The position numbers were made by a program, and so were the translations under genes. A stretch of 38,100 bases of DNA from an uncultured Clostridia bacterium (GTDB taxonomy: Bacteria > Bacillota > Clostridia > UBA1381), in assembly GCA_905236685.1 (NCBI GenBank), contig CAJOPD010000087.1, forward strand, positions 1-38,100, written 5' to 3'. The notes beneath the pieces were generated by a model. The model had not been told where the DNA came from and searched no databases. It worked only from the letters and a program-made list of their open reading frames with translations. Positions 1 through 38,100 of this stretch are shown here, in pieces; position 1 is the stretch's first letter, and every line of letters begins with the position of its first letter.

Positions 1-379
1 ATTCCATTTCGAACCTTTTAATCCATTTTAGTATATCGTCATATTGCATTTTTCCGATTTCAACAGAACGACCAAGCTTTACTACATCATCATTACTAAA
101 AGTCATTCTAATTCCGCCAACCTCTAAAGAGGTCAGCATAACGTACAAGCCCATACGTGTATTTACGCAAGCGAATGTGCGATTTGTAATAAGCAAAAGT
201 CCCAAAGCTGCAGCTTTTTCCTCTTTTGTTTTATATAATTCTTCACCTTCGGATTCGGCATAAGTATTTTCCAAAATACTATCCAAAAGCTCTAAATCTG
301 TTTCTCCAACTGCTTCACTTATTTCCTGTGATAGTATTTGATACAGCAAAAGCACCTTTTCTTTATCAAATTTAATCAT
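1..379 (-). CDS. Doc/Fic-like toxin of a Phd-Doc type module, truncated by the window edge, degenerate Fic motif
   Basis: Own translation from ATG at 379: MIKFDKEKVLLLYQILSQEISEAVGETDLELLDSILENTYAESEGEELYKTKEEKAAALGLLLITNRTFACVNTRMGLYVMLTSLEVGGIRM... It overlaps the upstream Phd-like ORF by ATGA (376-379). Confidence 0.7.
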   Translation of the reverse strand, partial: MIKFDKEKVLLLYQILSQEISEAVGETDLELLDSILENTYAESEGEELYKTKEEKAAALGLLLITNRTFACVNTRMGLYVMLTSLEVGGIRMTFSNDDVVKLGRSVEIGKMQYDDILKWIKRFEME

Positions 380-618
380 TTTCCAAGCTCCGTAAACGCA
401 GATTTATACCTGTTCAGGACTCTTTTTGCCGCTACTTCAATCTTTTCATCATCGGTAATCTCAAAATAATCATTTGAATCAATATCAATTACCAAAAATT
501 TAGGCTTATTGTTTTTGAATATAACAGCCTGACCGTTATTTTCTGCAAGTTTTGCCACTTTTGAAAAATTTTGGTTTGCTTCCGTCATAGTTGTTATCTT
601 ATTTGTATCTATATGCAT
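376..618 (-). CDS. Phd/YefM-family antitoxin
   Basis: 80 aa ORF: TNKITTMTEANQNFSKVAKLAENNGQAVIFKNNKPKFLVI is typical of the Phd/YefM N-terminus; overlaps the Doc-like ORF. Confidence 0.8.
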   Translation of the reverse strand: MHIDTNKITTMTEANQNFSKVAKLAENNGQAVIFKNNKPKFLVIDIDSNDYFEITDDEKIEVAAKRVLNRYKSAFTELGK

Positions 619-679
619 AGTATACCTCCCTTTCCTTAATCGTAAAATGGTTTTGTTACGTCATATATCCTTTTTATAA

Positions 680-1369
680 TTATCTCTTCTTTTTATTACA
701 AATACTCATTTGGGCAAAGCAGTAGTTGTCGTTCCAATCTTTTTCAGGATTGCTTGCCCAGATACATTTTTCCTTGAAGAAAGACCAAGGACCTACAAAA
801 TAACTTTCGCCTTCTTTTAAGTGATGCGGTCCTAACATATTCCGAAGGTTATTGATAAGTGTGATTTCTGTCTTAACCCTGCCGTTTACGCCAAAATCAC
901 TAAGAGGAAGTCTGTTATCGGTAAGCATAACCTTTTCGGTATCTCCGATTTTGATTTTAACTGCGTTTATTCCCTTTATATCAAGTTCCAATACGGGATT
1001 TTCGCCCTCTATATCAAGTTCTGTTTCAAGCACCATCTCTCCTGCGAAGAAGGGATAGCCCTGCTGTTCGATATTTAGAGGTTTTAATATAAGGTATTGT
1101 TCTCTGCCTCCATTTAGTATGACGATAATTCTCATACTTTCCTTGATGCTTCGGATATCGTCTATTAAATCAAATATAGAGGATAAGGTAACAGCACTTG
1201 CGGCAATTATAACAACATCAGTCTTTTGTGCATTTTGTTCTGCATAGCTTAAAAGCTGTACCGAAGTCACCGCATTTTCTGCTTCAAATATAAGGTCATT
1301 CTTTACAAATGCTTTCTGCAGAGCTTCCTGCAAGTGCGTTTCTCCAAATAAAGTTAAAACCCCCGTCAT
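680..1369 (-). CDS. Chimeric ORF: N-terminal CpaE/receiver-like segment (aa ~1-93) joined to a glycoside-hydrolase-like C-terminal segment (aa ~104-229)
   Basis: N-part ...KTDVVIIAASAVTLSSIFDLIDDIRSIKESMRIIVILNGGREQYL is Rossmann/receiver-like. C-part GYPFFAGEMVLETEL...NNLRNMLGPHHLKEGESYFVGPWSFFKEKCIW resembles the C-terminal sugar-binding end of large glycosidases. Confidence 0.6.
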   Translation of the reverse strand: MTGVLTLFGETHLQEALQKAFVKNDLIFEAENAVTSVQLLSYAEQNAQKTDVVIIAASAVTLSSIFDLIDDIRSIKESMRIIVILNGGREQYLILKPLNIEQQGYPFFAGEMVLETELDIEGENPVLELDIKGINAVKIKIGDTEKVMLTDNRLPLSDFGVNGRVKTEITLINNLRNMLGPHHLKEGESYFVGPWSFFKEKCIWASNPEKDWNDNYCFAQMSICNKKKR

Positions 1370-1370
1370 A

Positions 1371-1751
1371 TCATATTTCCTCCAAGTTTTCCATAGGATT
1401 TAAGGCTTTTGCCTTTTGCTCGTTTAACAGCTTGACTGTAAATTCAAGTGCATTTTCTGTATCCTTTCTGTCCCGCTTTTGAAAAGCGTGAAGCAGAATA
1501 ACATTATTATCCGCCATATAAAATATTATTCTTATCATTGTCCGTGCAGACCGTAATCTTATTTCATAAAGCTCCTTATATCGTTCCGTGCCGAAATGCT
1601 TTATATACGGCTCACACAAAATATTTTTCTCATCTTCGAGATATGCCTTCATAAACTCAAATTTCTTTTTCATTTTTGGCTGTGCTGTTTCTAAAAATAC
1701 TTTTACGGAATTTTTCTTTTCATTGTCAGTAAGTATGTAAATTTTTCTCAT
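1371..1751 (-). CDS. RelE/HigB (phage Gp49-like, DUF891-type) toxin-family protein
   Basis: 126 aa: YKELYEIRLRSARTMIRIIFYMADNNVILLHAFQKRDRKD is characteristic of the Gp49-like/RelE toxin fold. Confidence 0.75.
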   Translation of the reverse strand: MRKIYILTDNEKKNSVKVFLETAQPKMKKKFEFMKAYLEDEKNILCEPYIKHFGTERYKELYEIRLRSARTMIRIIFYMADNNVILLHAFQKRDRKDTENALEFTVKLLNEQKAKALNPMENLEEI

Positions 1752-1951
1752 AGCTTGTCCGTCCTTCGCTTTAATACTATTTTTTCTCCTGTTTCAAGAA
1801 AATGTTTATAATCAATAGGAGGATAGCGTTTGCTATCCTCCGAAAACCGTTCGTGCGTTTTATAGAACGAACAATTGCCTCTTTCACATAACTTCTCATT
1901 CAAAATACTGCAACATCGCCCTTGATTTGCAAAGCAGTCCTTAAAGCTCAA
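1748..1951 (-). CDS. Small cysteine-rich protein of unknown function
   Basis: LSFKDCFANQGRCCSILNEKLCERGNCSFYKTHERFSEDSKRYPPIDYKHFLETGE. TTG start at 1951 behind an AGAGGTG-like RBS is preferred over the 2023 ATG. Overlaps the RelE-like ORF by 4 nt. Confidence 0.6.
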   Translation of the reverse strand: MSFKDCFANQGRCCSILNEKLCERGNCSFYKTHERFSEDSKRYPPIDYKHFLETGEKIVLKRRTDKL

Positions 1952-2302
1952 TATATTCACCTCTAAATTCAAATTAAAAAGAAGCACAAAATATGCTTCT
2001 TTCCTCGCAACGCAAAAAATCACGATAACATTATATCACGGTCAAAATGTAATGAAAACCCCAAAACCGTGTTTTTTTAATATATTTTTTATGATTGGTT
2101 TTGTAAGTTCCTTTACTGTTATTGTAAAATCTATATACTTTATTCCAATATATTTATTACATCGACATTCCTTATTCTTGCGTAATTTATTGTATTTTGT
2201 GTCCCTTCTTTAATACAACTATAAAATATATCAGATGAATCTGCGGTCATTATTAGTATTGGTAAAATTAGCGGGAATGGATAGTAATTTCAAGCTGTAC
2301 AA

Positions 2303-3514
2303 TCACTCCTTTGATCGATTTGTTATTTCCTTTCCTTTGATTAGTGCTAACTTTTTATAATTTGGGTCAGTAAACCATTTTTCTTTCATCTGTACAAGTT
2401 CAAAGGTTTTATTATCAATATCACTCTTTTTAATTACATATATCGGTCTTTTCAACACAGAAAAATAATTTAGTTCATATTTGCACCAAACAGAATTTAG
2501 TGAATGTTCTGATTCTACAAAAATCAATGCGTTAGATTGTTCTAATCTTTTCTCTATAACCTTAAGTGTCGCTTCACATACCAGATGTCTTTTTAAGTAA
2601 TCAACATCATTAATCCAATCACAAAAAACATCCCGGCCTTTACTGTTTTCAAACATAATTAAGTCTTGTACAGAATCTCGATCTTTACTACTGTGAGATA
2701 TAAAATAATCGTATTTTTTTAGCTTTTGTTCTTTTGAATTTTCTATTCTATATTCTAATTCTTCTGGATTTTCGGGAATTCTATATATCTGTTTTGCATA
2801 TACATTTTTTAGAAAATTCTTTCTCTTTTTATTTCTTGTATGCACTTGCATATATTTTTGCTTTCTCACCCGTATGGGATAGTTAAAACTCTGCAAGTGA
2901 AAAAAAGCTTCCCAACGCAATTGCTGATTTATTTCTGTATCATTTAACTTAAAGAAAAATCGGATTATCTTAGGGCTGTAGTACTTTTTAAGTTCAAGCA
3001 AAATATACACTTTATCTTGCTGTGTTGTATTTTTTCTCTCATATAAACCAATTAGTTGGTCAATGAACGCCGGTGTAACTTGTTGAGTCTTCTTTAACGC
3101 CTTTTCGATTTTTAGGTTAATTTTTTCAATTTTTGGTTTCCTCTTAGCCCATAACGCACTTTGAGCTGCAGTCTGTGCATCTTCTGAATAATTGTTTTCC
3201 CATATTGTTTTATAATCATCAGATAATATTTTCTTAAATATGAATACATTTTTAAGCAAAATCTCCGGCTTATCCATATTATAACGATTTTTCCCAAAGT
3301 TCCTTTTTATATATTTATCTTTTGTTTTATAATATGAATATTTATCCTCGACAGCTTTCCACTCATGCGGATAATACTTCTTTAATAGTTCTATTATGTC
3401 ATTTTCAGTATATTCTTGTGGCAAAACAGGTTGTAAAGTTTCAATTTGTTTAGACCACATATTAATAATATCTCTAATTTCGTGTTCAAAAATATGTTTT
3501 GTTACTCCTGCCAT
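2303..3514 (-). CDS. TIR-domain protein with a helical/basic N-terminal region; candidate anti-phage effector
   Basis: C-terminal KYDYFISHSSKDRD...VFCDWINDVDYLKR...SNALIFVESEHSLNSVWCKYELNYF: TIR box 1 plus the WCxxEL motif carrying the predicted catalytic Glu. ORF track runs to 3523; ATG at 3514 gives MAGVTKHIFEHE. Confidence 0.85.
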   Translation of the reverse strand: MAGVTKHIFEHEIRDIINMWSKQIETLQPVLPQEYTENDIIELLKKYYPHEWKAVEDKYSYYKTKDKYIKRNFGKNRYNMDKPEILLKNVFIFKKILSDDYKTIWENNYSEDAQTAAQSALWAKRKPKIEKINLKIEKALKKTQQVTPAFIDQLIGLYERKNTTQQDKVYILLELKKYYSPKIIRFFFKLNDTEINQQLRWEAFFHLQSFNYPIRVRKQKYMQVHTRNKKRKNFLKNVYAKQIYRIPENPEELEYRIENSKEQKLKKYDYFISHSSKDRDSVQDLIMFENSKGRDVFCDWINDVDYLKRHLVCEATLKVIEKRLEQSNALIFVESEHSLNSVWCKYELNYFSVLKRPIYVIKKSDIDNKTFELVQMKEKWFTDPNYKKLALIKGKEITNRSKE

Positions 3515-3584
3515 GATTATCAAGCTTCCCTTTTATTTATCTTTATGAATTTTTTATATACCCTCTTGAATTAATGTATATATC

Positions 3585-3788
3585 TCATTGCAATATCTTT
3601 CTTTCATAGTATTCCTTTACTGCTGCTCTTTCAAGAGCTTGTATCTTGTCCCTTGCCCCGTTATGCTTTGTTATATATTTAGGATCGCCAATGGCAAGAT
3701 ATGCACTTATCTGCTCACGAGGGCTGTATCCTGCCTTCTTTAAGGCTGATACAATTTCTTTCATAATCTCATTTGTTTCATAGTTCAT
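3585..3788 (-). CDS. IreB-like (UPF0297-type) small protein
   Basis: 67 aa: ALKKAGYSPREQISAYLAIGDPKYITKHNGARDKIQALER matches the IreB pattern (GY.P..Q..GYL..GDP.YI..H..AR..I..LER). Confidence 0.75.
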   Translation of the reverse strand: MNYETNEIMKEIVSALKKAGYSPREQISAYLAIGDPKYITKHNGARDKIQALERAAVKEYYERKILQ

Positions 3789-4191
3789 CAGGAAAATCTC
3801 CGTCTATTTGTAAAATATCAGAAAAGTAAATTTCCGTTTTATCTTTGAATATGATTTTCTTGTAAATATCATCAATTATGCGGATTATGCCTGTCTTTAC
3901 AGCATATTCTCCGCCCTCTTTTCTACTGTCGGGAACAAAATACGTTACGCTGAATTCTTCTTTTAGCTTGTTTTCAGCAATATAGTTTAATTTTCGATTC
4001 AAATGGTTTATTTCTCCCTCGCTAAGCTCAAGCTTTGTGTCCGTCAGTCTGGCAGTTTCCTTAACATCATCGGAATATCCGGAAAGGGACATATACGGAG
4101 CAAACTGTGCCGCTCTGTCAATCATAGACATCTGTTTTCGCGTAGCTGACTTATGATGCGGAAGATTTATTATATCGTCATATTTACCCAT
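3778..4191 (-). CDS. YolD-like family protein
   Basis: 137 aa: DDIINLPHHKSATRKQMSMIDRAAQFAPYMSLSGYSDDVKETARLT; directly upstream of a Y-family polymerase. Confidence 0.8.
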   Translation of the reverse strand: MGKYDDIINLPHHKSATRKQMSMIDRAAQFAPYMSLSGYSDDVKETARLTDTKLELSEGEINHLNRKLNYIAENKLKEEFSVTYFVPDSRKEGGEYAVKTGIIRIIDDIYKKIIFKDKTEIYFSDILQIDGDFPDEL

Positions 4192-4193
4192 TT

Positions 4194-5705
4194 CTACTCC
4201 TTATGACCTCCCACCATTTTATTCCTTTCAATAGTGGTTGCCCCCTCTTTAAGATTCATACCTTTAATAATGGCATTCTTGCCAAACTGTTCCTTTATCT
4301 CAATCATAGCCTTTTGTATCCGCTTTTCCTTTGACAGCTTTTCCGCTTCTTTTTCCCTATCTTTTAAAACCTGTTCATACTGCGTGAACAGGTCAAGCTG
4401 TTCATAAAGGATTTTTTCTTCAACCGCTGTTTCAGGCATGATGTGATTTGCCGTTATATTCACGCGTCTTATCAAAAGGTCTGGATTTACCTCTTTATCA
4501 TATACCGAAAGTGTTGCGTTTGTTATAAGCTTTGACGATGCCGTGAATTTTCCGACATTACCTGTACCGTGAGCGTGCTTCGGAACGCTTCTTCCGTAAA
4601 AATCCTTTGTTACTTCAACTTTGTATTTGCTTTTTATATCTATATTCGTTAAGTTTTCTATATCATAGCCTATTGTGAGAACTATTTGGTCTGTAACAAG
4701 CTCTTTTCTTACCAAATCAAGTGCTAACAGATCCGCCATTTCCTGAACAATCAGTCTGCCTTTTTGGAAATCATACGGGCTTTGCAGGACTTGTCCGGAA
4801 CTTATGCAATTATTTCTCGGTTTATACTTTCTGACATCTGCCATTGTGCAAGGTTCATAGCCCCATGCGTGGTCTATCAAAAGCTCTGCATTTATACCGA
4901 ACACTCTGTATAGATTATCTTCTCCCGCCTTTGAAAGCGAACATCTTGCAATATCGCCCATTGTAAAAAGGCACATCTTTTCAAGCTTTGCGGCATATCC
5001 CTTTCCGACACGCCAGAAGTCTGTTATGGGCGTATGCTCCCAAAGGCGTTTTCTATAGCTCATTTCATCAAGTGTCGAAATCCGAACACCGTTTTCGTCA
5101 GGCTCTATATGCTTGGCATCAATATCCATAGCGACCTTTGCAAGATACATATTTGTACCTATTCCCGCTGTTGCAGTTATACCTGTTGTTTTCAAAACAT
5201 CCAAAATGACAGTCATAGCGAATTCCTTCGGTGTCATTTTATAGCCTTTTAAGTAATCGGTTATGTCCATGAAGACTTCGTCAACCGAATATACCAAAAT
5301 ATCTTCAGGTGCAATATATTTTAAGTAAATCTCATAAATCCTTGTACTGTATTTCATATACAGCGACATTCTCGGCGTTGCAACAATATATGATACTTCA
5401 AGCTTAGGATTTGCTTTCAGTTCATCGTCACTATATGATTCGCCCTCAAATTTACCGACCTTTCTTATTCTGTCGGCATTTACTTCTTTAATTCTTTGCA
5501 CCACTTCAAAAAGCCTTGATCTGCCCTTTATCCCGTATGATTTTATCGCCGGACTGGCAGCAAGGCATATTGTTTTTTCCGTTCTTGAATTATCGGCTAC
5601 AACAAGATTTGTTTTAAGCGGATCAAGTCCCCGTTCAACACATTCAACCGACGAGTAAAATGATTTAAGGTCGATACAAAGATATATCCTGTTCTTCAAA
5701 ATCAT
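4194..5705 (-). CDS. Y-family DNA polymerase (UmuC/ImpB/UvrX-like)
   Basis: 503 aa: CIDLKSFYSSVECVERG, YSVDEVFMDIT and GIGTNMYLAKVAMDIDAK motifs. Confidence 0.93.
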   Translation of the reverse strand: MILKNRIYLCIDLKSFYSSVECVERGLDPLKTNLVVADNSRTEKTICLAASPAIKSYGIKGRSRLFEVVQRIKEVNADRIRKVGKFEGESYSDDELKANPKLEVSYIVATPRMSLYMKYSTRIYEIYLKYIAPEDILVYSVDEVFMDITDYLKGYKMTPKEFAMTVILDVLKTTGITATAGIGTNMYLAKVAMDIDAKHIEPDENGVRISTLDEMSYRKRLWEHTPITDFWRVGKGYAAKLEKMCLFTMGDIARCSLSKAGEDNLYRVFGINAELLIDHAWGYEPCTMADVRKYKPRNNCISSGQVLQSPYDFQKGRLIVQEMADLLALDLVRKELVTDQIVLTIGYDIENLTNIDIKSKYKVEVTKDFYGRSVPKHAHGTGNVGKFTASSKLITNATLSVYDKEVNPDLLIRRVNITANHIMPETAVEEKILYEQLDLFTQYEQVLKDREKEAEKLSKEKRIQKAMIEIKEQFGKNAIIKGMNLKEGATTIERNKMVGGHKE

Positions 5706-5751
5706 TCCTCCTCGTCTTTTTTACAGTTATTTTTCCGCATTTTCGCAAAAT

Positions 5752-6234
5752 TTATAATTCTTTTATGTACCTTACATCACAGGCAAAATGCTCTGTTTTT
5801 ACTAATGGCTCATACACTCTTTTAAATCCGTATTTTTCATAAAACTTTTGTGCCGCCGTCATATTTTCTAATGTTTCCAAATAACATTTGTTATAATAAT
5901 TCTTTGCATAATCTAAAGCTATTTCCATTAGTTTATGCGATAGTCCTGTTCCTCGTGCCTCGGATAGACAATACATTTTCTGAAGTTCGCATACGCCGTC
6001 AAGTTCTTCTAATTTTCCTATTCCGACACCTCCGATTAGTCGGTCAAACTCATCTGTTGCTACCCAATATTTATTGCCTTCGGAATTATAGATTTCGAAA
6101 AATCTTCCCAAATCAGGATCAGCCCATGCAGTTCCCTCATGATTCGCTCCAAATTCAATTAAACAGACTCTTATTAGCTCTTCTACTCCTTTATTATCCT
6201 TTTCTGCAATTTCTCTGATTTTATATTCCATCAC
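5752..6234 (-). CDS. GNAT-family N-acetyltransferase
   Basis: 160 aa: LQKMYCLSEARGTGLSHKLMEIALDYAKNYY...AAQKFYEKYGFKRV. Confidence 0.9.
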   Translation of the reverse strand: MMEYKIREIAEKDNKGVEELIRVCLIEFGANHEGTAWADPDLGRFFEIYNSEGNKYWVATDEFDRLIGGVGIGKLEELDGVCELQKMYCLSEARGTGLSHKLMEIALDYAKNYYNKCYLETLENMTAAQKFYEKYGFKRVYEPLVKTEHFACDVRYIKEL

Positions 6235-6263
6235 ATAACCTCCAACACATCAAAGGAATTGTT

Positions 6264-7106
6264 TTAATCTGTCGCCGATGCAAGAATTACGCAAAAGCGG
6301 TTAAGTGTTTTGTCGTAGACAGTATAGCAGAGCGTTCCCCACCATTCGTGCCCGTCATCGAAATAATCCGACCATTCGGTAGTCCACTCATAAACCGTCA
6401 ATTCATCTGTACCGTTTGGGAATAGCTTTTCATTTACTGCATTAAAATCCTTTTCAGTATAATCGCACCCATACGGCGGGTCAAGAAATGCTTTTTTATA
6501 GTTAAGCTTGTCACTTTTTTCGATTGGTGCAAAAAGCTCACAGGTATCAACCTTTTTTGCCTTTGCCTTCCCTATGCTGTATTGCCATACAGGTTCACCG
6601 TCATCTGTAAACAATTCTCCGCAAGCAATGGCAAGCGCCAGCCAATGTGAATTATAATCATCAGATAAATGCTCATTTTTGACAATATAATAGTCGACTA
6701 CACAGCCTGTATCACAGTCAATCGGCGGACAAAAAGTATAATTATCCTCTGTATTATTTTCCTTTTGCAATAATTTTTCAGGATTTTTCTTTTTGGGGCG
6801 GTCTTTAAACACCTCTTCCGCTATTTCTATCCCAATATCCCCCATTCCTGCGGCATACTCTACCATTTCGCAAAAATCATTTTTATCATATTCCATACCG
6901 CTTATTGAAGTGATTGTCTTTCCTTCTCTGAAGCATTCGGCAGGATCAAAGGCATTATGTACCGCCGTTTTGATTCCGGTTTCGTCTGTGATAAAAAGGC
7001 ACGGCTCATAAGGGTGGCATGTGAGAATATACCTTTTCCCGTCGGCAATTACACAAATATACCCGTTTTCTTCACCAAACATATATCGTTCATTTATCTT
7101 TTCCAT
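6264..7106 (-). CDS. Hypothetical protein, acidic, unknown function
   Basis: Long ORF; the internal start MEKINERYMFGEENGYICVIADGKRY has a purine-rich RBS (aaggggaaaat) and avoids the overlap with the upstream gene that the 7166 start would need. Confidence 0.6.
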   Translation of the reverse strand: MEKINERYMFGEENGYICVIADGKRYILTCHPYEPCLFITDETGIKTAVHNAFDPAECFREGKTITSISGMEYDKNDFCEMVEYAAGMGDIGIEIAEEVFKDRPKKKNPEKLLQKENNTEDNYTFCPPIDCDTGCVVDYYIVKNEHLSDDYNSHWLALAIACGELFTDDGEPVWQYSIGKAKAKKVDTCELFAPIEKSDKLNYKKAFLDPPYGCDYTEKDFNAVNEKLFPNGTDELTVYEWTTEWSDYFDDGHEWWGTLCYTVYDKTLNRFCVILASATD

Positions 7107-7131
7107 ATTTTCCCCTTGATACTGCCTCTTT

Positions 7132-7683
7132 TTATTTTCTAATAAGGTATAGCAGCGTATCGCCATTATCCTTTAACCATTTATGGCATTCCCTATACTC
7201 AGGAAATACCTTTAATACCTCATCATAGAATTTCTTGGAGTGATTTTTAACCTTTATGTGACACAGTTCATGGACAACCACGCTGTCAAGCACATCTTTT
7301 GGAGCAAGGGCTAAAAGGCCGTTAAAACTTAAATTGCCGTTGTAGCTACAGCTTCCCCACCGCTTTTTCTGCATTCTCACCGTCACTCTTTCATATTCTA
7401 CGCCGATTATTTCGGCGTAATATGCCGCTCGCTCCAAAACAAGCTTTTCGGCTTTTGACTTTAATTCTAAAATCTCATCATCTGTTAAAGGCTTTATTTT
7501 TGAGATTGCCTCTTTGTGCTTTTCTATGCGTTGATTCTGTTTTTCAATCCATCTCTTATGCTGATTTAAAAATTCTTCTATTTCAGTATCTGTTGCCCTT
7601 TTTGGAGCAGGAACAATAAAGCCGTCCAACATGCTTTCAATACAAATGGTTTTGCGGTTACTCCTGATTATTTTGATATCCAT
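7132..7683 (-). CDS. YgjP-like/DUF45 (M48-type) metallopeptidase
   Basis: 183 aa: RWGSCSYNGNLSFNGLLALAPKDVLDSVVVHELCHIKVKNHSKKFYDEV; HELCH zinc motif. Confidence 0.9.
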   Translation of the reverse strand: MDIKIIRSNRKTICIESMLDGFIVPAPKRATDTEIEEFLNQHKRWIEKQNQRIEKHKEAISKIKPLTDDEILELKSKAEKLVLERAAYYAEIIGVEYERVTVRMQKKRWGSCSYNGNLSFNGLLALAPKDVLDSVVVHELCHIKVKNHSKKFYDEVLKVFPEYRECHKWLKDNGDTLLYLIRK

Positions 7684-7685
7684 TT

Positions 7686-7901
7686 TTATTCAAGTTCACT
7701 TATTCTTGAATCAAGCTCTGCAAGAAGCTCCTCTATTTGTGAAATCTTATCTTCCCATTCATCATAAGTATCATCATAATCATCCGGTTCATTGTTATAG
7801 AGTTCATCATACTTATTCTCTGCCGCCTCTTTGTACTCTTCTAAATCTTCAAGAGTCATATCTTCAATATCCATTTCAGCAAATTCTTCAAAATCCCTCA
7901 T
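7686..7901 (-). CDS. Small acidic coiled-coil-like protein
   Basis: 71 aa, rich in D/E, MRDFEEFAEMDIEDMTLEDLEEYKEAAENKYDELY; 2 nt upstream of the metallopeptidase ORF. Confidence 0.55.
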   Translation of the reverse strand: MRDFEEFAEMDIEDMTLEDLEEYKEAAENKYDELYNNEPDDYDDTYDEWEDKISQIEELLAELDSRISELE

Positions 7902-7982
7902 AAGTCTGCCTCCAATTTCTTGTTTTGTCCGATTTTTTTCATTCTATCATAATTCTTTTATGATTTCAACGGTATATTTCAA

Positions 7983-8005
7983 GAAAAAAAGACACCAAAG
8001 TGTCC
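7983..8005 (-). terminator. Small Rho-independent-like terminator
   Basis: Minus strand GGACACTTTGGTGTCTTTTTTTC: short GACAC/GTGTC stem plus T-run, downstream of the 8007 stop. Confidence 0.5.
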
Positions 8006-8006
8006 T

Positions 8007-8237
8007 TTATATCTTCATCTGCTCTTTAAGTGTAGCAAGGCTTTTATCATATTGTTATTTTGATATTGCATTACGCTCTAAAAAGCTGTCAAGTGTCTGC
8101 TTTTGTCTTTCAAATAGCATTTGTGCTGTTTGCTTCCCATTCGAGCCTTCAAGCTGTTCTTTATCGAAAATCATAAGATATCCTGCTTTCATTTTCTTTA
8201 TCGAGTGTATTATAATAAAATTTGACAAGAAATTCAA
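8007..8237 (-). pseudogene. Small conserved-looking protein interrupted by an in-frame TAA at 8055-8057
   Basis: Frame reads MKAGYLMIFDKEQLEGSNGKQTAQMLFERQKQTLDSFLERNAISK*QYDKSLATLKEQMKI*. Coding character continues in frame past the stop. Confidence 0.5.
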
Positions 8238-8253
8238 TATACAAAACAGAATT

Positions 8254-8934
8254 TCATAGTTTTACATCTACAAAATCTTTAATTAACAGGCAGTCAGGTT
8301 CTACAAAGCAGTTTAGACATTTTATTTTAACTCCCTCTTTTGATGCCTTAACAAGAGCGTCTGCAAATGCCGAATGTGTTTCCCGGTTTGGTGTAAAGTA
8401 CAAACAATCTTCCAATTGTACTATAAAGAATATGCATGCTTCATATCCATTTTTTACAGCATCGCAAAGCTCGTTTATATGTTTTACTCCTCTTTCGGTC
8501 GGTGCATCGGGAAATTTTACAATCCCGTTTTCTTCGAGGGTAACTCCCTTTATTTCTGCAAAAATCTTTCTGTCTTTTGTTTCAATATAAAAATCAATTC
8601 TCGAATTATTATATTTGCATTCAGGCTTTATGAGTGTTATATCCTCAAAATAACCGCCGTTTTTAAGCCATTCGCCAAAGACACTATTCGGTGCTTGACT
8701 GTCCATATTTATGAGCTTGTCACCTTTTTCTACGGCTACAAGATCATATTTGGTCTTTCTCTCAATGTTATTGCTCTTGTCAAGATATACAGTACAGCCG
8801 GGAATTAACAGCTCTTTGCATCTGCCGGTATTTTTTACATGGCAAATTTCTTTTTTCCCTTCAATGTTGACTTCTGCAATAAAGCGATTTGGTCTTGAAA
8901 TAAATGTCCCCTTTTTTATGTTACAATACTTCAT
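8254..8934 (-). CDS. sfsA: SfsA family DNA/RNA nuclease
   Basis: 226 aa: FIAEVNIEGKKEICHVKNTGRCKELLIPG...FAEIKGVTLEENGIVKFPDAPTERGVKHINEL. Confidence 0.93.
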   Translation of the reverse strand: MKYCNIKKGTFISRPNRFIAEVNIEGKKEICHVKNTGRCKELLIPGCTVYLDKSNNIERKTKYDLVAVEKGDKLINMDSQAPNSVFGEWLKNGGYFEDITLIKPECKYNNSRIDFYIETKDRKIFAEIKGVTLEENGIVKFPDAPTERGVKHINELCDAVKNGYEACIFFIVQLEDCLYFTPNRETHSAFADALVKASKEGVKIKCLNCFVEPDCLLIKDFVDVKL

Positions 8935-8947
8935 TTTCTATATGCTC

Positions 8948-9382
8948 CTATAGGCCTGTACACCCTTTTACAACATCATTCCATGTAGCACCGAAATTAC
9001 CCGTAAACCACGGGTCTGATATGTCACGCTCAAGTCCTGCGTAGCTTAACAAGAGAGAAATCTTGCTGTCTTTATCGCTTCCGACAATTTTTTCAACATT
9101 CCGTATGTTCCATCTATCCATTCCGATTATATAGTCATAGTAGTCATAATCGCCTTTGGTCATGCGTCGTGCAGTTTTGCCCTCACAGGAAATACCATGC
9201 TTTAACAGTTCCTCTCTGGCGGGTGGATAAACCGGATTTCCTATCTCCTCTGTACTTGTTGCGGCAGAGTTTATTTCAAACTGCTTTGAAAGACCTTTTT
9301 TGCTAACCATATCCTTCATCGCAAATTCAGCCATCGGACTCCTGCATATGTTTCCGTGGCAGACAAACAGTATCTTTACCAT
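8948..9382 (-). CDS. Low-molecular-weight protein tyrosine phosphatase
   Basis: 144 aa: MVKILFVCHGNICRSPMAEF (CX5R motif) and the DPWFTGNF C-terminal motif. Confidence 0.95.
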   Translation of the reverse strand: MVKILFVCHGNICRSPMAEFAMKDMVSKKGLSKQFEINSAATSTEEIGNPVYPPAREELLKHGISCEGKTARRMTKGDYDYYDYIIGMDRWNIRNVEKIVGSDKDSKISLLLSYAGLERDISDPWFTGNFGATWNDVVKGCTGL

Positions 9383-9394
9383 AAGTATTCCCTT

Positions 9395-9910
9395 TTAATT
9401 CCCAATATAATGAATTCTACTTTCGTCAAATCTATCCTGCTGAGTTTTTTCCTCTGCGGGGTAACCGAGAGCTACAAGTGCGAATGCGTGAATATCCTTA
9501 CCTATTCCCAATTCTTTGTCAATCTTATCAATCCTGTCTTTGTCAGGAGCTACTCCAAGCCATACGCCGCCAAGTCCCAGACTTGTTATTTCAAGCAATA
9601 TATTCTCCGTTGCTATTGAAAGGTCTATTGTATCGTATTCAGGAAATCTCAGTCCGCTCGTTCTGTAACATGGTACAATTACAATAGGAGCCTTTGCACT
9701 GCATCCCGCATACGGACTGCATGCTGACAATTTTTGTATCTTTTCTTTATCAGTTACGACAAAGAATTCCCAAGGCTGCTGATTGCCCGCTGACGGAGCC
9801 GCCATTGCAGCTTTCAATATTTTTTCTATCTTTTCTTTTTCAACAGGTTTTTCGTTAAATTTTCTTATGCTTACTCTCTTAAAAATCTCATTCATATCAA
9901 GTACCTCCAT
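9395..9910 (-). CDS. Nitroreductase family protein
   Basis: 171 aa: RVSIRKFNEKPVEKEKIEKILKAAMAAPSAGNQQPWEFFVVTD...LGLGGVWLG. Confidence 0.93.
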   Translation of the reverse strand: MEVLDMNEIFKRVSIRKFNEKPVEKEKIEKILKAAMAAPSAGNQQPWEFFVVTDKEKIQKLSACSPYAGCSAKAPIVIVPCYRTSGLRFPEYDTIDLSIATENILLEITSLGLGGVWLGVAPDKDRIDKIDKELGIGKDIHAFALVALGYPAEEKTQQDRFDESRIHYIGN

Positions 9911-9970
9911 TCTTTATATTTTATCATTTATTATATTCGAAATCAATACGTAAACAGCAAATATACGAAA

Positions 9971-10017
9971 AAGTATTAAAGCTTACTTTTCTATTCGAGT
10001 AGTGAGCCTTAATACTT
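9971..10017 (-). terminator. Rho-independent terminator after the repA operon
   Basis: Minus-strand stem AAGTATTAAGGCTCACT / AGTAAGCTTTAATACTT (17 positions, one G-U, one mismatch) followed by TTT; 3 nt past the 10020 stop. Confidence 0.75.
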
Positions 10018-10019
10018 CG

Positions 10020-10541
10020 TTATTCCGCAAAATCTTTTAATATTGGTAGGCATTCTTTTGAAGTAAAGCCCCATAAAATTGTACTTAAAACTTCAATGGC
10101 TTTGCTCCGCTTATTATAATAAGTTTTCCATGATATAGGCTCTGTTTTTGCATTGATGCTGTCTATTATATCCTCTACCCGCCTTGGCGGCTTTTCCGAG
10201 AGATATGTATAATACAATATCCAATAATAGAGTTCACCGTCAGCTTTCTTTTTTCTTAAAAGATCAACAGCAGCCTCAATAAGCTTGAGCATTTTTCTGT
10301 TTCGTTCCATTACCCTCATCTGCTCTTGTATGTCAGTTCCTGATAAATCAGCTCCCGCCTCGTAAGACATTTCCAAAAACTCCTCTATCTTACAATCCAT
10401 TTTCAGTTCAAAACTAATTTGCGTTTGAATTGCTGATACCTCTACACTCCATACTACATCTCTATATCTTTTTAATAAAAGCTCCGTATTGTGATAAAGA
10501 TATTCTTCCCTTTCTGTCCGTTTTTGTTCTTGCTTTTTCAT
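10020..10541 (-). CDS. Element-associated hypothetical protein, ArpU/sigma-like helical regulator
   Basis: 173 aa, overlaps repA by ATGA; C-terminal WKTYYNKRSKAIEVLSTILWG resembles ArpU-type regulators. Family is tentative. Confidence 0.5.
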   Translation of the reverse strand: MKKQEQKRTEREEYLYHNTELLLKRYRDVVWSVEVSAIQTQISFELKMDCKIEEFLEMSYEAGADLSGTDIQEQMRVMERNRKMLKLIEAAVDLLRKKKADGELYYWILYYTYLSEKPPRRVEDIIDSINAKTEPISWKTYYNKRSKAIEVLSTILWGFTSKECLPILKDFAE

Positions 10542-11497
10542 AATGTTCCTCCTCCTAAATCATAACTTGCTTCCGCTCTGTAATAGTGCCCGATTGTTGA
10601 AACCGAATTATACAGCATTGTCAAAAGATAGCTTTTAATATTCTTGACCTTTGTTGTATTGCTTTTCAATGAGTCCATAACATATTCGATATGTTTAGCA
10701 CGCACTCTTAACATTCGTTCAGTAACAAGAACCGTCGGCGTTTTCTCACTTGAAATAACCATATACGGCTTGTTACTGCAAACAATATCAAGCATTATGT
10801 TCACAAGACCGTCTATGTCCTCTTTCTTATGAGTTTTAATCAAACTGTCATAATCAATATTCTTTTTGATTGTTGCCTCGTAGAGACTTCTATCCATCAT
10901 ATCCTGCATAGGATCAGATAAGATAAACTCTGTATCGTTAAAATCAGTATTATTTATCTCAGTATTATTAGAGTCGGAATTTCCGACCTCCTGAAGTCTG
11001 TTTTCCGAACCACCAGAGGTCGGAATTTCCGACCTCTTGAAGTCGGTACTGTCCAGACCACCAGAAGTCTGTTTTTCCGACTTCTTGAAGTCTTCCCTTT
11101 CTGCCTTGCTTTCAGCGGCTTCACATATAACAGAATTGAAGTTCATAACATATATGTAAGAAGGTTTTCCCAGCCCTTGTCTTTTTCTGAAAATCAATCC
11201 ACACCCTTTTTCTGAATCCAATTCCGCAAAAAGCCTTACTGCCTTTTCTTTACAAATATTCATACATTCCATAGCCTCAGATACCTTAAAATATATATAG
11301 ACACGGTTTTCACCATCTATCCAGCCATTTCTTATTGACAGGGACATTCTATCTAAAAGAAGCCCATATAGAATCTTTGCCTCTGCTGACACTTCATAAA
11401 AGCTTTTATCGGTAAAAATCTGCTTGGGTATTCTGTAAAAAGAAAACTGCTCTGCTTCGTTACCATAAAAGAAATCAATCGTTAAATTATTTTTCAT
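10538..11497 (-). CDS. repA: RepA_N-type replication initiator
   Basis: 319 aa: FYRIPKQIFTDKSFYEVSAEAKILYGLLLDRMSLSIRNGWIDGENRVYIYFKVSEAMECMNICKEKAVRLFAELD is the classic RepA_N domain. Confidence 0.9.
   Translation of the reverse strand: MKNNLTIDFFYGNEAEQFSFYRIPKQIFTDKSFYEVSAEAKILYGLLLDRMSLSIRNGWIDGENRVYIYFKVSEAMECMNICKEKAVRLFAELDSEKGCGLIFRKRQGLGKPSYIYVMNFNSVICEAAESKAEREDFKKSEKQTSGGLDSTDFKRSEIPTSGGSENRLQEVGNSDSNNTEINNTDFNDTEFILSDPMQDMMDRSLYEATIKKNIDYDSLIKTHKKEDIDGLVNIMLDIVCSNKPYMVISSEKTPTVLVTERMLRVRAKHIEYVMDSLKSNTTKVKNIKSYLLTMLYNSVSTIGHYYRAEASYDLGGGTL
10971..11093. repeat. Imperfect tandem and palindromic repeats inside repA
   Basis: Coding strand has three units of GACTTCAaGAaGTCGGAAa..C. 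Includes the 23-bp palindrome AGAGGTCGGAATTTCCGACCTCT (11015-11037) and GTCGGAATTTCCGAC (10973-10987). Confidence 0.85.
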
Positions 11498-11523
11498 CTA
11501 CTCTACCTCTTTTCATTTATTGT

Positions 11524-11557
11524 AAGAAAAAAAGACCATATTTTCATATGATCTTTT
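11524..11557 (-). terminator. Terminator/attenuator hairpin between the upstream region and repA
   Basis: Minus strand AAAAGATCATAT-GAAA-ATATGGTCTTTTTTTC: 12-bp stem (one G-U), GAAA loop, T7 tract, ending about 25 nt before the repA start. Confidence 0.7.
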
Positions 11558-11633
11558 GAATGGGATTTTATAACATTGCATAGCCTTTTTTGTATTTTTA
11601 TTAGTTTTTGTGCAATTTGACGGTCTTGCTCAT

Positions 11634-11815
11634 TTGACCACTTATTGACCACTTATGAGATAAGTTTATATAAATTTCAATAATTTTTTATAATTTTTTC
11701 CCTTTTTGAAATAAATAAAAAATCAAATCTCTTTATGTAACCTCAAATAATTGCACCCAAAAAGCTGATAATTACGCTATTTTTCGACACCACATTTTCC
11801 GGTTTGACCACTTAT
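11634..11815. repeat. Iteron-like direct repeats TTGACCACTTAT (three perfect copies)
   Basis: Copies at 11634-11645, 11645-11656 (11-bp period) and 11804-11815. Confidence 0.8.
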
Positions 11816-11905
11816 AATGTCGAAAAAACACCCGTTAAATCAAATAAATGCCAAAATTCACGAATTACTCTTTACACAACTTGAAACCGTATTTTTAATC
11901 GCTTA

Positions 11906-12919
11906 TCACATACCACAACATTTCATTATCAGTTTAAACAGTTCAAGCTCATAATCATATGTATAAGGATTTTCTTTATCTCCTCGTGTGTACGCTGCAA
12001 AATCCAACATCATAGGTTTGTATCTGTCATAGGTGTCACTCACGAGTTCAAACGAATTATCTCTCCATATGTCTGTTACATCGGATTTATATGTTACATG
12101 TGCTTTTGAAATAAATTCTGAATCATTCTTAGTCATTTTTCTTTCAATGGGTTTTATTTCAAAAGTTCCCTCTGTTCCGAGAACCACAAGCTGTCTACGC
12201 TCAAATCCATTTGTTTCGCAGGCACATACCTTTACAAACGAATACCCATATCCATAATCCAAAATTACAAATCCAAAGTCCTCTGCACCGTTCAAAAGGG
12301 TATCTTCGGTACAAGTATTAAGTGGAATTATTCGTTTGGGCGTTCCCTGAATTTTCATTATAAGATCAATTAGGTGACAACCTAAAAAATACATCATTCC
12401 GCCCTTATAATTGCCAAGCCATCTTCTTTTTTCTTCCGGATGGCATACGCTCATTTGTGCCTCAATGCTGAATACTTTTCCCAGTCTGCCTTGTCTAATA
12501 TCTTCCATACATCTTTCAATCATCGGATTATATCTATACATATATCCCATTTGAAAAGGTATTTTTTTACTTTTTGCAATATTAATTAATTCGGCAAAAC
12601 TTTCGTAGTTTTGCGTACCTGGCTTATCCAAATGAATTGCAACACCACGCTTTGCAAACATCTGTGCGTAGTATGTTGCTTTTTCTTCTTCACATTCTAT
12701 TGCTACCGCTTCTAAGTCATCCATAGCAAGCAGTTCTTCAACGGTAATTAAATTAGACTCATACTTAAACGAGAGGCATATTTCCCCGCTTGGTTCAGCC
12801 AAGCCAACGAAATCATACACCTCGTTTAAAGATTTTATGCATTGATATGTAAAGAATGCATGATCATGCCATGTTCCAATTTGTGCAATTTTTACGGGTT
12901 TCATTATATGTCCTCCCAA
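11906..12919 (-). CDS. Gfo/Idh/MocA family oxidoreductase
   Basis: 337 aa: VKIAQIGTWHDHA...AVAIECEEEKATYYAQMFAKRGVAIHLDKPGTQNYESF...FQMGYMYRYNPMI. Confidence 0.92.
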   Translation of the reverse strand: MGGHIMKPVKIAQIGTWHDHAFFTYQCIKSLNEVYDFVGLAEPSGEICLSFKYESNLITVEELLAMDDLEAVAIECEEEKATYYAQMFAKRGVAIHLDKPGTQNYESFAELINIAKSKKIPFQMGYMYRYNPMIERCMEDIRQGRLGKVFSIEAQMSVCHPEEKRRWLGNYKGGMMYFLGCHLIDLIMKIQGTPKRIIPLNTCTEDTLLNGAEDFGFVILDYGYGYSFVKVCACETNGFERRQLVVLGTEGTFEIKPIERKMTKNDSEFISKAHVTYKSDVTDIWRDNSFELVSDTYDRYKPMMLDFAAYTRGDKENPYTYDYELELFKLIMKCCGM

Positions 12920-12979
12920 TCAGACTAATCATAAGCAAATATGACTATATTATATCATATTTTTATAAAAATACAAGTT

Positions 12980-13807
12980 TTATCTAAAAACCGTTTTGCC
13001 GCCTTCAATGCAAAATACACCGTTATTATCCGAAGCCCACACATCTATCGCTGACGGATTATATATCATTTTAAAATCAGCGCTTACTTGAATACTTTTA
13101 TATGCCATAACATAATTATAAATTTCAATATTTGTAGCATACCAGATATCATCTCTTCCGCCTATAAACTTTGCAAAATTTTCAATAATATCCCAATTAT
13201 CATTATTGTCAAATTCATAACTATGTCCCCAAAGGTAAAACATTTTGCTTCTGTTCCAGCGGTCATCTGTGACAAATTTTTCTGCAAGTTCCATAAGTTT
13301 TGGATTGCTGTGATGACAGGTCGGATTAAGGATTAACCAATCCTCAGGAAATTCAAAATTTTCGGTGGATTTTCCTGCTCTCGAATATACAATACCGCAT
13401 TTTCTCAGTATTTCAATAATTCTATCATTATATTCACCATATGGATATGCCATACCGTTTGCAATACAGTTATACTGTTCTGATATGCTTTTTCTATCGC
13501 GGATTATCTCATTTATTATTTCTGTGTCACTAAGCTGCTTTAAAAACGAATGAGAGTATGTGTGAACTGCGACTTCATTACCCGAATTTGTGTAAAGCTT
13601 TTTTGCTTCTGATAATTTTAGTCTTCCATAAAACCGTTCTCTTTCTGCGGTCTCTGGGAGATACTTTCCTGCGTTTATGTTAAATGTCACTTTAAGCCCG
13701 TACTTTTTTGCAATTTCTGAAAGTCTGATATCTTGAACAACGGCGTCATCATAGCTAAGTGTGACAACTTTTAGTTTTCCGTCTTTTAATGCCATTTGCA
13801 TTATCAA
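12980..13807 (-). CDS. Polysaccharide deacetylase (NodB-like) family protein
   Basis: 275 aa: LSYDDAVVQD (DD motif), HTYSHS (H-x3-H metal motif), AYPYGEYND. Confidence 0.9.
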   Translation of the reverse strand: MIMQMALKDGKLKVVTLSYDDAVVQDIRLSEIAKKYGLKVTFNINAGKYLPETAERERFYGRLKLSEAKKLYTNSGNEVAVHTYSHSFLKQLSDTEIINEIIRDRKSISEQYNCIANGMAYPYGEYNDRIIEILRKCGIVYSRAGKSTENFEFPEDWLILNPTCHHSNPKLMELAEKFVTDDRWNRSKMFYLWGHSYEFDNNDNWDIIENFAKFIGGRDDIWYATNIEIYNYVMAYKSIQVSADFKMIYNPSAIDVWASDNNGVFCIEGGKTVFR

Positions 13808-14407
13808 TCACTCCCCATTCAGTCTTGCACCTACTGCACCGCCGGGGTGAATGAGTGCAAATTGTTCTTCTGAATAATCTGTTTCCTCAATTAAAGCTGC
13901 TTGAAGTGAGTGGAAAATCACAATGAGCGAGGTCGTTGAAGTGGTCCCCTGCATATTATGCTTATCGGTTTCACGGTTTATATACTGTTTTAAAACAACA
14001 TCTGCATTTTTTGCAAGAGGTGAGTCCAAATTTTCGGTAACGGTAATCACTTTTACACCCTTTTTCTTGCAAATATCAAGTATCGGCATAAGTTCAGCGG
14101 TCTTCCCTCCCCGAGACGCAAAAAGTATAACATCATTTTTTTTAAGATAACCGCTGCCGCCGTGTACGGCTTCTGCGGGCGAAATAAACCGCGCAGGGCG
14201 TTCTATACAGCACATAAGGTGTGCAAAATGCCGGCAGGCAATGCCCGAATGCCCACAGCCTGATGTAGCTATCCTTTCGGCATTTTTTAAAAGCTCCACA
14301 GCCTTTGAAAATGCGTTTTTATCAAAATTATTTTTTGCCTCTTTTATGCACTCAGTCTCGATATCATAGGCATTTTGTGCCATATGAAGAGCTATGTCTG
14401 AAATCAT
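13808..14407 (-). CDS. SIS-domain sugar phosphate isomerase (KdsD/GutQ-like, no CBS domains)
   Basis: 199 aa: IATSGCGHSGIACRHFAHLM...ILFASRGGKTAEL...ALIHPGGAVGARL. Confidence 0.9.
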   Translation of the reverse strand: MISDIALHMAQNAYDIETECIKEAKNNFDKNAFSKAVELLKNAERIATSGCGHSGIACRHFAHLMCCIERPARFISPAEAVHGGSGYLKKNDVILFASRGGKTAELMPILDICKKKGVKVITVTENLDSPLAKNADVVLKQYINRETDKHNMQGTTSTTSLIVIFHSLQAALIEETDYSEEQFALIHPGGAVGARLNGE

Positions 14408-14413
14408 ATCCCT

Positions 14414-15826
14414 TTACCCCCATAAAGTTTTATCAAGTTTTTGATATCTTTCGTAACAATCTGTATAATCCTTTCCGCTTGGCTTATACACTTTATTTGG
14501 CTTTACTGCGATTTCTACCGCCTGTTCTACGCTTTCAAATACACCTGTTGCTGTACCTGCAAGTATTGCGGAGCCAAGACAGGCTGTTTCATCGTTTTTC
14601 AGCGTAACAAAGGTTTTTTCGGTCATATCAGCCTTAATCTGACACCATAAAGAGCTCATAGCACCTCCGCCCATAGTGCGAATTTCCTGATAATCTGCTT
14701 TAATATAATCAAGGCTTGCTTTTAGCATACAAGCAACGGCTTCTAAAATACTTCTTACAAAATGCCCCCTTGTATGTTCCATTGTTATACCGAAAAAAAC
14801 TCCCTTTGCATCTGGATTATATTTAGGCATAGTAGCACCGCAAAGGTACGGCAAAAATGTCAGTCCTGCCGAGCCTTCGGGGACTTTTTCAGCTAAGCCG
14901 TCAAGTTCGGAAAATTTGAAATTTTCGCAGAAATTATTTTTAAACCATTTTAAAGCAATTCCTGCTGTGGCAGTCCAAGCTAACAGGCAATATTTTCCAT
15001 CATAGTTTATATGGCAAGGCGTTTTGCTTTCGGGGTTGTAAGCAGGGATTTGCTCTGTTGGTACAAAAACCACCATTGTTGTACCCGTCATCTCGCTTAT
15101 TACTCCTTTTTTTACAACACCCGCGCCGATTGCACCTGCAATCTGGTCAATAGCACCGGTTACAATCTTAATTCCTGAGTATTCGCCTATTTGCGTGCCG
15201 CAGGGAATTATTTCGGGAAATATGCTTTTATCTGTTCCGATGAATTCAAGCATTTCATTCCACCAGTTTTTGTTATGTATATCAAAATATATGGTTGAAG
15301 ATTGAAGTGTCGGCTCGGTAACAAATTTGCCTGTAAGCTTATATAGAAGATAGTCCTCCAAAAGCAATACTTTTTTTATCTTGACAAATATTTCCGGCTC
15401 GTTATTTTTAATCCACAAAAGCTTTGAAGCGGGCCAAGTTGCCGTAATTTCAGGCTGTCCCGTAACATCATAAACATACTTTTCGCCAAAATGCGCTTTT
15501 ATGGCATCTGCCTCGGCCGTTGCCCTGTTATCAAGCCAAACAATTGCTTTTCTAAGCGGTATTCCGGTCTCATCAGTTACAATCATTGTTTCGCATTGTG
15601 TATCTATTGCGAGTGCATATATAGGAAATTCGGCAGAGATTTCGTCTATTGCCTCTTTTGCCAAATTCCAATAGCTTTCTGCATCAAACTCCACAAAATC
15701 TCCCGAAACATCGAGAGTATAGTCTTTTATAACATACTTTACACATACCGCATTTTCGTCAAAAAGTGCCGCCTTTAATGATGTTGTTCCTACATCTATA
15801 CCGAGTAAATATTTCATAAAATCCAC
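14414..15826 (-). CDS. FGGY-family carbohydrate kinase
   Basis: 470 aa: YLLGIDVGTTSLKAALFDENA...AIVWLDNRATAEAD...ITATWPASKLLWIKNNEPE...TMGGGAMSSLWCQIKADM. Confidence 0.95.
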   Translation of the reverse strand: MDFMKYLLGIDVGTTSLKAALFDENAVCVKYVIKDYTLDVSGDFVEFDAESYWNLAKEAIDEISAEFPIYALAIDTQCETMIVTDETGIPLRKAIVWLDNRATAEADAIKAHFGEKYVYDVTGQPEITATWPASKLLWIKNNEPEIFVKIKKVLLLEDYLLYKLTGKFVTEPTLQSSTIYFDIHNKNWWNEMLEFIGTDKSIFPEIIPCGTQIGEYSGIKIVTGAIDQIAGAIGAGVVKKGVISEMTGTTMVVFVPTEQIPAYNPESKTPCHINYDGKYCLLAWTATAGIALKWFKNNFCENFKFSELDGLAEKVPEGSAGLTFLPYLCGATMPKYNPDAKGVFFGITMEHTRGHFVRSILEAVACMLKASLDYIKADYQEIRTMGGGAMSSLWCQIKADMTEKTFVTLKNDETACLGSAILAGTATGVFESVEQAVEIAVKPNKVYKPSGKDYTDCYERYQKLDKTLWG

Positions 15827-15833
15827 CTATATT

Positions 15834-15861
15834 TTTTAGGGTAGGATAACCTACCCTAAAA
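15834..15861. repeat. Perfect 12-bp inverted repeat between yjbQ-like and kinase genes
   Basis: TTTTAGGGTAGG-ATAA-CCTACCCTAAAA. Confidence 0.9.
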
Positions 15862-15866
15862 TCAAA

Positions 15867-16487
15867 TTATCTTTTTAACTGCAAGTCATAGTGAAGATCA
15901 TAAGCTTTTTCTTCGTCTGTAAACTTATGCTTTGTGTCGATAACTTCACCATTATTCCATTTTCTGTCGCCTACATCTTCGGCTGTTCCCATAACAGTAA
16001 TATTAACCTGTCTATGACGAGCAAGAACATGATCCCAGTCAATAAAGTAGATGTGCGCAAATCTTCCGCCGTCAACTTCCCCATCTTTTACTGTCAGAGT
16101 TTCGCTTCTGCCAAAGAAAACGCTGCGGAGATGTCCGTCTGTATTCATACTTGAAAAATCACCGGGTTCGTCAACATATCTACCGTATTGTGCGTGAATA
16201 GGTCCCGGATGACGATATTGATGCTCCTCCATAAAATCGGGAATAAACTTTCTCATAATGTCTAACAGGTCGTGCTGCAAGAACTCCAAATCAAACGAAT
16301 CGATGTCGTGCGAGCATTCTTGTACCATAACAGAACAAGTTGTATGATGGGATACAACGCTTACTGTACCATTCTTAATCCCAGATGCCGCAACAATTTC
16401 ATTTACTTCCTTTGAAATGTCGTGAAATGTCGGTATCCAACCTCTTGACTGTAACTCCAATTCCTTTTGAAAAACTTTAAATTCCAT
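15867..16487 (-). CDS. YjbQ/UPF0047 family protein, long variant
   Basis: 206 aa: EIVAASGIKNGTVSVVSHHTTCSVMVQECS...DFLQHDLLD..., NTDGHLRSVFFGRSETLTVKDGEVDGGRFAHIYFIDWD. Confidence 0.8.
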   Translation of the reverse strand: MEFKVFQKELELQSRGWIPTFHDISKEVNEIVAASGIKNGTVSVVSHHTTCSVMVQECSHDIDSFDLEFLQHDLLDIMRKFIPDFMEEHQYRHPGPIHAQYGRYVDEPGDFSSMNTDGHLRSVFFGRSETLTVKDGEVDGGRFAHIYFIDWDHVLARHRQVNITVMGTAEDVGDRKWNNGEVIDTKHKFTDEEKAYDLHYDLQLKR

Positions 16488-16525
16488 TTTTTTCTACCTC
16501 TCTTTATATATTTTTTTATTTTGAA

Positions 16526-17227
16526 CTAATTATGTAATTCGTCCCAGGCTTTGCGCAAGTTGTATAACATTTCTTCTACCATTTCATATGGTCTGTCGGA
16601 CTTCATTATACCGCTTGTTGTTCCTGTTGCCTGAGCACCTAATTTTATGGTGTTATACACATCTTGTCCGTTTGAAATGCCTGCGCCTTGAAGCACCATA
16701 ATATCGGGGTTTATCTCATTTACTCTTTTAATAGTTTCAGTAACATAGTTTGCATCGCTTGTAACGCCTGTTCCAATGAGCTCTGTTGGCTCTGCCACCA
16801 AAAGATTTGGTGACATTTTCGCGATTTCGCAAAGCTCTTCCACAGTATCGGCACAAACAATTGTAGCAAGCCCTACTTCATCTGCGCGATTTATTGTCTT
16901 TTCAACCACATCAAGCGTAAGCTTTTTCTCTGCGTGATTTAGCATAACACCCTTAGCGCCTGCCGCTTTTACCGCTTCTGGAAGTACCGAACCAAGTCCT
17001 CTTCCCTGCGTCAAATAGTCCATATGCTGTGCAAATACCAAAATTCTTTCAGTATTGTCAGCAAGTAGCTTTATATCGGTGTATTGCGGTGTTACAATAA
17101 CATCAAGGTCATATTTTATCGCCGTTTTGTCAATTACCTTCGCAAGTGCAAGCATTTCTTCACCATAGAGAAAAGCCTTAGGTCCAATCTCAAAAAACGG
17201 CGGTTTTATCTTAAAATCCTTATACAT
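16526..17227 (-). CDS. Triose-phosphate-isomerase-family protein (paralog, EryH/LerI-type candidate)
   Basis: 233 aa: Lys in GPKAFLYG, His in GVMLNHAEKKL, Glu in VAEPTELIGTG, phosphate loops IGTG and GISNGQDVYN...GTTSGIMKS. Confidence 0.88.
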   Translation of the reverse strand: MYKDFKIKPPFFEIGPKAFLYGEEMLALAKVIDKTAIKYDLDVIVTPQYTDIKLLADNTERILVFAQHMDYLTQGRGLGSVLPEAVKAAGAKGVMLNHAEKKLTLDVVEKTINRADEVGLATIVCADTVEELCEIAKMSPNLLVAEPTELIGTGVTSDANYVTETIKRVNEINPDIMVLQGAGISNGQDVYNTIKLGAQATGTTSGIMKSDRPYEMVEEMLYNLRKAWDELHN

Positions 17228-17239
17228 ATGTTGCTCTCC

Positions 17240-17914
17240 TTAGAAATCCAAAATTTTCTTATCCCCGTAAATGCTCTTCCAATCCTTAGTAAAACCGTCA
17301 ATTGCAGCGTCTGTCATCGGGTGTGAAATTGCAATTTCAAATAAATCCGGCGAAATTGTAGCAGTATGGCACCCGCAAAGCGCGCAGTTATGTATCTGCT
17401 CGGCATTTTTAAAGCTTGCAGCTAAGACTTGGCAGTCAAGACCGTAGTTATCAAATACCGTAACGATATCCTCAACAACTCGAACTCCGTCGCCTATGAT
17501 ATTATCAAGCCTATTAACATACGGTGCAACGAATGATGCGCCTGCACGGGCTGCAATTAACGCCTGCTGAGGTGTGAAGATTGCAGTCATAGTAACGCCA
17601 ATTCCCAACTTTTTAAGCATCATTGTAGCTTTTAAGCCTTCCTCGCCTATCGGAATTTTTACAAAAAATTTTCCGCCAACAGTTTCCTTAATAAGCTTTG
17701 CCTCTTCTACGATTTTTTCAGCAGTTTCCTGAACTGTCTGCACATGGAGCGCCTTGTCCTCGCCTATTATCCCTCTAATGCTCTTGATAAGTGTCCAAAA
17801 ATCCGATTTTTCCTTTGAAACAAGCGTCGGATTTGTTGTTACACCCTCAATAGGATAGAACTCGTTAATATGCTTTATTGCATCTAAGTTCCCTGTGTCA
17901 ATTAAGTACTTCAT
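17240..17914 (-). CDS. Transaldolase / fructose-6-phosphate aldolase-like (FSA/TalC)
   Basis: 224 aa: MKYLIDTGNLDAIKHINEFYPIEGVTTNPTLVSKE, KIPIGEEGLKA, VTMTAIFTPQQALIAARAGASFVAPYVNRLD. Confidence 0.94.
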   Translation of the reverse strand: MKYLIDTGNLDAIKHINEFYPIEGVTTNPTLVSKEKSDFWTLIKSIRGIIGEDKALHVQTVQETAEKIVEEAKLIKETVGGKFFVKIPIGEEGLKATMMLKKLGIGVTMTAIFTPQQALIAARAGASFVAPYVNRLDNIIGDGVRVVEDIVTVFDNYGLDCQVLAASFKNAEQIHNCALCGCHTATISPDLFEIAISHPMTDAAIDGFTKDWKSIYGDKKILDF

Positions 17915-19224
17915 ATGATTTCAACCCCCAATATTTCACATAGATTTTTTATTTTCTCGGTATTATCGCCATAAGAAATAATATAGTGCTGGCACATTAC
18001 CTTGTCGGCAAAATCTTCTACATCGTCAAGCAGAATTTCAAGTCCGGGTAATTGCGGTGCGGGCTGTGTCCAGCCTGCTTCCTCCCACTTTCTCGGAGTA
18101 ATTCCTTCTCCTACTACCATATGCATATAGTATTCGCCGTCAATTGAGGTCAGGCGGCACATTGTAACCTTACCTGTTTTAACCTTACTCACATTTAAAA
18201 TACCTTCTGAAAGCTCTCCGAATGCGGCAGGGATAACTTCTGTTTTTTCTGTAACCTCATTGGGTACATAATCGGGAACGCCTGCCAAAACTCTATCTTT
18301 GAAAAATTCATAAAATTCCAGATAGAATGCACACTGCCCTGTTAAATACTTTACCATAAGCTGTGTAATGCAGCCCAAGGAGTCGTTTTCGGGAACTGTG
18401 CAAAGCCCTGCCTCATCAGCAAGGAGCATAAATATCGGTGCAGGCGGGAAACCTAAAAGTTTCTTCATACCGTCAACATCTTTTAACGATACCGCATCAT
18501 ATCCACGCTCGTCGCAAATTTGTTTAACAGCAAGATAATATCCCGCCGCTATTTTCATACTTTCAGGATTTGCAGGCTTTTTAAAGTCCCACTTGCTCAT
18601 AACATTATCAATTACAGCCTGTTTTTCGCTATCGGTAATCTTGTTATATCTCTGCTCAATTTCAAGCATTTCAAAGGTTTCAATTTCCGCTCCTATTTCA
18701 CGCTTTAATGAGCCTCCGTCATATAGCGTTCCGTATAAATTCATATCACGGTAGCCTGCCATACCCGCTTTTGCAATTCTTTCGGTTAAAAATGCAAGAG
18801 CTTCGCTGCTATTCATAAAGTCATCGCCCTTTTTTGAAACCTTTACCTGATATTGCTTCTCGGGAGGCAAAAAACTGTCTAATATATCCTTCGTAGTAGC
18901 AGCGGAAAGCTTTGCAGACTCTCCGCGGTCATACACATGCGATGTGTGAGTATGTATTGCGCTTAATATAATTTTGTCAGTATCTATATCGCTATTTTGG
19001 GATTTTACCTGTTCCCTTACATTTTCCAGCAGATTTTCGCCTATACTTACTAAGTCACAGGAGCATATTATCATCTGCTCGCCGTTTGATTCAACGGCAA
19101 GTGCAGTTGCGGTTATCGGCGTTTCTACATATTCGGATATTCGTTCTGCAAATTGTCCTGCTAAGGCTATTTTTTTATCGGGTGTTATACTTACTTCCGA
19201 CCAGCCTATTTTTAACTCTGTCAT
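17911..19224 (-). CDS. Neutral/alkaline ceramidase-like (N-terminal domain) hydrolase
   Basis: 437 aa: LKIGWSEVSITPDKKIALAGQF...ALAVESNGEQMIICSCDLVSI...ILSAIHTHTSHVY. Overlaps the transaldolase gene by ATGA. Confidence 0.8.
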   Translation of the reverse strand: MTELKIGWSEVSITPDKKIALAGQFAERISEYVETPITATALAVESNGEQMIICSCDLVSIGENLLENVREQVKSQNSDIDTDKIILSAIHTHTSHVYDRGESAKLSAATTKDILDSFLPPEKQYQVKVSKKGDDFMNSSEALAFLTERIAKAGMAGYRDMNLYGTLYDGGSLKREIGAEIETFEMLEIEQRYNKITDSEKQAVIDNVMSKWDFKKPANPESMKIAAGYYLAVKQICDERGYDAVSLKDVDGMKKLLGFPPAPIFMLLADEAGLCTVPENDSLGCITQLMVKYLTGQCAFYLEFYEFFKDRVLAGVPDYVPNEVTEKTEVIPAAFGELSEGILNVSKVKTGKVTMCRLTSIDGEYYMHMVVGEGITPRKWEEAGWTQPAPQLPGLEILLDDVEDFADKVMCQHYIISYGDNTEKIKNLCEILGVEII

Positions 19225-19286
19225 ATCACTATTATCCTTTCTGTAACTAAAATGGTATGTATTTTAAACTCTGCGATATCGTTTTT

Positions 19287-19298
19287 GGCATAAATGCC
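19287..19298. promoter_or_regulatory. Operator candidate: palindrome GGCATAAATGCC
   Basis: Perfect 5-bp arms, located between the promoter and the start of the carbohydrate operon. Confidence 0.4.
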
Positions 19299-19315
19299 TT
19301 AATTTGCTATGGTTT

Positions 19316-19344
19316 ATTTTATAATCTTTCAACGGCTTTGTCAA
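19316..19344 (-). promoter_or_regulatory. Sigma-A type promoter of the carbohydrate operon
   Basis: Minus strand TTGACA (19339-19344) - 17 nt - TAAAAT (19316-19321). Confidence 0.65.
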
Positions 19345-19370
19345 TACATTTTGGAATAAAAAAACATATC

Positions 19371-22707
<3,337 letters not shown>

Positions 22708-22752
22708 ACCATATCACCGCTACATAATATGAAAATAACGGTAAAACGGTCA

Positions 22753-22779
22753 CTTTGGGGACATAATAAGTCCCCAAAG
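22753..22779. terminator. Hairpin downstream of thrS (terminator-like, weak T-tract)
   Basis: Perfect 10-bp arms CTTTGGGGAC / GTCCCCAAAG, about 12 nt past the thrS stop. Confidence 0.5.
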
Positions 22780-22790
22780 CTCTGTTTTGA

Positions 22791-24542
22791 TTATTTTATT
22801 GTCTTTGAATTTATTTCGTCTAAAAGATTTTTAATAAATTCGTCAATAGAAGTGCTGCCCAAATCGCCTTCACTTCTTGAACGCACCGAAACTGCGTTAT
22901 TTTCAATATCTTTATCGCCCAAAACAAGCATATAGGGTATCTTTTCAAGCTGTGCCTCACGGATTTTGTAACCGATTTTTTCCGCTCTGTCGTCAATCTC
23001 AACCCGTATAATTCCTGCATCTGCAAGCTTTTCCCTGATTTTTCGGGCGTAATCGTGATGTCTGTCCGCAATAGGCAAAATTTTAACCTGAACAGGTGCA
23101 AGCCACGCCGGAAATGCGCCTGCATATTTTTCTATCAAAAGCGCAAGCGTACGCTCATAACAGCCGATAGAGGTCCTGTGGATAATATACGGATTTTTGC
23201 GTGTGCCGTCCTTATCAACATACTCCATACCGAACTTTTCGGCAAGCATCTGGTCAATCTGAATTGTGATTAAAGTATCTTCTTTTCCGTAAACATTCTT
23301 TATTTGAATATCAAGCTTTGGACCGTAAAAGGCAGCCTCCCCTACTCCGATTTTATACGGAATTTCGAGGTGATTAAGGATTTTCTCCATAACGCCCTGT
23401 GCCTCGTCCCACTGTTCCTTTGTGCCGATATACTTTTCGCGGTCATCAGGGTCCCATTGTGAAAAACGGTAGGAAACATCTTCATAAAGACCGAGCGTTT
23501 TAAGCATATAAATTGCAAGCTCCAAACAGCCCTTAAATTCACCCTCTAACTGCTCGGGGGTACACATCAAGTGCCCTTCGGATATGGTAAATTGGCGCAC
23601 ACGGATAAGCCCGTGCATTTCGCCGGAGGCTTCATTTCTGAAAAGTGTTGAGGTTTCGTTAAGGCGCATAGGCAAGTCCCTGTATGACCTTCCGCGGTTT
23701 AAAAATGCCTGATACTGAAACGGACAGGTCATAGGACGAAGTGCAAATACTTCTTTATCATTTTCCGGGTCGCCTAAAACAAACATACCGTCACGGTAAT
23801 GATCCCAATGCCCTGAAAGCTTATATAAATCGCTTTTTGCCATAAACGGCGTTTTGGTAAGCTGCCAGCCGCGCTTTTGTTCTTCGTCCTCGACAAAGCG
23901 CTGCAAAAGCTGAATAACCCTTGCACCTTTCGGCAAAAGAATGGGAAGTCCCTGACCGATAATATCTGAGGTTGTAAAGAGTTCAAGCTCTCTGCCCAAC
24001 TTGTTATGGTCGCGTTTTTTTGCTTCTTCGCGCTTTTCAAGGTATTCGTTCAGTTCGTCTTTTGTGAAAAATGCCGTACCGTAAATCCTTTGGAGCATTT
24101 TGTTATGCTCATCTCCGCGCCAATATGCGCCTGTCGCACTCAAAAGCTTAAATGCCTTGACCTTGCTGGTATAGTTAATATGCGGACCTGCGCAAAGGTC
24201 GGTAAATTCGCCCTGCTTATAGAACGAAATTACCGCATCTTCGGGAAGTTCATTTATAAGCTCGATTTTATACGGTTCGTCCTTCATAAGCTCCAACGCT
24301 TCTTTCCGAGGAAGCTCAAAGCGTTCGATTTTAAGGTTTTCCTTTGCGATTTTTTTCATTTCCGCTTCAATTTTTTCCAAATCCTCCGCTAAAAATGTAT
24401 GCGGAGAATCAAAATCGTAGTAAAAGCCTGTATCGATAGCAGGTCCGATAGTGAGTTTTGTATCGGGATACAGCCTTTTTACAGCTTGCGCCATTACGTG
24501 CGAAGCTGAATGTCTTAGTGTTTGCAGTTCGTTTAATTCCAT
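22791..24542 (-). CDS. thrS: Threonine--tRNA ligase lacking the N-terminal TGS domain
   Basis: 583 aa: LRHSASHVMAQAVKRLYPDTKLTIGPAIDTGFYYDFD...MNETSTLFRNEASGEMHGLIRVRQFTISEGH...HRTSIGCYERTLALLIEKYAGAFPAWLAPVQ. Confidence 0.97.
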   Translation of the reverse strand: MELNELQTLRHSASHVMAQAVKRLYPDTKLTIGPAIDTGFYYDFDSPHTFLAEDLEKIEAEMKKIAKENLKIERFELPRKEALELMKDEPYKIELINELPEDAVISFYKQGEFTDLCAGPHINYTSKVKAFKLLSATGAYWRGDEHNKMLQRIYGTAFFTKDELNEYLEKREEAKKRDHNKLGRELELFTTSDIIGQGLPILLPKGARVIQLLQRFVEDEEQKRGWQLTKTPFMAKSDLYKLSGHWDHYRDGMFVLGDPENDKEVFALRPMTCPFQYQAFLNRGRSYRDLPMRLNETSTLFRNEASGEMHGLIRVRQFTISEGHLMCTPEQLEGEFKGCLELAIYMLKTLGLYEDVSYRFSQWDPDDREKYIGTKEQWDEAQGVMEKILNHLEIPYKIGVGEAAFYGPKLDIQIKNVYGKEDTLITIQIDQMLAEKFGMEYVDKDGTRKNPYIIHRTSIGCYERTLALLIEKYAGAFPAWLAPVQVKILPIADRHHDYARKIREKLADAGIIRVEIDDRAEKIGYKIREAQLEKIPYMLVLGDKDIENNAVSVRSRSEGDLGSTSIDEFIKNLLDEINSKTIK

Positions 24543-24564
24543 TATTGCATCTTCCTTTCTTTAA

Positions 24565-24812
24565 ATAAAAAATCCCCAAGGAAAAAATTCCTTAGGGATG
24601 CTGAAATAGCACGGTTCCACCCTAATTATGATTTTATAAAAAAACCATCACTCAATTACTTTTAACGCAAAGTGAGGCGGCGATACTTACTGAAAGTTCG
24701 GTATGCAACTCCAAAGCGGTGTTCATTTTAAGCCACCCAAGAAACACTTACAGCCGCGATGTTTCCTCTCTTTTGGGATTTACTTAAAACTACTGTCTTC
24801 TTCATCGTCTTT
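24565..24812 (-). ncRNA. T-box riboswitch leader of thrS
   Basis: Minus-strand T-box AGGGTGGAACCGTG (24610-24623) followed by terminator ATCCCTAAGGAA...TTCCTTGGGGATTTTTT (24572-24599). Candidate Thr specifier ACC at 24718-24720. Confidence 0.93.
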
Positions 24813-24818
24813 AAGATT

Positions 24819-24847
24819 ATTATGACACTTTTTGTTTAAAATGTCAA
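24819..24847 (-). promoter_or_regulatory. Promoter of T-box/thrS
   Basis: Minus strand TTGACA - 17 nt - CATAAT. Confidence 0.6.
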
Positions 24848-24856
24848 GTATTTTGC

Positions 24857-25513
24857 CTAAATTTCCTGCTTTAAAATAAAATCGGCAGCGTCAAGCAAAT
24901 TATCAAAAATATAGTCCGCACCCGCTGTTTCAAGTTCGTTTTTCTCGGCATATCCGCGCCTTAGTCCGATAGATGAAATGCCGCATTTTTTTGCTCCTAA
25001 GACATCATTTTCCCTATCCCCTATGATAACGGTTTCCGATAAGGAAAATGCGCTTGCGCTGTCAAGAACTTTACTAATCACCTCGTCCTTATATCCCTTA
25101 CTTCCGTCAGGTTCGGCACCTGATGCATAATCAAAATAATCAAAAATCTTAAAGTTTTTTAAAATTCTCTCTGCATAGACATAGGGCTTTGAAGTTGCAA
25201 GCGCAAGCGTTTTACCGTGACTTTTCAAAAGTTCAAGTGCTTCTGCCGTATCACTGTAAACGGTATTTTCATAAATGCCTGTATTCGTAAATCTCTCACG
25301 GTACTTTTCAACCGCGCAAACGGCGTCATCGTGCGAAAACCCGTATATTCCGCGAAAAGAATCGTAAAGCGGCGGTCCGATAAACTTAAAAAGCTTTTTC
25401 TCATCATTTTCCTTTATTCCAAAGCTTTCAAGCGCATATTTGACGCAATTTATTATGCCTTCCTTTGAATCGGTCAAGGTGCCGTCTAAATCAAATAAAA
25501 TCAGTTTAAACAT
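24857..25513 (-). CDS. HAD-superfamily hydrolase (phosphoglycolate phosphatase-like)
   Basis: 218 aa: LILFDLDGTLTDSKEGI...LALATSKP...IIGDRENDVLGAKKCGI. Confidence 0.93.
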   Translation of the reverse strand: MFKLILFDLDGTLTDSKEGIINCVKYALESFGIKENDEKKLFKFIGPPLYDSFRGIYGFSHDDAVCAVEKYRERFTNTGIYENTVYSDTAEALELLKSHGKTLALATSKPYVYAERILKNFKIFDYFDYASGAEPDGSKGYKDEVISKVLDSASAFSLSETVIIGDRENDVLGAKKCGISSIGLRRGYAEKNELETAGADYIFDNLLDAADFILKQEI

Positions 25514-28342
25514 CTATTTCTCCAAGTATCTTTTTAAATATTGTCCTGTGTAGGATTTTTCTTCCTTGATTATTTCTTCGGGCGTTCCCGTTGCAATTAG
25601 CTGACCGCCCTTATCGCCGCCTTCCTGCCCTAAATCGATAATGTAGTCGCAGGTTTTTATCATATCAAGGTTATGCTCAATAACAACAACGCTGTTACCT
25701 GTATCTACAAGCTTTTGCAGTACATCGGTCAGTTTATGAACATCTGCTGCGTGCAGTCCCGTTGTAGGCTCGTCTAACACATAAATTGTTCTGCCTGTAC
25801 TTTTTTTCGAAAGCTCGGTTGCAAGCTTAACACGCTGTGCCTCGCCGCCCGAAAGGGTTGTTGAACTCTGTCCTAATTTTATATAGCCAAGCCCTACCTC
25901 CTTTAAAGTTTCAAGCTTGCGCTTTATCGGAGGAAGATTTTTAAAAAATTCGTATGCCTCGTCAACTGTCATTTCAAGAACATCATAGATGTTTTTGCCC
26001 TTATATTTTACTTCAAGGGTTTCGCGGTTATACCGCTGCCCTTTGCAGACGCTGCAAGGTACATAAATATCTGCAAGAAAGTTCATTTCTATTTTGACAA
26101 TACCGTCGCCCGCGCACGCCTCACAGCGTCCGCCCTTCACATTAAAGCTGAAACGCCCAGGGGCATATCCGCGCATTTTCGCGTCGTTTGTTGACGCAAA
26201 AACATTCCGTATATCATTAAACAGATTTGTATATGTTGCAGGGTTTGAACGGGGCGTTCTGCCTATGGGCGATTGGTCGATATTTATTATCTTATCAAGC
26301 TGTTCTGTACCCTCAATTTTGGTATGCTTGCCGGGGTGCGTCATAGCGCGGTTTAGGTCCTTGGCAAGCTCTTTATATAAAATCTCGTTTATCAGGGAGC
26401 TTTTTCCCGAGCCGGAAACGCCTGTAACGCAGGTAAATACGCCGAGCGGAATTTCTACATCAATATTTTTTAAATTATTTTCCTGCGCACCGCAAATTTT
26501 TATAAAACCGCTTGGTTTTCTGCGGGTTTTCGGAACAGGAATAGACTTTTTGCCGCTTAAATACTGACCCGTAATAGATTTTTTTGATTTTTTAATCTGT
26601 TCTGCCGTACCTGTCGCAACTACATTCCCGCCGTTTATTCCGGCCCCCGGACCTATATCTACTATATAGTCGGCGGCATACATAGTATCTTCGTCGTGCT
26701 CTACAACAATTACGGTATTTCCTATATCGCGCAGATGTTTAAGCGTTGCGATAAGCTTGTTATTATCCCGCTGATGAAGTCCTATGCTTGGCTCATCAAG
26801 AATATACAAAACTCCCATAAGCCCCGAGCCGATTTGCGTAGCAAGCCGTATTCTCTGCGATTCGCCGCCCGAAAGCGTGCTTGAAGCCCGCGCGAGCGTT
26901 AAATAATCAAGACCTACATCAACCAAAAATTGCAGTCTTGCCGTTATTTCCTTAATAATTTGATTGGCAATCAGACTTTCTCTTTCGGATAGTTTGAGAT
27001 TTTTTATAAAGTCCAGTTCATTTTGCACCGACATACAGGTAAATTCATAGATATTTTTCCCGCCGACAGTAACGGCAAGAACTTCCTCATTAAGCCTTTT
27101 GCCGTGGCAATCGTGGCACTCGGTCTCGTTTATGAATTTTTCTATTTCATTTTTTGAGTATTCCGATGTAGTTTCATTGTAACGGCGTTCCAAATTGTTT
27201 ACAATGCCCTCATATACGGCATTATATGTTCCCGAGCCGTAACTTCTCGTATATTTGAACTCAAATTTTTCGCCGCCCGTGCCGTAAAGCACGGTATTTT
27301 TGACTTTTTCCGGCAAATCCTTCCATTTGGTATCAAGCGGTATTTTATAATGCTCCAAAATACCCTTAAAATACATATGCGCCATTGTGTCAGCTATTCC
27401 GGGAGCTGCCCAGCCCATACAGTTTATTGCGCCTTCAAAGAGCGTTCTGTTTTCATCAACAATCAACAAATTCGGGTCGATTTTTGTAAGAAATCCAAGT
27501 CCTTTGCAAGTCGGGCAGGCGCCGAGCGGGTTATTAAAGGAAAAACTTCTGGGCGCAAGCTCGGAAAGACTTATTCCGCAGTCATCACAGGCAAGATTTT
27601 GATTAAATTTTAGTATTTCCCCGCCTAAAATCTCGACCATAACGACATCACCGCTAAGGTTTAAAGCAGTTTCGACCGAATCGGTAAGACGGCTTTCCAT
27701 ACCCTCGCGTATAATAAGTCTGTCAACAATTATTTCAATATTGTGTTTGATATTCTTTTCAAGAACAATCGGCTCGGTCAATTCATATTGAATACCGTCC
27801 GCCTTTACACGCACAAATCCTGCGCGTTTTGCATCTTCAAAAACCTTTTTATGTTCACCTTTTTTGCCCTTTATTACAGGTGCTAAAATATGGATTTTTG
27901 TACCCGTCGGAAGTGACAGGATTTTATCTGTTATCTGGTCAACCGTCTGCCGTGAAACAACTTTGTGGCATTTTGGACAGTGCGGAATACCTATTCGGGC
28001 ATATAAAAGCCTCAAATAATCATATATTTCGGTAACTGTTCCGACTGTTGAACGCGGATTTTTTGAGGTAGTCTTTTGGTCAATGCTGATAGCGGGCGAT
28101 AGTCCTGTTATGCTTTCCACATCAGGCTTGTCCATCTGTCCCAAAAACTGACGCGCATACGAGGAAAGCGATTCCACATATCTCCTCTGCCCCTCAGCAT
28201 AGATTGTATCAAAGGCAAGCGAACTCTTTCCCGAGCCGGAAAGCCCCGTTAAAACCACCAGTTTTTCCCGAGGTATTTTAAGAGAAATATTTTTAAGATT
28301 ATGCACTTTTGCGTCTTTTATCGTTATATACTTGTCCATCAT
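25514..28342 (-). CDS. uvrA: Excinuclease ABC subunit A
   Basis: 942 aa: [38 protein letters not shown], two ABC signatures, Zn-fingers. Confidence 0.99.
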
Positions 28343-30291
28343 TCTTCCCCGTTTTCTAAGCGCTTAATTTTATCTCTTAGCTCCGCCGCGCGTTCAAATT
28401 CAAGATTTTCGGCGCAAAGAAGCATTTCATCACGCAAATTTTCGATAAGCTTTTGCATATTTTGCGGCTTTTGGGCAGATTTTAATTCTACCGATTTAAC
28501 AGCCTCAATAATATCCCTGATATCCTTTTTGACGGTTTTCGGGATAATGTTGTTCTTTTTGTTATATTCCTCCTGATAGGCGCGCCTGCGGGCTGTTTCA
28601 TCAATAGCGCGTTTCATCGAGCCCGTCATCGTATCTGCATACATAATAACCGTTCCGTGCTCATTACGCGCGGCTCTGCCTATCGTCTGAATTAAAGATG
28701 TTTCGCTCCTTAAAAAACCTTCCTTATCGGCGTCTAAAATGGCAACAAGCGACACTTCGGGCAAATCAAGCCCTTCGCGGAGCAAATTTATACCTACCAA
28801 AACATCAAATTCGCCCATTCGCAAATCGCGTATGATTTCCGTTCGCTCGATTGTCTTTATCTCGGAGTGCATATATTTAACCTTAATGCCCGCCTCACGC
28901 AAATAATCGGTCAAATCCTCCGCCATTCGCTTTGTCAGCGTTGTTACAAGAACGCGTTCGTCCTTTTCTGCCCGGACATTTATTTCCGCAATCAAGTCGT
29001 CAATCTGATTTTTTATGGGTCTTACGCTGATTTCGGGGTCCAAAAGTCCCGTAGGTCTTATCAGCTGTTCCACAAATTCCTTTGAGTGTTCTTTTTCATA
29101 CTCGGCAGGCGTTGCGGAGGTAAAAATCACCTGATTGAGCCGTTTTTCAAATTCCGTAAATTTTAAAGGTCTGTTATCAAAAGCAGAAGGAAGCCGAAAA
29201 CCGTATGCAACAAGCGACTCTTTGCGCGCGCGGTCGCCGTTATACATCGCACGCACCTGCGATACAGTCACATGCGATTCGTCTATAAACATCAAAAAAT
29301 CCTTCGGGAAATAGTCTAAAAGCGTATATGGTGCAGAGCCTGGCGCGCGTCCGCTAATTAAGCGTGAATAGTTTTCGATACCCTGACAGAAGCCTATTTC
29401 TTGGAGCATTTCAACATCATACAGTGTCCGCTGTTCAATCCTCTGCGCCTCTATGAGCATATTGTTTTCTTTGAAATAGCGTATTCTTTCGCCCAGTTCT
29501 TCCAAAATACCAGCTATTGCTATTTTCATTTTATCGCCTGTTGTAACATAGTGCGAGGCGGGAGAAATCACAATATGGTTTCTTGTTCCCGTTATTTCGC
29601 CCGTTACAACATCGATTTGCGAAATCTTGTCTATTTCGTCGCCAAAAAATTCAACTCTTACCGCATACTCTTTGCTGCTTGCGGGAAATATTTCCAAGAC
29701 ATCGCCTCTTACACGAAACTTATTTCTTGTAAAGTTTATGTCATTCCGCTCATATTGCATTTCTATGAGCTTTTTAAGAATTTCATCTCTGTCCTTTACC
29801 ATTCCTACTCGGAGCGAAAGCATAAGATTTTCATAGTCTTCGGGGTCGCCAAGTCCGTAAATGCAGGAAACACTTGAAATTATTATTACATCGCGCCGCT
29901 CAAAAAGCGCAAAGGTTGCGCTGTGTCTAAGCTCGTCTATTTCATCATTTACCGAGGAATCCTTTTCGATATAGGTATCAGACGCCGCAATATATGCCTC
30001 AGGCTGATAATAATCGTAATAGCTGACAAAAAATTCTACCGCATTATTCGGAAAAAAATCCTTAAACTCGCTGTAAAGCTGTGCCGCAAGCGTTTTATTA
30101 TGCGCTAAAACAAGGGTAGGCTTATTTACTTCGGCAATAATGTTAGCCATAGTAAAAGTCTTACCCGAGCCTGTAACACCCATCAAGGTTTGAAATTTTT
30201 CGCCGTTTTTTATGCCGTCAGCAAGCTTTTTGACTGCTTGCGGCTGGTCGCCCGACATTTTATAATCCGATACCAGTTCAAATTTGTCCAT
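28339..30291 (-). CDS. uvrB: Excinuclease ABC subunit B
   Basis: 650 aa: [66 protein letters not shown]-terminal UVR motif. Confidence 0.99.
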
Positions 30292-30300
30292 TTCTTCCTC

Positions 30301-31038
30301 TTAAATGCTATTTATGTCGCCAATCTCGTACATAATCATAGAAAGCACAGCCTCGCCTGCTGTTTCTGTACGCAAAATCCTCTTTCCGAGTGAAACCGAC
30401 GGTATTCCGTTCTCTATTAAAAAATCTATCTCCGATTTATCAAAACCGCCCTCTGCGCCTACCAAAAAAGCAACAGATTTCGGCTCGCTTTTTGAATTTA
30501 AAACCGTTTTAATTACCGTTTTTTCCTCACATTCATAGGCGACAAAAGAAATATCGGCACTTTTTAAAACCTTTACCGCCTCACTTATATTTATTTTGGG
30601 GCGGATAGTCGGAACAATTCCCCTTCCCGACTGCTGTGCCGCTTCTTTGGCAATTTTTTGCCATCTTTCAATCTTTTTTTCGCCGTCAAGCTTTGCAACA
30701 CATCGATTTAATTCACAGGGAAATATTTCGGATATTCCCAGCTCAGTAGTTTTTTGTATAATATAGTCCATTTTTGACGCTTTCGGTATTCCCTGAATAA
30801 GCGTTACCTTGATATTTGGCTCGGTATCCGACTTTGTTTTCCTTAAAATATCGCATAATACCGTCGCTTTTGAAACTTCCGCAATCTTTGCCTCATAGTC
30901 AAAGCCCTGACCATCACAGCAAGTCAAGGTATCGCCCTTTTTGAGCCTTAAAACCTTAGTTATATGTACCGTATCTTCACCTGTTACGGTAATTTGGTTT
31001 TCCGAAATATGTTCTCTCGGAATAAAAAATCTGGACAT
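30301..31038 (-). CDS. rsmE: 16S rRNA m3U1498 methyltransferase RsmE
   Basis: Start MSRFFIPREHISENQITVTGEDTVHITKVLRLKKGD; LVGAEGGFDKSEIDFL...SLGKRILRTETA. Confidence 0.94.
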   Translation of the reverse strand: MSRFFIPREHISENQITVTGEDTVHITKVLRLKKGDTLTCCDGQGFDYEAKIAEVSKATVLCDILRKTKSDTEPNIKVTLIQGIPKASKMDYIIQKTTELGISEIFPCELNRCVAKLDGEKKIERWQKIAKEAAQQSGRGIVPTIRPKINISEAVKVLKSADISFVAYECEEKTVIKTVLNSKSEPKSVAFLVGAEGGFDKSEIDFLIENGIPSVSLGKRILRTETAGEAVLSMIMYEIGDINSI

Positions 31039-31042
31039 AATT

Positions 31043-32005
31043 TTATTGCAGACGGCACATAAATTCCGCCCAGTCTGCACTCCTTTTTTCTGAAATTATA
31101 TCAAATCCGCAAGAAATAATTTTTTCGCGCACTTCCGAAATTCTGTCCTCAATTATTCCCGAGGCAATAAAAATGCCGTTTTGCGATATGACCTCCCTGA
31201 TAAAAGGCAGTAACGCAATAACAACATCTGCAACAATATTCGCAAGAACAAGGTCATATTTGCTTTTTGATACTTCTGCTCTCAGCGCGTCATTTTCCAG
31301 AACATTTCCTATTAAAATATCGCATTTGTCCCTGCTGATTTTATTTCTTTCAAGATTTTCCGAAATGGTTTTAAGCGAATTCTCATCAATATCTATTGCG
31401 GTAGCCTTGCTAGCTCCAAAAAGAAGGGAAACTATTGACAAAATCCCGCTCCCCGCGCCCAAATCGAGCACAGTGTCATTATCTTTTACGATATTTACAA
31501 TATCTTCGAGGCACATTTTTGTGGTATGGTGTGTGCCCGTTCCGAAACTCAGCCCGGGATTTATCTCAAAAACCTTTTTATCGGAAATCTCCGTTTCCTC
31601 CCAGTACGGTTTTATGACAAGCTTGTCCGCGATTGTAAATGTATGAAAATGCTTTTTCCAGCTATTTAGCCAGTCATCATTTTTAAGGCTTTCTGTAAAA
31701 AGCTCCAATCTTCCGTAAATGCCGTTATTATCACTTGATTTTAGCTTAAAAAGCTCTGATTTTATGCCGTCTAAGACATCAATTTCGTCGGATTTTACAT
31801 AAAAATCGATATGCGTTTCCTGCGCCATTTCTTTCCGCAGGTTTTCATCGACATAGTCCCAGGCTTTTTTGTTATCTTCTAAAAAATCAGAGAATTCGCC
31901 TTCATCAGAAATCTGCGTGCTGTCAATGCCAAAATCCAGCAAAATGCCTAAAACCGCGTCAATTCCCGCACTTTTTGTGAATATACTAACCTTTATCCAG
32001 TCCAT
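31043..32005 (-). CDS. prmA: Ribosomal protein L11 methyltransferase
   Basis: 320 aa: WIKVSIFTKSAG...PGLSFGTGTHHTTKMCLE...VLDLGAGSGILSI. Confidence 0.95.
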   Translation of the reverse strand: MDWIKVSIFTKSAGIDAVLGILLDFGIDSTQISDEGEFSDFLEDNKKAWDYVDENLRKEMAQETHIDFYVKSDEIDVLDGIKSELFKLKSSDNNGIYGRLELFTESLKNDDWLNSWKKHFHTFTIADKLVIKPYWEETEISDKKVFEINPGLSFGTGTHHTTKMCLEDIVNIVKDNDTVLDLGAGSGILSIVSLLFGASKATAIDIDENSLKTISENLERNKISRDKCDILIGNVLENDALRAEVSKSKYDLVLANIVADVVIALLPFIREVISQNGIFIASGIIEDRISEVREKIISCGFDIISEKRSADWAEFMCRLQ

Positions 32006-32015
32006 TTTCTATTCC

Positions 32016-33095
32016 CTAATCAAGATAATCTTTGAGCTTTTTACTGCGTGACGGGTGGCGAAGTTTACGAAGCGCTTTTGCCTCAATCTGCCTTATTCGC
32101 TCACGGGTTACATCAAATTCCTTGCCGACTTCCTCCAAGGTCCTCGGTCTGCCGTCTTCCAGCCCAAATCTAAGGCGTAAAACCTTTGCTTCACGCGCAG
32201 TAAGCGTTTTTAGCACATCTTCAAGCTGTTCTTTAAGCATAACAAAGCTCGCCACCTCAGAAGGAGCGGGAGCGTCATCATCGGGAATAAAGTCGCCTAA
32301 ATGGCTGTCCTCCTCCTCGCCTATCGGTGTTTCAAGAGACACGGGCTCCTGTGAAATTTTTGAGATTTCACGCACCTTTTCTACCGACATATTAAGCTCT
32401 TTCGCCAGTTCCTCCGTGGTTGGCTCTCTGCCAAGTTCCTGAACAAGCTGTCTTGAAATTCTTACAAGCTTATTTATTGTTTCCACCATATGAACAGGTA
32501 TTCTTATCGTTCGCGCCTGGTCTGCTATCGCTCTTGTAATCGCCTGTCTTATCCACCAGGTCGCATATGTGCTGAATTTATAGCCTTTGGAATAATCAAA
32601 TTTATCAACGGCTTTTATGAGTCCCAGATTTCCTTCCTGAATTAAGTCAAGAAAAAGCATACCCCTTCCTACATATCTTTTTGCAATACTGACAACCAGC
32701 CTTAAATTTGCCTCGGCAAGCCTCTTTTTTGCTTCCTCATCGCCTTCGGACATTCTTTTGGCAAGCGCCACTTCTTCATCTGCGTCCAAAAGGTCAACCT
32801 TGCCGATTTCCTTTAAATACATTTTGACATGGTCATCAATATTTATGCCGTCAGGGACAGATAAATCTTCAAGTTCCTCTTTTGAAACCTCAATATCCTC
32901 CAATTCCTTTTCCAAATCGTCAACAATTTCAATGCCTTCTTTTTCAAGCGCATCGTAAATAGTTTCGATTTCTTCCGAGGTTATTTCGGTGTCAAAAAAC
33001 GAATTTGCAATATCGTTATTTGTGAGCACGCCCTTCTTTTTACCCTTTTCAATAAGGTCTTTTACCATTTGTTTTTTTTGTTCTAAATCTGACAT
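32016..33095 (-). CDS. rpoD: Primary RNA polymerase sigma factor RpoD/SigA
   Basis: 359 aa: region 2 [73 protein letters not shown] and region 4 [41 protein letters not shown]. Confidence 0.98.
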
Positions 33096-34861
33096 TTTTT
33101 ATTCCCTTCCAATTTCAGTCTTAAATCCAGCAGTTCTTTTAGTTTTAAGACATCTTTTTCTTTTTCCGCCTGTTTGATTTTTTCATCAATATTTTGAAGC
33201 TTTATTGTATTTACAAGCTGTATCACCGTGTTTTTTTCATTACTGTAAGTTTCCAGATTGCAGAAAATATTACTTACAAAATCAGCTTCTTCATTGCTGA
33301 ATTTGGCTGTAATTACGGGCGGTTCGATTGCTTCGCCGTTTTCATAACAGGAATATATTATTTCTGCAAGCCTTTGCAGTACGCTGTACGAATAGTCCTG
33401 CGGCGAAAAATCATCTTTAACGGCATTGTAGGAGGCCTTGCTCCCTATAACAAGGCTCAACAGCTTCTTTTCAGCGTCTAAGGTTGTACTGCTTTTGTTT
33501 TTTGCTAAATTCAGGCCTGTCCGCACCGTTTTTTTAACGCCTTCTGAAATTTTACCTGACGATTTATGCTTTTTGATTTCTGTATAAATTGCGTCCTTTG
33601 AAATTTCCGTTTCGTCCGAAATTTTCTTTACATACGCATCAACTTCTATGGCGTTTTGTATTTTAGAAAGAATACCCGACGCATCTTCGACAAAAAGGAT
33701 TTTTCCGTTCTCTGTGTCAAGATTGTACTTTTTATGAACTTGATTTAAAAGGTATTCTGTTGACGGTATGGCGGATAACATAACCTCTTTAAACCGCGCC
33801 ACGCCGTTTTTGTTTATGTATTCATCAGGGTCCTTCGCGCCCTTTAACTGCATTATACGGCATCTTCCGTTAACGCCCGTTATTACCTCAATGGCGCGCT
33901 TTGTAGCAGCCTGTCCCGCATCATCGCTGTCATAGCACAAAAGGATTTCATCTGTATATTTAAGAAGAAGCTTTGCCTGCTCTTCGGTAAGCGCGGTACC
34001 TAATGTTGCAACAATACTTGTAATACCTGCCTTGTAAACCGAAATCACATCCATATACCCTTCGCAAAGTATACATTTTTCCGCACAATCCTTTTTCGCA
34101 AGGTTTAATGAAAAAAGGTTTTTGCCCTTATTGAATACGGGGGTATCGGGTGAATTCAAATACTTAGGCGGTTTATAGCCGTCCTTTTCGGCTGCATCTA
34201 CAATTCTTCCGCCGAAAGCTATAACATTTCCTCTTAAATCAATTATGGGAAAAATAACTCTTGCACGGAACTTGTCCAAAGTCTTGCCGTTTCTTGAAAC
34301 CAAAAGCCCTGCGTCTAAAAGCTCGCCGTCGGTATAACCCAGCTTATTCATATGCTTTTTCAGAAAATCAAAAGCATCGGGCGCATATCCAAGACCGTAT
34401 TTGGTTATAGTTTTTGCGTCTATTGCGCGTTTTTTGAGATATTCAAGCCCCTTTTTGCCTGCGTCATCTTTTGTAAGCGTTTCATAATAAAAGCGTGCAG
34501 CCGTTTTATTGATTTCCAGTATCCGCTTTTTCTTTTGGTAAAGCTTATCATCTACCTGCATATCGTCCTCGGGCAAAATTATTCCTGCGCGGTCCGCCAT
34601 AAGCTTTACTGCTTCTACAAAATCAAGCCCCTCCGAGCGCATAACAAACTGTACGAGATTACCCCCTGCCCCGCAGCCGAAGCAGTGAAACAGCTGTTTT
34701 TCCTGATTTATGTGAAAAGAGGGTGATTTTTCCTTATGAAACGGGCAAAGCCCCGTATAATCTCTGCCGTTCTTTTTGAGTTTCACATACTGCGAAACAT
34801 AGTCAACTATGTCATTCTGCGAAAAAATCTCATTTAGAAGCTCGTCCGAATATTTTGGCAT
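33083..34861 (-). CDS. dnaG: DNA primase DnaG
   Basis: 592 aa: Zn-finger [50 protein letters not shown]. Confidence 0.98.
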
Positions 34862-34910
34862 AAAATCCCCCTTTCCTCATATTTTAGTAATATTACCGAA
34901 AAATTTCCTT

Positions 34911-35444
34911 TTATACAGATTCAATAACCGCAAAGTTGCCGTCTTTACGCTTATATACAACATTCAGTTCATCTGTTTCCTGATTTTTGAACACGAAAAA
35001 GCTGTGCCCCAAAAGGTTCATTTGAAGGATAGCTTCCTGCACGCTCATAGGCTTTACCGGGAAACGCTTTGTCTTTATAACGGTAAATTCGCTTTCTTCC
35101 TCATCGGAAAATGTTTCGCCGCTAATAAGCTTATTGTCGGAAACCGCATCGCGTTTAATTCTTTTTTCAAGCTTTGTTTTGTTTTTTCTTATCTGGCGCT
35201 CAATAATATCTACCGCTTTATCAATTGCCGAAAAAATGTCGTCCTGCTCCGCCTCTGCGCGTATCATAAGCCCTTCGGAATAGATAGTTGCCTCAATATA
35301 TTCTTTATCCCTCCGCGAGCCGATTACAATTCTTGCCTCAGGCTCAGTCTTAAAAAATTTGTCAAGCTTACCGATTTTTTTTGTGATGTAATCCGTCTTT
35401 TTTTCATTAACCGTCATTTTTCTTCCAATAATGTTAAACTTCAT
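34911..35444 (-). CDS. hpf: Long-form ribosome hibernation promoting factor
   Basis: 177 aa: YITKKIGKLDKFF...SVQEAILQMNLLGHSFFVFKNQETDELNVVYKRKDGNFAVIE. Confidence 0.95.
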   Translation of the reverse strand: MKFNIIGRKMTVNEKKTDYITKKIGKLDKFFKTEPEARIVIGSRRDKEYIEATIYSEGLMIRAEAEQDDIFSAIDKAVDIIERQIRKNKTKLEKRIKRDAVSDNKLISGETFSDEEESEFTVIKTKRFPVKPMSVQEAILQMNLLGHSFFVFKNQETDELNVVYKRKDGNFAVIESV

Positions 35445-35523
35445 ACCAACATCTCCTTTTTAAGCTTATGAGGATTTCCTCAAATATTATATACCCTTTT
35501 TATAAAAGAATAAACACATATTA

Positions 35524-35552
35524 TTGAAAAAAAAGAAAAATAATGTTATAAT
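35524..35552 (+). promoter_or_regulatory. Promoter of the fumarate hydratase gene
   Basis: TTGAAA - 17 nt - TATAAT. Confidence 0.65.
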
Positions 35553-35593
35553 TAAGCATATATGTCAACATTTTGGAATTGAAGGAGAAAAAT

Positions 35594-36436
35594 ATGAGAA
35601 AAATACCATCGTCGCTCATAACCGAAACGGTAAAAAATATGTGCATATATGCCAACTGCAATCTGGACAGTTCAATAATTTCAGCGCTTTGCAGCGCAAA
35701 AAACAAAAATCAGTCCCCCGCCGCAAAAGCGGCGCTTTCGGACACAGTAAAAAATGCCGAAATTGCAGCAAAAAAAGAAGTCCCGATATGTCAGGATACC
35801 GGTATGGCTGTATTTTTTGTAAAGATAGGAAAATCGGTTTTTTTAGAGGGCGACAATTTTGACGAGGCGATAAAAAAAGGTGTATCGGAAGGATATACAA
35901 AAGGTTTTTTGAGAAAATCCATTGTTTCTGACCCGTTTATGCGTACAAATACGGGCGACAATACTCCGCCGATAATCCATTACAGCTTTAATGACACCGA
36001 CAAAATCGAAATAACCTTTTTGCCCAAGGGCTTTGGAAGTGAAAATAAATCTGCGCTTAAAATGCTCAATCCATCAGATGAAAAGAAAGGCGTTATTGAT
36101 TTCGTGCTGGAAACTGTTGAAAAAGCCGGCGCAAGCCCCTGTCCCCCAATAATTTTAGGGATAGGCATAGGCGGAAATTTTGAAAAATGTGCAGAGCTTG
36201 CAAAGCTTGCGCTTGCACGCAGCATTGATATTCCCAATCCTAACCCCTTTTATGCCGATTTGGAAAAAGAAATATTGGAACGGGTAAATGCCCTCGGCAT
36301 AGGTCCGCAGGGGTACGGAGGCGAAACGACAGCGCTCGGCGTAAATATCGAGGCTTTCCCGACGCACATAGCAGGGCTTCCCGTTGCCGTTAATATAAGC
36401 TGTCACGCAACACGGCATCAAACCGTGATAATTTAA
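35594..36436 (+). CDS. Class I fumarate hydratase / tartrate dehydratase alpha subunit
   Basis: Start ATGAGAAAAATACC behind [24 protein letters not shown]...[16 protein letters not shown]...[39 protein letters not shown]. Confidence 0.94.
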
Positions 36437-36438
36437 TA

Positions 36439-36467
36439 TTGAATTTTAATATTTTTTGTGCTAAAAT
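36439..36467 (+). promoter_or_regulatory. Promoter candidate for icd
   Basis: TTGAAT - 17 nt - TAAAAT. Confidence 0.45.
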
Positions 36468-36495
36468 ACTGCATTATACCGTAAAGGAGAACACT

Positions 36496-37707
36496 ATGAG
36501 CAAAATTACAATGAAAACTCCGCTCGTTGAAATGGACGGAGATGAGATGACAAGAGTTATATGGAAGGACATCAAGGATATACTCCTTATTCCATACATT
36601 GATTTAAGGACAGAATACTATGATTTGGGGCTTGAAAACAGAAATGCCACCGACGATAAGGTAACATCTGACTCTGCCTTTGCAACAAAAAAATACGGTG
36701 TTGCCGTAAAATGTGCTACAATAACCCCAAACGCCGACAGAGTGAAGGAATATAATTTAAAGGAAATGTGGAAATCGCCCAACGGCACAATACGCGCCAT
36801 TTTAGACGGCACCGTTTTCCGCACGCCCATTCTTGTAAACGGCATAACTCCCTTTATCCCTACCTGGACAAAGCCTATAACCGTTGCAAGACACGCTTAC
36901 GGCGATGTTTATAAAAATACAGAAATGCAGGTCAAAAACGGCAGTAAATGCGAGCTTTTGGTGACCGACAAAAACGGTACACAAACAAAAAAGACAATTT
37001 TTGAATTTGACGGCACAGACGGTATTATTCAAGGTCTGCACAATAAGGATAATTCTATAAAAAGCTTTGCAAAATCCTGTTTTAACTATGCTCTTGAAAC
37101 AAAGCAGGACCTTTGGTTTGCGACAAAGGATACGATTTCAAAGCAGTATGACCATCATTTTAAGGATATTTTTGCGGAAGTTTTTGAAACGGAATACAAG
37201 GAGCAGTTTGAAAAGGCGGGAATTGAATATTTTTATACTCTTATTGATGATGCGGTTGCAAGAGTTGTCCGTTCAAACGGCGGTTTCATCTGGGCGCTTA
37301 AAAACTATGACGGCGATGTTATGAGCGATATGATTGCGACAGCATACGGAAGTCTTGCTATGATGACATCTGTTTTGGTTTCTCCTGACGGTACATATGA
37401 ATTTGAAGCCGCGCACGGAACAGTGCAAAGGCATTATTACAAGCATCTGAAAGGCGAGGAAACTTCCACAAACAGCGTTGCGACAATATTTGCTTGGAGC
37501 GGAGCGCTTAAAAAGCGCGGTGAACTCGATAATATCCCCGAGCTTTCCGATTTTGCGGAAAAGCTTGAAAAAGCAACAATTAAAACCATAGAAAACGGAA
37601 CTATGACAGGCGATTTATATCTGCTATCTACCCTTCCAAACAAGAAAAAGGTAAACACACGGGAATTCTTGATTGCTGTTAATGATACACTTAAAGAAAT
37701 GATGTAA
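36496..37707 (+). CDS. icd: NADP-dependent isocitrate dehydrogenase (monomer-homodimer IDH1-like)
   Basis: Start ATGAGCAAAATTACA behind [25 protein letters not shown]...[18 protein letters not shown]...[11 protein letters not shown]. Confidence 0.96.
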
Positions 37708-37708
37708 T

Positions 37709-38100
37709 ATGGACAGATTTGAAAGAACTGAGCTTTTAATAGGAAAAGACAGCTTAGAGCTGCTTAAACAAAAAAGCGTCATTATTTTTGGCGTCGGCGG
37801 TGTCGGCTCGTTTGTTGCAGAAGCGCTTGCAAGGTGCGGTGTCGGGAAAATTGCGCTTGTTGACAAAGATGTTGTCAGCAAAAGCAATATAAATCGCCAG
37901 ATTATAGCCTTAACTTCAACAATAGGAAAGCCCAAAGTTTCGGTTATGGCAGAAAGAATAAAGGATATTTATCCAAATTGTGCAGTTACCGAATTTCCCT
38001 GTTTTTATACGAAAGAGAAGGAAGTTGATATATCGGGCTATGACTATGTTGTTGACGCAATTGACACCGTTACATCAAAGCTTGTGCTGATAGAAGAAGC
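37709..38100 (+). CDS. tcdA: ThiF-family E1-like protein, TcdA-like, truncated by window edge
   Basis: Translated from ATG at 37709: MDRFERTELLIGKDSLELLKQKSVIIFGVGGVGSFVAEALARCGVGKIALVDKDVVSKSNINRQIIAL. Confidence 0.85.
   Translation, partial: MDRFERTELLIGKDSLELLKQKSVIIFGVGGVGSFVAEALARCGVGKIALVDKDVVSKSNINRQIIALTSTIGKPKVSVMAERIKDIYPNCAVTEFPCFYTKEKEVDISGYDYVVDAIDTVTSKLVLIEE

Follow-up and report, generated by a model that had tools for sequence, protein, structure and literature searches.

Which pathway is encoded by a compact run of carbohydrate-related genes in the window, the 38,100-nucleotide stretch of DNA analysed here? The run itself, as proposed by the first-pass annotation, is present: eight ORFs, all read from the minus strand, extend from 19224 to 11906, with intergenic gaps of -4 to 60 bp. 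Pfam and NCBIfam searches confirmed the families assigned to seven of the eight (FSA, TIM, UPF0047/YjbQ, FGGY, KpsF-type SIS, polysaccharide deacetylase, and Gfo/Idh), whereas the first gene, annotated as a ceramidase-like hydrolase, proved to be a fusion of two genes, termed here CER and ISO. The proposed 5' boundary at 19350 did not hold, as the first gene starts at 19224. The best promoter-like site upstream of the operon (TTGACA-17-TAAAAT; 19316..19344, minus strand) is a consensus match only, agreeing at 11 of 12 positions in a consensus scan, and it argues weakly for a promoter because the region contains 33 such sites against 26.3 expected.

An operon conservation search with the TIM paralogue as query gathered 80 syntenic loci from Clostridia, the majority in metagenome assemblies of gut or rumen origin, so that the TIM-like gene is present in 80/80 by design. 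SIS was found in 68 of these loci, YjbQ in 66, FGGY in 53, FSA in 48, a DeoR regulator in 30, ISO in 35-36, and CER in 26-28. The core is thus formed by the TIM-like, SIS, and YjbQ genes, with FGGY, FSA, ISO, CER, and the DeoR regulator as usual partners. All core genes have a dN/dS of about 0.1 or below. The unit is conserved far beyond chance, and we read the operon as a patchily distributed, probably sugar-catabolic unit of gut Clostridia.

The last two genes of the run do not belong to this unit. Homologues of the NodB-like polysaccharide deacetylase (12980..13807, minus strand) and of the Gfo/Idh/MocA oxidoreductase (11906..12919, minus strand) were absent from the 80 loci at 1e-10, and loosening the threshold to 1e-3 gave a single Gfo match with 23% identity. 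A deacetylase adjoining SIS recurs in only one contig, from the genus relative L171, pointing to a lineage-specific addition. Given this lack of conservation, both genes were dropped as pathway members.

Family searches and alignments ruled out that the first gene encodes a plain ceramidase-like hydrolase. As assembled, it is a 437-aa ORF (17911..19224, minus strand) in which the N-terminal third of CER is joined in frame to the C-terminal two thirds of ISO. Residues 1 to about 152 (18769..19224, minus strand) align with a CER gene of ~500 aa and share 77% amino acid identity with the N-terminal part of CER in L025 and L027; the sole zinc-ligand motif left is the first, HTHT. Residues 149-437 (17911..18780, minus strand) align with residues 159-447 of an AraA/FucI-type isomerase of ~448 aa. 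The metal-ligand positions are present, and the ISO N-terminal domain is incomplete, its first 158 residues being absent. The junction, at gene nucleotides 450-458 (18767..18775, minus strand), coincides with a short microhomology.

With CER and ISO joined in frame, the window copy is probably either crippled or misassembled: barring an assembly error at the join, it has probably lost the first two steps of the pathway. We give a substantial, though less than even, chance to an artefact, with the living strain carrying intact CER and ISO genes. Both halves show dN/dS resembling that of intact homologues without sign of decay, the relatives examined keep two separate full-length genes, and the source assembly is of metagenome type in 126 contigs, all of which favour an artefact. 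Against it, the microhomology spans merely about 8-10 nt, less than usual assembly k-mers, the fusion stays in frame, and family searches, on which our genome-wide checks relied, found no second ISO copy in this assembly (87% complete). In either case, the fusion warns against taking the window copy for a complete pathway.

The intact copies in relatives provide insight into what the two halves derive from. The predicted fold of intact ISO matches L-arabinose isomerase (2ajt; TM about 0.77, E 1e-21, Foldseek), with 10-15% identity to AraA/FucI structures. PDB sequence searches with the fusion or with a single ISO gave no match, and profile and fold searches were needed. The invariant ISO residues E289 and E313, which are kept in the window fusion, align with E337 and D361 of FucI, which we take to be metal ligands. 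Fold and metal-ligand Glu and Glu/Asp positions together place ISO in the L-arabinose/L-fucose isomerase superfamily. For CER, the predicted fold of the intact L025 protein matches neutral ceramidase (2zws, E 4e-21), while its score against PF04734 is 14 bits, under the 32-bit Pfam cut-off. The first zinc-ligand His motif is kept, and a second His lies opposite an invariant Cys234 in a low-scoring alignment. No obvious signal peptide was seen in CER.

The FSA-type aldolase (17240..17914, minus strand) conserves Q59, K85, Y131, and R134 (E. coli FSA numbering). It pairs the Lys with Gln59/Tyr131, as in FSA, and not with the Glu/Phe of transaldolases; we take the Lys to form the Schiff base and these pairs to distinguish the two types of site. 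The protein scores 232 bits against TIGR00875, just under the cut-off of 245.95, and is nearer to FSA (1e-47) than to SF-TAL (1e-33). No other member of the TAL/FSA family was found in the assembly, which is 87% complete, and the protein could simply act as the genome's general transaldolase. The neighboring TIM paralogue (16526..17227, minus strand) is of the archaeal type, subfamily PRK04302. Its catalytic Lys, His, and Glu align with those of 1hg3 and are invariant across its family, whereas the Asn of the N-x-K motif is replaced by Gly (G-P-K), both in the window and family-wide. A canonical TIM is present elsewhere in the same genome (G000:C67).

The FGGY carbohydrate kinase (14414..15826, minus strand) is xylulokinase-like, scoring 319.6 bits against TIGR01312, below the 380.25 cut-off. 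Family profiles identify the SIS protein (13808..14407, minus strand) as a sugar-phosphate isomerase of KpsF/KdsD type, in a shorter single-domain form that scores 117.4 bits against the KdsD/KpsF model TIGR00393 (cut-off 203.7). It carries a His at the position that would correspond to KdsD Lys59, and arabinose-5-P therefore need not be its substrate. Pfam and NCBIfam identify a long-form YjbQ/UPF0047 protein of 206 aa (15867..16487, minus strand), which has the lowest dN/dS in the operon and 98-99.5% identity in its nearest relatives. YjbQ/UPF0047 is a widespread family known chiefly from structures and from weak thiamine-phosphate activity.

Co-occurrence among the 80 loci bears on how substrate enters the pathway. 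CER was found only with ISO (26/26 loci). Elsewhere among the loci, CER and ISO give way to a NagA-like deacetylase together with a divergent NagB-like protein; ISO (35 loci) and the NagB-like gene (18 loci) never overlap in the 80 loci (p = 5e-6, a statistic that ignores kinship among loci). FGGY accompanies ISO in 34/35 loci and the NagB-like gene in 7/18, a scarcity expected if the NagB-like protein acts on an already phosphorylated sugar. With respect to uptake, the absence of a transporter is a property of the window copy and not of the system: several relatives carry MFS or ChvE-type ABC transporter genes in or beside the operon, so that uptake is not simply encoded elsewhere. No homologue of the L024 MFS transporter was found in the window's own genome (assembly 87% complete).

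From the observed gene content, families, predicted folds, and synteny, we infer the reactions, their order, and the substrate, and we lean towards a route in which CER, ISO, FGGY, SIS, FSA, and the modified TIM catabolize an acyl-sugar. An acyl or similar group would be removed from the imported sugar by the ceramidase-fold zinc hydrolase CER (in intact copies), the aldose would be converted to a ketose by the AraA/FucI-type ISO, and the ketose would be phosphorylated by the FGGY kinase. The KpsF-type SIS, perhaps with YjbQ, may then rearrange the ketose phosphate; the FSA-type aldolase would cleave the product to a C2 or C3 aldehyde or ketone and a triose phosphate, and the modified TIM would convert an unusual triose or tetrose phosphate. 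In a pentose version, a ketopentose would be phosphorylated to a ketopentose-5-P, converted by SIS to an arabinose-5-P-like aldose phosphate, and cleaved by FSA to glycolaldehyde and glyceraldehyde-3-P. The earlier kinase-isomerase-aldolase-TIM logic thus holds, and is strengthened because the aldose-ketose isomerase step, thought missing, is supplied by the ISO hidden in the first gene.

The substrate is probably an acyl- or amino-modified sugar. The two window hydrolases, from which an acylated substrate was first proposed, do not carry this idea, since one of them, the ceramidase, is encoded by a truncated gene and the other, the deacetylase, lies outside the conserved unit; indirect support comes instead from the CER/ISO pairing in relatives and from its replacement by NagA-like and NagB-like genes. 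In those loci, the NagA-like and NagB-like proteins would supply the ketose phosphate. Tentatively, two entry modules (CER + ISO + FGGY; NagA-like + NagB-like) may converge on one ketose phosphate, degraded by SIS, YjbQ, FSA, and a retuned TIM. Several points count against the pathway model: it leaves YjbQ, the most conserved gene, unaccounted for; some loci that have the rest of the set lack FSA (e.g. L059, L063, L070, and L073); the His in SIS makes arabinose-5-P a less certain substrate; and FSA may serve this genome as a general transaldolase.

Possible, though in our view rather unlikely, is a hexose version of the route, in which ISO and FGGY would yield a fructose- or sorbose-like hexulose-6-phosphate that FSA splits into dihydroxyacetone and D- or L-glyceraldehyde-3-P, with the altered TIM serving a triose phosphate that is L-configured or unusual in some other way. 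The FSA-type active site, the altered N-x-K motif alongside a canonical TIM, and the NagA/NagB-like alternatives, which suggest hexosamine-derived C6 ketose phosphates, are consistent with it; however, SIS would have no clear role, KpsF-type proteins usually being isomerases of C5 phosphates, and no dihydroxyacetone kinase was noticed beside the operon. A tetritol-type route for erythritol or threitol, in which the TIM paralogue would act like EryH and FGGY like EryA, is improbable. These two genes do occur together, and an RpiB/DerI-like gene lies downstream in L048, but such a gene adjoins the core in that one inspected locus only, the aldose isomerase ISO stands where polyol-phosphate dehydrogenases are expected, and FSA, SIS, and CER would be left unexplained. 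A sulfoquinovose sulfo-TAL variant (SftI-type isomerase, SftT-type transaldolase) is most improbable and was rejected on score and gene content: ISO bears a weak relationship to SftI, and the aldolase has distant matches among SF-transaldolase structures, but ISO reaches 43.3 bits against a 700-bit cut-off (NCBIfam NF048012), the aldolase is closer to FSA, a kinase and SIS are present, and no sulfolactaldehyde dehydrogenase or reductase was identified in the inspected loci.

Although common among Clostridia of the rumen and hindgut, the operon has no name or assigned substrate. Working out its function would show a sugar on which these communities feed and provide a testable role for YjbQ/UPF0047; if the two entry modules do converge, this would be the first clear physiological role for the family, as a sugar-phosphate enzyme.

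The first-pass annotation could map the gene set to no named pathway, in agreement with the 80 syntenic loci and with a full-text literature search on YjbQ, UPF0047, FSA, and ceramidase operons, which gave no characterised operon with the same gene set. Several known systems share parts of it. Like fucIKA (L-fucose/D-arabinose) and araBAD, it combines an AraA/FucI-fold isomerase and an FGGY kinase with a further enzyme for cleavage or rearrangement, and related loci carry a DeoR-type regulator, as does the fuc operon; unlike them, it has an FSA-type Schiff-base aldolase in place of a class II aldolase or the AraD epimerase, and adds the TIM paralogue, SIS, YjbQ, and a ceramidase-fold hydrolase. 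That hydrolase resembles neutral/alkaline ceramidase (PF04734) in predicted fold and first His motif, and differs in its sub-threshold score, in the Cys that a low-scoring alignment places at one zinc-ligand His, and in the truncation of the window copy. With sulfo-TAL, the operon shares an SftI-related isomerase and an aldolase of the FSA/transaldolase superfamily, but not the SftI-level score or identifiable sulfonate enzymes, and it has a kinase. NagA-like and NagB-like genes standing in for CER and ISO recall GlcNAc catabolism, although the main NagB-like form reaches only about 30 bits where the NagB cut-offs exceed 230, and a TIM/SIS/YjbQ/FSA set is not required for canonical use of GlcNAc. 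Finally, in the synthetic GAA pathway, FsaA and KdsD link glycolaldehyde and GAP, arabinose-5-P, and ribulose-5-P (PMC9947464), the same pairing of an FSA aldolase with a KpsF/KdsD-type isomerase between glycolaldehyde plus GAP and a pentulose-5-P; that pathway is engineered and assimilatory, whereas the operon would run it catabolically, with an added isomerase and kinase.

The eight genes of the first-pass annotation are co-directional ORFs on the minus strand from 19224 to 11906, with intergenic gaps of -4 to 60 bp. Pfam and NCBIfam matches upheld its family assignments for seven of them: an FSA-family aldolase, an archaeal-type TIM paralogue, a YjbQ/UPF0047 protein, an FGGY kinase, a KpsF-type SIS isomerase, a NodB-like deacetylase and a Gfo/Idh protein. 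The first-transcribed ORF (17911-19224) had been read as a ceramidase-like hydrolase. Its residues 174-437, however, match L-fucose/L-arabinose isomerase domains, and the ceramidase likeness is confined to its N-terminal part. Left of the operon, two ORFs (10020-11497) appear by eye to encode RepA_N-like replication/mobile-element proteins and may mark an integrated element adjoining it. The protein of 2303-3523 is possibly defence-related: on visual inspection, its C-terminal part resembles a TIR-type domain (FISHSSKDRD).

In the nearest relatives (loci L025, L027, L024 and L026), the ceramidase-fold hydrolase (CER) and the AraA/FucI-type sugar isomerase (ISO) are two separate full genes, and they are also apart in two genus relatives with the locus. 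The relatives' CER, of ~500 aa, aligns with the window ORF from residue 1 to about residue 155, while residues 159-447 of their ~448-aa ISO are 86-95% identical to its residues 149-437. Within the gene, the two parts join at nucleotides 450-458, where the shared stretch is short. The fusion reflects either a recent deletion in the strain or an assembly error, and we favor neither. Both halves have dN/dS values similar to those of their intact homologues; if a deletion did occur, it is therefore recent. The window's own genome has no ISO match besides the truncated copy. Under both explanations, the assembly holds a CER without its C-terminal two thirds and an ISO without its N-terminal domain, and this copy of the operon is probably crippled or misassembled.

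The intact L025 copies were modeled with AlphaFold, using alignments of the locus proteins as input. The ISO model (pLDDT 85) matches L-arabinose and L-fucose isomerases with a TM score of about 0.77. Alignment pairs its invariant E289 and E313, both within the half retained by the fusion, with E337 and D361 of FucI. The CER model (pLDDT 76) matches neutral ceramidases (2zws, E 4e-21), with an invariant Cys opposite one zinc-ligand His of ceramidase in a low-scoring alignment.

The aldolase has residues of the FSA rather than the transaldolase type, and no other TAL/FSA gene was found in the window's assembly. The TIM paralogue retains Lys, His and Glu, with G-P-K replacing N-x-K throughout the family. 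Because of this alteration, and because a canonical TIM is encoded elsewhere in the genome (G000:C67), the paralogue probably acts on another substrate. YjbQ (15867-16487) has the lowest dN/dS of the operon genes and is the most conserved of them in the pair with L027 (99.5% aa identity at dS about 1.1).

A scan of 84,980 species genomes with TIM as query yielded 80 loci, many of them truncated at contig ends. All come from metagenome-assembled genomes of Clostridia and related Bacillota, with ruminant guts the source of many. Besides the query (80), these loci contain SIS (68), YjbQ (66), FGGY (53), FSA (48), ISO (35-36), DeoR (30) and CER (28). Restricting the count to the 37 loci that extend 6 kb or more in each direction gives YjbQ in 34, SIS in 32, FGGY in 28, FSA in 24 and ISO in 21. 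Homologues of the deacetylase and Gfo/Idh were absent from the 80 loci, apart from one Gfo match at 1e-3 (23% identity); these last two genes are outside the conserved operon. The deacetylase does lie beside SIS in a genus relative, on a single contig, where GH88-, KduI- and SDR-type genes come next. ISO is patchily distributed (about 20 of 393 class members at E < 1e-160). TIM identity reaches 94-97% in genera whose members mostly lack the paralogue, which fits horizontal transfer. The assembly of a genus relative (G001; 6% contamination) contains six TIM-paralogue matches, each on a contig of its own and several with 95-97% identity to the window TIM; they may represent mixed strains or true paralogues. 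The sugar operon is real, conserved and unnamed; our searches of an open-access library retrieved no characterized operon with this gene set.

The absence of a transporter, noted in the first-pass annotation, holds for the window copy but not for the system. An MFS gene lies within the operon in L024 and L026, two MFS genes separate FGGY and ISO in L142, a ChvE/GguAB-like ABC system lies upstream in L070, and ABC genes flank ISO on both sides in L156. The absence is therefore a trait of the window copy. At L156:3550-11807, a sugar ABC transporter gene set lies on each side of ISO, with no TIM, SIS or YjbQ within the stretch fetched. Among other neighbors, a second FGGY kinase upstream of the operon is followed immediately by an electron-transfer flavoprotein whose single chain combines ETF beta-like and alpha-like parts (L025:1832-3187, L022:1994-3346). 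In some loci (L095:12689-17960, L077, L101), FSA is followed after 40-95 bp by a 2-oxoacid dehydrogenase complex (E2, E3, fused E1), unusual in anaerobic Clostridia.

CER is always accompanied by ISO (26/26 loci), and 14 of 18 loci pair a NagA-like deacetylase with a divergent NagB-like protein. ISO (35/80) and the NagB-like gene (18/80) show zero overlap (Fisher p = 5e-6, loci treated as unrelated), and FGGY is present in 34 of the 35 ISO loci versus 7 of the 18 NagB-like loci. ISO would take a free sugar, requiring a kinase afterwards; the NagB-like protein would take a phosphorylated amino sugar, requiring none. On the simplest interpretation, each module yields a ketose phosphate. L025 carries CER/ISO and, downstream, NagA, a different NagB-like gene and a GH20 hexosaminidase. 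The proposal of an acylated or N-acyl sugar substrate gains indirect support from this module pattern and from the L025 genes, although the reason first given for it does not stand.

A published synthetic pathway connects glycolaldehyde and GAP with arabinose-5-P and ribulose-5-P through FsaA and KdsD (PMC9947464), enzymes of the classes to which the operon's FSA and SIS belong. One concrete reading, which we consider rather unlikely, is that the operon would be the natural catabolic counterpart of this pathway.
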